From contig CP043547.1 in the NCBI GenBank assembly GCA_009664345.1, forward strand, positions 3,252,709 to 3,316,708: a stretch of DNA of 64,000 nucleotides, written 5' to 3'. This DNA comes from Planctomycetales bacterium 10988. GTDB lineage: Bacteria > Planctomycetota > Planctomycetia > Pirellulales > Pb10988. This document shows positions 1 through 64,000 of this stretch, one piece after another. A program made the position numbers and the translations under genes. How positions within the stretch are numbered: position 1 is the stretch's first letter; every line of letters begins with the position of its first letter. The notes beneath the pieces are model-generated. The model saw nothing but the letters and a program-made list of their open reading frames with translations, was not told where the DNA came from and made no database searches.

Positions 1-2
1 TC

Positions 3-938
3 CGCTGGTTCTTGTCGGGCACTTGGGGCGGTTACGATTGGTCGATGAAGGAAGTGATCGAAGGCTATTTGCGCCTGAGCGGGGCTTGTCTTTCAACCAC
101 ATTTATCCTGACGCAACGGACCGGGGCCTGTCGGCGAATTGCAGGAAGTTCCAACGAAGAAATCAAGGCGGAACTCCTGCCGAAGCTGGCCTCTGGAGAA
201 ATCTTCGCCAGCGTCGGCATTTCGCATCTCACCACCAGCCGCCGCCACCTCGCCAATCCGGTTCTGCAAGCCAAGGAAACAGCCGGTGGTTTTGAACTCA
301 ATGGCTTTAGCCCTTGGGTCACTGGCGGAAAGCATTGTGATTATATTGTCACCGGGGCGACACTCGATGATGGTCGGCAGCTGTTGGCCGTCGTGCCGGG
401 CGATTTGAAAGGTGTCACTTGTGATGAACCGCCCGAGTTGATGAGCCTCACTTCGAGCCATACCGGAAGTGTCAAATTCGATGGCGTGCAGCTTGATCGA
501 CGCTGGCTGCTGGATGGACCGATTGAAAATGTGATGTCGCAAGGGACGGGTGCCCGCACCGGAGGGCTTGAAACTTCCACGCTTGCCATCGGATTGAGTG
601 CGGCGGCGATTGGCTTTTTGCAGCAAGAAAGTGACAAACGGGCGGACTTGGAAGAGGCCACCGAAAGCTTGTCCAAAGAACAAGTCCGACTTCGCGAAGC
701 GGTTCTCTCCGCGGCCTCTGGCGAGCCCGTCTGCTCTACCGAAGAACTCCGCACCGATGCGAATCGCCTTGCCATGCGAAGTACCCAAGCCGCTTTGACC
801 GCAGCCAAAGGAGCCGGCTTCGTCGCTGGACATCCGGCCGGGAGGTGGTGCCGGGAAGCCCTCTTCTTCCTGGTTTGGAGTTGCCCACAACCTGTCACGC
901 AGAAATTGATGTGCGAATTTGCCTCGCTGCAATCATAG
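3..938 (+). CDS. Acyl-CoA dehydrogenase family protein, 5'-truncated by window edge
   Basis: The reading frame is open from the first bases of the window, so the N-terminus lies outside; about 310 residues are visible. The visible part reads as the middle and C-terminal portion of a flavin-dependent acyl-CoA dehydrogenase. A substrate-binding beta region (motifs such as GFSPWVTGG and GSVKFDGVQL) is followed by a helical region ending in KGAGFVAGHPAGRWCREALFFLVWS, split here only for description. Members of this family oxidise acyl-CoA thioesters, but the substrate cannot be told from this fragment. The C-terminus is short compared with typical 380-residue members. I cannot locate the catalytic base with confidence. 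Family assignment is fairly secure; specificity is open. Confidence 0.75.
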   Translation, partial: RWFLSGTWGGYDWSMKEVIEGYLRLSGACLSTTFILTQRTGACRRIAGSSNEEIKAELLPKLASGEIFASVGISHLTTSRRHLANPVLQAKETAGGFELNGFSPWVTGGKHCDYIVTGATLDDGRQLLAVVPGDLKGVTCDEPPELMSLTSSHTGSVKFDGVQLDRRWLLDGPIENVMSQGTGARTGGLETSTLAIGLSAAAIGFLQQESDKRADLEEATESLSKEQVRLREAVLSAASGEPVCSTEELRTDANRLAMRSTQAALTAAKGAGFVAGHPAGRWCREALFFLVWSCPQPVTQKLMCEFASLQS

Positions 939-1150
939 CAAGTGTTGCAGTCAATCGAACATTAAAGTTTGCCGATTATTCCAGAAGTTCCAAAGTCAAC
1001 CCTTTGCCTTTTGGCCTTCGACGGGTAGATTCGTTTATTCACGGTTATTTTTGCTATTTCGCTGGCCTTCCTTGTCAATTTCAGTGGGAAATTTGGAAGG
1101 GCAGATATTTATTTGATTTCGTACGTTTGTGGAAAAGAAAGGTCGTCACG

Positions 1151-1807
1151 ATGACAAATGATACCAATGTCCATTGGCATGAGCATTCGGTGAGTCGGGA
1201 AAAACGCGAAGAGTTGATGGGGCACAAAGGGTGCGTGATTTGGTTCACCGGGCTGAGCGGTTGCGGCAAGAGCACCATCGCCAACTTGGTCGATCACAAG
1301 TTGCACGAACGCGGCATCCATAGCTTCGTCCTCGATGGCGACAATGTCCGTCACGGCCTGAACGCCGGACCGGGGATGCTCAAAGACAAGCACTCCGAAG
1401 AGTTCGCCAAACGTTTTGGTTTGGGTTTCTCCGCCGAAGATCGCGAAGAAAACATCCGCCGCATCGGGGCCGTTGCCGAACTTTTCAACTCGGCCGGCAT
1501 CGTCACCTTGACCGCGTTTATCAGTCCTTATCGACAAGATCGTGACCGCGCTCGCGATTTGGTCGGCGAAGGAAATTTCATCGAAGTCCTCGTCGATGCC
1601 CCGCTGGAAGTCTGCGAATCCCGCGATCCAAAGGGTCTTTACAAGAAAGCCCGTGCCGGCGAAATCAAGGGCTTCACCGGAATCGATGATCCTTACGAAG
1701 CCCCGACCGCTCCGGAACTCGTCCTGAAGTCTGGTGACAAAGATGCCGAAACTTTGGCCGAGGAAGTAATTGCCTACTTGATCGAAAACAAGAAGATCTC
1801 TGGCTAA
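1151..1807 (+). CDS. cysC: Adenylylsulfate (APS) kinase
   Basis: Phosphorylates adenosine 5'-phosphosulfate to PAPS in the cytoplasm, the activated sulfate donor for reduction or sulfation. A P-loop GLSGCGKST lies at about residues 33-41, followed by LDGDNVRHGLN, EENIRRIGAVAELF, the FISPYRQDRDRAR segment and KGLYKKARAGEIKGFTG, all hallmarks of CysC. The 218-residue length is slightly above the usual ~200 because about 14-16 extra residues sit between HGLN and the GFSAEDR motif. The ATG at 1151 is chosen because an AAAGG ribosome site lies just upstream; the frame extends further upstream but shows no family similarity there. It appears monocistronic and is followed by a strong terminator. The sulfatases elsewhere in the window make sulfate metabolism a plausible context, but no sulfurylase gene is adjacent. 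Confidence 0.93.
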   Translation: MTNDTNVHWHEHSVSREKREELMGHKGCVIWFTGLSGCGKSTIANLVDHKLHERGIHSFVLDGDNVRHGLNAGPGMLKDKHSEEFAKRFGLGFSAEDREENIRRIGAVAELFNSAGIVTLTAFISPYRQDRDRARDLVGEGNFIEVLVDAPLEVCESRDPKGLYKKARAGEIKGFTGIDDPYEAPTAPELVLKSGDKDAETLAEEVIAYLIENKKISG

Positions 1808-1817
1808 AAAAACTTCT

Positions 1818-1831
1818 AAAAAGTAGTTTTT
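1818..1831. repeat. A/T palindrome AAAAAGTAGTTTTT
   Basis: Dispersed 14-bp motif lying 10 bp after the cysC stop codon and before its terminator. It is one of at least ten five-A/four-base/five-T copies in the window (see findings). Confidence 0.6.
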
Positions 1832-1847
1832 GTATTTTTGAAATAAG

Positions 1848-1877
1848 AAGAGGAAGGTTTTTCGCCTTCCTCTTTTT
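1848..1877 (+). terminator. Rho-independent terminator of cysC
   Basis: A stem of AAGAGGAAGG paired with CCTTCCTCTT around a seven-base loop is followed by a T run. It sits 40 bp past the cysC stop. The other side faces the 3' end of the convergent gene at 1900, so it may serve both. Confidence 0.85.
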
Positions 1878-1899
1878 ATGCGCTATTGAACGTCAGGGA

Positions 1900-3144
1900 T
1901 TATTGATTGGGGAAGGATGGCCCTTGATATGCTGTCGGATTCGCAGCGTTGGGCTGAGTATTGTAGTTTGGATAGCCCGGTACCTGGGGATAACCCGACT
2001 GTTGTGGATTTGGCTGCGGTTGATAGATCGAAGGCGGATTCACACTATTCGGTTGCCCTTGGGTTGGCGGTTGACCATAGCCGGGAAGTTGGCTGTAGGT
2101 TTGTCCTTGATAAGCAGGAGGTTGCCCGTAAGCAGGCGGCTGAGTGGTCGAAGGGGCAGCCGTCCACGGCATCGCGGGGGGATGTGGAACCTGCTGTTGT
2201 GGATAACCCGACGTTCCTTGATCGGGATTATTTGATGGGGATGATCTCAACGGCGCGGGGCTTGTCACTTGAGGCTGCATCCCCGGCCTCGAAGGCACCA
2301 ACTCCGCCAAGTTGATCTCTTGGACATTCGGCATCTTCGGGGGTTGGAACAACTTTTGATCTTCTTCGCCAAGTTTATTGACGCGAATTTCGTGGAACTT
2401 CATCCGCAAGCGAAAGTTCGCCGATGGCCAATAAAGTTCCACATTGTGCGGAATGGCAAGCCCGGTCGCTTCATCACGGCGGTAGTCATCCGTGATCGCC
2501 TTGGCCAGCAAGGTTCCTTGATCGTCATACAAGCCTTGTTCCAAAAGCCAACCATGTCGCGAGTCAATGAGCGTAATCTTCTGCTCCCAACCGTGGGTTC
2601 CTTTGCGAATCGTCTTGATCCGCATGACGCCTTCGCCGACCTTCTCCGGTCCGAGGTGTTGTTGCGACGGATCGAAATGGACCAGGCCCAAGGCTTCGAC
2701 AATCCAGCTCGGATCGACAGGGTACTCCTTGCGAATCGGGCTGCCGGCGAATTCATCATGGCGGCAATAATGGAGCGCTGGCGGTTCATTGCGGCGAATC
2801 CAAAACCAAAGATATTCCTCATTACTCCCGACATCGACCTCCGGCCCCGTGAACGTCGTAGAGCCCATCAATCGAACCAAGCGGCTGCGTGCAACGGTCA
2901 AATCGCCGCGAATGGAAGGATAGGTAAAGCCCCCCATGGATGCGGTCAACGTGGCATCGGTTACCCGCAAAGATTGCTTTTGCCGGGCGTCGTGATTGGC
3001 AAGCTCTAGGAGTTGCTGAAGCGTTGGCTCCGCGGGAAGGCGAGGCTCGAACGTCGAGAGCGAGGTTCCAGGACGCACACACTGTGCCCCTGTTAAAGGA
3101 AGCAGCAACAGCAACCAACATCCGATGGAGAAACTATGTCGCAT
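1900..3144 (-). CDS. Exported hypothetical protein with Pro/Gln/Tyr-rich C-terminal tail
   Basis: About 414 residues. An N-terminal hydrophobic segment (SIGCWLLLLLPLTGAQC) looks like an export signal; the Cys could be a lipobox, but Gln at -1 is atypical. Residues ~40-290 form a mixed folded domain with alternating beta-rich stretches (for example WEQKITLIDSRHGWLLEQ) reminiscent of LolA-like or outer-membrane carrier proteins, though I cannot name a family. The last ~130 residues are low-complexity, repeating GYPQ, PPAYGQ and QPN units. The ATG at 3144 is chosen over an ATG 16 codons upstream because it starts directly before the signal. The gene is convergent with cysC and lies 120 bp downstream of the same-strand gene at 3265, from which two A/T palindromes separate it. 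Confidence 0.7.
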   Translation of the reverse strand: MRHSFSIGCWLLLLLPLTGAQCVRPGTSLSTFEPRLPAEPTLQQLLELANHDARQKQSLRVTDATLTASMGGFTYPSIRGDLTVARSRLVRLMGSTTFTGPEVDVGSNEEYLWFWIRRNEPPALHYCRHDEFAGSPIRKEYPVDPSWIVEALGLVHFDPSQQHLGPEKVGEGVMRIKTIRKGTHGWEQKITLIDSRHGWLLEQGLYDDQGTLLAKAITDDYRRDEATGLAIPHNVELYWPSANFRLRMKFHEIRVNKLGEEDQKLFQPPKMPNVQEINLAELVPSRPGMQPQVTSPAPLRSSPSNNPDQGTSGYPQQQVPHPPAMPWTAAPSTTQPPAYGQPPAYQGQTYSQLPGYGQPPTQGQPNSVNPPSIYQPQPNPQQSGYPQVPGYPNYNTQPNAANPTAYQGPSFPNQ

Positions 3145-3228
3145 GATCCCGCTTCCTGCTGGATGCCTTTCCGCCTCTTGCGGAATGTTCAACGAATGTG
3201 AATTCGATCGATCTTGCTTACCGATCTC

Positions 3229-3267
3229 AAAAAGTATTTTTTACTTTCAATCCAAAAAGTAATTTTA
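3229..3267. repeat. Two A/T palindromes, AAAAAGTATTTTTT and AAAAAGTAATTTTA
   Basis: Two copies at 3229-3242 and 3254-3267, 11 bp apart, between two minus-strand genes. The second includes the stop codon of the gene at 3265, so on the transcript the motif begins at the TAA. Confidence 0.6.
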
Positions 3268-3747
3268 GGAAGAGCCGTTCTCTAAATACTGATCGAGCTC
3301 GTTTTGCAAAGCCTGTAGTTGCTCGGAGGTCAACTCGACTTCTTTCACTAGATAGACCGCTTCCGCTTGCGGGCAGAAGAGACACATGCCCTCGCTACCG
3401 TTTTCGGCGGATTGTTCCAAACGGAAGACCCGCTTTCGCAACATTAAAAGCGACAGTACATAGAGTAGGTCTTCACGCTTTTGCTCTTCGTAAAGTTTTG
3501 CAAAGAGATTGAGTAAGGCCTCTTGCGGGTCGATCTTCGGAGTGGCGTCTTGCTTGGCCTCGGGCAACTTACTCTTCCACCAAGCCACGGCCCCTTCGGG
3601 CGGTCCATCCCACGCGTCCGCGGCATAATCGAGCCGCTTGAGCAACTCTCCCTCTTCGAACACGACACTATAATAGGTTTCCCCAGGCTGCAATTCTCGC
3701 TCGCTGGCCGCACAGCGTCGCGTACAACCTTGCACGGTATATTGCAT
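3265..3747 (-). CDS. Conserved hypothetical protein with cysteine pairs
   Basis: About 160 residues, cytoplasmic by absence of any signal or membrane segment. An N-terminal part with CTRRCAASERELQPGETYYSVVFEEG and a C-terminal GMCLFCPQAEAVYLV give two Cys pairs that might bind a metal. An acidic helix-rich middle region (EEQKREDLLYVLSLLMLRKRVF) lies between. I do not recognise a named family; the architecture resembles small conserved planctomycete proteins of unknown role. Start ATG 3747 is taken because conserved-looking sequence begins there; an upstream in-frame ATG at 3801 adds 18 residues of poor quality. Same strand as the exported protein at 1900, so the two may be cotranscribed. Confidence 0.65.
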   Translation of the reverse strand: MQYTVQGCTRRCAASERELQPGETYYSVVFEEGELLKRLDYAADAWDGPPEGAVAWWKSKLPEAKQDATPKIDPQEALLNLFAKLYEEQKREDLLYVLSLLMLRKRVFRLEQSAENGSEGMCLFCPQAEAVYLVKEVELTSEQLQALQNELDQYLENGSS

Positions 3748-4533
3748 GAAATGCCTGTTCTCAATGAAATGCCTGCCCGCACAGAATCTTCGTGAAGCCA
3801 TGCAGGTGGAGGAAATGAAATCGATTGACTCGCGGATACCCTACGGCAAAGCCGCTTTGGGGACAATGTCAGTCCCTCTATTGAAGTGATCGAAAGCTCT
3901 TACTCTCTTCTTCGCGGATCGTGTTGCAGCCGTGATCCACAAAGTTCGCCAGGTCTGCCTAGTTGATCGAATGGCCCAATAAGAAAACTTGAGTTCAAAT
4001 CAAAACTTTTTGTAAAAAAATCCGGAATTTCTCAAGATTCCCTGGTATCGGCAAGCATTTTGCCTTAATGCCGGGCCTATTTCCTATGAATTACCTGCTT
4101 TCTCACGAAATCTCGTTTGCTAGGATCGTCAGTTTTCCGTTTCGCTTTCGTTTCTGATTCCTGCCAAGCTTGCCTATCTCCCAACGATGGATACCTCGGC
4201 TTCCCTGCCTGCCTAAGTTGAAACGACTGACGAGAATTTTCTTGAAGAAGTCGCATGAATTCCCCTTGGCTCGCTTTGGCGGCAAGGCTACAATCCGCCG
4301 CCGTCGTCGAAGCATTGACTTTGACTTTCAAAACGCAACCCGGTCGAGACGGATGGAAAGGAAAACATCGCACGTTGTGACAGGAATCGTCGCCTCGTGA
4401 TCTTGTTTTCTGCTCGAAACGGAACGGCTCGCGTTTTGACCAATTGATTGCAGCCAACCGATTTATTCTCTCGTTTTTGGGCGGAAAGACCACGCCAGGT
4501 CGAACGCTTCAGAAACCCGCATGGAGGCAGGGT
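3748..4533. other. Intergenic region without a supportable gene
   Basis: About 785 bp between divergent genes. Open frames here are short, lack ribosome sites and show no family similarity. An A/T-rich block near 4000-4020 may contain promoter elements for either neighbour but I cannot assign them. Confidence 0.5.
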
Positions 4534-5475
4534 GTGGAGAAACTCTTAATTACCGGTGTCGATGGAATCCTCGGAAGTAACCTCGCGACAACGTTCGCCG
4601 AGCAATTCGAGGTCGTAGGACTTTATGACTCGCAACCGGTCGAGTTAGAAGGATGTTTGGTCGAATCCGCCGATGGCGATCCCATCGCTCATCTCGATCA
4701 ACATCGCCCCGATTGGGTCATTCACTGCGGCCCGCATAGCCGTAGTAGCTGGGAAGATATCGTTGCCAGCCCCGAATTGCGATACCCGCAAGCGGAACGG
4801 TTCGCTTTGGAAATGGCCGAAGCTTGTGCCGAACGCTCCTTGCCGATGACCTTGATGAGTACCGATGCGGTCTTCTCCGGACCTCGCTTGTTCCATGATG
4901 AGCAAGCCCGTCCCGCCGGCGACTGCTTACTTGCTCAATCGGCCCGACGCTTAGAACAACTGATGCGAGAATTCCCCGTCCAAATCGTGCGAACGCATGC
5001 CTTTGGTTGGAGTCCGATGGTCGATGATCCTGGCCATGCCGAATTCCTCTGGCATACGTTGGCTGAAGGCTTGCCTTGTAAGGTCGATGCCGATCGCCAT
5101 GCGACGCCGATTCTGGCTTCCGATTTGGCTCCTTTATTATTAGAAGCCCATCAACGCCAGATTCGCGGGATTCTCCATATCACCGGTGCCGAGCGAACCA
5201 GCCCGTTCCGCTTCGCCGCGATCCTCGCCCGAGCTTTTGGCTTGAGTGGTCGCCATATCCGATTGGAAGCGAACAACGGCAGCTATTCGACTCGCCGCCC
5301 GTTTGTGCAAGAAACTTCGTTGAATACTCGGCGTGCCCGCCGATTGCTCAATCAACCGATGCCCATGTTGCGTGATTCGCTGGGACGCTTTGCCGAACAA
5401 GCCGCTAACGGCTACCGTGCTCAAGTCCGTGCCAGCCATTCCGCCGAATTGATTGTGCGATCGAAGGCGGCCTAA
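4534..5475 (+). CDS. RmlD-like sugar-nucleotide (dTDP-4-dehydrorhamnose reductase type) protein
   Basis: About 313 residues in the short-chain dehydrogenase fold. A glycine-rich nucleotide-binding start KLLITGVDGILGSN is followed by DWVIHCGPHS, MSTDAVFSG (the RmlD STDYVFDG-like segment) and the late motif RGILHITGAERTSPF. RmlD enzymes reduce dTDP-4-keto-rhamnose with NADPH. Here the catalytic YxxxK is not evident: the expected Tyr position reads AQSARRLEQ. A non-catalytic or divergent role, as in MAT2B-like relatives, is therefore possible. GTG at 4534 is chosen because GGAGG lies about eight bases upstream and the Rossmann fold starts immediately; an upstream ATG-initiated frame adds 30 unconvincing residues. 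No rhamnose operon partners are adjacent. Confidence 0.75.
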   Translation: MEKLLITGVDGILGSNLATTFAEQFEVVGLYDSQPVELEGCLVESADGDPIAHLDQHRPDWVIHCGPHSRSSWEDIVASPELRYPQAERFALEMAEACAERSLPMTLMSTDAVFSGPRLFHDEQARPAGDCLLAQSARRLEQLMREFPVQIVRTHAFGWSPMVDDPGHAEFLWHTLAEGLPCKVDADRHATPILASDLAPLLLEAHQRQIRGILHITGAERTSPFRFAAILARAFGLSGRHIRLEANNGSYSTRRPFVQETSLNTRRARRLLNQPMPMLRDSLGRFAEQAANGYRAQVRASHSAELIVRSKAA

Positions 5476-5499
5476 GACCGTTCTTTCGGATGGAACGTC

Positions 5500-5542
5500 A
5501 AAAAGCCCGAACTACCCATTTTAGGTAGACCGGGCTTTTTTT
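5500..5542 (+). terminator. Rho-independent terminator after the RmlD-like gene
   Basis: A long stem AAAAAGCCCG...CTACC / GGTAG...CGGGCTTTTT with a small loop and trailing T run, 25 bp past the stop. The A-rich left arm would also permit termination from the opposite strand. Confidence 0.85.
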
Positions 5543-5547
5543 GTTTT

Positions 5548-5700
5548 CAGGGTTCGAGTTTCAGTGTTCAGGTATCGGAAGTGATTACTTAAAAAGCGTT
5601 TTTTGCTTTTACCCTGAATCAAGCCGGTAGAAGAGATGACTAACGCTTCCACCGCGCTCTGAGCTTCACTACCAAATCCTGAATCCCGAATCCTGAAACC
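5548..5700. repeat. Composite repeat element A (inverted TTTCAGGTTCGGG arms around an A/T palindrome)
   Basis: The left arm at 5548-5578 and right arm at 5675-5700 are inverted versions of a degenerate GGGTTC-GGGTTTCAG repeat. Between them lies AAAAAGCGTTTTTT at 5591-5604. A second element of the same layout and nearly the same length is at 6684-6842. Each lies just 3' of one of the two paralogous isomerase-like genes. Confidence 0.6.
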
Positions 5701-5743
5701 GATTCGTCACCCTGTCTATGGTAAAGCCCCGCCGATAAGCGTT

Positions 5744-6652
5744 CTACACCGGCAATAACTTATCCATCAATTTCGAGGTGTCGGCTTCGTCGTGGTCGGC
5801 CCCTTCGCGGGTGGCCCAACCTTTGAAGTTGATTTCATTGAGGGCTTTGGTCACTTCTTTCCAATTGACATCGCCTTCGCCAAGACGGCAGAAGCCGTTC
5901 TCTTTGCCCCAATCTTTGACATCCAGCTTAATGGTCCGTTCGCCGAGGGTGCGAATCCAATCCTCGCTAGGGCTGAACTTGCGACAGTTGCCGATATCGA
6001 AATAGGCACCGCACCAAGGATGATCGATCTCATCAATGTAATCGCGGAACTCTTCCGGCGTTTCACAAAAGCCGTTCCACACATTTTCGATCAAAACATA
6101 AACGCCCAAGCGACTGGCAAGCGGCATGAATTTGCGAATCTCTTTAATTGATCGCTCCCAGACCTGGTCGTGATTTTCGTTTTCCCCGGTCACCTTGCCC
6201 GGCACCAGCAGCACGCTGGAGGCACCCAAGAAGTTCGCATCTTTGATCGCTTGCTGCATCGCATCTTGCCCAATCTGCCGAACCTTGGGATCAGGGTCCG
6301 AAAGGCGTTGCCGCCAGTGGACTTTGTTGACCAGTCCGTGAATGGGGAAATCGACTTTCTTCATCGCTCGTCGCAAGGCTTTGATGTCCGCGATGCCAGG
6401 GCTGTGCGATTCGACTCCATCGAAACCGAGTTGTTTCAGTTCTTGAAGGCGTTCGATCATCGAGGCTTCATCTTCGCCGATGGCATTCCCTTTGGTGGCA
6501 TGCAGGGTGTGGGCGGTGTTCTTCAATAGCGAAGCCTCCGTCCAAGTCGGAGTGGTGGCCAAGACCGAACCGGCCGCCAGCGTGCTTCCGGTGGCTTGTA
6601 AAAACTGACGGCGAGTGGGCGAATGTTTTTGCTCGGAAGAATGTTCTTTCAT
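5744..6652 (-). CDS. Tat-exported sugar phosphate isomerase/epimerase family protein (TIM barrel), copy 1
   Basis: 302 residues. A twin-arginine signal (TRRQFLQATGSTLAAGSVLA) indicates folded export. The body is a xylose-isomerase-like TIM barrel (AP endonuclease 2 superfamily), with LKQLGFDGVESHSPG, VLIENVWNGFCETPEEF, HPWCGAYFDIGNCRKF and KLDVKDWGKENGFCRLGEGDVNW. The Glu, Asp, His and Glu positions expected to bind a divalent metal are present. The family isomerises or epimerises sugars; many planctomycete members have no assigned substrate. Paralogous to the next gene at 6854, roughly two-thirds identical by eye, in tandem and same orientation, so a local duplication is likely. Confidence 0.88.
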   Translation of the reverse strand: MKEHSSEQKHSPTRRQFLQATGSTLAAGSVLATTPTWTEASLLKNTAHTLHATKGNAIGEDEASMIERLQELKQLGFDGVESHSPGIADIKALRRAMKKVDFPIHGLVNKVHWRQRLSDPDPKVRQIGQDAMQQAIKDANFLGASSVLLVPGKVTGENENHDQVWERSIKEIRKFMPLASRLGVYVLIENVWNGFCETPEEFRDYIDEIDHPWCGAYFDIGNCRKFSPSEDWIRTLGERTIKLDVKDWGKENGFCRLGEGDVNWKEVTKALNEINFKGWATREGADHDEADTSKLMDKLLPV

Positions 6653-6683
6653 TGATTTTACCTTCTATTAAAGAGGGGAAGTA

Positions 6684-6842
6684 GGGTTCGGGTTTCAGGG
6701 TTCAGGTTTCGGGATTCTTTTTAAAATCGAAAAGTACTTTTTGTTTTTAAGATGAGTATCTTCAATCTGTAACCAAAAGTGATTCACCCGCTTCAACGGT
6801 TTGCCATCGAACCCGAAACCTGAACCCTGAAACCCGAAACCT
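6684..6842. repeat. Composite repeat element B (inverted arms around an A/T palindrome)
   Basis: The left arm 6684-6717 and inverted right arm 6807-6842 can pair over most of their length. AAAAGTACTTTTT at 6730-6742 lies in the same relative place as the palindrome of element A. It fills the gap between the two isomerase paralogues. Confidence 0.65.
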
Positions 6843-6853
6843 ATAAAAAAAAT

Positions 6854-7753
6854 CTAAACAGGAAGAAGTTGGTCCATCAATTTCGAAGTATCCGCTTCAT
6901 CGCGATCGACACCTTCGCGGGTGGCCCAACCGTGGAAGGAAAATTCCGCTAGGGCTTGGTTCACTTCAGGCCAATTGACATCCCCTTCGCCGAGGCGACA
7001 GAAGCCATTGCGTTCCTGATGATCCTTGCCCCAATCTTTGACATCTAGTTTTACAATGCGTTTGCCGAGAGTGCGAATCCAATCTTCGCTCGGCCCGAAC
7101 TTGCGACAATTACCAATATCAAAGTAAGCCCCGACGGCGGGATGCCCGATCTCATCGAGGTAGTCGCGAAATTCCTCCGGCGTTTCACAAAAGCCGTTCC
7201 AAACATTTTCCACGAGGATCGAAATCCCTAACCGTTGGGCCAGCGGGGCGACTTTGCGAATGTGGGGAATCGATCGCTCCCAGACATGCTGATGATTTTC
7301 CTCCGGGCCTTTGACCCGACCGGGAACCAGCAGGACGCTCGTTGCTCCGAGGAAATGTGCCCCGCGAATCGCTTCGGCCAAGCCCTCTCGGCCTAACTCG
7401 CGGACTTTGGGATCAGGGTCGGAAAGACGGTACTTACGATGACTCTTATTGATAATGCCATGCACCGGGAAATCGGCCTTTTTGATGGCATTCTTCAAGG
7501 CTTTCAAATCGGGAACGCCGGGAATATCGGCTTCCAACCCGTCGAAGCCGAGATGTTTGAGTTCTCGCAGTCGGGCAATCATGGCGGTTTCGTCCTCGCC
7601 GATGGTTCCCCCTTTGACCGCATGCAAGGTGTGGGCGGTTTTCAATTCGGCTGCCTGACACAAAGTCGGCTTTAGAGAAAGGAGCGAACCCGCGGCAAGC
7701 GAGCCCCCCGCCGCTTGGAGAAATGTGCGTCGATCCGGCAAGCCTGTATTCAT
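6854..7753 (-). CDS. Tat-exported sugar phosphate isomerase/epimerase family protein (TIM barrel), copy 2
   Basis: 299 residues from ATG 7753, preceded by AAGGGAAA; an upstream in-frame start adds 19 residues without family support. The Tat signal DRRTFLQAAGGSLAAGSLLS is followed by the same barrel motifs as copy 1: LGFDGLEADIPG, ILVENVWNGFCETPEEF, GAYFDIGNCRKF and KLDVKDWGKDHQERNGFCRLGEG. There is a short HQER insertion relative to copy 1. Probable substrate is a sugar or polyol outside the cytoplasm, but nothing here fixes it. The divergent neighbour is a sulfatase, which could place the pair in degradation of sulfated or complex carbohydrates; that is inference from context only. Confidence 0.88.
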   Translation of the reverse strand: MNTGLPDRRTFLQAAGGSLAAGSLLSLKPTLCQAAELKTAHTLHAVKGGTIGEDETAMIARLRELKHLGFDGLEADIPGVPDLKALKNAIKKADFPVHGIINKSHRKYRLSDPDPKVRELGREGLAEAIRGAHFLGATSVLLVPGRVKGPEENHQHVWERSIPHIRKVAPLAQRLGISILVENVWNGFCETPEEFRDYLDEIGHPAVGAYFDIGNCRKFGPSEDWIRTLGKRIVKLDVKDWGKDHQERNGFCRLGEGDVNWPEVNQALAEFSFHGWATREGVDRDEADTSKLMDQLLPV

Positions 7754-7984
7754 CGGTTTTCCCTTCTCATTTTCGACTTTCTTTTCAAAGTTGTTAACAA
7801 GGCAGACCACAAAATGTCGCCATTATAGCTCAGTCCGAGGACAGAAGCGAACCTCTGCTTGCAATTTCCTCCAGCATCTCTCAAACTAGAATGTGCTGTC
7901 CGAAACATAGGAAAACTACGTATAGGCGTTTACGATATCCACACCGACGGCAGCCAGGCAACTTTTGAAGAATGGGAATGAACG

Positions 7985-9343
7985 ATGAGAACGGGTGCTA
8001 TGCTACTAGTCATGACTTTACTCACCGGGGTTCTGTCCGCGGCCCCGCAGGAAGAGTCGAAGCCGAATATCATTTTCATCATGGCTGATGATTTCGGTCG
8101 TGAATGCCTGAGCTGTTACGGTTCTACTTCCTATCAAACCCCGGCCATCGATCGCCTGGCGAAAACTGGCATTCGTTTCGAAGAGTGTCATTCGCAACCG
8201 CTTTGCACCCCGACGCGTGTCAAGCTGATGACCGGGCTGTATAATTTCCGTAACTACGAAGATTTCGGTTATCTCAAGCCGACGGAAACCACTTTCGGAC
8301 ATGTCTTGCAAAAAGCAGGCTATAAAACAGCGATTGCCGGGAAGTGGCAACTCAACGGTTTGACTTATGAAAAGCCGAATTATCAAGACCCCAACCGGGT
8401 GCATGAAGCGGGCTTCGATCGCTATTGTTTGTGGCAGTTGACCGCTCCGAAGAAAGAAGGCGAGCGGTACAAATCTCCTCTGATCGAACAAAGCGATGGC
8501 GAGACACACGAATTGAAGACGTTCGATGACGAATACGGCCCGGATATCTTTTGCGATTTTCTCCTGGATTTCATCGAAGATTCGAAGGACGAACCGTTCT
8601 TTGTTTATTATCCGATGGTGCTGACCCATGGCCCGTTCGTGCCGACGCCGGATACGCGACAGTTCAAAAATAGGCAGCAACGCAATAATCCCAAATGGTT
8701 CCCCGAAATGGTCTCTTACACAGATAAGACCGTTGATCGGATCGTCAAGCATTTGAAGAAGCTGGGCTTGCGGGAGAATACGTATATTTTCTTCACCGGC
8801 GATAACGGCACCCCCCGCGAGATCACCACCGAAACCACGTGGGGAACCGTTCCCGGCGGGAAAGGGCTATCGATTGATCGTGGCACCCATGTTCCGCTCA
8901 TTGTCTCTTGTCCGACAAAAATTCCTGCCCGGCAAGTGTCCAAGGACTTGATCGACTTTACAGATCACTTTGTGACCTTCATGGAGTTGGCCGGAATCCC
9001 GCAAGATTCGATCCCAACTCGCGATGGGCAAAGCTATGCTCCGCAACTAGCCGGAAAAGCAGGAACTCCCCGAGAATGGCTTTTTTGTTATTATGAACCA
9101 AAGTGGGGCAAGTTTCGGCGACGAGATGTCTCCGCGCGAGATCATCATTTCAAACTCTACGAGGATGGTCGCTTCTATCGGTTGACGGAAGACCCGGACG
9201 AGAAGAACCCGATTCCACAAGAAGACCTCTCCGCTGAAGAGAAGGCCATCTATCAAAAGCTGGACGGCGTCATCAATCAGTTTGAGTTACCGGCACCTGC
9301 CGAGAGCGTTGTTCCTCAGGCAAGAAGAAACTCGAAAAATTAA
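7985..9343 (+). CDS. Secreted sulfatase
   Basis: 452 residues with a signal peptide (MRTGAMLLVMTLLTGVLSAA). Formylglycine-type arylsulfatase: N-terminal KPNIIFIMADDFGREC carries the metal-binding Asp pair, and CTPTR (about residues 77-81) is the CxPxR site where Cys is converted to formylglycine. GKWQLNG, FFTGDNGT (second metal Asp-Asn) and a C-terminal EDPDEKNP follow. It hydrolyses sulfate esters in the periplasm or outside. Substrate is unknown; the usual GKWHLG here reads GKWQL, so one expected active-site His is replaced by Gln. Divergent from the isomerase pair, with 230 bp between. Confidence 0.93.
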   Translation: MRTGAMLLVMTLLTGVLSAAPQEESKPNIIFIMADDFGRECLSCYGSTSYQTPAIDRLAKTGIRFEECHSQPLCTPTRVKLMTGLYNFRNYEDFGYLKPTETTFGHVLQKAGYKTAIAGKWQLNGLTYEKPNYQDPNRVHEAGFDRYCLWQLTAPKKEGERYKSPLIEQSDGETHELKTFDDEYGPDIFCDFLLDFIEDSKDEPFFVYYPMVLTHGPFVPTPDTRQFKNRQQRNNPKWFPEMVSYTDKTVDRIVKHLKKLGLRENTYIFFTGDNGTPREITTETTWGTVPGGKGLSIDRGTHVPLIVSCPTKIPARQVSKDLIDFTDHFVTFMELAGIPQDSIPTRDGQSYAPQLAGKAGTPREWLFCYYEPKWGKFRRRDVSARDHHFKLYEDGRFYRLTEDPDEKNPIPQEDLSAEEKAIYQKLDGVINQFELPAPAESVVPQARRNSKN

Positions 9344-9430
9344 AAGCGTATTGGTCAAGGAGGGCTGCCCTTGTGCCAATCATCTCTTCACCTCCGCAAC
9401 TTGAACGTGGAGAGGGAGTAAGGAAGAGAG

Positions 9431-10501
9431 ATGCCTTCGATCTTACTTTATGAATACATCACCGGTGGGGGTGTCCTGGCTGAACAGAATGAGGAGATTC
9501 TCAATCGTCTGAAACCCGATGGCAGTGGGATGCTCACCGCGATTGCGGAAGATTTTGCCAAAATCCCAGGCGTTGAGTTGAAAACGATGCTCGATCATCG
9601 GTTGCTCAGCTCCGTCAAGGTTCCTGGTGAAATACTGCCCGTTCGTTCGCCTTCGGAGGATCGGGCGTTGTTGGAACAGCATGCCGCGGAGGTCGATTGG
9701 GTCTTTTGTATTGCCCCGGAATCGTCAGGGCAGCTCGTCGAACGGGTTCGCTGGATCAAAAAAGCCGGCGGTCGGCTGCTTGGTCCTGATTTGGAAACGG
9801 TTCAGTTAGCCTCCGACAAGCAAATCTCGATCTCTTTCCTGCAAGAACAAGGAATTTCCGTTCCAGCCGGGCAAGCGCTCTGGCCGGAAGACCCTTGGCC
9901 GAAATCGTTGATCTATCCTCAGATTCGAAAACCCCGCTGGGGCGTAGCCTCGATGGGACTCCTTTTACTGAATACAGAGGAAGAAGCCATCACCCAGTGG
10001 GAACGAACTCCCGAACCCATCCGTTTGGAACCGTTTATCCAAGGGTTGCCGATGAGTGTCTCTGCGATCGGGGGACCGAGCGGTTTCCGGATGTTGCCTC
10101 CCTTTCGTCAGTTTCAAGACCCAGAAACCTGGAAGATTCTCGGGGGGACTTTTGCCCTTCCCCCGAAGATTGCCCAAACGGCCACGGAACTGACGGAGCC
10201 CGTCTTTCGCTTGTTTTTCCCTTGGAATGGATTCCTGAGTATCGATATCATTGTATCAGAGTCCGTTGAGCAAGCCGTCGTACTGGAGATCAATCCCCGC
10301 TTAAGTGCTTCCTATATAGGGCTGCGGCAGATTGTTCAAGGGAATCTAGCACAGGCGATGTTGGACCTTACGGAAGGAACGCTCCCTGTGCTGGAATTCG
10401 ATGAGGCGAAGATCCAGTCGAAAAGCTTTGCTTTTTACGAACAATCCGACTCGATCCGGCAGCCACCCAAGCAACGGCTTCCTGAGAAATCCTCTTCCTG
10501 A
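9431..10501 (+). CDS. mfnD: ATP-grasp protein, MfnD-like (tyramine-glutamate ligase type)
   Basis: 356 residues, cytoplasmic. The N-terminal LLYEYITGGGV and central RLEPFIQGLPMSVSAIGG, with late VVLEINPRLSASY, form the ATP-grasp core; the EINPR motif holds metal-binding Glu and Asn. In archaea MfnD joins glutamate to tyramine in methanofuran assembly. Methylotrophs and planctomycetes carry related ATP-grasp genes in C1 clusters. Here it sits directly before homologues of MfnF and MfnE, which is the main support for the name. A strong purine-rich ribosome site (GGGAGTAAGGAAGAG) precedes the ATG. Bacterial methylofuran uses a modified side chain, so the amine substrate may differ from tyramine. 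Confidence 0.75.
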   Translation: MPSILLYEYITGGGVLAEQNEEILNRLKPDGSGMLTAIAEDFAKIPGVELKTMLDHRLLSSVKVPGEILPVRSPSEDRALLEQHAAEVDWVFCIAPESSGQLVERVRWIKKAGGRLLGPDLETVQLASDKQISISFLQEQGISVPAGQALWPEDPWPKSLIYPQIRKPRWGVASMGLLLLNTEEEAITQWERTPEPIRLEPFIQGLPMSVSAIGGPSGFRMLPPFRQFQDPETWKILGGTFALPPKIAQTATELTEPVFRLFFPWNGFLSIDIIVSESVEQAVVLEINPRLSASYIGLRQIVQGNLAQAMLDLTEGTLPVLEFDEAKIQSKSFAFYEQSDSIRQPPKQRLPEKSSS

Positions 10502-10684
10502 GCAAGCAATCGTCGTCTATTGGTAAATAGGAAAAGGACTTATACCTAGAAGAAGGGGCTAGCTGAATTTCTGCTAATGATATATAATCAATGAAGTTTA
10601 TATATTAATTAAATCGGGGCCTTTCCACCTCTCTGTCAGCAAGGTTCCTTGAAAGCCATCGTTTTATTTCTCTTTGAGCTTCCG

Positions 10685-11773
10685 ATGAAACCAGTTACTG
10701 ATTGGATTGGATTGGATATCGGCGGGGCAAATATCAAACTCGCCCACGAAAGCGGACTCGCGTTTTGTGATCCTTTTTGTTTGTGGAAGGCTCCTCAACA
10801 GCTTGCCGCGCGGATCAAGCATCTTCTGCAACGTGCCTCGGATACCCTCTGGGATGAGGAGAGCCTCTGTCCCAACTTCGGCGTGGTCGCAACCATGACG
10901 GGCGAGCTTGCCGACTGCTACCCGACCAAAAAATACGGCGTGCGGCATATTTTGAATTCTACCTCCGAGGCCGTTCGCGTAAGTTTGGGAACCGAAGTCC
11001 CGCTGCTAATCTATTCCACCTCGGGATTCTTGCCCCACGTCCGGGCGGCGCTCGAAAGTTGGGAAGCGGTCGCGGCGGCGAATTGGCATGGCTTGGCCCA
11101 GTTTGTCGCAAGTTGGCAGTTGAATCGAACCGGCCTTCTCTTCGATCTCGGGTCCACCACGACAGACCTTATTCCTTATTCTCAAGGGAAGGTGCTGGCC
11201 AATGGCTCGACGGACTGCGAACGTCTGCATTGGGGGGAATTGATTTATGTCGGTACGCTTCGCACGCCGCTGTGCAGCCTCATTCAAGAACTCCCTTTTC
11301 GCGGCCAGCATTATCCTGTAGCAAAAGAGTTCTTCGCCACGATGAAGGATATCTTTCTGTTAAGCGGCATGATCGCCGAAGACGAAGAGGACTTCGACAC
11401 CGCCGATGGCCGGGCTTCGACCAAGGAACTCGCGCGGGGTCGACTCGCGCGTATGCTTTGCCTCGACAGCGAAAGCTACACTATGGAGGATGCTCAACTA
11501 GCCACGGAATATGTGGTGAATTGTTATCAAGAGGTCTTGGGAAAGAGTCTCGTTCGGCATCTCTCGCAGCGGAAAGAATCCGAATGGGATCAGATCGTGG
11601 TTTCCGGCTCCGGGGAACATCTCGCCCGATCCATCGCGCAGAAGGTCGCTCCAGGCATTGAAATTGTCTCGCTCCGCGATAGCTGGGGGGTGGAAGCCTC
11701 CACGGCTGCCCCGGCATTTGCCTTGGCCAAATTGGCCTCGCAGCTTTATCCCCGCGAAGGCTCGCCTTCATGA
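10685..11773 (+). CDS. mfnF: H4MPT-linked C1 pathway protein, MfnF-like (hydantoinase/oxoprolinase fold)
   Basis: 362 residues. The actin-like ATPase fold begins GLDIGGANIKLA and continues with LLFDLGSTTTDLIPYSQGKV and DCERLHWGELIYVGTLRTP, typical of the one-carbon hydantoinase-like family. In Methanocaldococcus, MfnF couples the aminomethylfuran phosphate to glutamyl-tyramine. ATG 10685 is chosen because the family motif begins nine residues later; a TTG at 10649 is possible but lacks support. The gene overlaps the next by ATGA, indicating coupled translation. About 180 bp of A/T-rich sequence separate it from the mfnD-like gene and could hold its own promoter. Confidence 0.82.
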   Translation: MKPVTDWIGLDIGGANIKLAHESGLAFCDPFCLWKAPQQLAARIKHLLQRASDTLWDEESLCPNFGVVATMTGELADCYPTKKYGVRHILNSTSEAVRVSLGTEVPLLIYSTSGFLPHVRAALESWEAVAAANWHGLAQFVASWQLNRTGLLFDLGSTTTDLIPYSQGKVLANGSTDCERLHWGELIYVGTLRTPLCSLIQELPFRGQHYPVAKEFFATMKDIFLLSGMIAEDEEDFDTADGRASTKELARGRLARMLCLDSESYTMEDAQLATEYVVNCYQEVLGKSLVRHLSQRKESEWDQIVVSGSGEHLARSIAQKVAPGIEIVSLRDSWGVEASTAAPAFALAKLASQLYPREGSPS

Positions 11774-12438
11774 ATCCCCCGCCGACTCGATCCCTACGAG
11801 TTCTCAAACTAGGGGGAAGTCTCTTCGACCTTCCTTCGTTAAGTGAGCGGATTTCTGCTTGGATGGCCAGCCAACCGCGCGCTTGCCACCTCCTTGTCCC
11901 CGGTGGCGGTGCCTTGGCCGATGTCATTCGTAGCTGGGATCAGACACATACGTTTGACCAACGGCTTGCCCACCAACTCGCTTGGCAAACGATGACTCTA
12001 TCCTCCCAATTCATTCGGGATTGCTGCCCTGGTTCGACGCTTCTTTCCGCGGAGTTTTTTAAGGATGCCGATCATCCTTTGCAAGAGATCGTGAATTTCT
12101 CCCCGGATTCGCTGAGCATTATCGACACGTATTCGTTTTATCAGGCCGAGGGCGGCACTGGCCCGTTCTCTTCCTTGCCGAACAGTTGGGAGGTCACCAG
12201 CGATTCGATCGCGGCGATCCTCGCCCAAGAGTTGCACGCCGAGGAGTTGGTCCTCTTCAAATCGAGTCTCCCAGTCTCTGGGACCACCCCGACAGATTGG
12301 GCAACCGCGGAGATCGTCGATACCTACCTTCCCCGGATCGCTCCTCACTTACCAAAGATTCGCCTTGTCAATCTCCGCGACCTCCATTTCGAAGAACGAA
12401 CCTGGCTCAACGAATCGATTCTCAAAAGCAAAAAGTAG
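11770..12438 (+). CDS. mfnE: Amino acid kinase family protein, MfnE-like (aminomethylfuran phosphate kinase type)
   Basis: 222 residues of the aspartokinase/uridylate kinase superfamily: VLKLGGSLFD (phosphate-binding), LLVPGGGALADVIRS and WEVTSDSIAAILAQELHAEELVLFKS. In archaea MfnE phosphorylates aminomethylfuran phosphate to the diphosphate used by MfnF. Its start overlaps the MfnF-like stop (ATGA), and the order MfnD-MfnF-MfnE covers three of the later steps of methanofuran assembly. The stop codon TAG lies inside an A/T palindrome. Immediately downstream is IS debris, so the operon may have lost genes on that side. Confidence 0.8.
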   Translation: MNPPPTRSLRVLKLGGSLFDLPSLSERISAWMASQPRACHLLVPGGGALADVIRSWDQTHTFDQRLAHQLAWQTMTLSSQFIRDCCPGSTLLSAEFFKDADHPLQEIVNFSPDSLSIIDTYSFYQAEGGTGPFSSLPNSWEVTSDSIAAILAQELHAEELVLFKSSLPVSGTTPTDWATAEIVDTYLPRIAPHLPKIRLVNLRDLHFEERTWLNESILKSKK

Positions 12439-12443
12439 TTTTT
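12430..12443. repeat. A/T palindrome AAAAAGTAGTTTTT containing a stop codon
   Basis: Identical to the copy after cysC. The TAG in its centre is the stop codon of the MfnE-like gene. Confidence 0.6.
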
Positions 12444-12490
12444 AAAAATAAACTCTTTGCATGAGAATCGAAATGACTTCTGAGGCCGCT

Positions 12491-12509
12491 AATGAGTCGT
12501 CCCTGAAAA
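12491..12509. repeat. 19-bp sequence shared with an IS junction at 25182
   Basis: AATGAGTCGTCCCTGAAAA occurs here and at 25182-25200, each next to IS sequence. Here it runs into GGGAATTCGCTTCAATGGGG just before the IS701 copy. Confidence 0.5.
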
Positions 12510-12543
12510 GGGAATTCGCTTCAATGGGGCCGCGGTGGGTTAG

Positions 12544-13658
12544 TACTACAGTTGTAGATTCTTTTTTAGTACCATTCGCTTCTTCCTCGGTAAGGAGAAA
12601 GGGCGATGAATCATGAAGGGATCGAAGTGTCCACGGCGGCGATGGAGGCGGAGCTGGAGTGGGTCGGAAGCTTGCTGCGGCCGCTGTTTGCCCGGGGCGA
12701 AGCCTGGCAGCGTGCCCGGCGGTATCTGCGGGGGCTGACCTCGGAAGTCCGGCGGAAGAACTCCTTGCAATTGGCCAAACAGCTCGGCGATGCCACGCCG
12801 TATGGGATTCAACATTTGCTGGGTCGGGCCTCGTGGTCGGCCGATGCCTTGCCGGACAGTTTGCGGAGCTACGCTTGCGAAGCCCTTGCCGATTCGCAGG
12901 CGGTTTTGATCTTGGACGAGACCGGGTTTCTCAAGAAGGGGACCAAAAGTGCCGGGGTCGCTCGGAGGTACTCGGGCACCGCCGGACGCCTCGAGAACTG
13001 CCAGATCGGCGTTTTCTTGGCGTATGCAAGTTCGCAAGGCTGTGCCTTGATCGACCGCGAACTCTATCTGCCGAAGGCGTGGATCGAGGACCGCCCGCGG
13101 TGTCGGGAAGCGGGAATCCCCGAGAATCGCGGCTTTTCCACCAAGCTCGAACGGGCTCAGGCGATGCTGGCCCGAGCGATCCAAGCCCGCGTTCCCTTCG
13201 CGTGGGTCACCGGCGATGAGGTTTACGGGGCCTCGACGCTTCGTCGTTTTTTGGAGGAGCACGGCAAGAACTACGTCCTGGCGGTGAGCCGAACGCTCAA
13301 GCTGAGCCGAGGCTTTTCGCAGCGGACGGCGGAACGATTGGCCCACGAAATCCCTGCCTCGCGTTGGCGAACGATCGACCTCGGCCCCGGCAGCAAAGGC
13401 GACCGGCGATCCCGCTTTGCCCGCTTGGAGATCAATCACGACCTGCAACCGAAGCGAAATCGCTGGCTCCTCGTGCGGGAAAGTTTGGAGGAAGACCGAG
13501 CCCGCTCTTACTACGTGGCCGGGGCTCCGAGCCGCACGAGACTGCGGAAACTCGCCGAACTCGCCAGGAGCCGCTGGCGAGTCGAGCAAGCCCGCCAGTC
13601 CCACTACCGCTCCAGACAACAAAAACCACCCCCGGGATAACGATCTACAACTGTAGTA
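12544..13658 (+). mobile_element. IS701-family element, copy 1, internally deleted (1115 bp)
   Basis: Ends are TACTACAGTTGTAGAT and its inverted copy ATCTACAACTGTAGTA. Compared with copy 2 at 21060 it lacks 280 bp, the deletion joining two GCC triplets after the RWRVEQA codons. The outer four bases are TTAG on the left and CTAA on the right. Both fit the YTAR target preference of the family, but they are not a direct repeat. It ends 18 bp from the stop codon of the hydrolase at 13677. Confidence 0.88.
12606..13640 (+). pseudogene. IS701-family transposase, catalytic C-terminus deleted
   Basis: 344 residues remain. The DDE nuclease has the first Asp in ILDETGFLKKGTKSAGV, the ENCQIGVFLAYAS segment and the second Asp in WVTGDEVYG. 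The deletion removes the RWRVEQAFEEAKGEVGLDEYE region that carries the catalytic Glu. Translation then continues in frame into the natural last residues (RQSHYRSRQQKPPPG). The product could bind DNA but should not cut it. GGAGAAAGGG precedes the ATG. Confidence 0.88.
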
Positions 13659-13676
13659 CTAACGGAGTGCGAAGAC

Positions 13677-14879
13677 TCACTCGTCGTTGCCCCATGCACT
13701 CACGAACTCGACGATTTTCCAAGCTGCGTCTTCCGCTTGAGCGATATTTCCCTCGTTGGAAGTGACCGCGATGACGGTCTCTTGGCTGGGGATGAAGACA
13801 ACCAAGGCATACCACATGGTGTTCGATCCATTATGCCAATAGTGCTGATGAGGAACCTTTGAATTCGCCGCATTCTTCACCCAGCCGCAGGCGTATCCAT
13901 TTAGCTCTGGAGAGTGCAATGCCTGGTAGATTTCGGCTTTGAGAAGCTTTCCGTTCCCGCTTTCGCCTTGCAGATGCTCCTGCCCGTAACGGCAAAGGTC
14001 CACTAGCGACATATGGGCGATCCCCGCGGGGCCAATGATAAAGGTATTGTCCGCCTCATCGGTCATGCATACTTTTTGCTCATAGGCCAACAGATGGCCC
14101 AATGGTTGTTGCGGCCGATTGTAATCACTCTTCGGGGGGCCAAAGCCGGCGTCTTTGAGTTCGAGTGGTTGAAAAACCTCTCGCTTGACCAACTCTTCCC
14201 AACGAACGCCGGTCGTTTCTTCCGCCATCAGGCCGGCGATCGTGTAGCCGACATTTGAATACGCGAACTTCTCCCCTGGCTGAGACTCCGGCTTCTTGGC
14301 AATCAGAGCGAGGACCGCTTTTTGACGTTCTTGGGTAGAGACTTTTCCCAACGGCGGCCGATTGAGCTGAACGTAACTAGGGAAGTTCGCCGGAGCCCCT
14401 GAGGTATGCACCAGGAGTTGCCTCAGGGTGACCGCCTTCCAATCTTCGTGCATTGATGCCTTCGGAAAACAATCAGAGAGGGTGTCGTCCCAATCCATTT
14501 GCCCCGACTCGACGAGGCGTCCGATCATGGTCGCGGTGATCGATTTGGTGATCGAACCAAGATGCCAACGATCGTCGAGAGTCACGGGAATGCCGCTGTT
14601 GATTTTCCGTTCCCCAACGGCTGCGGTGGCGACGAGTTCCCCTCGAATCATCACCGTCGCTGCGAGGCTAACTAGCTTCTTCTCCTGGCGAAGTTCGGAA
14701 ATCACCTTGGCGAGCGTTTGGCCCTCGGGCCCTTCACTTTGAGGGGGTCCGTCGTAGCCGCTAAAGAACATGCCCCTCGCAATAGAGAGCGTAGCGAACA
14801 CGCAACCAACAACGACTAGAAGAATGAATGCCTGAAGTAACAGAGTTTGCTTTTTCGATCCCACCAATTGAGTCGCCAT
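13677..14879 (-). CDS. Serine beta-lactamase-fold hydrolase, membrane-anchored
   Basis: 400 residues. A single N-terminal hydrophobic helix (LLLQAFILLVVVGCVFATLSIA) is an anchor or uncleaved signal. The class C beta-lactamase/PBP4 fold shows SITK (nucleophile Ser and Lys, about residues 110-113), YSNVGY (the YxN motif) and a late WHNGSN replacing KTG. Such proteins act as esterases, D-aminopeptidases or peptidases; true beta-lactamase activity is not implied. RWHLGSITKSITA and LRQLLVHTSGAP are typical of the Pfam beta-lactamase family. The copy-1 IS701 lies 18 bp past its stop without disrupting it. Confidence 0.88.
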   Translation of the reverse strand: MATQLVGSKKQTLLLQAFILLVVVGCVFATLSIARGMFFSGYDGPPQSEGPEGQTLAKVISELRQEKKLVSLAATVMIRGELVATAAVGERKINSGIPVTLDDRWHLGSITKSITATMIGRLVESGQMDWDDTLSDCFPKASMHEDWKAVTLRQLLVHTSGAPANFPSYVQLNRPPLGKVSTQERQKAVLALIAKKPESQPGEKFAYSNVGYTIAGLMAEETTGVRWEELVKREVFQPLELKDAGFGPPKSDYNRPQQPLGHLLAYEQKVCMTDEADNTFIIGPAGIAHMSLVDLCRYGQEHLQGESGNGKLLKAEIYQALHSPELNGYACGWVKNAANSKVPHQHYWHNGSNTMWYALVVFIPSQETVIAVTSNEGNIAQAEDAAWKIVEFVSAWGNDE

Positions 14880-15135
14880 GTTTGTCCCTCTCGCGTTTCA
14901 ACTTGCGTGTCGTATTGAAAGTGCTTCCTCACCGAGGGAGCCCCGTTTCCCTCAGTAGCATCTGACAATTGTAGCAAGGTTGAAAGCAAAAATACTACCT
15001 TGTAACCTTGGTATTTTTATGAGGGGGTGATGTAGATGAAGTAGTCATTTCAGAGATAGGGAATATTGAGGTGGGGGTAAGGTGAGAAGTTTTATGGAAA
15101 AGGATTTCAGTTTTCGATTTAAAACGAGGAAAATG

Positions 15136-15579
15136 TTAAGTCTGAAATTTGTCTGGAGTCGTGTTCTTAGAATTTTTTTCTTGGTGGAGCTCTCTTAACT
15201 TTTTGACAACAGAGTATGTATTTGAGTCTTTGCCAAGTTCTTCGAACTCAAGTACGTTGCCCTGTTGGTCCCACTTTTTTTTCTGTAAAACGAAGCCAAA
15301 ATCCAATATTTTTTCCGATTTCTTAACTCCAGTTTCAAAGAGTTCTACTAGCGGACCTTTGATCATACCATTGTTAGATGTCCAGTGTCGATTAAGTTTT
15401 CCACTAGGATAATATTCTTTACAAATTCCATGTGGTAAACCATCCTTGTACTCAGATTCTTCTTGAAGTGTACCATCCTCATAAATCGCAAATAACAGCC
15501 CAGTAAACGGGCGGCCCTGATATAACACTAAATCGTCGTCCAACTCACAGTCCTCGATATCAACTCTTTCTTGCATCAT
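15136..15579 (-). CDS. YwqK/MORN-like small protein, probable immunity-type
   Basis: 147 residues with MORN-like repeats, for example GRPFTGLLFAIYEDGTLQEE, YKDGLPHGICKEYYPSGKL and GPLVELFETGVKK. The YwqK family pairs with LXG-type toxins in Bacillus and is common among immunity proteins of polymorphic toxins. No toxin gene is adjacent. The sequence is clearly richer in A+T than the flanking hydrolase and sulfatase, consistent with acquisition. The ATG at 15579 follows GGAG at good spacing. A 256-bp A/T-rich gap separates it from the hydrolase. A structural role of MORN repeats unrelated to toxins cannot be excluded. Confidence 0.75.
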   Translation of the reverse strand: MMQERVDIEDCELDDDLVLYQGRPFTGLLFAIYEDGTLQEESEYKDGLPHGICKEYYPSGKLNRHWTSNNGMIKGPLVELFETGVKKSEKILDFGFVLQKKKWDQQGNVLEFEELGKDSNTYSVVKKLRELHQEKNSKNTTPDKFQT

Positions 15580-15682
15580 GGCTAATCTCCAATGTAATTG
15601 ACACATCTAAGAATCTTGGACGATGAATTTCATTGCCTACTTGATAGGAGGGAGATGATTCGCCTGAGGTTCGGACGATTTT

Positions 15683-18646
15683 TTAGTGGGCAGTCGTGGA
15701 GCGGATGACTTCATAGAGGGTTGCTCCTTGATAGGGACCATTCTCACTTGTTCGCTGTTTGGTGGCATCCCAGGCATCGAACAGGATCGGATAGACAAAG
15801 CTAAAACCGTGTTCCTTTTCGGCAGGCTGAATCACTTTGGTGATCACGTCCGCCTGCTCGTCCACGGTCAATTTCATATACTCGTCCATCTGCCCAGGGT
15901 AGTCGATGTAGAGATAATACTGCTCGAAGTGCGGGTCTTGCTTGAGTTTCTCTAGCGTGCTGAGTCGGATCGCCCAAGCTTGCTTATCGATGAGGAAGTC
16001 AGCGAAGGAAAGCTGTCCGTAACCTTCTCGATACCCTCCCGCCATATTGACGCCGATCCGCTCGTAGCCAATATCTCGAAGTCGCTGGAGAACTTCTTTC
16101 GCAGCGGCCTCGCCATGTTGGTCGACGAAGCCGACCCAGTTATCGAGATTCACGATACGGATCGGACGCTTGAGGTCCAGATCAAAATTGTTTTGGGCCG
16201 TTTCCCAGAAGTACGCTTCCCGGCCCCAAGAGATCCATGTCAGATTCAGCTTTGGAATGAGGATGCATTCCGGCCCGCCTGCCTCCAGGGCGGCATTAAG
16301 AAACTCACCAACGGTCATGGGAGGACTGCCATCACGAACAGGAACGGCCGCAGCGGTATTTTGCCTTCCTGTGATGAAGCGTTCGAGTACGCTGGGCTTC
16401 AATCCTTCGATCATCTCCAGGATATCTTGGGCGGTGTATTGATCGGGGTACATCCATTGGGCAAAGCCATCCTCGGTTTTAAGAGGCTTAGCTAAGGGAA
16501 TGATGCGAATATTCATGCCAAGGGGAATCGCCTTGGTGCTTGGCATGGGGGCCGACTCGTTGATCAGATTGATCGCTGCCTGAGCGAACCGCCGTCCCAT
16601 CGTTTTGTAACCTTCCGGTGGGCAATGCACCTCGTTCTTTGGACCATTCAGATCGTCAGTATCGACCCAGTCTGCTAGAGGATTGCTCTCGGCGACTTCT
16701 ACCTGAACTTTACGAATCGTATCCCAATTCGGCGTGCCAAGTCGTGCATCGCTTAAACGACCGATGACCCAATGAATATCCTCCCGGTCGAAGTCCTCCG
16801 TAAGTTGTTTGTAAAGCGTCTGAAGATTCGCCTTGTAAGTCTTGGTGGTCTCGTTTTGTTGATGATCACGCTCTCCCTGCATCCAGACGAACGTGATGGT
16901 ATCCATTTCTTTTCCCGCGATGGCCTTCTTCGTCTTTGCGAGGAGCTGTTTATAGATCATACCGCGTGGAACCCAGCGAGCGATCGGGCGGCCCCCGAAG
17001 GCGACCTTCACGACGATCAATTCATCGTCCGGAAACGCCCTGCGGAGCGTTGGCGTAAAAGAGATGTCCGGGTCCAGCCTCGCCATGTTTGATTGGCCTG
17101 AAAGGAGAAAAAGTCGTGTCTTCGCGCTCGGTTTTGCTGCGGCTTGTTCGGTTCCGTAGTCATTTCCGGCTTCGCTGTTTTCGACCGAGGCAACCCATTT
17201 CCCCAGTTCCGACTTCATGGAACGCACGACTTCCGGATGTTGAGCGGAGATGTCAGTCGTCTCTCCGGGGTCCTTTGTTAGATCAAACAGCTCAAACGTT
17301 CTACTTTCAAAAGCAGAGGAGTCCTCGGCACGCCGTCGTTCCGTTTGCTCGGCAGCAATCAACTTATACTGATCCCCGGACCAAGCCAGTGCATCCCGAA
17401 AATGAAAGCCGATCGGACGCCCACGCTCCTTCTGACTTCCCAGCAGAAGTGGCAATATGTCGATGCCGTCATAAGGGCGATTGGGAAGTTCGAAGTCAAG
17501 TAACTTGGCGATGGTCGGCAGATAGTCCAGTGTCGAACAAGCCGCGGTGACGACGGTACCCGATTTGACCTGTGCAGGCCATTCCAAGAGCCCAGGCACG
17601 CGAACACCGCCTTCATAGAGAGAAGCCTTCCGTTCGCGAAAGGGCCCGGATGAACCCTGGAGTCGAGCATTCGGATTTTTGGGTCGCTTAATCGGAGGCC
17701 CTGGACCATTGTCACTGGTGAAGGTCAGGATCGTATTTTCAGCGATGCCAAGTTCTCGCAAGGTCGTACGCAGCCGTCCCATTTGCGTATCAATTGCAGT
17801 GGCGAGGCTAAAATAGTGCTGCTGATTTTCTGGCAAGTGCGAGTAGTATTCCGACATATAATCCGGGTGTCCCACGACTGGCGAATGGGGCGGATTGAAC
17901 CAAATGACGGCAAGAAATGGCTTTCCCTCACCTGCATTCTTGCGGATGAAAGGAATCGCTCGATCCATCACGATCTCCGCGGCACAACCTTGAAGCGGCT
18001 CTTTGAGAGGCTTGCCATTGTTGATAAAGCCGGCTCGCGGATCGATTTCTTCAAGCGTGCGATCCCCGCCAACCGCTCGGGCAATCGGGCCGGGGTCGAG
18101 ATAAGGATCAAACGTGGCCACGGAAGACGGCGTTGCAAACCACTCATCGAAGCCGGCCATCCCCGGCGTCATCAACACCTTCTTCTCGCCCTTGTAATCC
18201 GGCGTCAGCATGCCGAGATGCCATTTTCCAAAGTGCCCGGTGGCATAACCTCGCTCCTTCACAAGTTCGGCAAGCGTTAGCTCTTCAGCTCGAAGATGGC
18301 TGACCGCGTCACGATTGTTCCCCATCCCGCAACGAACCGCAACTCGTCCGGTGAGAAACCCGGCTCGCGAAGGAATACACAACGGAGAGCCGATATAAAA
18401 CCGGTCCAGCCTGGCTCCCGCCTCGGCCATCGTATCGAGATTCGGTGTCTTGATATGCGGATGGCCATTGTAGCCCATGTCTCCCCAGCCAAGATCGTCC
18501 GCCATACAGAGGATCAAGTTGGGACGTTTCGGATCGTGCTCAGAGGCCTCGACAGCCCCAACAATCGAAGCCAAAACCACAAGCCCGATCAAAGTTAGAC
18601 GTACGGCTCGAAGAGCATTCTGGGAATTAAAAACGGAACCTATCAT
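15683..18646 (-). CDS. Three-domain secreted protein: sulfatase, SGNH-type esterase and C-terminal barrel-like domain
   Basis: About 987 residues. A signal peptide precedes a full sulfatase (KRPNLILCMADDLGWGDMGYNG; CIPSR formylglycine site; GKWHLG; FTSDNGPG) to roughly residue 490. A second domain begins LFLLSGQSNMARL, the GQSNM signature of sialate O-acetylesterase/acetylxylan esterase-like enzymes (DUF303 type), with VVKVAFGGRPIARW and EVHCPPEGYKTMGRRFAQAA (catalytic His region), to about 710. The last ~275 residues (LGMNIRIIPLAKPL, GYERIGVNMAGG, YYLYIDYPGQM, FSFVYPILFDAWD) look like an alpha/beta barrel of unknown type. Such a protein could remove sulfate and acetyl groups from one polysaccharide. 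ATG 18646 is favoured by GAGG seven bases upstream. Confidence 0.88.
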   Translation of the reverse strand: MIGSVFNSQNALRAVRLTLIGLVVLASIVGAVEASEHDPKRPNLILCMADDLGWGDMGYNGHPHIKTPNLDTMAEAGARLDRFYIGSPLCIPSRAGFLTGRVAVRCGMGNNRDAVSHLRAEELTLAELVKERGYATGHFGKWHLGMLTPDYKGEKKVLMTPGMAGFDEWFATPSSVATFDPYLDPGPIARAVGGDRTLEEIDPRAGFINNGKPLKEPLQGCAAEIVMDRAIPFIRKNAGEGKPFLAVIWFNPPHSPVVGHPDYMSEYYSHLPENQQHYFSLATAIDTQMGRLRTTLRELGIAENTILTFTSDNGPGPPIKRPKNPNARLQGSSGPFRERKASLYEGGVRVPGLLEWPAQVKSGTVVTAACSTLDYLPTIAKLLDFELPNRPYDGIDILPLLLGSQKERGRPIGFHFRDALAWSGDQYKLIAAEQTERRRAEDSSAFESRTFELFDLTKDPGETTDISAQHPEVVRSMKSELGKWVASVENSEAGNDYGTEQAAAKPSAKTRLFLLSGQSNMARLDPDISFTPTLRRAFPDDELIVVKVAFGGRPIARWVPRGMIYKQLLAKTKKAIAGKEMDTITFVWMQGERDHQQNETTKTYKANLQTLYKQLTEDFDREDIHWVIGRLSDARLGTPNWDTIRKVQVEVAESNPLADWVDTDDLNGPKNEVHCPPEGYKTMGRRFAQAAINLINESAPMPSTKAIPLGMNIRIIPLAKPLKTEDGFAQWMYPDQYTAQDILEMIEGLKPSVLERFITGRQNTAAAVPVRDGSPPMTVGEFLNAALEAGGPECILIPKLNLTWISWGREAYFWETAQNNFDLDLKRPIRIVNLDNWVGFVDQHGEAAAKEVLQRLRDIGYERIGVNMAGGYREGYGQLSFADFLIDKQAWAIRLSTLEKLKQDPHFEQYYLYIDYPGQMDEYMKLTVDEQADVITKVIQPAEKEHGFSFVYPILFDAWDATKQRTSENGPYQGATLYEVIRSTTAH

Positions 18647-18791
18647 CAGCAGCCTCATTCTGATTCTGTCACAAGGGGGATCACATTGCATCTGGGAACG
18701 GCACTCTCAAGGACGGACGCCTCAGCAAACCCCTATTATAACGCACAATCATTCGCCAAGAAACGAGGAGATGTTTTCCGCCGGAAGCATA

Positions 18792-18884
18792 AGATCCTGT
18801 GGTCAAAACTGCTTTTTGAGTTGTTTATAGGTGATCATGGCACATGCGAGCGTGACAAATACTTCGCACATAGGGGCTCGGCGT
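18792..18884 (-). mobile_element. Terminal 93-bp remnant of the IS5-family element found at 23668
   Basis: Begins with the element's terminal repeat (AGATCCTGTGGTCAAAACTG against AGAGCCTGTGGTCAGAACTG) and continues with sequence closely matching the last part of its transposase gene. Read in the transposase frame it gives RRAPMCEVFVTLACAMIT, matching the end of the intact copy. The inner boundary is near 18884. The last codons of the glycosyltransferase at 18825 lie within it. Confidence 0.85.
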
Positions 18885-20108
18885 CGTGGCCTGCTCGATG
18901 ATCTCGGCCGCCATGTGCGGACCATTCATCCCGCTCATTTTTTCTTGCAGCCCAGCCGCTCGTTCGCGAAACTCCGGATTCTCTAGGATCGTCGTCAATC
19001 CTCGTTGAATGCGTAGTGCAGAGGCACTCCTCAGACCAAGCACGATTCCTGCACCAAGATGTTCCACGCGCCGCGCGATTCCTGGTTGGTCGTTCGTCAC
19101 TGGCAGGCAGAGCAGTGGCAATCCACGGGCCAGCGCTTCCAAAGTCGTGTTCAGCCCTGCATGTGTAATGACGGCAGACGCCCGGTCGAGCAGTTCGAGC
19201 TGTGGCGCGTAGGGAACAACGATGACGTTTTCGGGAACGGGCCCGTCAAGAACCGCATCAGGGCTGCCAAGCGAAAGCACCATTTGCACATCCAGGCCGC
19301 GGACCGCTTCCGCAATCGCCGCGTATACGTGCCGCAGCTTGTTCTGGAGCGTGCCCATCGAAGCAAACACGAGCGGACGATCGTCCAGGCGGTCCCATGG
19401 AAAAGAAACGCGATGATCCCGACCCTTCGCGTGCCACGGAGCCGTGTAATGAAAATGACTGGGCCGCGGATGATCAGGAAAATCGAAGCACTCCGGCTGT
19501 TGCGAAATCATCACATTGCCCCATTGGCGGTTGAGATCCGTCAGTAACAATGGCGAAACAGCTCCCGGGTCTCCAGCCCCTGCGAACCGATCGAAGAGGG
19601 CGTAGACGACCCGATTGGCGAGACCATTCCACATTCGAGAGAGCGGCCCAACACGATAGGCCCAATTCATCGGCGGCGGCGGGACCGAGGGGTGGAGGTG
19701 ACCGGCGAGTGCGTTGCAAACAACAACGTACGGAAGTTGTAGATCCTCAGCAACCACCGCGCCTGCCGGGGCGACCTGGTCGATCAACAGCGCGTCGATC
19801 TGGCAATCGGCGATTGCGACGGGCAGCTCGTCGCGGATCCTCATCGCGCTCTGCTTGATAAGCTGGCCGGTGTGCTTTAATGCGGCCAGTCCAGATAACT
19901 CGCCGAGCTTATCCCACCCGGCAATCATCTCCGCTGAATCGGCGAGAGGCCCCCAGTTCAACCCGGCGCGCTCGGCGAACGGTTTCGCCCGCGACGAACC
20001 GAGCAAGGTAACCTGATGACCTCGACGGACGAGTTCTGCCCCCAAAGTCGTCATCGGATTCAGATGCCCGTGAAATTCTGGCGTCAACATTCCGTAATGC
20101 ATCATCAT
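18825..20108 (-). CDS. GT1-family glycosyltransferase (MGT/CrtX-like) with IS-derived C-terminus
   Basis: About 427 residues of the GT-B fold. The N-terminus MLTPEFHGHLNPMTTLGAEL is the acceptor-domain start of UDP-glucosyl/glucuronosyltransferases. The C-terminal part has RPLVFASMGTLQNK, VPYAPQLELLDRASAVITHAGLNTTLEAL and LPVTNDQPGIARRVEHLGAGI, the nucleotide-sugar signature. Relatives glycosylate macrolides or zeaxanthin. The final ~19 residues and stop codon are read from an IS5-family end in a frame different from the transposase, so the native C-terminus has been replaced. Since the break comes after the last expected helix, the enzyme may still fold. GGGA precedes the ATG cluster at 20108. 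Confidence 0.88.
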   Translation of the reverse strand: MMMHYGMLTPEFHGHLNPMTTLGAELVRRGHQVTLLGSSRAKPFAERAGLNWGPLADSAEMIAGWDKLGELSGLAALKHTGQLIKQSAMRIRDELPVAIADCQIDALLIDQVAPAGAVVAEDLQLPYVVVCNALAGHLHPSVPPPPMNWAYRVGPLSRMWNGLANRVVYALFDRFAGAGDPGAVSPLLLTDLNRQWGNVMISQQPECFDFPDHPRPSHFHYTAPWHAKGRDHRVSFPWDRLDDRPLVFASMGTLQNKLRHVYAAIAEAVRGLDVQMVLSLGSPDAVLDGPVPENVIVVPYAPQLELLDRASAVITHAGLNTTLEALARGLPLLCLPVTNDQPGIARRVEHLGAGIVLGLRSASALRIQRGLTTILENPEFRERAAGLQEKMSGMNGPHMAAEIIEQATTPSPYVRSICHARMCHDHL

Positions 20109-20169
20109 TTTCCCACGTTTCATCAAAAAGAGTCAGCAGAAGAGTGGCACAAGTTCCAAAAAGCTTAGA

Positions 20170-20345
20170 GCGTGTTTGTGAATTCCCAAAGTTTCCCTTC
20201 TAAGGGCCAACGCGTCTGAGCATCAAGTGGATCATGCTGATTTGAATCGTCACATCACTGGTGGAAGGTTCGCGTTTACGACCTTTACTTCGTCGGCAGC
20301 TACAACCCAGCCACCCGAAGGATCGTTCGACGCAATTCAATGGAA
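20170..20345 (-). mobile_element. IS5-family remnant (3' end of a transposase plus terminal repeat)
   Basis: The minus strand encodes NCVERSFGWLGCSCRRSKG and TIQISMIHLMLRRV, the conserved end of IS5-family transposases. The outer edge GAGCGTGTTTGTGAATTCCC resembles the left end of the fragment at 24925 (GAACGTGTTTTGAAATTCCC), so both are probably pieces of one IS family. Confidence 0.75.
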
Positions 20346-20415
20346 GGAACGATTTCATTCCTCTGAACCGACCCCTAAAGAATGAGCGTATTAAGCTTTG
20401 TGGATTGTATGCTTA

Positions 20416-20850
20416 CTAAACGATAGGGTATGCCACTCTTACTGCCTTTAGTTCATCATCTTTGATCAGCATTTCATACCACACAATGTTTGGAAATGTA
20501 TAATGGGGAAGATGATCAGATAGAATCAGATCGGGAAGCCATCTTCGAAAAGGGGAGCTGTTTTTGACGATACGCCCATGGCTTGTACTGAGAAAGACCA
20601 AGGAGGCTGCGATTGCATAGGGAGATTCCTTGGCGCACCTTTCTACATCCAACTCGAAATGCTTGAATCCATTGATAAAACCACTCTTGTCAGTAACACA
20701 TAGAGATTGTTCTTGATGTTCAATCTGCACATAGTACTCAAGCTCCTCGTCATTAACCTCGTCATAGCCTTGAGGAATTTCAAAATACTTTGTCTTTAGA
20801 TGAATTGTTAATTCACCAAGTTCAATCGTTTCATAGACTCTGTCTTCCAT
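20416..20850 (-). CDS. Small acidic hypothetical protein, immunity-like by context
   Basis: 144 residues from ATG 20850 (AGGG upstream). An in-frame ATG at 21030 would add 60 residues without support. No signal or membrane segment. Rich in Glu/Asp with aromatic patches (EVNDEELEYYVQIEHQEQS; FPNIVWYEMLIKDDELKAVRVAYPIV). I do not recognise a family. Its size, acidity, high A+T content and position among IS elements and other YwqK/ankyrin genes suggest an immunity protein that has lost its toxin, but this is inference from context. Confidence 0.6.
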   Translation of the reverse strand: MEDRVYETIELGELTIHLKTKYFEIPQGYDEVNDEELEYYVQIEHQEQSLCVTDKSGFINGFKHFELDVERCAKESPYAIAASLVFLSTSHGRIVKNSSPFRRWLPDLILSDHLPHYTFPNIVWYEMLIKDDELKAVRVAYPIV

Positions 20851-21122
20851 TTGAGTAATCCCTACTCTCCGCAATGCATGACAGAACTTCCTGATGCGCG
20901 AGCTCATGCCCTTCTTCCTGATCGAAACGGCACAGGCATCAAGACGACCTGAAAGCGATGCAAGCACGAAACTTACATCATAGGCATGGTCGGCAGTTGA
21001 AGCAAAGCTGATCACGGAAGAGGAATTCACTTGTCACCAGATTATACCGCTCAGCCTAGTACTACAGTTGTAGATTCTTTTTTTAGTACCATTTGCTTCT
21101 TCCTCGGTAAGGAGAAAGAGCG

Positions 21123-22612
21123 ATGAATCGTGAAGGGATCGAAGTGTCCGCAGCGGCGATGGAGGCGGAGCTGGAGCGGGTCGGGAGCTTGCTGCGGCCG
21201 CTGTTTGCCAGGGGCGAAGCCTGGCAGCGTGCTCGGCGGTATCTGCGGGGGCTGACCTCGGAAGTCCGGCGGAAGAGCTCCTTGCAATTGGCCAAACAGC
21301 TCGGCGATGCCACGCCGTATGGGATTCAACATTTGCCGGGTCGGGAGCTTGCTGCGGCCGCTGTTTGCCAGGGGCGAAGCCTGGCAGCGTGCTCGGCGGT
21401 ATCTGCGGGGGCTGACCTCGGAAGTCCGGCGGAAGAACTCCTGGCAACTGGCCGAACAGCTCGGCGATGCCACGCCGTATGGGATTCAAAATTTGCTGGG
21501 TCGAGCCTCGTGGTCGGCCGATGCCTTGCGGGACAGTTTGCGGAGCTACGCTTGCGAAGCCCTTGCCGATTCGCAGGCGGTTTTGATCTTGGACGAGACC
21601 GGGTTTCTCAAGAAGGGGACCAAAAGTGCCGGGGTCGCTCGGAGGTACTCGGGCACCGCCGGACGCCTCGAGACCTGCCAGATCGGCGTTTTCTTGGCGT
21701 ATGCAAGTTCGCAAGGCTGTGCCTTGATCGACCGCGAACTCTATCTGCCGAAGGCGTGGATCGAGGACCGCCCGCGGTGTCGGGAAGCGGGAATCCCCGA
21801 GAATCGTGGCTTTTCCACCAAGCTCGAACTGGCTCAGGCGATGCTGGCCCGAGCGATCCAAGCCGGCGTTCCCTTCGCGTGGGTCACCGGCGATGAGGTT
21901 TACGGGGCCTCGACGCTTCGTCGTTTTTTGGAGGAGCACGGCAAGAATTACGTCCTGGCGGTGAGCCGAACGCTCAAGCTGAGCCAAGGCTTTTCGCAGC
22001 GGACGGCGGAGCGATTGGCCCACGAAATCCCTGCCTCGCGTTGGCGAACGATCGACCTCGGCCCCGGCAGCAAAGGCGACCGACGATCCCGCTTTGCCCG
22101 CTTAGAAATCAATCACGACCTGCAACCAACGCGAAATCGCTGGCTCCTCGTGCGGGAAAGTTTGGAGGAAGACCGAGCCCGCTCTTACTACGTGGCCGGG
22201 GCTCCGAGCCGTACGAGACTGCGGAAACTCGCCGAAATTGCCGGGAGCCGCTGGCGAGTCGAGCAAGCCTTCGAGGAGGCGAAAGGGGAAGTCGGCTTGG
22301 ATGAATACGAGGTGCGAAGTTTCGAGGGGTGGCAGCGTCACGTCACCCTGAGCCTGTTGGCCCATGCAATGCTGATCGTGCTGCCGACTCGCCCCGCGAG
22401 CCGCACGAGTCCGCGAAAAAAACGGCGGATTGATTCGTCTGAGTACCCCCGAGTTGAAACGCTTGCTTCTGAGCTATTTGAACCACGGCGAGCCGCTCGC
22501 CTCGGTGTTTCAAGCGAGCCTCTGGCGCTGCAGCCATCAGCACTATGCCCGTCAGTCCCACCACCGCTCCAGACAACCAAAACCACCCCCGGCGAACGAT
22601 CTACAACTGTAG
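21123..22612 (+). pseudogene. IS701-family transposase, twice frameshifted
   Basis: The N-terminus starts at 21123 in the same way as copy 1. The 160-bp duplication (not a multiple of three) breaks the frame; the correct frame resumes from about 21355. The full DDE core follows, including the RWRVEQAFEEAKGEVGLDEYEVRS region with the catalytic Glu. Near 22417, an A7 tract shifts the frame again: the native end (IRLSTPELKRLLLSYLNHG onward) is in another frame up to 22612. At least two lesions therefore inactivate it. Confidence 0.85.
21181..21500 (+). repeat. 160-bp tandem duplication inside IS701 copy 2
   Basis: Units 21181-21340 and 21341-21500, joined at a short GGGTCGGG homology. The units differ at several positions (for example AAGAGCTCC against AAGAACTCC, and CAACATTTG against CAAAATTTG), so they are not a fresh exact copy. 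Confidence 0.85.
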
Positions 22613-22682
22613 TTCTAGATACCTTTGCTTTTGATAGAAGGTGTAAAAGAAAAGATTATTAATGACTTGAGGATGGCCTCAA

Positions 22683-23054
22683 TTAGCTTTTGGATTCTTC
22701 ATACTTCCTGACAAATTTTCTCCAGTCATTTACGACACACCAAAAACCCTTTGGATCAAGATTACACATTCTTTGTGGGTCACCATAAATCGTTTCAATT
22801 TGAACCCTATCCAAATTGATGAGTAAATAGTATCCTTCCCCACCACCGTCGTATTCGTCGAGCTTCCCCAACTCAATATCTTTCTGAATCTTTGGTAGGT
22901 CTTTAAATAGACATTGATTTGAATCGCCTAACTCGATGGTTAAGAATTCACCGAATAAATTATACGGCGAGGCAATGTCCGCAATCGGAATATTAAGCAC
23001 ACTATTTTTCGGTGCATCCTCTTCAGTTCGAATATACATCTTCACATTGAACAT
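22683..23054 (-). CDS. Small acidic hypothetical protein, immunity-like by context
   Basis: 123 residues, no signal, no membrane segment. The middle is acidic with a glycine cluster (ELGKLDEYDGGGEGYYLLINLDRVQIETIYGD, quoted in part only) and the C-terminus is aromatic and basic (GFWCVVNDWRKFVRKYEE). AAGG precedes the ATG. I cannot name a family; composition and A/T-rich coding are like single-domain immunity proteins. It lies 65 bp from IS701 copy 2 and next to a broken ankyrin gene of similar character. Confidence 0.65.
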   Translation of the reverse strand: MFNVKMYIRTEEDAPKNSVLNIPIADIASPYNLFGEFLTIELGDSNQCLFKDLPKIQKDIELGKLDEYDGGGEGYYLLINLDRVQIETIYGDPQRMCNLDPKGFWCVVNDWRKFVRKYEESKS

Positions 23055-23162
23055 TTTTAAACCTTAGACTACTGAAAAATCTGAAAAGATAGCCAACCAT
23101 AGGTTTACATCATCTGATTTTTTCTACACACAAGTTGGTTCGCCTCAATGTATCTAACACTC

Positions 23163-23652
23163 TCATGCTTCTTTGCACTGCTTGAGGTATTCAACGATTT
23201 CTGCATTCGCGTAAAGTTTTGCGTATTCAATGACACCGATGTTGTTATCACTAAAGACAGCATTTAGCTTGGCTCCCTTTTCTACAAAGAGCCTCACGAT
23301 TTCTAAAGAATTTCCGTAGATCGCACTGAAAATAGGAGTTGCCTCCCTTCCCAAACCTCGATTGAGGTCCGCACCATGTGCAATGAGCCATTCACATGCT
23401 TTTAAACGTCCCAGCCCGGCGGCGATCTCTAATGCAGTGCTACTTCCATCTTTTGTAAATCCATCAATAGGAAGTCCAGAATTCACAAAGATTTCCATGA
23501 TCTCCGTGTGATCATTCTGCGCGGCCCAATGAAGCCAATTCTTCTCTTACATTTATTTCTTCTATTAGTTTAGAGTCATTAGAGAGGAGTTCCTTAACCA
23601 CCTTTACATTTCCATCTATCACTGCAGCATACATCGAGATTTCATCATCCAT
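23163..23652 (-). pseudogene. Ankyrin-repeat protein gene with a frameshift
   Basis: Read from ATG 23652 the gene starts MDDEISMYAAVIDGNVKVVKELL, then loses frame near 23540. In another frame it continues NWLHWAAQNDHTEIMEIF, GSSTALEIAAGLGRLKACEWLIAHGADL, ATPIFSAIYGNSLEIVRLFVEKGAKL and ends KQCKEA. Together this makes about four ankyrin repeats and ~160 residues. Ankyrin proteins of this size are frequent immunity proteins in polymorphic toxin loci. The frameshift suggests decay, or else a sequencing error. Confidence 0.8.
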
Positions 23653-23667
23653 AAGTTTGTCCTACTA

Positions 23668-24559
23668 AGAGCCTGTGGTCAGAACTGATCTTTGCGAATT
23701 TCTCTGAATGTGGAGAATAACCCTTTTTTCCACGGAGGGACTCGCATGGCTAGTCGACTACTGACAGATGAACTATGGACTCAGATCGGACCCCTCTTTC
23801 CGACCTATCGACGTTCTCACAAGGGCGGACGGCCGCCAGTGCAGAACCGCACGGTCTTCGCTTGCGTCCTCTTTCTGTGCAAGACCGGCATCGGCTGGCG
23901 AGAGTTCCCCACCGAGCTGGGTGCCAGCGAGAAGACGGTCCGCCGACGGCTGAACGCCTGGAATGACCTGGGATTATTCGAGGCGATCGCGGCTCATCTG
24001 CTCATCCGACTCCGGGCCGCCGGAGGCCTGGACCTGGCCGAAGTGCTGATCGACGGCGGGCTCGTCAAAGCCCCCTGCGGAGGCGAAAATGCGGCCCCAA
24101 CCCGACCGACCGAGGCCGCAGTGGCAGCAAACTGAATGTCATGACCGACTCCCAGGGCGTCCCGCTGGCGGTGCAGGTCTCCGCCGCGAACCAACACGAC
24201 GTCAACTTTATGCTGCCCCTTTCGCTTGGGCAGTTTCCTCGCGTCGGCGGCGTGGTAGGTCGACCGCCCACCAAGCCCAAGGTCGTTCGGGCGGATGTCG
24301 GCTACACTTCCGGGGCCTTGCTGAACCTGCTGGGCGGATGCGGCATCGAGGCGGAAATTCCGCAACGCGGCCAAGCATCGGAGACCGGCCTGGGGCGACA
24401 ACGCTGGCCGGTGGAACGGACGATTTCGTGGCTCAAACAGTATCGCCGCGTCGGCATCCGGCGGGAACGCCGAGCCTCGATGTACGAAGTTTTTGTCACC
24501 TTAGCGTGTACCATGATCACCTAGAAACAACTCAAAAAGCAGTTTTGACCACAGGCTCT
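23668..24559 (+). mobile_element. IS5-family (IS427-like) insertion sequence, 892 bp, complete ends
   Basis: Terminal inverted repeats AGAGCCTGTGGTCAGAACTG and CAGTTTTGACCACAGGCTCT, flanked by TA on both sides. It lies 15 bp beyond the start of the ankyrin pseudogene. A partial second copy of its end is at 18792, and an end-like sequence is at 31510. Confidence 0.9.
23746..24524 (+). pseudogene. IS5-family transposase, frames offset by one base
   Basis: ORF A (23746-24135) encodes the helical N-terminus and first catalytic Asp region (LLTDELWTQIGPLFP; GIGWREFP; EVLIDGGLVKAPCGGENA). ORF B in the -1 frame continues PNPTDRGRSGSKLNVMTDSQGVPLAVQVSAA and ends WPVERTISWLKQYRR with the DDE Glu region. 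The switch falls near 24088-24098, around GAAAATGCGGCCCC. Many IS427-type elements need a programmed -1 shift, but no strong slippery heptamer is visible, so a single-base deletion is equally likely. Confidence 0.8.
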
Positions 24560-24751
24560 TAAGCACAAGTCCCGCGGCGATAGCCGCGGGGCATTGATAG
24601 GTAAGTTCAGTGTATGACTAGATTGCTATATGTGTAATGTCCACCTTGCGCTGAGCGGAAAAACTTGCTCTAATACCACTTGAGATCTGCCGATCTCTAA
24701 TCAGGAGCAGCATGGTGCTGACTCCCGAGAAAAAAACACGAAGGAGCGAGT

Positions 24752-24937
24752 ATGTCTTGCAATGACCATGAATTTATTGAGATTCAAGAGTTGATCGAAA
24801 AGCTCAGGCAAAAGGGATGCTCTGAACTTGTGGATGGCTTTCTGGAGTATGACGAGAAAATCTACACGAAAGCAGGACGGTTAAACAAATCAGCTGCATG
24901 TCGCAGCTTGGATTGGAATCTAATGAACGTGTTTTGA
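24752..24937 (+). pseudogene. Truncated small gene cut by an IS5-family end
   Basis: Starts with a good ribosome site (AAGGAGCG) and an acidic helical N-terminus (CNDHEFIEIQELIEKLRQKG). After about 58 residues the frame enters the IS end at 24925 and stops. The native protein is lost. Context and composition resemble the other immunity-like genes nearby. Confidence 0.6.
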
Positions 24938-25182
24938 AATTCCCTAGATCGAAGGAAATCGCTACGACTCCAGTGTGAATAAATCCATTTCAATGGAAGG
25001 AGCCGTAGCGATGATTCCGAAGCGGAAGTATGCCAGCAATTTGACGGATCGACAATGGCAAAAAATCAAATCGTTGTTGCCGAAACGCAAGAAACGAGGC
25101 CGAACGCCGATTGATCGTCGTCGAATTGTGGATGCGATTTTGTATTGGAATCGGACGGGCTGTCAATGGCGTTACCTGCCGA
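24925..25182 (+). mobile_element. IS5-family fragment: left end and transposase N-terminus
   Basis: Begins GAACGTGTTTTGAAATTCCC. From ATG 25011 it encodes YASNLTDRQWQKIKSLLP, RRRIVDAILYWNRTGCQW and RYLPN, the start of an IS5-family transposase. Similarity stops at the 19-bp junction sequence 25182-25200 and a different IS follows on the other strand. Confidence 0.82.
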
Positions 25183-25224
25183 ATGAGTCGTCCCTGAAAA
25201 AAGGCGTCTTCCTCCCGTCTTTTA

Positions 25225-26075
25225 TCAAGCGAGAAGGGGAGTGGGGGGTCGGTGGGGAGTCATTGCTGGGCAGGTAAACGTTTCTTCGAGGAGCTTGAGA
25301 AGCAGGACGAGCTGTTGCCATGGCCAACCAATCCGCGCAGGCCCGAAAGCCAAAAGCAGTTTTCGGAAGTTCGCCGCCGCTGTGGCCAAGATGGCATTGA
25401 TCGCGTCGCCGGCCAGGCCCTTGAGAAAGCAACGTCCCAGAAGGTGGTCCGACTTGAGGTGGCCGATCTTTGGCTCGATCGCGTTGCGGCGTTGGCGACG
25501 TTGACATACGGCTGCCGCAGGCGAATGCCCCGCGTTTTGGCCGCCTTGCCGAGTTTTTGGATCGCCTTCAAGAGCAACTTCGAGTCGGTCGGGTGGGAAA
25601 TGTTTTTCTCCTGCACGGTCGTGTCGACGGTGACCTGCCGCAACTCTTGAGGCCGAACTTGCCGCCTGCGAACGGCCAGGGCAATCGCTTCTTCCAGCAG
25701 CGTGGCAAGCCGCTGTGCCCCGATCCGCTGCCGCCATTGGATGAGTGCGGAGGGGGGAATCGGCGGCACATGTTGCATCGTCGTGAAGCCGCAAAAGCAC
25801 TGCCAGTACGGGTTCTCGACCCAATGATCCAGCAGCGATTCGTCCGATTCGCCGAAGGCATGCTTGAGATAATGCAGGCCGAACATCAGCCGCGTGGCCT
25901 TCGCCGGAACCCCGATTTCGGCGGCATAACAGCCCTCGAACGCCGCCTCAAACCGCCGCCAATCGATCCGCTCGCCGAGTCGAATCAGCGGATGCTCGGG
26001 GTTGAGAATCTGCTCGAACGACGCCCGAAACAGGTCCTGCTGGTTCGACTCCGGGTTCAAAGGCGGCTTCATCAC
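25225..26075 (-). pseudogene. IS5-superfamily transposase (DUF772 N-terminus) with the central region deleted
   Basis: From ATG 26075 the N-terminal domain reads QDLFRASFEQILNPEHPL, TRLMFGLHYLKHAFGESDES and VENPYWQCFCGFTTMQH, then the first DDE Asp in QVTVDTTVQEKNI. Near 25500 the frame jumps from LRQPYVNVANA to RRNAIEPKIGHLKSDHLLGR in another frame, the C-terminal Glu region of the same family. The central ~150 or more residues are missing, so the enzyme is dead. I cannot define the terminal repeats; sequence from 25201 to about 26110 probably belongs to it. Confidence 0.82.
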
Positions 26076-26171
26076 CGTTCTCCGCTTGCAAGGCTTGGAA
26101 GGTCGAGACCGAAAATCCTAGCAAAGTTTACCCTGCGATTCACCACCTTGAAAGCCATCAAACCCAGGAAT

Positions 26172-26994
26172 TAATGAAGTTTCAACTCGTTTTCCGGGAG
26201 GACTAATTCGGTTTTCTCCCAATCAAAAGAATTTTTTGTCAGCGATGCGAGTTCAGATGCCCTCAAACCCGTGTAAACCGCCATGAGATACAATCGGTAT
26301 CGGTCGATTCCCGCGAAGCGATAATCGCAATTTGGTCCCTTGCCGATGATTGTTCTGTTGCTTTGAACAACTTTTGCAGGTCGCCCCCGGAGGGGGTTCT
26401 ACGATCGCGCCGAATGTCAACTTGAGCGTTGAACCGGCTTGCATCCGAGAGGGGGTCGGAAGCCAATCTCTTCCGTCTCACAAGCCAGTTGCAAAAGCCC
26501 TTAAAAGCTGTGATGTAGTGATTGGCCGATTTGGGGGACATTCCATCTGGCCGGGATTGCTTTTTACCGGATAGGCCAAGAGTGGATCTGTCTGGACTTG
26601 TGAAAGGGAAACCCCTTACTGGAGGTGCAGATTTTTTTGATTCTGGAAACTTGCGTCTTGACGTACAGGGGCGAATTTCCTTTGTCTCTCAAGGATCCTC
26701 GGTAGTCCTCAAGATGGGTTTCCAGAGGCTTTTCTTCGGCATCGGTGATCGTATTTCGGATGCCAAGTTTCCTTAGTTGAATATCATGCTCCACTTTTGC
26801 AAGCATCGTCTTGGACACCCCCTTGTCTTTTGGATGGGGAATGGATTTTCGTTTGCCATTTTCATTAGTTATATTCGCATACCACTTTTTGGGTGTGGTT
26901 GTCTTTTTTGTTGCTTGGGGATGGTTAGGCTTGCAGCGTTTTCCTTTCTCATCAACCCAAACCGTCGTTTGTTTTTTTTGACTAATTGTCCCAT
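26172..26994 (-). pseudogene. Decayed tyrosine recombinase (phage-type integrase)
   Basis: Pieces in three frames reconstruct an integrase. From about 26994 an arm-binding region reads KKWYANITNENGKRKSIPHP. Then DIQLRKLGIRNTITDAEEKP and the SAM-like core-binding domain ANHYITAFKGFCNWLVRRKRL follow. Last comes RYRLYLMAVYTGLRASELASL, which carries catalytic box-I Arg. The frame stops at 26172 before the His-x-x-Arg and Tyr boxes. It starts about 150 bp from the 3' end of tRNA-Leu, a typical place for an island integrase. Confidence 0.8.
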
Positions 26995-27097
26995 TTCGAT
27001 TTCCTTTGTTTGCTCGGTCTCGTTGTCAAGCTGTGACGAAATATGACCAAGCGAACAATATATTCAAAGGAAAACTACATCAAGCAGGAAATGAAAT

Positions 27098-27140
27098 AAA
27101 CCCCAACATACCAAGCACTTGGCTCGATTTGTCGGGGTTT
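27098..27140 (-). terminator. Possible terminator or structured tail after tRNA-Leu
   Basis: AAACCCC and GGGGTTT pair around a 29-base loop that holds a second small hairpin (CCAAG/CTTGG). The U run beyond it is weak, so the assignment is tentative. Confidence 0.4.
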
Positions 27141-27147
27141 GTCTAGG

Positions 27148-27231
27148 TACCGGAGGTGGGACTCGAACCCACACGTCCTTGCGGACACTGGATTTTGAAT
27201 CCAGCGCGTCTGCCAATTCCGCCACTCCGGC
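27148..27231 (-). tRNA. tRNA-Leu (anticodon CAA)
   Basis: The minus strand starts GCCGGAGTGGCGGAATTGG, has an anticodon stem CTGGA/TCCAG with loop TTCAAAA (anticodon CAA, codon UUG), a long variable arm (TGTCCGCAAGGACGT) and a T arm GTGGGTTCGAGTCCCAC. It closes with CTCCGGT plus discriminator A. 84 nt, class II cloverleaf; the CCA end is not encoded. Confidence 0.96.
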
Positions 27232-27398
27232 AGGAAGCTAACATTATAACTTTCTTGCCCGCCTCAACAAGCCCCGCGATGAATTTTGTCTTAACCTTGT
27301 TCCAAAAGGGGATCGAACATCGATGAGGGTGGCTTCTGCTACTTAGACATCGATAGATCAGGAAGGTTCGCCACAGGAGAAGAATCCGCCGGATTCGA

Positions 27399-28634
27399 TT
27401 AATCAAGCCATTGCCGGGGGCCGGCCTCGAGGATTTCCGGGACGTAAGTTTCGGTGACGTAACTCACATCGAGACTGATGAGGGCTTCCACTTCCAATTT
27501 GAATCCATTGGCTAGCAGCGTGTCGATCTCTTTGATCCAACGTTTCTTTCCAGAGAACCAAGGATACTGTTTAATTTGCTCGGCCCGGCGGCGGTCCGTA
27601 TCGTTTAAATTAATCTTTACACTGTCAGACAAACCGCAACGATCAAAATCGCGGGCGCGCAGGCCGATGAATTTTGCTTCAGGAATCGCCATTCGTTGGG
27701 ATTCATACGCCAAGTTGATGGAACCTTGTTTAATGACACTATAAATATAATATCCCCAGGGATCATTATCGAGTAAACAATAAACAGGCAAGTTCAATTC
27801 AGAATTTAAACGACATAATAAACGTCGCACCCCACGCGGTGGCTGTCCGGAACCATGCGTTAATATACAGTTGTGTTCCTTCCAAAATTTATCTTCATTA
27901 AAGCGACGCCAGACGGTATCTTTTTCTACATGTAAAACAAACTTGGCATCGCACTCTTTAAATTGAACAATGTCATCTTCGACGATAGAAGGAATCCCAT
28001 ATCCCCCGGTGCCCATTCGAGAGCAATCAATTTCATCGCCACTGTCGACAATGGTAATCGGACCGACCATCGTACCCCGCGATTGGGCATAAACATGAAG
28101 TTCTTCCCGCAAGGCATTTAAAGTGACCTCTACATCTTCAATCATGGGGTCACATTCGCTCTGCTTCGCGAAGGTTTCTTCTTTCGTCCCTTCGATGGTA
28201 TGTTTTAACATGTAATACAAACCCCGAATACTGGTCGTTTTATTTTGGTCGATCAACTTTTTACAGCCGCTGGCAACGAGGATCATTTGCATGAAGCTCT
28301 TCGCCTGAGATAAATTAAAGAGTTGGCGTTGACTTTTATTTTTTCCTAGTTCAATAATTTTTCGCGACTTATTATAGTTGACATTCGCTTGTGTTCGAAT
28401 TGGAATTTCAAGGGTTGGATTCCGTTTTCTCTCTGCCGCTTTGACAAGTTGATCCGCAAGAGACATTAACAATTCATTCGTTTTTTCGTCCCGTTCGCGA
28501 TGTTTCGCTTCGGCCTCGGTTTCCGCGGAGGGGTCTTTCTTTGATTCGTTAGCCACTGTATTTTCCTTCAAATGAAGTGTCAGATTTTCTTCGTGTTTAT
28601 CTGAAGATGTAGATAACCACTGGCTCTTAATCAT
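27399..28634 (-). CDS. top6A: DNA topoisomerase VI subunit A (Spo11/Top6A family)
   Basis: About 411 residues; the DNA-cleaving subunit of type IIB topoisomerase. The 5Y-CAP domain has the catalytic tyrosine in SIRGLYYML (residue ~140/141). The TOPRIM domain has [13 protein letters not shown] (Glu ~237) and [14 protein letters not shown] (Asp ~289 and ~291), which bind Mg2+. [14 protein letters not shown] and [11 protein letters not shown] are also conserved in the family. An N-terminal charged extension of ~60 residues is longer than in archaeal enzymes. ATG 28634 overlaps the Top6B stop by eight bases; a TTG at 28652 is an alternative start. Coding is visibly A/T-richer than neighbouring genes. 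Confidence 0.95.
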
Positions 28635-30612
28635 CTCGTTCCGATTTGACAATTAACACATTCTCTCCCAGGTCCATTTCCGGCTCTTCAACCACTTGGC
28701 CGCTTTCATCGAATTGCATATCCGCTTCGGCAGTTTGATCCTTTGCCACTTGTAATAATTGAGAAAACAAGTCTTCGCGATCGCACCCATTGAGCGAGTG
28801 GACGGCCTGGGCAACCTCTCCTAAATAACGTTTAAAAATTTGCCGGCGTTCGCCTTGATGTTTCACTTTCTGACGACGTCGTAAATACATGCCGAGCTTT
28901 CGCCCTACCCCTTGAAGAGCCAAACGCAACTCTTTTAAAATTTCAGGATAAGAGGCTATCGCTTCTTTTGATTCACTCGTAAACGGCACCCACACACTTG
29001 CCAAGTGAACCATTAAAGTGATCGGACCGTTCGGCATCGAACCCCGCGACTGACTCAACCCATACGTTCGCCAATTGAGTTGCATCACAGCTTGCGTCAC
29101 CGCACAGGCCCCCGGTTGAAAGAGTAAAGGCACCCGATTGGCATATCGATAAACATTACAACTTTGGCTCGCACTTAAATTAATTCCTTGCATCGCTTCA
29201 TGAAGTCGTTTCCGCTCACGTGGCTTCATTTTACTGGGTGAAGTTCTTACTTTTAATTCCGCGGCTTCAATAATATTATTCGCGCCACTTGTGCCGATGC
29301 CATCGAAGTTGGTTGTTAAAAATTGTCGCAAAGTTCGCGATTCAGTTTCTGACAACATTTCTTCCAAACCATCCAGGGAAACCTTTCGCACAGGAGGCGT
29401 TCCACCGTAAGCTAAAGCCGCTTCAATTTGGAAAGGATTGCCGCGGTAAACCGCCGGCGGTCGCGTCACGGCCACATAAAATTCAGCCGGAACAACATGA
29501 TGTAAACCTTTTAACAACTGATCTTCACCGATCGCGGAAATACAATCTGTATTGGGTGCGGAAATTTTTGTACGTTGAATCGCTTGATAGATCGCGTCCG
29601 CTTCTTCTCTTCCAATCTTTTTCGTGTTGGCATTAATACGAACGTTTGCTTCGGTAACGATCTCTTTGGCCACGTTGGGACTGACCCGAGAAAAGGCTTC
29701 CGACAAGAACGAAGTCAACTGCATTGATTTGGAATGTTTCAACATATAAATCAAGGTGCCAAGTTCAATTCCATACGGATGTGGTTTAATTTCTTCCGCT
29801 TCCGGCGGCAAAACTTCACTCGCACGATGGTAGAAAACTTCACGCCCATCCGGTGGTAAATATTTAATTTGAGCATGAGGATTGGCTATCGCGGTCTGTT
29901 CTAAATATTCATCAACACTTCCGCGACCACGGTGATATTGAGCTTCCATTTCAATCGTCACCCGCGTTCCATGAGAGACGGGTTCCCATTCAATTTCATG
30001 ATCTTGTAGAACTGCTTGGCCTACTTCTCCATTGGGAATATCAATTCCATTTCCATCTTCGTTTAAAATTTCCGGAGTATTTAATTTGGTATTGATTTGA
30101 ATTTCAAAATAGTGGGCAGGACGACCTTTGGAAGTTTTCGAAACAACCTTGACCGGCTTCCCGGTTGTCAACATTCCATACATTCCCGCGGCACTGATCC
30201 CGATCCCTTGCTGGCCACGGCTCATTCGCAAACGATGAAACTTCGAACCATAGAGCAATTTACCAAAGATTTTGGGAACTTGCTTTTTTACAATTCCAGG
30301 ACCGTTGTCTTGGATGGCAACGCGGCACCTTCCACTTCCAGTGTTAACAATGTTCACCCAAATATCAGGTAAAATCCCGGCTTCTTCACAAGCGTCCAGC
30401 GAATTATCCACCGCTTCTTTGACCGTCATCAATAAAGCTTTCCGCGCACTGTCAAATCCCAACAAGTGGCGATTCTTATGAAAGAATTCCCCAACAGAAA
30501 TATCTTTTTGCATCGCCGCCATTTTTTCGGCGGAGCTACGTCGTTTTCTCGTCTTTTTTTCTGGAGCCGGTTGCGGCTGTCCATTGACGGACTCTTCGTT
30601 GGTTTCCCCCAT
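28627..30612 (-). CDS. top6B: DNA topoisomerase VI subunit B (GHKL ATPase)
   Basis: 661 residues. A basic N-terminal tail (KKTRKRRSS) precedes the Bergerat ATP-binding fold: N-box [10 protein letters not shown] (~66-75), G1 DNGPGI (~102-107) and G2 [17 protein letters not shown] (~131-147). A transducer domain follows with the region around [16 protein letters not shown] and later VNRVPLL-like [17 protein letters not shown]-terminal acidic tail ends the protein. It drives ATP-dependent strand passage with Top6A and is encoded directly upstream of it with overlapping frames, so the pair is translated together. GAGG lies seven bases before the ATG. Topo VI is standard in archaea and plants and uncommon in bacteria. 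Confidence 0.96.
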
Positions 30613-31573
30613 TGTTTCCTCTTCGTTGGTAAGGTCGCAAACCGTGTATTGAATTGTTTTACTAATACGGCTTGATGAAAGTTTTTCATCACAGACTCAA
30701 GGGCCTGTTCATTCTATTTTTGACACTGTTTAATAAGGATGAAATTTTTTCCAAAGCTCTCTACAATCACGCTATTGTTTAGGCAAGCCGGCAGTTGTTA
30801 GAGGGCTTGTTTACCATCAAACATTTCTTGGAAGCTCATTTTCAATCATCTTATTGCAGTGTGAACTAATGTATATTATTTCCAATTTTACTTGAATAAT
30901 CAAGGATCGTTTTTTACTAGTCACGCCAACCCGAAAACTCGTCTCAACTTCGATTCCTTCGAGTTTCTTCGGCGCGACCTCGCTGCATTGTATCAATTAA
31001 AGCGATTATTTGCAGTAGCCTGAGTCTAGGGAATGATGAGGATAGGCGGCGATGAAGTGCGGTTATTCCTCTCTTTTTTCTGATCTTGGGGGGGACTGCT
31101 AAGCATTTTCATTGATCTCACCCGATAAATAAGAACGTGGAAACCTTTAGACGACTAGACATGAAAGGTTGGAAGGGGTTGCTACTTTCGCCCGGATAGA
31201 TGAACGATCCCCGAGGGACAAAGAACTAAATTTCCTACAATCGATTGTCGCGATTTTGAGACTGTAGAGATCAGTTGCGAAAGATGTGGCGGTAAAGTTT
31301 ATGAATTCTTTCTATCTTTCTTTGGTTGTGTAACAAATAAAAGCTACAGTTCAAATAATGCGGACCTTCACGGCGACGAGGATTGAATAAATTGATGCGG
31401 TAAACCTTTATCGTAATAAATAAATAGAATGATTTGCATTTAGATAGGATCCTATTCGAGTTTGTGTTCAACAGTTATTTGAGTGTCACTTTTTCCAAGT
31501 GCCTGTCAGGTTTTGACCACTGGCTCTTAGTTTCCTTCTATTTGCTTCCTCCTTGGAATAAGGAATTGATTCC
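30613..31573. other. Long intergenic region upstream of top6B
   Basis: About 960 bp, A/T-rich, between divergent transcripts. Open frames are short and lack ribosome sites. The only recognisable item is an IS end-like sequence at 31510-31529. It should contain promoters for top6B and for the gene at 31574, but I cannot point to clear boxes. Confidence 0.5.
31510..31529. mobile_element. Isolated IS5-family terminal repeat-like sequence
   Basis: GTTTTGACCACTGGCTCTTA matches the right end of the IS at 23668 at 19 of 20 positions (A to T at one). No transposase sequence adjoins it, so it is either the last trace of a lost copy or chance. Confidence 0.5.
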
Positions 31574-32005
31574 ATGTATCAACCATTTGTTACACGATTT
31601 TCTCTACGGATGCTCGGCTTAGGATTGGCGTTTACGTTTGTCAGTCACCTGATGTCGACGGAAGCTTCCGCACAAACTCCTATTTATTCATCCTACACGG
31701 GATCGCCCGAAGTGAGTGGTGAAATTGTTTATGAAGGGGTTGTCTCCGGGGATGTCGTTTATGAAGGCGACACGAGCTATGGCGGAGTTGTTTATGAAGG
31801 AACTCCCGGTGTGGTAGGTTCGCCTTACTATGCCCCTTCTTCCTATGGCTATGGAACGGGGATGTATCCTTCGCCGCATTGGGTTCCTCCTTATACGGGT
31901 TGGACGTCGATCACTTATCCGCCGTTTGCTCCGCATCATTATCTATGGGTTCATGACCGTGTTTGGTCCAATGGCCGCCGACATGCTGTTGTTCACTATC
32001 GCTAA
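31574..32005 (+). CDS. Small secreted Tyr/Gly/Pro-rich protein with VYEG repeats
   Basis: 143 residues. A signal peptide ends near STEASAQ. Three VYEG repeats follow (EIVYEGVVSG, DVVYEGDTS, GVVYEGTPG), then a Tyr/Pro-rich stretch and a basic C-terminus (HDRVWSNGRRHAVVHYR). No enzyme motif. Such proteins are common as cell-surface or matrix components in planctomycetes, but I know no defined family. TAAGGA precedes the ATG. It lies 130 bp before a second protein of similar type and probably shares its transcript or regulation. Confidence 0.7.
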   Translation: MYQPFVTRFSLRMLGLGLAFTFVSHLMSTEASAQTPIYSSYTGSPEVSGEIVYEGVVSGDVVYEGDTSYGGVVYEGTPGVVGSPYYAPSSYGYGTGMYPSPHWVPPYTGWTSITYPPFAPHHYLWVHDRVWSNGRRHAVVHYR

Positions 32006-32134
32006 ACAAGAGCCGATTGTCACAAGTGTTTTGAATGTGTGGAATTAGAAATTGTTTAAACTCTGCGATCTTCAATTTCAACAAGATACTTTTCTTGTGG
32101 CAATCAACTGACTAACCAGAAAACGAGGGGATCG

Positions 32135-32554
32135 ATGAAAGGCTTCTTGAAATTATCGTTGTTAAGTTTCGGCGTGGTGTGCGTCTTCGCCGCCGAGGGC
32201 TTTGCTCAAGTGCCATGTACCAATTGTTATGGGGGCTATGGCTACGGCGGGCATGTTCATTCTTCGCCTGCCTTACCGGCTCCGACCGTGTATGATACTT
32301 GGCACGGTGCCTACTCCCATCCCGGCTATGGGCACCCGGTGGCTTTGGTCGTCCCTCCAATTTCCCAACGCCAAGGGGATTACAGTTGGGGAGTTCCCTC
32401 CACGCATACTTCTCCTATCTACCCGCAATTCGGCCCTTACGGTGGTGGCGGAATGGTCGGCGGGGCTGGATACGGTGGATTCATGCCCGCCCCGGTTTGG
32501 CCGAGCCATACCAATCAAATGGGTGTCTATTATGTTCGCGGTCCTTGGGACTGA
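32135..32554 (+). CDS. Small secreted Gly/Tyr/Pro-rich protein
   Basis: 139 residues with a clear signal peptide (KLSLLSFGVVCVFAAEGFAQ). The mature part starts VPCTNCYGGYGYGGH, with a CxxC pair, and continues rich in Gly, Tyr, Pro and His (GPYGGGGMVGGAGYGGFMP), ending GVYYVRGPWD. Likely an exported structural or surface protein; the function is unknown. GAGGGG gives a strong ribosome site. It is followed by a strong terminator. Confidence 0.72.
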   Translation: MKGFLKLSLLSFGVVCVFAAEGFAQVPCTNCYGGYGYGGHVHSSPALPAPTVYDTWHGAYSHPGYGHPVALVVPPISQRQGDYSWGVPSTHTSPIYPQFGPYGGGGMVGGAGYGGFMPAPVWPSHTNQMGVYYVRGPWD

Positions 32555-32619
32555 GCCTCCTCCTCGCGAGATATTCCCTCTCGTTTAAGTAATAGCACTT
32601 CAAAATCGAATCTGGTTAG

Positions 32620-32659
32620 AAAGCCCAAGGCGCACCCTGCTCTTGGGCTTTTTTTTTGT
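32620..32659 (+). terminator. Rho-independent terminator
   Basis: AAAGCCCAAG pairs with CTTGGGCTTT around a 12-base loop, followed by a long T run, 65 bp after the stop of the gene at 32135. Confidence 0.9.
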
Positions 32660-32740
32660 TGGAATCCTATCATTTCCAGCGAATTCTAAAGTCTCACCTT
32701 CGCTCCGAAACCTCCTTCTGAAAAAAAATTTCCCTCCTGC

Positions 32741-32769
32741 TTGCTTGGGGAGAAAAGTTCGTCTAGGAT
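32741..32769 (+). promoter_or_regulatory. Sigma70-type promoter of the nucleoside/ribose locus
   Basis: TTGCTT at 32741-32746 and TAGGAT at 32764-32769 are separated by 17 bp. The same pair of boxes occurs with 16 bp spacing at 59183-59210, before another gene. Confidence 0.6.
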
Positions 32770-32787
32770 TGCACAATCGTTTGTGCA
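32770..32787. promoter_or_regulatory. LacI-type operator palindrome
   Basis: TGCACAATCGTTTGTGCA is an 18-bp near-perfect palindrome centred on CG, as is typical of LacI-family sites. It abuts the -10 box and lies 30 bp before the lacI-type start codon, so binding should repress the gene and possibly the whole operon. Confidence 0.75.
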
Positions 32788-32817
32788 TAAGACTTTTCTC
32801 CGACCAGGTCCTTCAAA

Positions 32818-33849
32818 ATGAACGCTGATCCCGTTACTTTACGCGAAGTAGCCGAAGAGGCCGGCGTCTCGGTTTCGACCGCTTCGCGCGCTCTGACAGG
32901 CAAAGCGGAGCAATATCGGATCAGCAAAAAGACGGAACGATCGATCCGGGATGTAGCTGAACGATTGGGGTTTCGCCCTAGCCATCTCGCTCGATCCTTA
33001 CGTAATCAGCGAACGGGCCTGGTCGGAGTACTTGTTCCGGATGTCTCGAACTCCTTCTTCTCGGCAATCGCTCGGGAAGTTACGCGTTGTGCCCGTGAGC
33101 AAGGTTACGATGTTCTTCTCGTTGATAGTCAAGAATCGACTGCTTGCGAGGAACAATTGCTGGGGCACCTGCAATCCCGGCAGATTGAAGGGCTTGTCCT
33201 CTGCCCGGTTGGCGAATCGGCTGAGCATCTACAAGCCTTCGAAGCAAAGGGCATCCCGGTGGTGATGGTTGATCGTTGCTTCTCCCAATTGAACCTGACG
33301 ACGGTGACCTCGGATCATCAGTCAGGAACCGAAGCGTTGATGGCAGAGCTATTACAAAAGGGGCATCGGGTCATCGGTTGCCTTCAAGGTCGGGTCGGCA
33401 CGCTTCCCAATAACGAACGAATTGTTGGATACCGCCAATCGCTGAAAGCATGGAACATTCCGTTTGATCGGTCACTAATTGCCGGGGATCAATTCGATGA
33501 ACTCTCCGGCTATCGCGCGGCGAGCCACCTGCTTTCCACCCATGTCGGCATGACGGCGATGTTTGCCTTTAGTAATCAGATTCTCTTGGGTGCGTTGCGG
33601 GCGATCAATGAACGGAAGCTCTCCATCCCGAAAGATATTTCTCTGGTAACTTTTGACGATCCGCCGTTTGCCGAGTTTCTTGCGGCTCCGATTACCTCTG
33701 CCAAGCAGGATGTCCCTCTCCTAGGGAAGACGGCTGCCGAACTCTTGCTACGACAATTAAAGGGGCATGAATCCCCCAAGAACCAAATATATCGTATTCC
33801 AGTGGAAATTCTCCCTCGGAAATCGATTGCAACTTGCTCCTTCCACTAG
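32818..33849 (+). CDS. LacI-family transcriptional regulator
   Basis: 343 residues. The N-terminal helix-turn-helix (VTLREVAEEAGVSVSTASRAL) and hinge (GFRPSHLARSLRNQRTGLVGVL) precede a periplasmic-binding-protein-like effector domain (GLVLCPVGES, VVMVDRCF, GYRQSLKAWNIPFD, FDDPPFAEF). It probably senses a ribose or nucleoside-derived ligand, given the following genes. The operator at 32770 in its own promoter suggests autoregulation. The next gene starts 75 bp downstream with no clear terminator between, so read-through to the salvage genes is likely. Confidence 0.93.
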   Translation: MNADPVTLREVAEEAGVSVSTASRALTGKAEQYRISKKTERSIRDVAERLGFRPSHLARSLRNQRTGLVGVLVPDVSNSFFSAIAREVTRCAREQGYDVLLVDSQESTACEEQLLGHLQSRQIEGLVLCPVGESAEHLQAFEAKGIPVVMVDRCFSQLNLTTVTSDHQSGTEALMAELLQKGHRVIGCLQGRVGTLPNNERIVGYRQSLKAWNIPFDRSLIAGDQFDELSGYRAASHLLSTHVGMTAMFAFSNQILLGALRAINERKLSIPKDISLVTFDDPPFAEFLAAPITSAKQDVPLLGKTAAELLLRQLKGHESPKNQIYRIPVEILPRKSIATCSFH

Positions 33850-33861
33850 ATTATTCGACTT

Positions 33862-33900
33862 AAAAAGTGCTTTTCGGTTTGAACCTAAAAAGTAGTCTTT
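33862..33900. repeat. Two A/T palindromes between lacI-type gene and nucleoside hydrolase
   Basis: AAAAAGTGCTTTTC at 33862-33875 and AAAAAGTAGTCTTT at 33887-33900, the first 12 bp after the regulator stop. Both are imperfect in the T arm. Confidence 0.5.
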
Positions 33901-33923
33901 GTTTTTTTGACAGAAAGGGAACG

Positions 33924-34985
33924 ATGAACTTACGAATCACCTACCTTTGGGCATTGCCGCTTTTGGCCTGCATGCCGTTGACGGCCACGATCGCGGAAGA
34001 GCCTTCGAAGCCGATCCCCTTTATTTTTGATACGGATATGGGGAACGATGTCGATGATGCTTTGGCACTCGCGATGATTCATTCATTACAAAGTCGTGGC
34101 GAATGCGAACTCTTGGCCGTAACGATCACAAAAGATCATGAGTCGTGCGCGGCCTTTATTGATGCCGTGAATACCTTCTATGGCCGGGGAAATATTCCTA
34201 TCGGGGCCGTTCGAGATGGCGTCGCTCAGAACCCTGGCCGCTTCAATAAAGTCGCGAGAACTTTGGAAAACGGCAAGCTCATTTATCCGCATAATTTGAG
34301 AACCGGGGCGAAAGCTCCTGAGGCGGTCGGTCTTTTGCGGAAGACTTTGGCAGCCGCTGAAGACGGTAGCGTCGTTGTCGCTCAGGTCGGCTTTTCCACA
34401 AATCTCGCACGGTTGCTGCAATCCGAAGGGGATGAAATTTCGCCGTTGACAGGGAAGGAACTCGTCAAACAAAAGGTCCGCGTGCTGTCCATCATGGCGG
34501 GTGCTTTTGAGCCAATTAAAGGAAAAATTCATCACGAATACAACATTGTGAAGGACATTCCTTCCTGCCAACACCTTGTGGCGGAGTGGCCGACTGAGGT
34601 TGTTTTCAGTGGATTTGAGATCGGAATCGCCGTGCCGTATCCCTCGGAAAGTATCTTGAAGGATTACAACTATGTCGAGCATCACCCGATCCCCGATGCG
34701 TACATCGCGTACATTCCTCCCCCACACAATCGCCCCACCTGGGATCTGACGAGCGTGCTGTATGGCGTTTACCCGGATCGTGGCTACTTCAATCTTTCCC
34801 CGCGTGGGTATGTCGAGGTCGATGATGAAGGCGTCACCACCTTCGAGCCGGATGAAAAAGGCAATCACCGCTATCTCATTCTCGATGAAATGCAAAAGGT
34901 TCGCGTGACCGAAGCGTTGGTGCAGCTTTCGAGTCAGCCGCCGCAGAAGCGTCCTGCTCCCCTGAAGAAATCGAATGAAGGATGA
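33924..34985 (+). CDS. Exported nucleoside hydrolase, copy 1
   Basis: 353 residues. A signal peptide (LRITYLWALPLLACMPLTATIA) sends it out of the cytoplasm. The IU-nucleoside hydrolase fold has the Ca2+/ribose motif FIFDTDMGNDVDDALAL, the VLSIMAGAFEP segment and a late catalytic region RPTWDLTSVLYGVYP. These enzymes hydrolyse nucleosides to base and ribose. ATG 33924 follows AAGGGA; an earlier in-frame start lacks support. Its stop overlaps the ribokinase start (ATGA). Two more paralogues lie at the end of the same operon. Confidence 0.92.
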   Translation: MNLRITYLWALPLLACMPLTATIAEEPSKPIPFIFDTDMGNDVDDALALAMIHSLQSRGECELLAVTITKDHESCAAFIDAVNTFYGRGNIPIGAVRDGVAQNPGRFNKVARTLENGKLIYPHNLRTGAKAPEAVGLLRKTLAAAEDGSVVVAQVGFSTNLARLLQSEGDEISPLTGKELVKQKVRVLSIMAGAFEPIKGKIHHEYNIVKDIPSCQHLVAEWPTEVVFSGFEIGIAVPYPSESILKDYNYVEHHPIPDAYIAYIPPPHNRPTWDLTSVLYGVYPDRGYFNLSPRGYVEVDDEGVTTFEPDEKGNHRYLILDEMQKVRVTEALVQLSSQPPQKRPAPLKKSNEG

Positions 34986-35935
34986 GTTCCGTGCGAACAT
35001 TAAGCGACGAACCAAGGCCGCGGATCGTGGTCTTTGGCTCGATCAATATGGACTTGGTCGTCCTCTCGGGCCGGTTGCCGCGTCCGGGAGAAACGATCTT
35101 TGGCAAGGAATTTAAGCAGATTCCCGGTGGAAAAGGGGCGAATCAAGCCGTCGCCGCCGCCCGGCTAGGGGCTGAAGTCAGGATGATCGGGCGAGTCGGA
35201 GGGGACGATTACGGCGACCGCTTGTTGGAAAACTTGCGGAATGAAGGGATTGACACAGGCTCTGTTTTTTTAAGTTCCGAGCAATCGAGCGGCCTTGCCA
35301 TCGTGGCCGTCGAAGAGAGTGGCGAGAATGCCATCACGGTGATCTCCGGGGCCAACGCCGAAGTGATCCCCGAGGATATTCAACAAGCCGCGTCCGACTT
35401 GAAGGCGATGGATGTTCTGTTGCTTCAGCTAGAAATCCCACTGCCCGCTTTGATTGCGGCGATTCAAGTCGCCCACGAACAAGGGATCACGACGATCCTC
35501 GACCCGGCTCCAGCTCCGACCGCGTTTCCCAAGGGCCTGCTGAAGGTTGACTATCTTTGCCCCAACGAAACCGAGGCAAGCATGTTGACGGGGCTGCCTG
35601 TCGAGACGGCTGAAGAGGCGGAAGCGGCCGCCCAAGCATTGGCTCGCCGCAGTGGTGGCACGGTCGTAATCACCCGGGGTAGCCAAGGGGCGATTCTCTG
35701 TGATCGGGAATTACAGTGTCACCAAATCGATGGTTTTCCTGTGAAAGCAGTCGATACCACCGCCGCAGGCGATGCTTTTGCCGGAGCGTTTGGCTGTGGG
35801 CTTGCCCAAGGATTTTCGGAACAGGAGGCCGTTCAATTCGCCTGTGCTGCCGGTGCCTTGGCGGCCTCTAAATCTGGCGCCCAACCGGCAATGCCCACTC
35901 GGGAAGAGGTGGCGGCTTTTCTTAACAAGCTCTGA
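34982..35935 (+). CDS. rbsK: Ribokinase
   Basis: 317 residues of the PfkB family. The N-terminus IVVFGSINMDLVVLSGRLPRPGET and the GGKGANQAVAAARLGA substrate motif are followed by ILDPAPAP, LCPNETEA and the C-terminal anion-hole/catalytic motif VDTTAAGDAFAGAF, all as in RbsK. It phosphorylates ribose to ribose 5-phosphate in the cytoplasm, feeding the pentose phosphate pool. It is translationally coupled to the nucleoside hydrolase upstream and followed 13 bp later by the importer binding protein. Confidence 0.95.
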   Translation: MSSVRTLSDEPRPRIVVFGSINMDLVVLSGRLPRPGETIFGKEFKQIPGGKGANQAVAAARLGAEVRMIGRVGGDDYGDRLLENLRNEGIDTGSVFLSSEQSSGLAIVAVEESGENAITVISGANAEVIPEDIQQAASDLKAMDVLLLQLEIPLPALIAAIQVAHEQGITTILDPAPAPTAFPKGLLKVDYLCPNETEASMLTGLPVETAEEAEAAAQALARRSGGTVVITRGSQGAILCDRELQCHQIDGFPVKAVDTTAAGDAFAGAFGCGLAQGFSEQEAVQFACAAGALAASKSGAQPAMPTREEVAAFLNKL

Positions 35936-35948
35936 AAGGGAACACATA

Positions 35949-36956
35949 ATGATCGAAGCGGATAGACTCCATAAAATTCAAAAAGTAGTTTTTAATATAA
36001 AAAAGCACTTTTTACTAGTTGGCTGCGTTATCGGAATGATGCAGATGGTTGGCTGTACGGCTCCGTCGGCTGACCAAAGCCAAGGGACGGAAGGGCCGCG
36101 GATCGCCCTAGTGATGAAATCGCTGGCCAATGAATTTTTCTCCACTATGGCCGAGGGGGCAAAAAATCACCAAAAAACAAGCGAAAAACCTTACCAACTG
36201 CTTGTCAATGGGATCAAAGATGAGCGCGACTTGAGCCGACAGGTGGCGTTAGTCGAAGAGATGATCGCCCAAGGTGTCGATGCCATCGTGATTGCCCCGG
36301 CGGATTCGAAAGCCTTGGTTCCTGTCTTGCGGCGGGCAACCGAGGCCGGCATCATCGTCGTCAACATTGATAATAAACTTGATGACGAAGTGCTGAAGTC
36401 ATCCGAATTGACGATTCCCTTTGTCGGTCCAGACAACCGCAAGGGAGCGAGGCTGGTCGGCGATTACCTCGCGGAGCAGCTCTCGGAAGGCGATCCGGTC
36501 GCGGTGCTGGAAGGCATTCGTACTTCTTTTAATGGCCAGCAACGGCGACTTGGTTTTGAAGAAGCGATGGAAGCAGCGGGAATGAAGATCGTCGATTCGC
36601 AATCGGCCCAATGGGAAATGAGTCAAGCGAACGTGATTGCCAGCGCGATGTTGAGCGAGCACCCGGACTTGACGGCGATCCTGGCTAGCAACGACAGTAT
36701 GGCCCTGGGTGCCCTCGCCGCAGTGAAGGCTGCCGGCCGCGCCGATAAGGTGAAGATCGTTGGCTTCGACAATATCTCCGCTGTGCAACAAGCGATTCGT
36801 GATGGTCAGATTCTCGCTACCGCCGATCAACATGGCGACCAATTAGCGGTCTTTGGGATCGAGTACGCGTTGGACCTGTTGGCGGAAAATGAAGAAACGC
36901 CGGTAGATCGCGAAACCCCGGTGGACCTGATCACCGCTGAGGTTCTCAAGCAATGA
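35949..36956 (+). CDS. Ribose-type ABC importer substrate-binding lipoprotein
   Basis: 335 residues. The lipobox MVGC (about residue 29) follows a hydrophobic segment, so the protein is membrane-tethered. The periplasmic-binding fold of the RbsB/LacI type is seen in RIALVMKSLANEFFSTMAEGA, DAIVIAPADSKALVPVL, PFVGPDNRKGARLVGDYL and VKIVGFDNISAVQQAIRDG. It captures the sugar for the RbsA/RbsC pair that follows. Two A/T palindromes fall inside its first codons and encode QKVVF and KKHFL, giving an unusually long, charged N-region before the signal core. Confidence 0.9.
   Translation: MIEADRLHKIQKVVFNIKKHFLLVGCVIGMMQMVGCTAPSADQSQGTEGPRIALVMKSLANEFFSTMAEGAKNHQKTSEKPYQLLVNGIKDERDLSRQVALVEEMIAQGVDAIVIAPADSKALVPVLRRATEAGIIVVNIDNKLDDEVLKSSELTIPFVGPDNRKGARLVGDYLAEQLSEGDPVAVLEGIRTSFNGQQRRLGFEEAMEAAGMKIVDSQSAQWEMSQANVIASAMLSEHPDLTAILASNDSMALGALAAVKAAGRADKVKIVGFDNISAVQQAIRDGQILATADQHGDQLAVFGIEYALDLLAENEETPVDRETPVDLITAEVLKQ
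35980..36013. repeat. Two A/T palindromes inside a coding region
   Basis: AAAAAGTAGTTTTT at 35980-35993 and AAAAAGCACTTTTT at 36000-36013, both within the signal region of the binding-protein gene and 20 bp apart start to start. Confidence 0.6.
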
Positions 36957-38506
36957 ACGCCCCTTGCTCCGCACCGTCCACCGGCGAACATTCACCGCTG
37001 TTGCATCTAGAAGCAATCTCGAAAGCCTATGCCGCACCGGTCTTGAAGGCGATTGATTTTGGTCTCCAAGCGGGGGAAATCCATGCTTTGCTCGGCGCGA
37101 ACGGAGCGGGAAAGAGCACTCTCTGCCGGATCATCTCCGGGTTGACTGCAGCGGATTCCGGCAAGATGTGGCTCGCGAGTCAACCCTATCGACCGCGAGA
37201 GAAATCCCAGGCGGAGGCTGCCGGGGTACAAATTGTTCAGCAAGAATTGAACTTGCTGCCGACCCTGACGGTGGCGGAAAACTTGTACCTCAACCGCTTG
37301 CCGCATCGTTGGGGATGGATTCAACAGGGCCGACTTCACCACCTTGCCCACGATGCGTTGATGCAGTTGGGCCTGGATGATATTGCCCCGGATACTTTGG
37401 TCGGCTCGTTGGGGGTTGGCCAGCAACAACTAGTGGAGATCGCCGGTGCTCTCTCGCAAAACTGCCGCGTCCTCATTTTAGATGAACCGACTGCGGCGCT
37501 GACGCACCGGGAGATCGAGCAGCTTTTTCAGCAGTTGCGTCGTCTGCGTGCGGCAGGTGTGGGGATGATTTACATCAGTCATCGCCTCGAAGAAATTAAG
37601 GAACTTGCCGATCGGGCAACGGTTTTGCGAGACGGAAAGTTGATCGAAACGCGGGCTGTTTCTGACTTCACTACCCAAGCCATGGTCGAGTCGATGACCG
37701 GAGAATCGACCAAGGAGCTGCAAGCACATACCTCGTATCGCACCGATCGCGTGCTGCTTCAAGTGGAGGATTTGAGCCGAAGCGAAGTCTTTGCACCAAT
37801 CAGCTTTGAGGTTTATCAAGGGGAACGACTGGGGATCTCCGGACTCGTTGGCTCGGGAAGAACCGAACTTTTGAGAGCAATCTTCGGAGCGGATCAGGCA
37901 GAATCCGGCGAAATAAAGATCGGCGGCAAATCAAAAAAGCGTTTTTTACATCCTCAGGAAGCGGTCGCTGCGGGGCTCGCCCTTGTGACAGAAAATCGCA
38001 AAGAGGACGGGCTTTTACTTTCGCAATCGATTCGCACGAATACGACGTTAAGCGATCTGCCCTCATTCCGACGAAGGTTGGGAAGGCTGGACCAGACACA
38101 AGAATTTGAGCAGACCGCCGGTATCGTCGATCGGCTCGATACTCGTTGTCAAAGTCTTGATCAACCAACCCAGGAGCTAAGTGGCGGCAATCAGCAAAAG
38201 GTGGTGGTCGGGCGTTGGCTGCTGCGAGATGCGGAGATTTTTCTCTTGGATGAGCCGACCCGTGGAATCGATGTCGCCGCTCGATCCCGGTTGCATCGCC
38301 TGATGGCCGAACTTGCTGAACGTGGCAAGGCCTTAGTCATCGTCTCCAGCGATTTGGAAGAGTTGTTGGAAACCTGTGATCGTATCCTTGTCCTCTCCGC
38401 AGGCCGACTCACTGGCGAATTTTTTCGAGAGTCGTGGACGCGTGAAGCGATTATGGAAGCGGCGTTTCGCGGTTATCGGCAAGCAACGGCATCTGAATCG
38501 GCTTAA
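36953..38506 (+). CDS. rbsA: Ribose-type ABC importer double ATP-binding protein
   Basis: 517 residues with two ATPase halves. Half 1 has Walker A GANGAGKSTL, a signature segment reading LGVGQQQLVEIAGAL and Walker B VLILDEPTAAL. Half 2 has LVGSGRTELL, LSGGNQQKVVVGRWL and IFLLDEPTRGIDV. The degenerate second Walker A is normal for RbsA-type proteins. It powers sugar uptake with the permease at 38535. Its ATG overlaps the preceding stop (ATGA). An A/T palindrome at 37934 lies in the second half. Confidence 0.95.
   Translation: MNAPCSAPSTGEHSPLLHLEAISKAYAAPVLKAIDFGLQAGEIHALLGANGAGKSTLCRIISGLTAADSGKMWLASQPYRPREKSQAEAAGVQIVQQELNLLPTLTVAENLYLNRLPHRWGWIQQGRLHHLAHDALMQLGLDDIAPDTLVGSLGVGQQQLVEIAGALSQNCRVLILDEPTAALTHREIEQLFQQLRRLRAAGVGMIYISHRLEEIKELADRATVLRDGKLIETRAVSDFTTQAMVESMTGESTKELQAHTSYRTDRVLLQVEDLSRSEVFAPISFEVYQGERLGISGLVGSGRTELLRAIFGADQAESGEIKIGGKSKKRFLHPQEAVAAGLALVTENRKEDGLLLSQSIRTNTTLSDLPSFRRRLGRLDQTQEFEQTAGIVDRLDTRCQSLDQPTQELSGGNQQKVVVGRWLLRDAEIFLLDEPTRGIDVAARSRLHRLMAELAERGKALVIVSSDLEELLETCDRILVLSAGRLTGEFFRESWTREAIMEAAFRGYRQATASESA
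37934..37947. repeat. A/T palindrome AAAAAGCGTTTTTT inside the ATPase gene
   Basis: Encodes KKRFL in the second ATPase half. The surrounding 6A-GCG-6T makes it one of the longest copies. Confidence 0.6.
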
Positions 38507-38534
38507 AACTAGGAAAAACAAACAGGAAACTTTC

Positions 38535-39599
38535 ATGCCCCCTTCGACCGCTGCATCCGAATCTCCCTCCCCAACGAAGTCCTCGCCACCACCTCGGCGA
38601 AGTGCCTGGTCCGGTGCGATTGAATATGCAGGAATGCTAATTGTACTTTTTGGATTGGTGCTCATCTTCAGTTCACTCAGCGATCGCTTTCTACACTGGC
38701 GGACGCTGACCACGATCGCGAATCAGGTTCCCGACTTGACGGTGATCGCCGTGGGGATGACCTTCGTTTTGATCGTTGGGGGGATCGATCTCTCCGTCGG
38801 CTCCATCCTCGCTCTCTCTTCGGTCGTGTTGGGAGTGGCGATGGTTGATGGACAATGGCCGCTATGGGGGGCGGTTGCGGCTTGTCTGTTGACGGGCACT
38901 TTATGCGGAATGGCGAACGGCATGATCAGCGTCTGGGCGTCGATTCCTTCGTTTATTGTAACGTTGGGGATGTTGGAGATCGCTAGAGGCGGGGCCTACA
39001 TGGTGGCCAATTCTCAGACGAAATTCATCGGGTCCGCCGTCGAGCAAGTTGCCACCCCGCTTCCTGGACTCCAACTATCGACAACTTTTCTCATCGCCGT
39101 CGCGGTCGTCCTCTTTGGTCAATGGCTGCTTTCACGGACGCTCTTTGGACGGTATTGCGTGGCCATTGGGACGAATACCGAAGCAGTGAGAATGTCAGGC
39201 ATCAATGATCGCCCTTATCGTATTATTGTGTTTTCGCTGCTCGGTCTCCTCTGCGGATTAGGCGGATGGATGCAAACGGCTCGGTTGGCGACCGCGGACC
39301 CGAATGCCGCCGTGGGGCTTGAACTCTCCGCGATTGCCGCAGCTGTGATTGGTGGGACAAGTCTGATGGGTGGGCGAGGCTCGGTGATCAACACTTTTTT
39401 CGGCGTGCTGATCATCGCCGTTTTGCAAACGGGACTGGCCCAAGTCGGGGCCTCGGAGCCGATTAAGCGTATGATCACCGGCGGAGTGATCATCTTGGCG
39501 GTCCTCTTGGATGCCTGGCGAAATCAATTTTATCGAAGCCTTCCCGGCTTGCTCAATCGTTTGCGTTCCCGAAAAAACTCAACAGTGACAGATTCTTAA
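38535..39599 (+). CDS. rbsC: Ribose-type ABC importer permease
   Basis: 354 residues with about eight to ten membrane helices. The family signatures GMTFVLIVGGIDLSVGSILALSSV, GLGGWMQTARLATADPNA and VIGGTSLMGGRGSV are typical of RbsC/XylH/MglC permeases. ATG 38535 follows CAGGAAA. An in-frame extension upstream overlaps the ATPase gene and is not supported. Lies 28 bp after the ATPase stop, in the same operon. Confidence 0.93.
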   Translation: MPPSTAASESPSPTKSSPPPRRSAWSGAIEYAGMLIVLFGLVLIFSSLSDRFLHWRTLTTIANQVPDLTVIAVGMTFVLIVGGIDLSVGSILALSSVVLGVAMVDGQWPLWGAVAACLLTGTLCGMANGMISVWASIPSFIVTLGMLEIARGGAYMVANSQTKFIGSAVEQVATPLPGLQLSTTFLIAVAVVLFGQWLLSRTLFGRYCVAIGTNTEAVRMSGINDRPYRIIVFSLLGLLCGLGGWMQTARLATADPNAAVGLELSAIAAAVIGGTSLMGGRGSVINTFFGVLIIAVLQTGLAQVGASEPIKRMITGGVIILAVLLDAWRNQFYRSLPGLLNRLRSRKNSTVTDS

Positions 39600-39641
39600 T
39601 CCCTCAGCACCGAAGGCTAACGATCTAGGAAAGGGCCTCTT

Positions 39642-40667
39642 ATGAAGATCCTGCGTTCTTTTACGGCAATTGCTTGTTTGCAAGTACTACTTTTTGGATT
39701 GAGTGCAAAGGCTGAGCCAGTCAAGATCATCTTTGATACCGATATCACTGGCGATGTCGATGACGTTTTGGCTTTGGCGATGTTACACACACTGGCGGAT
39801 CGGGGGCATTGCGAACTATTGGGCGTGACGGTTTCGAAGTCCCATCCATTGACCGGGCCGTTTGTGGATGCCGTCAATACCATGTATGGGCGGCCCGACC
39901 TGCCTATTGGGATTGCTCCACATGCCCCTCCGCGCGATAGTCGTTATCTCTCTTTAGTTGAGGAAAAGACACCGGCGGGCGAATGGCTCTACCCTCATGA
40001 TCTCAGGTCCAACACGGATACCCCGACGGCATTGCAACTTTTTCGCAGGATTTTAGCCGCGCAGCCGGATCACTCGGTGGTGATTGTTCAAGTGGGCTTA
40101 GGCTTTAATGTGGCGGAACTCTTGGAAAGCCCGCCGGATGCCGAATCTTCGCTAGATGGGAAATCGCTTGTCCGTCAAAAGGTCCGACTCCTTTCCATCA
40201 TGGCCGGCCGGTTTCAGCACAAGAATCCCAAAAACCGTTTTTTGGAAGCGAATGTAAGAAATCACCTTCCCTCGATGAAAACGGTCGCCGCCGATTGGCC
40301 GCAAGAAGTCCCGGCGATTTGGAGTGGATTTGAAATTGGGATCGCGGTCCCCTATCCTCGCGAGAGCGTTCATCATGATTTTTCCTATCAAAAGCCGCAT
40401 TTAGTGAAAGAGGCGTACCTCGCACACAGCGGTCCGGAGCATGATCGCCCCACTTGGGACCTGACGAGCGTGTTGTATGCCGTGTGGCCGAAGCGAGGGT
40501 ATTTCGATCTTTCGCAGCCCGGTCAAGTGATCGTCGAGAAGGATGGATATACCCGGTTCGAGCCGTCCGCGGAAGGTCGCGATCGTTATTTGAAGATGCG
40601 GCCCGAGCAAGTCGAGCGTGTGCGAGAAGCCTTGGTTCAGTTAGTCAGTCAACCCCCGCAATCTTGA
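39642..40667 (+). CDS. Exported nucleoside hydrolase, copy 2
   Basis: 341 residues. Signal peptide (RSFTAIACLQVLLFGLSAKA), then IIFDTDITGDVDDVLALAM with the conserved Asp cluster, RLLSIMAGRF and a late DRPTWDLTSVLYAVWP. Closest in sequence to copy 1 at 33924 (the C-terminal segments nearly coincide), so a duplication within the operon is likely. AAGGG precedes the ATG, 42 bp after the permease stop. An A/T palindrome at 40230 lies within it. Confidence 0.92.
   Translation: MKILRSFTAIACLQVLLFGLSAKAEPVKIIFDTDITGDVDDVLALAMLHTLADRGHCELLGVTVSKSHPLTGPFVDAVNTMYGRPDLPIGIAPHAPPRDSRYLSLVEEKTPAGEWLYPHDLRSNTDTPTALQLFRRILAAQPDHSVVIVQVGLGFNVAELLESPPDAESSLDGKSLVRQKVRLLSIMAGRFQHKNPKNRFLEANVRNHLPSMKTVAADWPQEVPAIWSGFEIGIAVPYPRESVHHDFSYQKPHLVKEAYLAHSGPEHDRPTWDLTSVLYAVWPKRGYFDLSQPGQVIVEKDGYTRFEPSAEGRDRYLKMRPEQVERVREALVQLVSQPPQS
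40230..40243. repeat. A/T palindrome AAAAACCGTTTTTT inside nucleoside hydrolase copy 2
   Basis: Encodes the KNRFL segment. The homologous part of copy 1 has no such sequence. Confidence 0.5.
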
Positions 40668-40674
40668 GGTTAGA

Positions 40675-41697
40675 ATGTTTCGATCTCCTTGTTTCCCAGC
40701 GTTTTCCCTTCTGTTATGCGTTTGTTCGCAAGCTTGGTTCGTTCAATTCTCTTCGGCGGCCGAGCCGGTGAAGATCATTTTCGATACGGATATGGCTGGC
40801 GATTGCGACGATGCCGGGGCTTTGGCCGTGCTCAATGCCTTGGCCGATCGCGGGGAAGCGGAAATCCTGGCGGTCGTCACCAATCGGAAGGACCCGGCGA
40901 ATGCCTCCGCCGCGGCGGTTGATGTTATCAATACTTATTACGGGCGACCCGACCTGCCGCTTGGCACCGATAAAGATGGGGCAAAGATCAATCGCGCGCG
41001 GCCGAGTGCCTTTACGCCAGGGTTGCGGGATTCTTTTCCGCATGATGCGGCTGCCGACGATATGATGCCGGATGCCTTGACCGTCTATCGCAAGACATTG
41101 GCTGCCCAGCCGGATCACTCGGTTGTCATTTGCAGCGTCGGGGCCCTCAGCAACTTGGAAGACCTACTCCATTCGACGGCCGATGAAAGTTCGCCGCTGT
41201 CCGGCTTGGAATTAATTCAGCAAAAGGTCAAGCAAACCGTGATCATGGGCGGTGGATTTCCGCGGACGGAGAGGCCGGAAACGAATATCAAGCTTGATGC
41301 CGCCGCGGCCGTGGCCGTGGTCCGCGAGTGGCCTGGTCCGATTCTTTGGCAAGGATTTGAAGTCGGTGCGGCGATCATCACCGGGCCGGAGTTGCAAGCA
41401 ACTTCCGAGGAAAACCCCGTCCGTATGGCATTTCAGCTACGGCCTTACAACGGCAAGCCGAGTCTCGAAGTCGGCAAGCCCAGCCATGACCAAGCAACGG
41501 TTTTGCTGGCGGTTCGCGGGCCGCAGCCACATCTTTGGGAGGTCGTTGACAAAGGCCGAGTGGTTACGAATTCCGATGGAGATACCGAGTGGCGAACGGA
41601 TCGGGCGCAGCAACATCGCTACGTCAAAATCAAAGGAACTCCGGCGGCCTTGACCAAAATCATCGGAGATTTAATGGCGGCCCCTCCTCGACATTAG
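40675..41697 (+). CDS. Exported nucleoside hydrolase, copy 3
   Basis: 340 residues. N-terminal signal (FPAFSLLLCVCSQAWFVQFSSA), then IIFDTDMAGDCDDAGALAV. It is more divergent from copies 1 and 2: KQTVIMGGGFPRTERPETN, LWQGFEVGAAIITG and HDQATVLLAVRGP differ from their counterparts, which suggests different base preference. GAGG precedes the ATG, seven bases after the previous stop. It is the last gene of the operon; a cox cluster starts 95 bp later. Confidence 0.92.
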   Translation: MFRSPCFPAFSLLLCVCSQAWFVQFSSAAEPVKIIFDTDMAGDCDDAGALAVLNALADRGEAEILAVVTNRKDPANASAAAVDVINTYYGRPDLPLGTDKDGAKINRARPSAFTPGLRDSFPHDAAADDMMPDALTVYRKTLAAQPDHSVVICSVGALSNLEDLLHSTADESSPLSGLELIQQKVKQTVIMGGGFPRTERPETNIKLDAAAAVAVVREWPGPILWQGFEVGAAIITGPELQATSEENPVRMAFQLRPYNGKPSLEVGKPSHDQATVLLAVRGPQPHLWEVVDKGRVVTNSDGDTEWRTDRAQQHRYVKIKGTPAALTKIIGDLMAAPPRH

Positions 41698-41792
41698 CGA
41701 AACTTTGCCAGAAATTACTGGCCAACTTGGCGAGGTGTGACTAGAAAGCAACAGTCAATCGAAAGCTCCGCCAGGGTAGATATGGTCAGTGA

Positions 41793-42857
41793 ATGTTTCG
41801 CTTCCACGCTTTTTCTACATCCAGCTTACATGGTTTCTGCCCCCGATCCGCGCGAACAGGGAGATGGGGGAGAAACGCCCTTTGGTTCACTTGCCTGCTG
41901 ACGATCTCCTTCCTGATCACGGGTTGCGAGGGCATTCAATCCGCCCTCAATCCCGCCGGTCGTGACGCGGCCCTCATTGCTCAGCTCTATTGGTGGATGG
42001 TCGGTGGGGCCGTGATTATTTGGCTGATCGTCGTCGGCTTGGCTGTCTATGCCTTGCAGATCAATGCGACCGAACATGATTACAACGTCACTCGATTTTG
42101 GGTGATCGGCGGAGGGGCAGTCGCTCCAACGATTATCTTGACCGTTCTGCTGGTCTATGGGCTTTCGATGATGCCCACACTTCTCGAACCCGCTCCCGAA
42201 GGAAGCCAAACCATCACGGTGATCGGGAAACAATGGTGGTGGAAAGTCCGTTATCATTTGCCGGAAGGACAGGCGGTGGAGCTTGCCAATGAAATTCGCC
42301 TGCCCGTCGATGAGCCGGTGCAGTTCTACCTAGAGAGTGCCGACGTGATCCATTCGTTTTGGATTCCTTCGCTGGGCGGAAAAGTTGATATGCTGCCGGG
42401 CAGGCAAACGCGGCTGACCCTGCACCCGCAACGCACGGGAATCTATCGCGGAGTGTGTGCCGAGTACTGCGGTGGCAGCCATGCCAAGATGTCTTTCGAG
42501 GTCGTCGTCATGGAACGCGATGCGTTTGATACTTGGCTCGAACAGCAACAAGCCCCGGCGAAATCGGCCTCCAACGAGCTGGCCGAGCGGGGAGAGTCGG
42601 TCTTTCTCGCTCACGGCTGCGGGGCCTGTCATACGATTCGTGGAACCAAGGCAAATGGCAAAATTGCCCCGGATTTAACGCACTATGGAAGTCGGCTGCG
42701 ACTCGCCGCCAGTGCGTTGCCCCAAACGCGAGACGCGCTGAAGGAGTGGATCGCTCACCCCAAACAGACAAAGCCGGGCGTGCATATGCCTTCTTTTGCC
42801 CTGCTTTCCGAGGACGACCTCACCGCCCTCGCTGCCTATTTGGAAGGACTGCAATGA
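41793..42857 (+). CDS. coxB: Cytochrome c oxidase subunit II fused to cytochrome c (caa3 type)
   Basis: 354 residues. A hydrophobic leader with LITGC suggests a lipoprotein. Two membrane helices (YWWMVGGAVIIWLIVVGLAV; GGGAVAPTIILTVLLVYGL) precede the cupredoxin domain with the CuA ligands in GVCAEYCGGSHAKM, and IGKQWWWKVRY, ADVIHSFWIPS upstream. The C-terminal cytochrome c domain has CGACH and a late Met in KPGVHMPSFALL. It accepts electrons from cytochrome c and passes them to subunit I. The next gene overlaps by ATGA. Confidence 0.95.
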   Translation: MFRFHAFSTSSLHGFCPRSARTGRWGRNALWFTCLLTISFLITGCEGIQSALNPAGRDAALIAQLYWWMVGGAVIIWLIVVGLAVYALQINATEHDYNVTRFWVIGGGAVAPTIILTVLLVYGLSMMPTLLEPAPEGSQTITVIGKQWWWKVRYHLPEGQAVELANEIRLPVDEPVQFYLESADVIHSFWIPSLGGKVDMLPGRQTRLTLHPQRTGIYRGVCAEYCGGSHAKMSFEVVVMERDAFDTWLEQQQAPAKSASNELAERGESVFLAHGCGACHTIRGTKANGKIAPDLTHYGSRLRLAASALPQTRDALKEWIAHPKQTKPGVHMPSFALLSEDDLTALAAYLEGLQ

Positions 42858-45394
42858 GAAAGGAACCGGGCGATCCCGAACCCCTCGAAGAAGCTCCTTC
42901 GCTGGAAGTCCAACGACAGCAAGAGGCGCGACTCATCGAAGCGTGGAAAACGCCGACGGGGTGGCGGTACTGGTCGGCAGTCAATAATTCCGAGGTCGGC
43001 CTGTGGTACACGCTCACCGCGTTTTGCTTCTTTCTCTTCGGCGGAGTCCTGGCCCTGTTGATGCGTATTCAATTGGCAGCGCCGGACAATGACTTTCTTA
43101 CAGCAGATAGATACCACCAAATCTTTACGATGCACGGCACGGTGATGATGTTCCTCTTCGCCGTTCCGATCTTCGAAGCGGTCTCGATTTTGCTGCTGCC
43201 GCAGATGCTCGGTGCGAGAGACTTGCCGTTCCCGCGACTTTCGGCGTATGGCTTTTGGTGCTATTTAATCGGGGGAACCTTCGTCTGTGGCTCGCTCTTT
43301 TTCGATGCGGCCCCCAAAGGCGGTTGGTTCATGTATCCGCCGCTAACAAGTTCTTATCAAGAAGGGATCGGCCCTGATATTTGGCTGCTAGGGCTGTCGT
43401 TCATCGAAGTCGCGTCGATCGCGGCAGCGGTAGAGTTGATCGTCGGCGTGCTGAAGTGCCGTCCGCCGGGGATGCGAATCAATCTCATTCCGCTCTACGC
43501 TTGGTATATTCTCGTCGTCGGGGCGATGATCATTTTCGCGTTTCCCCCGCTGATCGCCGGAGATATTTTGTTGGAAGTCGAACGGGCTTTCGACTGGCCG
43601 TTCTTTGATCCGAAGCGGGGCGGCGATCCTCTTTTATGGCAACATCTCTTTTGGATCTTCGGGCATCCGGAAGTTTATATCGTCTTTCTCCCGTCGGTCG
43701 CGTTGATGGCAATGATGGTGCCCACGTTCGCCCGGACGCCGATTGTCGGGTATGGTTGGGTTGTGTTGGCGGCGGTCGGGACCGGCTTTTTAAGTTTCGG
43801 CCTGTGGGTACATCATATGTTTACCACGGGTTTGCCGGGGATTTCGATCGGGATTTTTTCCGCGGCTTCGCAGGCCGTGGCGATTCCGACCGGCATTCAA
43901 ATGTTCTGTTTCTTGGCAACGCTCTTGGTTGGACGAGTCGTTCGCTCGGTCTGCCTGCTGTTTGTTCTGGGCGGACTGGCGACGTTTATTATCGGCGGGC
44001 TCACTGGTGTGATGGTCGCGATGGCCCCGTTCGACTTCCAAGCCCATGACACCTTTTTTGTCGTCGGGCACCTTCATTACGTTCTCATCGGCGGCACGAT
44101 CTTCCCCATCGTCGGCGGCGTGTACTATTATTATCCGCTGATTACCGCAAAGTATCTCTCGGAAAAGCTAGGGCGAATCGCCTTCTGGCTGATGATTGTC
44201 GGCCTCAACGTGACGTTCTTGCCGATGCACTGGACGGGACTGCTCGGTCTGCCGCGACGCGTTTATACTTTCTCTTCCGAACTGGGGGTTGATCATTGGA
44301 ATCTGATTTCCAGCATTGGTTCCTTTATCCTCGCCTCCGGGTTTGTGGTCTTCCTTTATGATGTGTTGCGGTCGAAGAGGAACGAACCGCTGATCAAGCG
44401 AAACCCTTGGCAAGCCGGGACGCTCGAATGGTTAGCCCAAATCCCCGATAAGCCCTGGGGATGTCGTTCCATCCCCGAGGTTGATTCGCGTTACCCGATC
44501 AACGACCAACCGAATTTCATGCGAGACGTCGATGAAGGCCGGTTCTACTTGCCCGATGCGGAAGAAGGATTTCGTGAGACGCTCGTGACTTCGGTCATCG
44601 ATGCGAAGCCAATTCAATGCCTGCGTGTGCCGGGGCCGACGTTCATTACCCACTTGGCGGCGATCTTCACTGGCGGAGTTTTCATCCTCGGAACGTACCA
44701 TCATTGGTGGCTTGCCGGGATCAGTAGCGTCCTCGCGCTGGCGGCGATCCTGTGCTGGCTATGGACCGGTACCGCTTGGATTCCGGAAAAAGAAGAGAAA
44801 GACATCTCCCTAGGACTGACGATGCCGATCTATGTTTCCGGGCCGAACGCCGTCGGTTGGTGGGCGATGTTCATTACGATGCTGGGCGATATGACCGCTT
44901 ATGTTTCGCTCTTGTTCGGGTATTTCTTCTATTGGACGATTCACGAGGACTTTCCGCCCGAAGGCATCACGGGGCCGGGAGTTTTCTGGCCGGTGCTCGG
45001 CGGGGTGCTTTTGCTGGCGTCTTGGGGGCTTACCATCGCCGCCCAGTATCAAAATCGCAAGGACCATGCGGGGAAATTTTATGGCTGTGTAATCGCTGCG
45101 GTCCTTTATGCCATCGCGGGTTCTTTCGCGCTAATCATGGGGCCTTGGCAAACGGGCCTCGATCCGACAAGCCATGTTTACCCGGCCATTGTGTGGGTTT
45201 TAGTGCTGTGGACAGTTTGCCATGCAGGGGTTGGCATCATCATGCTGTTATACTGTGCAGCCCGCAGAGCGGCCAAAAAGATGACCGCACGCTATGATGC
45301 CGATATCACCAACGTGACTTTGTATTGGCATTTTATGGCACTGACGGTTGCCCTCTTAGTGATCGTGATTGCCGGATTTCCTTTCGTATCCTAA
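42854..45394 (+). CDS. coxA: Cytochrome c oxidase subunit I-III fusion
   Basis: 846 residues. The subunit I part (about 40-520) has haem a/a3 and CuB ligands in TMHGTVMMFLFA, the His-Tyr pair of FGHPEVYIVFLP, LWVHHMFTTG and DTFFVVGHLHYVL. A ~100-residue linker (NPWQAGTLEWLAQIPDKPWG onwards) joins it to a subunit III part (about 640-846) with MFITMLGDMTAYVSLLFGYF and LYWHFMALTVALLVIV. Such I-III fusions occur in caa3-type oxidases. Its stop codon TAA lies within an A/T palindrome. Confidence 0.95.
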   Translation: MRKEPGDPEPLEEAPSLEVQRQQEARLIEAWKTPTGWRYWSAVNNSEVGLWYTLTAFCFFLFGGVLALLMRIQLAAPDNDFLTADRYHQIFTMHGTVMMFLFAVPIFEAVSILLLPQMLGARDLPFPRLSAYGFWCYLIGGTFVCGSLFFDAAPKGGWFMYPPLTSSYQEGIGPDIWLLGLSFIEVASIAAAVELIVGVLKCRPPGMRINLIPLYAWYILVVGAMIIFAFPPLIAGDILLEVERAFDWPFFDPKRGGDPLLWQHLFWIFGHPEVYIVFLPSVALMAMMVPTFARTPIVGYGWVVLAAVGTGFLSFGLWVHHMFTTGLPGISIGIFSAASQAVAIPTGIQMFCFLATLLVGRVVRSVCLLFVLGGLATFIIGGLTGVMVAMAPFDFQAHDTFFVVGHLHYVLIGGTIFPIVGGVYYYYPLITAKYLSEKLGRIAFWLMIVGLNVTFLPMHWTGLLGLPRRVYTFSSELGVDHWNLISSIGSFILASGFVVFLYDVLRSKRNEPLIKRNPWQAGTLEWLAQIPDKPWGCRSIPEVDSRYPINDQPNFMRDVDEGRFYLPDAEEGFRETLVTSVIDAKPIQCLRVPGPTFITHLAAIFTGGVFILGTYHHWWLAGISSVLALAAILCWLWTGTAWIPEKEEKDISLGLTMPIYVSGPNAVGWWAMFITMLGDMTAYVSLLFGYFFYWTIHEDFPPEGITGPGVFWPVLGGVLLLASWGLTIAAQYQNRKDHAGKFYGCVIAAVLYAIAGSFALIMGPWQTGLDPTSHVYPAIVWVLVLWTVCHAGVGIIMLLYCAARRAAKKMTARYDADITNVTLYWHFMALTVALLVIVIAGFPFVS

Positions 45395-45406
45395 AAACTG
45401 CTTTTG
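45393..45406. repeat. A/T palindrome-like AAAAACTGCTTTTG at a stop codon
   Basis: Overlaps the last two bases of the coxA stop codon. The T arm is one base short of the consensus. Confidence 0.45.
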
Positions 45407-45418
45407 GAAAGATCGATC

Positions 45419-45799
45419 GTGAAACTGCCACCGCACGAACAAACGCAAAGCCTCTGGATTCTCGTGGCTTCCCCGACGATTTGGGCAGTCCATTTTCTAG
45501 CTTGCTACACCACGGCGGCCGTTTGGTGCGCCAAGATGGCAGAAACCGGCGGCGATTTGGGAGCGGCACGCTGGGCCATTGGAGTTTACACGGCGGCGGC
45601 CTTGATCGGCATTGCGATCGTAGGTTGGCGGGGCTTTGTTCGTCAGAGTTTTGAACAGGTACCTCCTCCTTTCGATGCCGACACCATCGAGGATCGGGTG
45701 CGATTCTTGGAATATGCAGCGTTACTTCTTTCCATCCTCAGCGCGATTGCAACGATTTTCGTAGCACTGGCGGCCGTCTTTATTGGAACGTGCGACTGA
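45419..45799 (+). CDS. Small membrane protein of the cox cluster
   Basis: 126 residues with about three membrane helices (LWILVASPTIWAVHFLACYT; IGVYTAAALIGIAIVGW; ALLLSILSAIATIFVALAAVF). GTG 45419 is chosen because GGAAAG lies eight bases upstream; an in-frame TTG at 45404 is the alternative. No family name is certain, but similar small proteins sit beside caa3 oxidase genes and may be an accessory or subunit IV-like part. The stop overlaps the CtaG start (TGATG). Confidence 0.75.
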   Translation: MKLPPHEQTQSLWILVASPTIWAVHFLACYTTAAVWCAKMAETGGDLGAARWAIGVYTAAALIGIAIVGWRGFVRQSFEQVPPPFDADTIEDRVRFLEYAALLLSILSAIATIFVALAAVFIGTCD

Positions 45800-46443
45800 T
45801 GCGAGCTTTTGGTTTTTTCCTGGGAATCCTTGCTTTGGGCGTCGCTTGGCTCGGTCCTCTACCCGACCTCGCCCACGAGGCTTTCTTTGCCCACATGATC
45901 ATGCACATGCTGGTCGTGGCGATCGCGGCCCCACTGCTGTCGCTTTCGATTGCGGGAACGAAGCACGATCCGGTGCCGTTATGCCCGCCGCTTTTTGCCG
46001 CGGTCCCGGCCTCGGTGGCGGAGCTGGTCCTGGTCTGGGCGTGGCACGCTCCGGGGTTGCATCATGTTGCTAGAAGCAGTTTTTGGGGGTTGGCCGCAGA
46101 GCAAGGAACTTTCCTGCTGGCCGGGCTGGCGGTTTGGATCTCGGCCTTCGGCGGTGCAAGCCCTCGCGACCGAGGCCGCAGTGCCGCTGGCATCATCGGC
46201 CTGTTACTGACCTCGATGCACATGACGTTACTAGGGGCGTTGCTCGCGCTCTCGCCGCGGTCGCTCTACCCGCATCATCATGGATACGCCGGGCTGACCG
46301 CACTGCAAGATCAGCATCTTGGCGGAGCGGTCATGCTGATCGTCGGCGGGTTGGCGTATCTCTCCGGAGGGCTGTGGCTCACGGTCGATCTGCTTTGGCA
46401 TCCGGCGAAGGACCTCTCGGCACAATCTCAGAAGGACGGGTGA
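45799..46443 (+). CDS. ctaG: Cytochrome c oxidase assembly factor CtaG (caa3 type)
   Basis: 214 residues, about six membrane helices. The motifs HMIMHMLVVAIAAPLLS, VLVWAWHAPGLHHVA, TSMHMTLLGALLALSP and ALQDQHLGGAVMLIVGGLAYL are typical of the CtaG_Cox family, with conserved His residues thought to handle copper. It helps assemble the CuB centre. ATG 45799 overlaps the previous stop; a GTG nine bases earlier is possible. Confidence 0.92.
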   Translation: MRAFGFFLGILALGVAWLGPLPDLAHEAFFAHMIMHMLVVAIAAPLLSLSIAGTKHDPVPLCPPLFAAVPASVAELVLVWAWHAPGLHHVARSSFWGLAAEQGTFLLAGLAVWISAFGGASPRDRGRSAAGIIGLLLTSMHMTLLGALLALSPRSLYPHHHGYAGLTALQDQHLGGAVMLIVGGLAYLSGGLWLTVDLLWHPAKDLSAQSQKDG

Positions 46444-46447
46444 TCCC

Positions 46448-47587
46448 ATGAAACAACGACTTATTACCCTTGGCGTCTTCCTGGCCGTTGTCGGACTTGG
46501 CGGCATCCTGGTCGTCGTGCTGGGACTGGCACCCGTTCAGGCAAGTTCAGGGCATTGGCCGATCACGAAGTGGTTCCTCGAATTTTCGATGAGTCGGTCA
46601 ATTGCGACCTATAGCACAGGGATCAAAGTGCCGGAGCTGGATCGACCGGAGCTTGTCCTCAAAGGGGCCGGTCATTACGAAACCGGTTGCAGCCCTTGCC
46701 ATGGCTCGCCTACTTTACGCCATCCTCGGGTTGCCGCCAACATGCTCCCGCAGCCGCCCTACCTGCCGGAAGAAGTTCACCATTGGGACCCGGCGGAACT
46801 CTTTCTCATCACGAAGCACGGCATTATGCTCGCCGGAATGCCTGCTTTTCCCTCGCTAAAACGCGATGATGAAGTCTGGGCCTTAGTCGCTTTCTTGCAA
46901 GAGTATCAAGAGATGGAGAAAGAAGACTATCAAAAACTGGTTTTTGGAAATACTTGGAATGCCAGTCAAGAGGGTGACGCCCTGCAAGAAAAACTTTCCG
47001 ATGGCACGCCGCTTGTCGTGATTCAAGCTTGCATCCGCTGCCATGGCTTGCAGGGAGAAGGTCGCGGGCAAGGGGCCTTTCCAAAGCTTGCCGGACAGAA
47101 TGCAGAATATTTAAGTCGATCCCTCGAAGCCTACATCAATGGAGACCGTCATAGCGGCATCATGGAGCCGATCGCGGCCCGACTTGATGTAGCGACCATC
47201 AAGATGATTTCCGACTATTATGCGGGTTTGGAATTGCATACCGAAGAATCTAATGATAAGCAAAAAGCGCTTTTAGAATCGATCGAGCGAGGAAAAGTCA
47301 TTGCAACAGAAGGGCTTCCCAACGAGGAAATTCCCTCCTGTGCCGATTGCCATGGTCCAGGCGAGGTCGATATCTCACCCAAATATCCTCGCTTGGCGGG
47401 GCAATATCGAGAGTATTTAGTCTTGCAATTAGAGTTGTTTCATGATCGGAACCGTGGCGGAGCCGAGGCTGCGGAGTTAATGCATGAAGTCGCCGATCAG
47501 CTCACCGAATCACATCGCGAGGACGTGGCGGCTTATTATGCTTCTTTGAAGAGGGATGATGAAGGGGCCTCGTCGAGCGGCGAATAA
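46448..47587 (+). CDS. Three-haem c-type cytochrome
   Basis: 379 residues with an N-terminal membrane helix (TLGVFLAVVGLGGILVVVL). Three CxxCH haem sites are visible: CSPCH (~81-85), CIRCH (~195) and CADCH (~298), each followed by a candidate axial Met, for example GIMLAGMPAF and GIMEPI. The C-terminal two domains resemble cytochrome c4/c553 tandem units. It likely delivers electrons to the oxidase encoded just upstream. Two A/T palindromes, at 46932-46945 and 47262-47275, lie inside the gene. Confidence 0.9.
   Translation: MKQRLITLGVFLAVVGLGGILVVVLGLAPVQASSGHWPITKWFLEFSMSRSIATYSTGIKVPELDRPELVLKGAGHYETGCSPCHGSPTLRHPRVAANMLPQPPYLPEEVHHWDPAELFLITKHGIMLAGMPAFPSLKRDDEVWALVAFLQEYQEMEKEDYQKLVFGNTWNASQEGDALQEKLSDGTPLVVIQACIRCHGLQGEGRGQGAFPKLAGQNAEYLSRSLEAYINGDRHSGIMEPIAARLDVATIKMISDYYAGLELHTEESNDKQKALLESIERGKVIATEGLPNEEIPSCADCHGPGEVDISPKYPRLAGQYREYLVLQLELFHDRNRGGAEAAELMHEVADQLTESHREDVAAYYASLKRDDEGASSSGE
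46932..46945. repeat. A/T palindrome AAAAACTGGTTTTT inside the cytochrome gene
   Basis: Encodes QKLVF. A related copy AAAAAGCGCTTTTA lies 330 bp downstream at 47262-47275 in the same gene, encoding QKALL. Confidence 0.5.
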
Positions 47588-47603
47588 CTTCTTGATCAAT
47601 CCG

Positions 47604-47616
47604 AAAAACGCTTTTT
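47604..47616. repeat. A/T palindrome AAAAACGCTTTTT between convergent genes
   Basis: 17 bp after the cytochrome stop and five bp before the stop of the HAD gene on the other strand. It may act as a weak bidirectional terminator here. Confidence 0.5.
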
Positions 47617-47620
47617 GGTT

Positions 47621-48292
47621 TTAGAGTATTTCATTTGCCAGCAGCTTTTGGATCAGCACGCAGACTCCGGCACCTCGGGCGGCATCGAGGACTAAATCCG
47701 CCTGTTCTTTGACGCGTTCCAAGGCGTTTGCCACCGCGACGGAGAGGGCGCAGGTTTGCATAAAGTGCAAATCGTTTTCCGCATCGCCGATCGCGATGGT
47801 TTGCTCAAAGGAATAGCCCAGCTCTTTGAGCGCTGCCTCGAGTCCTGTTGCTTTCGTGATTTCGGTAGGGAGCGACATCACCGCATCCTTATTGAAAATC
47901 ATCTGCCGATCGAGCCGCAAATCGCGGATCGTTTCCAGCATGGTTTGATCATGCGGTCGCCACGTCGAGACGATGACGCGACCAACTTCCAGCCGATCAA
48001 TCCCCCGCGATCTCAGGGTTTCCACATACTTCGGAGGCGGAAGTTCCGCGAGTGGTCTCTCTTTTTTGGTCTTCGGATCGTAAAGGACGGCCCCATTTTC
48101 CACGACGGCAAGATCGAAGAGTTCGAAGTGATCGCAAACTTCTAGTAATGTCTCTAGCAACCTTCCCGTGACAAGGACGATACAGATGCCCGCGTCTTTT
48201 GCCGTTTGCAGCATCGCGATTGTTTCCTCATCGATGACACCATCTTTGGCGAGTGTGCCGTCATAATCGGTCGCCAGAACCTGATAGCCCAT
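47621..48292 (-). CDS. HAD-family phosphatase (Cof/SPP-like)
   Basis: 223 residues. HAD motif I is DYDGTLA near the N-terminus, motif II VLVTGR, and motif IV IAIGDAENDLHFM with the paired acids. A C2 cap domain lies between (RVIVSTWRPHDQTMLETI region). The family dephosphorylates sugar phosphates and similar metabolites; the Cof/sucrose-phosphatase group fits best. ATG 48292 is chosen as family similarity starts five residues later; an upstream ATG at 48352 adds 20 residues. Convergent with the cytochrome gene. Confidence 0.88.
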   Translation of the reverse strand: MGYQVLATDYDGTLAKDGVIDEETIAMLQTAKDAGICIVLVTGRLLETLLEVCDHFELFDLAVVENGAVLYDPKTKKERPLAELPPPKYVETLRSRGIDRLEVGRVIVSTWRPHDQTMLETIRDLRLDRQMIFNKDAVMSLPTEITKATGLEAALKELGYSFEQTIAIGDAENDLHFMQTCALSVAVANALERVKEQADLVLDAARGAGVCVLIQKLLANEIL

Positions 48293-48309
48293 CCTGATCC
48301 GATCTTTAT

Positions 48310-48323
48310 AAAAAGTACTTTTT
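48310..48323. repeat. A/T palindrome AAAAAGTACTTTTT
   Basis: A perfect palindrome 18 bp upstream of the HAD gene start. Confidence 0.6.
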
Positions 48324-48387
48324 GAAAAAGAAAACGGCGAAAGGGAATCCACCGTTTCGCCGTTGTTTCGATCATTTTCTCATCCTA

Positions 48388-50337
48388 TTAACCGACATGC
48401 GAGGCCGCCCAATTGATAAGGCTGCCCGCTGCCAGGATTCGAATCTGCCGGGGAGAATAGTCGTGGATGACGGGAATCGCTCGATCTTGGGTGAGATTAA
48501 GCAAGGTCAATTCCTTCGCTTGATCGAGCAAATCGAGGTTTTCCAGAACGATCTGATCGCCGGATTCAAGATGATCATAGTCAGCGGGGTCGGCGAAGGT
48601 CAGCGGCAGGACACCGAAGTTAACCAAGTTTTGCCAGTGAATTCGGGCGAAGCTTTTGGCGATTACGGCCCGCAAACCCAGATAGCGCGGGGCAATGGCG
48701 GCATGTTCGCGGCTTGATCCCTGTCCGTAATTTTCGCCCCCGATGATGAAGTGCCCCACGCGGGTCGCTTCGAATTGTTCCTTCGCCCTCGTTGAATAAG
48801 TCGGGTCAACGATATCGTAAACGAACTCAGCAATCCTCGGGATATTACTGCGATACGGCAAGACGCGAGCCCCGGCCGGCATGATCTCATCGGTGGAAAT
48901 ATCGTCGCCCACTTTGAGCAACGCTTGAAGTTCCAGCGAGCGAGGGAGCGGCTCGAAGTCGGGCAAGCTGCTGATATTCGGGCCTTTTTGCAGCGTGACC
49001 TGCTTACTTTCTTCCGGCGTCGGCGGCTCTTGCAACAGCTTTCGCTGAATGGCTCCTTCGGTGGGGAATGTCAGTTTTGGATACTCGGTGCCCAACGTGC
49101 GGGGATCGGTGATCGTCCCTTTGATGGCCGAGGCGACCGCGGTCTCCGGGCTGACGAGGCAGACTTGATCCTCTTTCGTCCCCGAGCGGCCAGGGAAATT
49201 TCGCGGCACGGTGCGAAGGCTGAGCTTGCCGGAAGCCGGGGCTTGCCCCATCCCGATGCAGCCATTGCAACCCGCCTGATGCAGCCGGGCGCCGCTGCTG
49301 ATCAGTCCGGACAAATGCCCATCGCGAATCAGTTCCACAAGCAGTTGCCGCGAGGAAGGATTGACATCGAAGGAGACCTGTTGATCGACGGTGTGATCTT
49401 TCAGAATCTCCGCGGCGATGGCAAAGTCGCGATAGCCGGGGTTCGCCGAGGAACCTAAATACGCTTGATAAATCTCATCGCCGGCGACTTCTTCCACGGT
49501 CACGACGTTGCCGGGGCTAGAGGGCATCGCGATCAACGGCACAAGCGAGGAAAGATCGATCTCGGTATGCCGGTCGTAATGGCAATCCGGCTCCGGCAGC
49601 CACGGTTCGTAGTCTTCTTCTCGCTGCTGATAGCGAAGATACTTTCTAACTTCTTCATCGGCGGGAAAGACGGTCGAGGTCGCCCCGAGTTCGGTCCCCA
49701 TGTTGGCGATCACATGGCGATCCATCGTCGAAAGCTGTGCGAGGCCCGGCCCGTAATATTCAATCACGTAGCCGATGCCGCCATCGACATCGAATCGCCG
49801 CAGCATTTCCAGCACAACATCCTTCGCACTCACCCAATCGGGGAGTTCCCCATCCAGCCGCACGCCCCAGATTTTCGGCATTTTGATATAGAGAGGAAAA
49901 CCCGCAATCGCCATCGCGACTTCCAGGCCGCCTGCTCCGATGGCCAGCATGCCCAAGGCCCCCGCCGCCGGGGTATGACTGTCGGAGCCGAGGAGCGTCT
50001 TGCCGGGCCGGCCGAAGTTTTCTTGATGCACCGGGTGACTGACGCCGTTGCCTGGCCGCGAAAACCAAATGCCGAACCGCTCGCAGGCACTTTCCAAAAA
50101 GAGGTGATCGTCGGGGTTTTTGTGATCTTCTTGAATCAGATTGTGATCGACGTACTGCACGGAAACCTCGGTCTTCGCCCGATCCAAATCCATCGCCTCC
50201 AGCTCCAGCATGACCAGCGTTCCGGTGGCGTCTTGCGTAAGCGTTTGATCAATGCGGATGCCGATTTCCTCACCGGGGATCATTTCCCCTTCCAATAGAT
50301 GCGACTCAATTAATTTGTAGGCAAGTGACTTCTTCAT
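48388..50337 (-). CDS. Aconitate hydratase family protein
   Basis: About 649 residues. The aconitase/IPM isomerase fold is shown by KTLLGSDSHTPAAGALGML, the cluster pair GCNGCIG (about residues 357 and 360), and the swivel-domain motifs GDDISTDEIMPAG and GGENYGQGSSREHAAIAPRYLG. It would interconvert citrate and isocitrate in the TCA cycle. The usual third cluster ligand, Cys in GSCTNSS, is replaced: here the segment reads LGSSANPGYRDF (Ser ~297). Length fits the shorter Aquifex-like aconitase group. AGGAG lies five bases before the second ATG, which is chosen. Confidence 0.9.
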   Translation of the reverse strand: MKKSLAYKLIESHLLEGEMIPGEEIGIRIDQTLTQDATGTLVMLELEAMDLDRAKTEVSVQYVDHNLIQEDHKNPDDHLFLESACERFGIWFSRPGNGVSHPVHQENFGRPGKTLLGSDSHTPAAGALGMLAIGAGGLEVAMAIAGFPLYIKMPKIWGVRLDGELPDWVSAKDVVLEMLRRFDVDGGIGYVIEYYGPGLAQLSTMDRHVIANMGTELGATSTVFPADEEVRKYLRYQQREEDYEPWLPEPDCHYDRHTEIDLSSLVPLIAMPSSPGNVVTVEEVAGDEIYQAYLGSSANPGYRDFAIAAEILKDHTVDQQVSFDVNPSSRQLLVELIRDGHLSGLISSGARLHQAGCNGCIGMGQAPASGKLSLRTVPRNFPGRSGTKEDQVCLVSPETAVASAIKGTITDPRTLGTEYPKLTFPTEGAIQRKLLQEPPTPEESKQVTLQKGPNISSLPDFEPLPRSLELQALLKVGDDISTDEIMPAGARVLPYRSNIPRIAEFVYDIVDPTYSTRAKEQFEATRVGHFIIGGENYGQGSSREHAAIAPRYLGLRAVIAKSFARIHWQNLVNFGVLPLTFADPADYDHLESGDQIVLENLDLLDQAKELTLLNLTQDRAIPVIHDYSPRQIRILAAGSLINWAASHVG

Positions 50338-50723
50338 CATTTCTCCTGACGGATTCCTGTTGGGATCGTAGCTAGGTTGAACGGCGAGAGGTCGTTGGCG
50401 TTTTTCCAGGGTTTTGGGGATTTTTTACCTGGTCGCCTTCCATCAGGCATTCTAGGCAGGTGGGCCGCCTTCGCCCAATCTTCATTTCTATTAGCCTTAT
50501 AAATCAGTCTATAATGCCAGCTTAAAATATTAGACGATCTTGCTTTTGATCTGATTGCATTCCCTATTCGTAAAGATTAAAACGAGAGCGTTTTCACTTT
50601 GCCTGTAGCCATTTGACTTACTGCAACAGTACGTTTGACGTCGTCAAAGCGGCCACATTCAAAAGAGAACGCTCTGGCTCTTACGCGGTGGCGTAAGTTT
50701 CTTAGGTTTTTATAAGGGCACGA
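50338..50723. other. Intergenic region between divergent genes
   Basis: About 385 bp. A TATAAT at 50510-50515 could be a -10 box, but no matching -35 box sits at proper spacing. No gene is supported. Confidence 0.4.
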
Positions 50724-51224
50724 ATGATGCACAATCTGACACTTTCGGTTTTCGTTCTGGCGGGAATGTTGGTCGCTTCCACGGCACAGGCACAAAAGCC
50801 GGAAAAAATTTATTCGGTCGAAGAGGTTTCTCTTTATCTACTGAAAAGCGAGCCGCCGAAGTTGTTGATCGTCGCGAAGGGAAAGTCGGCCACGCCGAAC
50901 TGGACGAACCCGACGTTGAAAGCCGTCGTCTATGTTCAACCGCCGGAAGATGGAATTTATGACTATGACTTTATCGCTCGGAAGCCGAAAGGGATCGTTG
51001 CTCAGGTGATAACCGACATCGATACGACGATCTTGCTCCGCGAGATCCCCGAAGGTCTCAAAGGGATTCGCGTTCATGCTTCCGACAATGCCAAAGAAGC
51101 CCTCTTGAGCACCGCCAAGGAAGTCAAAGCGAAAGCATTTCGCGAGATGGTGCAAAAGTATCGCAAGGCGAATCCTGGGAAGAAAGCAAGACCGAAGGCC
51201 AAAGCCAAAACCGCCGAAGAATAA
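50724..51224 (+). CDS. Small exported hypothetical protein
   Basis: 166 residues. A signal peptide (TLSVFVLAGMLVASTAQAQ) is followed by a beta-rich domain (KAVVYVQPPEDGIYDYDFIA) and a basic Lys/Ala-rich C-terminus (KKARPKAKAKTAEE). No enzyme motif. I do not recognise a family. The protein probably stays in the periplasm. AAGGG precedes the ATG. Followed by a terminator, so it is monocistronic. Confidence 0.7.
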   Translation: MMHNLTLSVFVLAGMLVASTAQAQKPEKIYSVEEVSLYLLKSEPPKLLIVAKGKSATPNWTNPTLKAVVYVQPPEDGIYDYDFIARKPKGIVAQVITDIDTTILLREIPEGLKGIRVHASDNAKEALLSTAKEVKAKAFREMVQKYRKANPGKKARPKAKAKTAEE

Positions 51225-51256
51225 TTCAGCCGAACCAAACTGAATCAACAAAAAGA

Positions 51257-51287
51257 AAAGCCTGTGCGTTTTTGCGTGCGGGCTTTT
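51257..51287 (+). terminator. Rho-independent terminator
   Basis: AAAAGCC...GCGGGCTTTTT hairpin with a T-rich tail, 33 bp past the stop of the gene at 50724. Confidence 0.65.
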
Positions 51288-51412
51288 TGCATTGTTGTTT
51301 CGGCAAGAAAAATAGTGGCCCCCTTTGATTGCAGGGGGCGAGGGGAGTACGCTGGAGTGTTGCACTTTTGAACAAATCACTCCATTTTCAGTACTCACCT
51401 TGGGAACGATTG

Positions 51413-53050
51413 ATGAATAGATATCTCGCCGCGATCGCCTTTCTGCTAGGGACCTGTGCCACGCTGGGGGCAGACGAACGCCCGAACATCGTGATTATTT
51501 TGGTCGATGACATGGGGTTCTCGGACCTGGGCTGCTTTGGCAGTGAAATCGAAACGCCGAACCTCGACCAACTCGCCGCCGAGGGTTTGCGATTCACGCA
51601 GTTTTATAACTCCGGCCGCTGCTGTCCGACGCGGGCCAGCTTGATGACCGGGCTGCATCCTCACCAAGTCGGCATCGGCCACATGACCGCTCCGCCCGAT
51701 AAACCGCTCGGTTTCGAAGGCCCCTACCAAGGCTATTTAAATGACAACTGCACCACGCTCGCCCAGGTGTTGAAGTCCGCCGGCTATCATACGTTGATGA
51801 CGGGCAAGTGGCATCTTGGGGTGAATCGCAAGGAGTGTTGGCCGTTGCAACGCGGCTTCGACAAGTATTACGGCGGACTAAGTGGGGCCTTCAATTACTT
51901 CAAGCCCGGCGGAGATCGCGGCATGACCCTCGGTAATGACCCGGTGGGGACCGATGACGATTTCTATGCGACGGATACGTTCACCGACGTGGCCTGCGAT
52001 TTCATTTCCGAAGTCACGCAATCGGACGATCAGCCGTTCTTTCTCTATCTCGCTTACAATGCTCCGCACTGGCCGCTGAATGCCAAGTGGGAAGACTATC
52101 AAAAATACAAAGGGAAATATAAAAAAGGCTGGGAGGTGTTGATGAAAAATCGACTCGCCAAGCAAAAGGAGATCGGTCTCTTCGATGAGGGGACCGAAGC
52201 CGCCCCGCATGTCGGGCCTGCCTGGAAGAGCCTGAAGCTGAAACGCCGCGAAGACCTTGATTCCATCATGGCTGCCTATGCCGCGTGTGTTGATTCGATC
52301 GACCAGAACATCGGCAAGTTCGTCGCCCATCTCAAATCGATTGACGAACTCGACAACACTGTGATCTTTTTCCTTTCCGACAACGGGGCCTGTCAAGAAG
52401 GGGGCAACTTTGGCAAAGGGAATGAAGCGATGGTCAAAGACCCGCCGCTGGAAACCGTCGATGGGCCGAGAATTGGGCTTTATTGGGCGAACGCCTGCAA
52501 TGTGCCTTATCGCAAATACAAACATTATCTCCACGAAGGGGGCGCTTGCACTTCGATGATTGCTTCTTGGCCGGCGGGGATTCCGAAGCAGGCAGCCGGT
52601 TCCTTTGTCCGAGAGATGGCTTACTTGCCGGACTTCATGGCGACGTGCGTCGATCTTTCTGAGGCGAGCTATCCCAAAAACGTGCCGCCGTGCGAAGGGG
52701 CCTCGATGCGACCTCTCTTGGAAGGCAAGAAAGAGGCGATTCACCCGGACCCGATTTTCTTTGAGCATGAAGGCAATGCCGCCGTCCGCTGGGGTAAATG
52801 GAAGCTCGTGCGGGAATATGAAAAGCCGTGGGAATTATACGATATCGATCGTGACCGCACCGAGTTGCACGACTTGGCTGAAACGAACGCCGAGAAGCGT
52901 GACGAAATGATCGCGATGTGGGAGGATTGGGCCACCGAAAAACAAGTCGCCTTCCCCGAACGATTCAATATGTACGAGTTCCTGAATAAGAGGGAAAAGG
53001 CGAAAAAGACCAAGCAGAACGCCGCCCGCCCTCAAGCCTCCAAGAACTAG
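51413..53050 (+). CDS. Secreted arylsulfatase
   Basis: 545 residues. Signal peptide (RYLAAIAFLLGTCATLGA), then RPNIVIILVDDMGFSDLGCFG, the formylglycine site CCPTR (~70), GKWHLGVNR, and FFLSDNGACQEGG. The C-terminal PWELYDIDRDRTELHDLAE matches AtsA-type arylsulfatases. Hydrolyses sulfate esters outside the cytoplasm; substrate unknown. ATG 51413 is chosen as the signal begins there. Adjacent to another sulfatase 14 bp downstream, probably one operon. Confidence 0.94.
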   Translation: MNRYLAAIAFLLGTCATLGADERPNIVIILVDDMGFSDLGCFGSEIETPNLDQLAAEGLRFTQFYNSGRCCPTRASLMTGLHPHQVGIGHMTAPPDKPLGFEGPYQGYLNDNCTTLAQVLKSAGYHTLMTGKWHLGVNRKECWPLQRGFDKYYGGLSGAFNYFKPGGDRGMTLGNDPVGTDDDFYATDTFTDVACDFISEVTQSDDQPFFLYLAYNAPHWPLNAKWEDYQKYKGKYKKGWEVLMKNRLAKQKEIGLFDEGTEAAPHVGPAWKSLKLKRREDLDSIMAAYAACVDSIDQNIGKFVAHLKSIDELDNTVIFFLSDNGACQEGGNFGKGNEAMVKDPPLETVDGPRIGLYWANACNVPYRKYKHYLHEGGACTSMIASWPAGIPKQAAGSFVREMAYLPDFMATCVDLSEASYPKNVPPCEGASMRPLLEGKKEAIHPDPIFFEHEGNAAVRWGKWKLVREYEKPWELYDIDRDRTELHDLAETNAEKRDEMIAMWEDWATEKQVAFPERFNMYEFLNKREKAKKTKQNAARPQASKN

Positions 53051-53064
53051 AAAGAGCCATTCCG

Positions 53065-54501
53065 ATGATTTTCAATTTGCGAAACCTAGGGGCCGTGTGC
53101 GCGTTGCTCCTTTCGGTCACGATGCTCACGGCGAATGAAAAGCCGAACCTGGTCTTCATCATTGCCGATGATTGCACCTTTCACGATATCGGCTGTTATG
53201 GAGGGCAGGCCCACACCCCGAACATCGACAAGCTGGCCACCGAAGGAATGCAAATGATGCAATGCTTTCAGGCCGCTCCGATGTGTTCGCCGACGCGGCA
53301 CAATCTTTATACCGGTATCTATCCGGTGAAAAGCGGGGCCTATCCGAATCATACTTTCGTGAAGGATGGCGTTCAAAGTGTGGTGCATTACCTGGAGCCG
53401 CTCGGCTATCGCGTGGCCCTTTCCGGCAAAACGCACATCGCTCCCAAGGAGGCGTTTCCCTTTGAATACTCCGCCAAGGACAATAACCCCGACATGCAGG
53501 CGATCAACCGCCTGATGAAGGAATCCACCGAGAGCGATCAGCCGTTCTGTCTCTTTGCCTGCTCGAATGAACCACACAGCCCTTGGAATAAAGGGGATGC
53601 CTCCCGCTATCCGCCGGAGAGCTTGAACTTGCCGCCGTATTGGGTGAATGCCCCGGACCTTCGCAAGAAATATTCACGCTACCTGGCGGAGATCACTTAC
53701 TACGATGGGCAAGTCGGGGAAATTCTGGCGATGCTCGATCAACATGGGATCACGGAAAATACCCTGGTGATGGTCGTATCCGAACAAGGCAATGGCTTTC
53801 CTTTTGCCAAATGGACTTGTTACGACGCCGGCTTGCAATCGGCAATGATTGTCCGTTGGCCGGGAAAAATCGCCAAAGGGAGCACCTCAAGGGCCTTGGT
53901 TGAATACGTGGATGTCTTGCCAACCTTTGTCGAGATCGCCGGCGGAACCCCTGCGGAAGTCCTCGAAGGGAAAAGCATGCTGCCGGTGTTGCTCGGAGAG
54001 ACCGACCATCATAAAGAGTATGTTTACGGCATCCAAACCACCCGAGGAATCTACGCCGGACCCGATCATTACGGCCGCCGTAGTGTGCGATCGGACTCGT
54101 TCAAGCTGATTCACAACCTTTCGCCGGATGCCCGCTTTTTTAACGGCATTGCGAAGGCTCCTTATTTTAAAAACTGGGAGAAGAAGGCTGCCGAGGGGAA
54201 CAAACGAGCGAAGGCCTTTGTCGAGCGGTATTATCAACCGCCGGAATACGAACTCTTCGACGTGAAGAATGATCCGTGGCAATTGAAGAACTTGGCGGAT
54301 GATCCCCATTACGCGGAGGTCTTGGCCGAACTGCAAACGCAACTTGCCGCTTGGATGCAGTCGCAAGGCGACCACGGCCACGCCACGGAAATGCAAGCCT
54401 TCGACCACATGCTCACCGGCAATGCCGACGCCAAGGCCGCCATCGAAAAACGGAAGAACAAGCAACCAGGTAAACGAAAAAAGCCCACCTCGCAAGAGTG
54501 A
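53065..54501 (+). CDS. Secreted sulfatase (heparan N-sulfatase-like)
   Basis: 478 residues. Signal peptide, then KPNLVFIIADDCTFHDIGCYGG and the formylglycine site CSPTR (~75). MVVSEQGNGFPFAKWT carries a late active-site region, with QGN in place of the usual DNG. The pattern DDCTFHDIGCYG and EQGN resembles the sulfamidase/SGSH branch rather than AtsA. The C-terminus ELFDVKNDPWQLKNLADDP is family-typical. A basic tail (KRKNKQPGKRKKPTSQE) ends it. Encoded 14 bp after the previous sulfatase. Confidence 0.92.
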   Translation: MIFNLRNLGAVCALLLSVTMLTANEKPNLVFIIADDCTFHDIGCYGGQAHTPNIDKLATEGMQMMQCFQAAPMCSPTRHNLYTGIYPVKSGAYPNHTFVKDGVQSVVHYLEPLGYRVALSGKTHIAPKEAFPFEYSAKDNNPDMQAINRLMKESTESDQPFCLFACSNEPHSPWNKGDASRYPPESLNLPPYWVNAPDLRKKYSRYLAEITYYDGQVGEILAMLDQHGITENTLVMVVSEQGNGFPFAKWTCYDAGLQSAMIVRWPGKIAKGSTSRALVEYVDVLPTFVEIAGGTPAEVLEGKSMLPVLLGETDHHKEYVYGIQTTRGIYAGPDHYGRRSVRSDSFKLIHNLSPDARFFNGIAKAPYFKNWEKKAAEGNKRAKAFVERYYQPPEYELFDVKNDPWQLKNLADDPHYAEVLAELQTQLAAWMQSQGDHGHATEMQAFDHMLTGNADAKAAIEKRKNKQPGKRKKPTSQE

Positions 54502-54521
54502 GCTTTTCGTTATCCGACAAT

Positions 54522-54558
54522 AAAAAAAGCACCGGTAGCAGAGGGGAGCCACCGGTGC
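54522..54558 (-). terminator. Rho-independent terminator of the secretin gene
   Basis: GCACCGGT pairs with ACCGGTGC around a 14-base loop; on the minus strand it is followed by seven U. It lies 45 bp past the secretin stop. Confidence 0.85.
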
Positions 54559-54602
54559 CTTGTCGGGGAGAGCCTAGGTCGTGCTTCGTCGCGGAGGGCC
54601 GG

Positions 54603-57600
54603 TTACGGGCCGGCTCCACCTAAGAGCAGCCGTTCCTCTTCCTCTTGGATGATGATCCGTGGGGTGACCATCATCATGAGGCTTTGGGTTTCCCGTCCGA
54701 TCCCGACGTTGCTAAACAGCCGGTTGACGTAGGGAAGTTTGTTGAGGATTGGCACCCCGTATTCGTTTCTACCTTCATTCAATCGCTTGATCCCACCGAG
54801 CAGGACCGTTCCTCCATCGGGCACACTCACCGTGGTGGTGACTGTTACGAAGGAGAACGTCGGCAACTGAACCGTGGTACCTGAGCGGGAGCTGACTTGT
54901 TGTTCAGTCCCATTATCGCCGTCTTCCGCGTCGCCATCGGTCGTGGTGGTCGAGGTCGATTCCGAGCCGGTGAAGGTAAATTCATCGACATCGTCAATCT
55001 TGCTGAAGAACGGTACCAAGGTCAGGCGGACAAAGCGTCGATCGCTGGAGACTACCGCTTGCACCGTGAGGAAGGTTCCTTCACTGAGCACGGCAATCAC
55101 CGGTTGGAAGCCAGCCGCAAAGTCCCCAACGACCGGGATCACGCTGATCACGAACGGGCTTTGCGAGGTGTCCGCCACGAAGGCAAGTTGACCATTAAAG
55201 AGTGTGACTTTCGGAGCCTGCAACACATTGGAGCGGACATCCCCTTGGGACGCTTCCAAGAAGAAGAAGGCTTCGATGTCACTTAAGATCGCAAATCCCA
55301 AGGTTGCCCCGGCCCCAGCTTGTGGATCACCGAAGGACGGTGATGCCAAGGGAAAGGAACCTTGCGTAAACGGAATATCCAAGTCCGCCGAGAAGACCCC
55401 CGGAGCTTGCACCCCGACCGTGGCCGTATCGCCATGGTCACGGTCTTGGAAGTCTCGGCCCGGCACCACGCCGACCCCGTCGGTGCTGAAGACCGGGTTG
55501 AAGGACGGGTTGGCTTGGCCGAAGGTTTGATACGGTTGATCGATGTCGTCATCGATATCGAAGTCGAAGTCCAAACCGATCCGTTCGAAGAAGTTATCGT
55601 TCAGCGTGATGAAGCGGACTTCAATCGTCACTTGCAAGTCTTGCAGACGACGCAACTGATTGAGCAGGTCGGCAATTTGTTCGTGAACGTCTTGCGTTTG
55701 GCTGACAACCAAACTGAGGTTCGTTTCGAACGGTTGCACCGAACCCGGTCCCCCTACTTCATCCCACGTTTGCGGGGCAACGGTCGAGGTAATCAGGTCA
55801 ATCAAGCTATCGAAGTCCGGCTCGACGCCACCCCCGAAACCATCCGGCCCGAGACCAGGCACTGAAGAGCCACCTTCACCCGCCCCAAAGCCTGAGCCGC
55901 CTTGACCCAAGAGGTGCGGGCTAAGAGCCGCCGATTGCGTTCCGCCGTTTTGTCCAGCCAGGACCGTGACCGGAGGACGCGAGCCGCCCCCGCCGATGGA
56001 CGAACCTTGGGTCGCACCGAGGGCATCTTGCAAGGCTTGCGCCAAGCCCATGTTGCCACTGGGGACAAAGTTCGGAATCGGGATGACCAGGTCGGCCACT
56101 TGGTACACTTCCGGATAAACTTCCGTATCTTTCAATTGAGCCGAGGTAATCTTCAACACTTCGTCTTTGATCACATAGCTCAGATTTTTCGGATCGAGAA
56201 TCAAACTCAAGGCACTCTTGAGCATGATCGGTTGCGAAAGTTCCAAGGTCACCGGTTCGTTGGTGCTGACCCCTTCGGCGGCGAGGCCTTTGGGATCGAG
56301 AACGATGTTGATCTCGGCCAAGGTTCCCAGATACTCGATCACTTCGCTGAGAGCTTTCTCTTGGAAGCGGACCGAAACCGGGGTTTGCAACCGTTGTTGA
56401 ATTTCGAGTTCTCGCTCATTGAAGCGGGATTGACGACGCTCCAAGGCTTGGCGAGAAGCGGTCAACTGCTCCCACTGCGTGATATGCGGGAACTGATAAG
56501 GTTGATTGTCATCGATCGGCACCCCGGAGGCATCGACGCTTTGCATCGCGGCGACGAAGTTGTTCTCCTTGGCGGCTTCGATCGATTGATTGCGGTGATA
56601 GCGATTCACGAAGCGAGCCTTGAAGGTCATCGTCTGCACCACCGGGGCTTCCGGGGCGAGCACGGCGGCTCGTTTGGCGATGAGTTCGGCTTCGCGATAA
56701 CGTTCTTCATCCATCAAGCGATTGAATTCCTCGACCATTTGGGCCAGGCTTTCATCGACTTCCATGCGATAAAGTCGTTCGCGTTCGATCTGTTGACGAA
56801 CATCTTGGTTGCGTTCGTCGAGTTCGATCATGACGCGGTTCTCGGAAATATGCTTTTCCATCTCCGCGATGCTGGCATCCAGGCGACGTTGCAGGGTCGC
56901 TTTGGTCGCGGCATCCGTGGAAGAATTGTCGATCAACAGTTGCGTTTCCCGAAGGATTCGCAAGGCTTGTTGTGGATCATCTTCTCGCAGTTCGCGGGCT
57001 TCGTAACGCTTCTTGGTCACTTCCGCCAAGAGTTGTCGCGTGACGACATCCTTGACAGCAGCTTCTTTTTCCAAGAGTTCCGAACCCCCGATCGCGGCCG
57101 TCGGTTGAACCGGGCCGGTCATTTGTTTCTCGGCCGGAGCCTGCATTCGCAACAGTTGCAATTTGTCTTGCAGGCGTTGCACGGTGACCGGATCGAGGTT
57201 GTCCTTATAAGCATATGCTTGTTGATACAGACCGAGGGCCTTGGCAACATTCCCCTGACGCAAGGCTTGTTCGCCGGCTTCGAAGAGGGCCATGCCGCTC
57301 GCTCCGGGGCCGCCGGCGTTTTGCACGGACGGTTCGAAGTTCACTTGCTGACCGTCATAGGAAGGTCCGCCTTCGGTGGTGTATTCCGCTTGCGAGTTGA
57401 AGCTGCCATCGTTGCCATCCCAAGCAGCCGGCATATTTTGCGAAGGCTGAGCAGGTTTGGTGGCGACAGGTTGGCTCGGCGGCAAGGACGATTGCGTCGG
57501 GGTCGAAGCCATTTCTTTACGCTTCTTGGCAACTTCGAAGAGAATCATCTCTGGTTGGTCGCTCCCCGGCGGCAAGGTGACTTGCATCTGTTGAACTTGA

Positions 57601-58646
57601 TTGGCCATCTCTTCGGCACGATTCAAATCCCCGGCGGCCAAGGCTTGACGCGAGGCTTCCAGCAATTTTTCGGCTTCTTGGAGATTGGTGCCATTCGTGC
57701 CCGTGCGGAACGAGCCGCTTTGATAGCTGCCACGTGGACCGACGCCGGGGGTGGTGGTTCCTTGATTGTTTTGACCGAGCATCCCTTCGGATTGCAAATG
57801 CGATCGGCGAGGGTCCCAAGTGCGGGGGCCGGTGCCCGGTTGCGTTTGCTGACGAACGCCGATGCGATCGAGCAATTTCAACGGGGTCATCTCAAAGGGA
57901 TTGTAGCGTACATTCAGCCGCGCGGCGTCATTGGCCAGGCGTTCGGCTTCTTGCAAGCGATTCCACTTCAAGAGGGCCTCGGATTGCTCCATCAAAACCG
58001 CGGCATAGCGGCGACGGAAGGATTCCGTTTCGGCTCCTCCGCGGCTCTTTTCGGCCATCAGTTCTTCATAGCTTTGGATGGCTGCCTGCACTTTGGCGGG
58101 CGAGTCTTCCGTCACGCTATAATTCAAACCAAGGGCTTGTACTTGATTGAGTAGTTGCCGAGTCCGCTTGATGTCGCCGACCGACAATGCCAAGCGGGCA
58201 TCGATCAGCCATTGATCACTCAAGTTACTCGGGTCCGATGAATTGCTGGCTTGGGAGCTACTCGGCAGCGGACGCATTCCGGTCGGGCGGGCCGTGGGAG
58301 CGGCTTCGCCAGCGGATTTCTTTTGCATCAGCTCCGATAATAAACCGTCGGGAGTGTCGCCTAAGGTGTTAGGGGCGTAGACGACTCCGAGACGTTTGGC
58401 TTGGGAAATCTTCGTCAATGCGAGGTCCCAATTGCCTTGGTCCATTGCTTTCCGTGCTTGACGTAGCAGGTCATCAGAAAGCAAACGATCTTCTGTTGCT
58501 GCGATTCCACCTTGTGGAACCTGCCCGACAACCGCTAAGGCTGTGGCCAGCCTCGCGTGGTGGTTAGGCAAACCAGCCTGAACCCAGGCAGGAGGCAGCC
58601 CGAAGACCACCGCTGCGCAACCTGCGATGATTAAGTGTGTCCTCAT
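54603..58646 (-). CDS. Very large secretin (GspD/PilQ-type) with helical N-terminal half
   Basis: About 1347 residues. A signal peptide (TAAVVFG-like leader after MRTHLIIAGC) precedes a long region of TPR-like helical repeats (for example LLRQARKAMDQGNWDLALTKI; ADARLALSVGDIKRTRQLL; ASRQALAAGDLNRAEEMANQ) and a Gln/Pro-rich part up to ~650. An STN/N0-like domain follows (VSVRFQEKALSEVIEYLGT), then secretin motifs: VTIEVRFITLNDNFFERIGLD, VLQAPKVTLFNGQLA, VSVPDGGTVLLGGI and the terminal NKLPYVNRLFSNVG with MMMVTPRIIIQEEE. It should form an outer-membrane pore. No other secretion genes are adjacent. Confidence 0.93.
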   Translation of the reverse strand: MRTHLIIAGCAAVVFGLPPAWVQAGLPNHHARLATALAVVGQVPQGGIAATEDRLLSDDLLRQARKAMDQGNWDLALTKISQAKRLGVVYAPNTLGDTPDGLLSELMQKKSAGEAAPTARPTGMRPLPSSSQASNSSDPSNLSDQWLIDARLALSVGDIKRTRQLLNQVQALGLNYSVTEDSPAKVQAAIQSYEELMAEKSRGGAETESFRRRYAAVLMEQSEALLKWNRLQEAERLANDAARLNVRYNPFEMTPLKLLDRIGVRQQTQPGTGPRTWDPRRSHLQSEGMLGQNNQGTTTPGVGPRGSYQSGSFRTGTNGTNLQEAEKLLEASRQALAAGDLNRAEEMANQVQQMQVTLPPGSDQPEMILFEVAKKRKEMASTPTQSSLPPSQPVATKPAQPSQNMPAAWDGNDGSFNSQAEYTTEGGPSYDGQQVNFEPSVQNAGGPGASGMALFEAGEQALRQGNVAKALGLYQQAYAYKDNLDPVTVQRLQDKLQLLRMQAPAEKQMTGPVQPTAAIGGSELLEKEAAVKDVVTRQLLAEVTKKRYEARELREDDPQQALRILRETQLLIDNSSTDAATKATLQRRLDASIAEMEKHISENRVMIELDERNQDVRQQIERERLYRMEVDESLAQMVEEFNRLMDEERYREAELIAKRAAVLAPEAPVVQTMTFKARFVNRYHRNQSIEAAKENNFVAAMQSVDASGVPIDDNQPYQFPHITQWEQLTASRQALERRQSRFNERELEIQQRLQTPVSVRFQEKALSEVIEYLGTLAEINIVLDPKGLAAEGVSTNEPVTLELSQPIMLKSALSLILDPKNLSYVIKDEVLKITSAQLKDTEVYPEVYQVADLVIPIPNFVPSGNMGLAQALQDALGATQGSSIGGGGSRPPVTVLAGQNGGTQSAALSPHLLGQGGSGFGAGEGGSSVPGLGPDGFGGGVEPDFDSLIDLITSTVAPQTWDEVGGPGSVQPFETNLSLVVSQTQDVHEQIADLLNQLRRLQDLQVTIEVRFITLNDNFFERIGLDFDFDIDDDIDQPYQTFGQANPSFNPVFSTDGVGVVPGRDFQDRDHGDTATVGVQAPGVFSADLDIPFTQGSFPLASPSFGDPQAGAGATLGFAILSDIEAFFFLEASQGDVRSNVLQAPKVTLFNGQLAFVADTSQSPFVISVIPVVGDFAAGFQPVIAVLSEGTFLTVQAVVSSDRRFVRLTLVPFFSKIDDVDEFTFTGSESTSTTTTDGDAEDGDNGTEQQVSSRSGTTVQLPTFSFVTVTTTVSVPDGGTVLLGGIKRLNEGRNEYGVPILNKLPYVNRLFSNVGIGRETQSLMMMVTPRIIIQEEEERLLLGGAGP

Positions 58647-59264
58647 TCTTACCCCGACTCCTTTCGAGACTTGCACGATACCCTCATGACTTCAAAGACA
58701 GGTGCTCGGTCCTCAAGCGACTCGGACCCTTGCATCACATTCCCTCGTGTCTAAGACGACCGAGACTCGCTTTGAGAGATTAGCTCTATGACATGACTCG
58801 TCCCATGACGTAGTTCGCCGGACACTCGCGACGAGCAGCGAGTCAGCCCGGATGACCACTTGGCTGTTTCCAGGGGAAGCCAAGGGATCGCGACGGATGC
58901 CTTCCGTCCAAATATGATAGGAGGCAGATTGATAATCGGTTTGACCATCCGCCGTCAATTACACTTTTCTTGATATTATTGGAAAAATTAGTGAATTCGC
59001 CGCAATCGTTAAAATAGAATTCAGTCGATCTTCGGCCTCTATCTTGCCAAGGATCGCCAGCTTCAGGCAAAGATTGGCAAAAATTAGCTACCAAGAAGCC
59101 TACTTTCCCTAACTTTCCAGTTTCCTGAGAGGGGGAAAATTTTTTCTCAATACTTGACCTCCAGGGAGAATTTTCCTCCGACTTGCTTGGAAAGCGTACG
59201 CGAATAGGATAGCCTAGAGATAGAGCGTTTTTTCTGTTTTCCCACCCAATGAGGGTTTGTTTGC
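58647..59264. other. Intergenic region between divergent genes
   Basis: About 620 bp. Near its right end a promoter is visible (see 59183). The rest has no supportable gene or repeat. Confidence 0.5.
59183..59210 (+). promoter_or_regulatory. Sigma70-type promoter
   Basis: TTGCTT and TAGGAT with a 16-bp spacer, 55 bp before the start at 59265. The upstream CCTCCGACTTGCTTGG strongly resembles the promoter at 32741 (CCTCCTGCTTGCTTGG). Confidence 0.6.
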
Positions 59265-60125
59265 ATGTCCAATTCCCCCCTTTTACCCCAACGTCTCGCT
59301 TCGGTGTTGCCGCGAGTCGTGGCTTCTCTGCTTCTATGCCTGAGTTTGGTTGCGCTGCCGCAGTCGGTGTCTGCCCATGGTTTGCCTGATGGTCTCGTTG
59401 AACGCGGTGTTCAGGTGATTATGCGACCGGAAGGGATGGAGCTTTCCTACCGAATCGGCTTGAATGATCCGACCTTGGCCGGAGAATTAGAGCGTCTGCA
59501 ACTCGGGGAAGACCTCGATTTGGCCACGATTGCCGAAGACAAGGCCACCCCGGAAACGATGCAACAAGCTTGGAAAGCCTACCAAGAACGGCTTGAAGAA
59601 ATCATCCCTGGGCAGTTGACGGTGACCATTCAAGGAGAACCGATTCAACTCAAATGGGTCCGAACTTCGGCGGGTCGCGATCATCATGCCCGGTTGAAAA
59701 TCTACTATCAAGCCGATTGGAAAAATGAACTAGCCGGGCAAGTCTATGAAGGGAAAGAGTTTACGATTCCTTTCACTCTGAAGGACGACAGCTTCCGCGA
59801 TGCTCCCGGATATCATCGGATCGCTTTTAAAGGAATCGGCGATATCATGGTGACGGAAAGCAATACCAAGCCGATCGTCTTGCGAACGCCGAGAATTCTC
59901 GAATCGGAACTCACCGAAGAAGAACGGGAAGAGGCCCGCAATATTGTTGCGAAGTTCTATCTCGAGCCGGAGCCCGTCGAATCCTGGTGGCAACAATTTG
60001 CCGCTTCGAAGTATATGTCCCACGGTTCCGTCTTACTCCTCTTAGTCGGGATGGCCTGGGTCGTCATGGCCGGAATTTCCCATAAGAAACAACAAGAAGG
60101 ATCGTCCGACACTTCGGAAACCTAA
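59265..60125 (+). CDS. Exported membrane-anchored hypothetical protein
   Basis: 286 residues. Signal peptide (VLPRVVASLLLCLSLVALPQSVSA) followed at once by HGLPDGLVERGVQVIMRPEGMELSY, a beta-rich extracytoplasmic domain. A C-terminal membrane helix (GSVLLLLVGMAWVVMAGIS) with a short cytoplasmic tail ends it. The N-terminal His start and the HxxH-like DHHARLKIYY give possible metal ligands, like the periplasmic domain in front of some Ni/Co and HupE-type transporters, but no transporter is encoded here. The function is not known. Confidence 0.7.
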   Translation: MSNSPLLPQRLASVLPRVVASLLLCLSLVALPQSVSAHGLPDGLVERGVQVIMRPEGMELSYRIGLNDPTLAGELERLQLGEDLDLATIAEDKATPETMQQAWKAYQERLEEIIPGQLTVTIQGEPIQLKWVRTSAGRDHHARLKIYYQADWKNELAGQVYEGKEFTIPFTLKDDSFRDAPGYHRIAFKGIGDIMVTESNTKPIVLRTPRILESELTEEEREEARNIVAKFYLEPEPVESWWQQFAASKYMSHGSVLLLLVGMAWVVMAGISHKKQQEGSSDTSET

Positions 60126-60601
60126 CCAACCATCAGCGACGATATTTATCCAATCACCGAAAAGCCGTGGAGGAATGAGCCGTTCCCTCACGGCTTTTTT
60201 CATTCTTCCGCGGAAAGCGAGAACGGCTCAAAAATGTGGTGTTGGTTAATTTGCCGGAAAGCGTTATCTTTTCCGACAATTCAGTCCATTGTAGCCGCGG
60301 GAAGTCGATGATTTCCCAGCAACACAAACAGCGAGAATTGAGCCGGAATTTCTGGTGTTCCCAGTAGATTCGGACGATAGAGGAACTGACAGTCGGAATT
60401 CCACCGCATTGCATTTCGCAACAGCCAACCATTCCCATTGCATCTCTTCCGTATGGCTGGCTTTCGCATAACAAAAGTGTCAGCGGTCAAAACCGAGCGG
60501 ACCTCAGAAACTACCCCAAGCGGGAATGTCCAACCAGTTTTGTCCAGACACGCTCATTCGATTTCCAACAGACCGTTTGATGGTGAGGGAGTACAGCATT
60601 C
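60126..60601. other. Intergenic region upstream of the ABC exporter genes
   Basis: About 475 bp. Apart from the terminator at 60159 I see no gene, repeat or clear promoter. Confidence 0.45.
60159..60200 (+). terminator. Rho-independent terminator
   Basis: AAAAGCCGTGAGG-like arm pairs with CACGGCTTTTTT around a short variable loop, 35 bp past the stop of the gene at 59265. Confidence 0.85.
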
Positions 60602-61384
60602 ATGAAAGCCTATACTCTGGAAATATGGCGGCTCCGCTACTTTTGGCTTTCCTTGGTGAAAATCGATCTCAACACCCGCTATCGCCGTTCGGCCTTGGGT
60701 TTGGGATGGAGTTTATTGCAAAATATTTTAATGACGATCGTGCTTTCGGTCGTCTTCGGAACGCTCTTTCAGCTTGATATCGCCTTTTATGCCCCGTTCA
60801 TTTTGATTGGGCTGGCTTATTGGGGATTTCTGTCATCCTGTGTTTTGATGGGTGCGACTTCCCTGTATAACGCCGAACCTTATATGAAACAGCATAAAGT
60901 CCCGGTTGCCATTTATCCCTTGCGGACGGTGCTGGGAGCAAGCTTTCACTTTTCGATTGCTTTGGTGGTCGCCTTTGTGGCAACGCTCTTTTTTCAAGGG
61001 CCGGAACACCTGCTTGCCTGGCCGGTAACACTCATGGGCTTTTTGCTCCTCTTCTTGTTTGGCTGGTCGCTGGCGGTGTTGACCGCGTTTTCGAATGTTT
61101 ATTTCCCCGATGTTTCCCATCTGTTGGAAGTCGGGATGCAAATCGCTTTTTATGCCACTCCGATCATTTATCCGCTCTCGATGCTGGAAGCTCGGGGAGT
61201 CGGCTTTTTGGTGACGATCAATCCTTTTTCCTATCACCTTGAATTGATCCGCAAACCCGTCCTGGAAGGGACGCTGCCGGATGTCACGATCATTCTGGGA
61301 GCGGTGGGATTGACCGTCTTGAGTGCCATTTTCGCGATCATCACTTTGTGGAAACGGGAAGATCAAATCGTTTTGGAACTATAA
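60602..61384 (+). CDS. ABC-2 type polysaccharide/polyol-phosphate export permease
   Basis: 260 residues with about six membrane helices. The N-terminus IDLNTRYRRSALGLGWSLLQ is the amphipathic signature of KpsM/TagG/Wzm-type permeases, and the C-terminal INPFSYHLELIRKPVLEG matches the family. With the ATPase at 61468 it would export a lipid-linked polysaccharide or teichoic-acid-like polymer across the inner membrane. No glycosyltransferases are adjacent, so the substrate is unknown. Confidence 0.92.
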   Translation: MKAYTLEIWRLRYFWLSLVKIDLNTRYRRSALGLGWSLLQNILMTIVLSVVFGTLFQLDIAFYAPFILIGLAYWGFLSSCVLMGATSLYNAEPYMKQHKVPVAIYPLRTVLGASFHFSIALVVAFVATLFFQGPEHLLAWPVTLMGFLLLFLFGWSLAVLTAFSNVYFPDVSHLLEVGMQIAFYATPIIYPLSMLEARGVGFLVTINPFSYHLELIRKPVLEGTLPDVTIILGAVGLTVLSAIFAIITLWKREDQIVLEL

Positions 61385-61467
61385 CCAATTCGCAGATTGA
61401 TCCCTTATTTCAACTTACGAACAGCCTGACCATCATCGAAAGTGCTGATTAGGAAGAGAGACCTTTC

Positions 61468-62280
61468 ATGACCAGCTTGTCCTTACAGAAGGCAAATTTA
61501 ACCTTCACGGTGCGAAAACAGGGTCGATTGCCTTTGAAAGAAATGGTGGTCAGCTATCTGCAAGGCAAACACAAATACCCCAAACCGATCCAAGTCCACG
61601 CCCTCAAAGGGATTGATTTGGAGCTGAAAGAAGGGGATCGCCTTGGGATTCTGGGACACAATGGCTCTGGAAAGAGCGTGCTTTTGCGAATGCTGGCCGG
61701 TATTTATCCCCCGACCGCGGGCAAACGCGAGGCGCAAGGGCGGATCGTTTCCCTTTTTGATATCGGCCTGGGCTTTGAAATGGAAGCGACCGGCTGGGAA
61801 AACATTACCTATCGCAGCTATGTGATGGGAATGACCCCAGCGGATGTGGCCGAGAAACGGGAGGAAATTGCCGAGTTTACAGAACTCAAAGACGCCCTCG
61901 ATCTGCCGATTCGCTGCTACTCGCCAGGGATGCTCATTCGGCTGGCTTTCGCGATCAGCACGGCGGTCGAACCGGAAATTCTCTTGGTGGATGAAATTCT
62001 CAGCGTCGGCGACATCGGTTTTCAGAAGAAAGCCCATGAACGCATGCTAGAGATGATGGACCGTGCCAAGATCATGGTCATGGTCAGCCACGATCTCGGG
62101 GCCATTCAAGATGTATGCAATCGAGCGATTTGGATGAATCGCGGAAATATCCATGCCCAAGGAGATTGCAAGACGCTGATCGAGCAATACTCCGAAGCCA
62201 TGAAACCGGCGGAACCAGCCCCGGCCCCCAGCGAGCCAGAGGCCACTTCCACGGAAGACTCGACTGCCGCGGCAGCCTAA
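61468..62280 (+). CDS. ABC polysaccharide/polyol-phosphate exporter ATPase (KpsT/TagH/Wzt-like)
   Basis: 270 residues. Walker A GHNGSGKSVLLRM, signature YSPGMLIRLAFAIS, Walker B ILLVDEILSVGD and switch His in VSHDLGAI are all present. The long N-terminal YLQGKHKYPKPIQVHALKG precedes the core, as in TagH-like proteins. The last ~25 residues are Ala/Pro/Glu-rich with no carbohydrate-binding domain, unlike Wzt. GGAAGAGAG precedes the ATG, 83 bp after the permease. Its stop codon overlaps that of the convergent kinase. Confidence 0.94.
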   Translation: MTSLSLQKANLTFTVRKQGRLPLKEMVVSYLQGKHKYPKPIQVHALKGIDLELKEGDRLGILGHNGSGKSVLLRMLAGIYPPTAGKREAQGRIVSLFDIGLGFEMEATGWENITYRSYVMGMTPADVAEKREEIAEFTELKDALDLPIRCYSPGMLIRLAFAISTAVEPEILLVDEILSVGDIGFQKKAHERMLEMMDRAKIMVMVSHDLGAIQDVCNRAIWMNRGNIHAQGDCKTLIEQYSEAMKPAEPAPAPSEPEATSTEDSTAAAA

Positions 62281-63998
62281 CCGAGAACCGCCCAAAGGAT
62301 CGCAAGCACGGCCAACGTGGTGCAAACAATGCCTGCGATCGCGGCCAAGATCAACATCGTCGGGGTAATCATCAGCCGCCCTTCGACCATTTGGATCGAA
62401 GAATGCGAGGCGGTTGCATCGGATTGTCGAGCCGTTGAAAGACTTCCAGCGACACTTCCTGTCCCGATCAGTTCTGGTTGAATCTTAAAGTTCCCGGTTG
62501 AAAGCATTAACTCAGGGTCCAATTCTTCTTGCCGGATTCCCAAGAATTCGTCCAAGGCCGAGATCATTTCCTCCGCGGAAGCGAATCGCTTTGCAGGGTC
62601 TTTCGCCATCGCTTTGGCAACAATCTGACGAATCTCTTCCGGGACTTCCGGACAAAGCTCATCGAGGGATGTCGGCTCGCTTCCGATCACTTTCCACAAG
62701 AGCATCGGCATCGGATCATCAAAAGGAAGCCGACCGGAAAGCATCTCGTACATAATCGCCCCGAGACTATACAAGTCTGAGGAAGGCCCCATTTCCGAAA
62801 TCTCTCCCTTGGCTTGCTCCGGCGGCATATAAGCTGGTGAACCCATGATGTCTCCCGCTTGCGTCAGCCGCGTTCCAGAGGCATCTTCGGCTTGAGCCAA
62901 ACCGAAATCCATAATCACCGGCTCGCCACGGCGATCGATCATCACATTGCCCGGCTTCAAATCTCGGTGAGTAATCCCGCCTTGATGGGCTTCGGAGAGA
63001 CCACTTGCCATCTTCCGGGCGAGAACCGCGACCGTCTTTGGCTCGACCTTCACCCCTGGCCGCATTCGCTCAGAAAGTGCTTTTCCGTCGATATAAACCA
63101 TGCTGAGATAATGGATACCGTCGATGGTTCCAACGTCATGCACCCCACAAATGTTGGGATGCCGCAAGGTCGCCGCCGTTCGGGCTTCCCGCTGGAATCG
63201 TTTGTAAAGGACTTCCACTTTTTGAGAACTGAAGATCGGAATCTTCAAAGCGACTTCACGGCCAAGAACCACATCTTCCGCCAAGTAAACCGTCCCCATG
63301 GCCCCTTTCCCAAGCTTACGCAAAATCTTGTAACGATCGAATTGCTCGGGAAGTTCTTCAGCGGCTTTACGCTGTTTTTCTTGTAATACCGCCGTATCAT
63401 GCGGATTAGCGGATTCCGAACTTTGCCCAACAACCGCTTTAAGAACCTCCTGAACTTTCGGTTGCTCACTCTCACTGATGATGGTCTGTGCGGCTTGTGG
63501 TTGTTCAATGGGAGATTCGTCCGGCTCCTGTTGTTCTGTTCCTTGCTCCTCTTTCAATGATTGAAATTCCTCAGAATGGGCTGGCGAGGAAGGAGAAATC
63601 ACCTTGGATTCGACAATCGTTTGATCATTTTGTACGGTGGCTTCCGCCTGTGGAGTGGAGTCGGAACCCTCCTCATAGTCCAAAGCAGGAAGTTGCATCG
63701 TCTCCTGGCGTTTGAGCATCGAGTCCGTAATGCGGAGCAACTCATCATCATTTGAGCCTTGCTTAGGCGACGGGTCCTCTGCCGAGAAATCGATCGTCTT
63801 GGTGGTGTCTTGGTCGGAAGACATATCTACATCCTGTGGGGTTGTTTCGTCCGAGGATTGTCGCGGCGTCCCCTGCTTGGGTTGCGGCGAGAAGAGCCGA
63901 TCTTTCCGGCGGAGTGTGCGATGGTATTGTTCCAACCACTGCTTTCGACCGGGAAACCGCTCTTCAAAATCCTCGACTTGGGGATTCAATCCCAGTTG
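62277..63998 (-). CDS. PknB-type Ser/Thr protein kinase, 5' end beyond the window
   Basis: About 570 residues visible; the frame stays open to the window edge. A Glu/Gln-rich, low-complexity N-terminal region of ~210 residues is followed by the kinase domain: LGKGAMGTVYLAED (Gly loop), VALKIP (Lys), THRDLKPGNVMI (catalytic Asp), IMDFGLAQ (DFG) and GSPAYMPPEQ. A single C-terminal membrane helix (MLILAAIAGIVCTTLAVLAIL) ends the protein with only a few residues outside, so there is no sensor domain. The planctomycete proteome is rich in such kinases. Substrate is unknown. Confidence 0.94.
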   Translation of the reverse strand, partial: QLGLNPQVEDFEERFPGRKQWLEQYHRTLRRKDRLFSPQPKQGTPRQSSDETTPQDVDMSSDQDTTKTIDFSAEDPSPKQGSNDDELLRITDSMLKRQETMQLPALDYEEGSDSTPQAEATVQNDQTIVESKVISPSSPAHSEEFQSLKEEQGTEQQEPDESPIEQPQAAQTIISESEQPKVQEVLKAVVGQSSESANPHDTAVLQEKQRKAAEELPEQFDRYKILRKLGKGAMGTVYLAEDVVLGREVALKIPIFSSQKVEVLYKRFQREARTAATLRHPNICGVHDVGTIDGIHYLSMVYIDGKALSERMRPGVKVEPKTVAVLARKMASGLSEAHQGGITHRDLKPGNVMIDRRGEPVIMDFGLAQAEDASGTRLTQAGDIMGSPAYMPPEQAKGEISEMGPSSDLYSLGAIMYEMLSGRLPFDDPMPMLLWKVIGSEPTSLDELCPEVPEEIRQIVAKAMAKDPAKRFASAEEMISALDEFLGIRQEELDPELMLSTGNFKIQPELIGTGSVAGSLSTARQSDATASHSSIQMVEGRLMITPTMLILAAIAGIVCTTLAVLAILWAVLG

Positions 63999-64000
63999 GG

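Follow-up and report, generated by a model that had tools for sequence, protein, structure and literature searches.

The topoisomerase VI (topo VI) enzymes of Methanosarcina mazei (PDB 2q2e, 9o0g) and Saccharolobus shibatae (2zbk) are built of two subunits, Top6A and Top6B, whose domain order and whose catalytic and ATPase residues are like those of the pair described here. In the M. mazei enzyme the H2TH domain touches the bent G-segment, the contacting basic residues being R263, K268 and K308 (PMC5922973), and the sensor of the T-segment is a KGRR loop of the cavity (PMC5922973; PMC13040014). Allen & Maxwell (2024) have already described the topo VI of the Pirellulales, the absence of topo IV from these bacteria and, in Top6B, a ‘unique alpha-helical bundle’ (PMC11302465). 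They suggest that topo VI makes up for the lack of topo IV; in their published AlphaFold model of the Pirellula staleyi enzyme the bundle lies within the central cavity. The topo VI of P. staleyi and Thermogutta, from genomes in which gyrase is present and topo IV absent, belongs to the same clade as ours and is the same enzyme. The bundle was not recognised in that paper as a duplicated H2TH domain, nor was a class-wide reciprocal pattern with topo IV reported.

How does the present locus compare with these? The window, by which we mean the whole stretch of 64,000 nucleotides that was analysed, belongs to a genome of 6.65 Mb assembled as a single contig. Between positions 27399 and 30612 both genes run on the minus strand in the order B-A and overlap by a few codons (table 1), as had been read from the sequence originally. 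Top6A measures 417 aa when counted from the first possible TTG at 28652, with an ATG at 28634 as the alternative start; its true start lies between these two codons, or later.

Table 1. Features of the topo VI locus and its neighbours (positions counted from the first letter of the window).
Feature	Position	Strand	Remarks
top6B, topoisomerase VI subunit B	28627..30612	-	661 aa; GHKL ATPase, H2TH-1, transducer with inserted H2TH-2
top6A, topoisomerase VI subunit A	27399..28652	-	winged-helix Tyr147, TOPRIM E243/D295/D297
H2TH-1, canonical Top6B H2TH domain	29566..29772	-	aa 281-349
H2TH-2, duplicated H2TH domain within transducer	29179..29385	-	aa 410-478
Top6A catalytic tyrosine Y147 codon	28212..28214	-	TTG-start numbering; invariant in alignment
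Small Gly/Tyr-rich ORF	32135..32554	+	divergent from top6B, beside which it is conserved in Pirellulales
tRNA-Leu(caa)	27146..27231	-	downstream neighbour in window; outside the topo VI system

Is the pair a genuine topo VI? Both open reading frames are intact and score above the curated cut-offs of the NCBIfam models for Top6B (E 5.8e-206) and Top6A (E 1.8e-160), in keeping with the original prediction of a complete topo VI in a bacterial chromosome. Against the PDB, Top6B finds its M. mazei relative (E 3e-145) and Top6A its S. shibatae relative (E 3e-75); the identity of Top6B in structural alignment is about 46-48% to M. mazei and about 30% to S. shibatae. The catalytic residues named in the prediction (the Top6A tyrosine, the TOPRIM residues, and the N, G1 and G2 boxes of Top6B) are present and invariant in our alignments. 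R143/Y147 of Top6A and its TOPRIM residues E243, D295, D297 and G300 are intact and invariant, the alignment holding 20 sequences, in all of which Y147, E243, D295 and D297 are found. The N-box (E66/N70), the G1 box (D102-G-P-G106), the G2 box (G133-Q-Q-G-I-G138) and the switch lysine K549 of Top6B are likewise intact, and E66, N70, D102, G104, G106, G136, G138 and K549 do not vary across 58 aligned sequences. H2TH-1 aligns with the H2TH domains of M. mazei and S. shibatae and sits between the GHKL and transducer domains, an arrangement that sets the B subunit of topo VI apart from TopoVIB-like proteins. In topoisomerase VIII, A and B are fused in one polypeptide. That enzyme is found on free or integrated plasmids (PMC11302465). 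The window pair, on the other hand, consists of two ORFs, is chromosomal and occurs order-wide. We conclude, from these sequence comparisons, that the pair is a genuine heterotetrameric topo VI (type IIB). Cleavage by Top6A, through Tyr147 and the TOPRIM Mg2+ site, should follow the archaeal mechanism, as should the ATP-gated dimerisation of Top6B.

Where, then, does this Top6B depart from the archaeal enzymes? The transducer of the Pirellulales protein carries a second H2TH domain, which the M. mazei and S. shibatae enzymes lack and which the original prediction, sound as to the complete topo VI, had not noticed. Top6B relatives from other classes pass from ‘...AYGG’ directly to ‘RYANRVPL’, or have a short low-complexity linker between the two. 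In 20/20 order loci examined and in 58/80 named loci there is a co-linear insert here, about 80 aa long. Aligned by hhalign, the insert family and Top6B’s own H2TH match over 69 ungapped columns (98.8% probability, E 1e-16), whereas control stretches outside the H2TH region reach at most 0.4%. The window insert, taken alone, has as its best NCBIfam match positions 242-312 of the Top6B model (E 2e-12); for one relative’s insert the S13 and Fpg models rank after Top6B. Among all PDB sequences the insert profile finds Top6B H2TH domains best (E 4e-9). Both H2TH copies have the same helix pattern in an AF2 model of full-length Top6B (mean pLDDT 83), and a model of the insert alone (mean pLDDT 86) superimposes on M. 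mazei Top6B 234-314 with Z 15.2, TM 0.87 and rmsd 0.9, the Z for MutM/Fpg being about 9-10. Since the sequence profiles, the PDB searches and the separate AlphaFold model agree, we conclude that the insert is, in sequence and predicted fold, a duplicate of Top6B’s own H2TH DNA-binding domain. It corresponds to the P. staleyi bundle that protrudes into the central cavity (PMC11302465). The enzyme is thus a known one in a new structural variant, the new point being the identity of the bundle as an H2TH duplicate. Neither this identity nor the reciprocal pattern with topo IV at the present scale was found in the literature; our search largely left subscription papers and preprints uncovered, and priority is not assured.

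Could the insert have come from elsewhere? Pfam matches it to NFACT, S13 and Fpg, with no Top6B-specific H2TH model among the hits, and the fold would allow a loan from any of the three; Top6B’s own H2TH is nevertheless the best match in NCBIfam, in PDB sequence and in PDB structure, and we rejected such a loan. An insert at the same site in archaea was also rejected, since no long gap opens at this position in the archaeal-type Top6B models. Split transducer matches in one family (f54; G112, G137, G157) turned out to be unrelated low-complexity linkers. A different, charged low-complexity linker was seen at the same transducer site in the Top6B of loci L092-L095 of that family.

How old is the duplication? 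In a Top6B tree from which the insert columns had been left out, the carriers fall into one group with support 100; on this phylogeny the duplication arose once. The two copies within one protein are about 28% identical, and across the order identity is about 54% for H2TH-1 and about 54% for H2TH-2. These values indicate that the duplication, which sets the Pirellulales apart from the archaeal and plant enzymes, is ancient, and that H2TH-2 is under constraint comparable to that on H2TH-1. R426, R456 and F431/F436 of H2TH-2 are invariant, R429 and Q430 are kept at 90% or more, and G438 and G440 are invariant or nearly so; H2TH-2 also has a GxG turn that resembles those of Fpg and S13. The G-segment contact residues are not kept: M. 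mazei R263, K268 and K308 correspond to T433, G438 and N478. Judged by this loss, H2TH-2 does not simply copy the G-segment interface of the archaeal H2TH. Its net charge is +1, against +4 for H2TH-1.

The original prediction held that bacterial examples of topo VI are few. Members of the Top6B transducer family occur in 53/57 genomes of the order Pirellulales and in 172/294 sampled genomes of the phylum. The window is assigned to this order by its relatives at 62-66% Top6B identity, which bear the labels Pirellulales, Lacipirellula, Aeoliella and Thermoguttaceae. What had been framed as a rarity is a wide, vertically inherited bacterial clade, already described (PMC11302465). When the pair was sought at the same locus in related planctomycetes, as had been proposed, locus and neighbours proved to be conserved across the order; two small divergent ORFs border top6B throughout, and one of them is also upstream in the window. 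In some Pirellulales top6A is not adjacent to top6B; its absence there was considered and rejected, the gene being found elsewhere in those genomes. We conclude from the order-wide presence, the conserved neighbours, the lack of a conserved tRNA and the lack of phage or covering bacterial-plasmid matches that Top6 is an ancestral chromosomal gene pair in the Pirellulales, encoding a housekeeping enzyme. The window itself has two small Gly/Tyr/Pro-rich ORFs (31574-32554), the family of the second adjoining top6B across the Pirellulales; the ORF at 32135..32554 matched no Pfam family. Pirellulales-type Top6B with H2TH-2 was also seen in MAGs labelled Deltaproteobacteria or Acidobacteria (L117, L125, L128, L150), through either mislabelled bins or transfer.

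What might such an enzyme do beside gyrase? The check for gyrase that had been proposed found in the host a single GyrA, whose GyrA box is canonical, and a single GyrB; a second pair of the GyrA/GyrB type (topo IV) was not found in its genome. Among the sampled genomes of the class, those with topo VI have a single GyrA/ParC gene (15/15) and those without it have two or three (37/37). Across the phylum, where as in the class the genomes counted are not independent and drafts can miss genes, two or more GyrA/ParC genes occur in 13/172 genomes with topo VI and in 79/122 without. A family-stratified test of topo VI against GyrA/ParC number gave an exact one-sided P = 0.003, and switches between topo VI and topo IV are seen inside several families. 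Because 13 genomes with topo VI from elsewhere in the phylum have two or more GyrA/ParC genes and 43 genomes without it have one or none, topo VI is not the sole substitute for topo IV. In one family (f52) 21/26 sampled genomes have a single GyrA/ParC gene and no topo VI; gyrase is apparently their only type II topoisomerase.

Within the order, only one sampled genome of the complementarity set (G052; loci L109, L110 and L201) is without topo VI, having neither Top6A nor Top6B. It has gyrase plus topo IV; its ParC is without a GyrA box, and its second B subunit has its best match in the topo IV-type B subunits from sister orders (54-57% vs 42-46%). This genome may have kept topo IV or may have regained it. 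In two draft assemblies of Pirellulales (G026, G035) no Top6A or Top6B was detected and only one GyrA/ParC, which may reflect an assembly gap or a true gyrase-only state.

Since the host has a single gyrase and lacks topo IV, and given the class-wide reciprocal counts, the topo VI of the Pirellulales most likely performs the decatenation of topo IV. The counts agree, on a larger sample, with the suggestion made by Allen & Maxwell (PMC11302465). Topo VI would decatenate DNA and relax supercoils alongside gyrase, taking the position held by topo IV in other Planctomycetia. Topo IV (ParC/ParE), with which it presumably shares the role of decatenation beside gyrase, is of an unrelated type IIA architecture, replaced in the Pirellulales by a type IIB enzyme.

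Some bacteria manage with gyrase alone, and the 43 genomes just mentioned have at most one GyrA/ParC gene and no topo VI. Might topo VI then be a specialised or redundant enzyme, serving recombination or DNA-repair breaks in the manner of Spo11, and no substitute for topo IV? We consider this unlikely, for the complementarity with topo IV is strict in the class and recurs within families, and the full ATPase/H2TH/transducer machinery is conserved, whereas the partners of Spo11 are without it (PMC11302465). Far less probable still is that topo VI is part of a mobile element, or a recent horizontal arrival at the tRNA-Leu site. The original prediction had raised mobility on account of the tRNA-Leu and an integrase remnant; both are real, several IS transposases also lie downstream, and local GC falls to 0.43-0.47. 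The tRNA and the remnant are, however, local neighbours. The tRNA is present in 0/20 relative loci, the remnants, seen from top6A, are situated past it, and a search for an att-like repeat of the tRNA-Leu 3' end found none. Phage searches with Top6 gave no match, the plasmid matches covering most of Top6B were all haloarchaeal, and PADLOC reported no defence family. Topo VI and its upstream neighbours are, moreover, kept across the order, and conserved synteny and single-clade inheritance rule out a mobile origin for this lineage. As to the neighbourhood itself, the window between 21000 and 27000, downstream of the tRNA-Leu, holds a cluster of IS transposase genes and pieces of such genes (DDE_5, DUF4096, DUF772) and the tyrosine-recombinase-like remnant (about 26.2-26.9 kb), which is frameshifted, visible only as broken frames and without a Pfam match.

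What would H2TH-2 contribute to the enzyme? It lies in a loop between two transducer strands, which by the P. staleyi model would put it in the central T-segment cavity. There it would add a DNA contact, helping to capture or sense the T-segment or the DNA crossing. This is the simplest inference, and its main rival is protein docking: H2TH-2 could be a structural spacer or a docking module, with for example Top6A, the opposing Top6B or a partner as its target, and make no contact with DNA. The loss of the G-segment contact residues and a net charge below that of H2TH-1 speak for this alternative, which we regard as possible though rather doubtful. H2TH folds are, against it, mostly nucleic-acid binders; the Fpg/S13-like GxG turn and the invariant or nearly invariant arginines, phenylalanines and Q430 of H2TH-2 also count against it. 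So does the Top6B of a Myxococcota MAG (L181:3941-5803, one metagenome contig), which has at the same transducer site a ribosomal S13-type H2TH (Pfam S13 E 1.4e-9), suggesting that nucleic-acid binding there is useful. That domain is apparently an independent insertion and, as far as this one contig goes, supports a site-specific benefit.

Overall we think it likely that the Pirellulales have a housekeeping topo VI standing in for topo IV, with a duplicated H2TH that adds a DNA contact in the cavity; we infer the decatenase role in vivo as well as the DNA binding and position of H2TH-2. A fuller account, in which the order decatenates its chromosomes with a two-H2TH Top6B (four such domains per enzyme), H2TH-2 serves as a sensor of the T-segment or crossing in the cavity, and the site has gained an H2TH at least twice independently, is offered tentatively, its chances falling a little short of even.

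That bacteria should have topo VI at all has been called a puzzle (PMC11302465). Its repeated one-for-one exchange with topo IV, a pattern to which the genome with topo IV and no topo VI (G052) belongs, makes the substitution hypothesis testable by genetics. The duplicated H2TH would be a natural experiment in how topo VI senses DNA crossings: an additional DNA-binding module with a predicted place in the T-segment cavity, open to deletion or transplantation.
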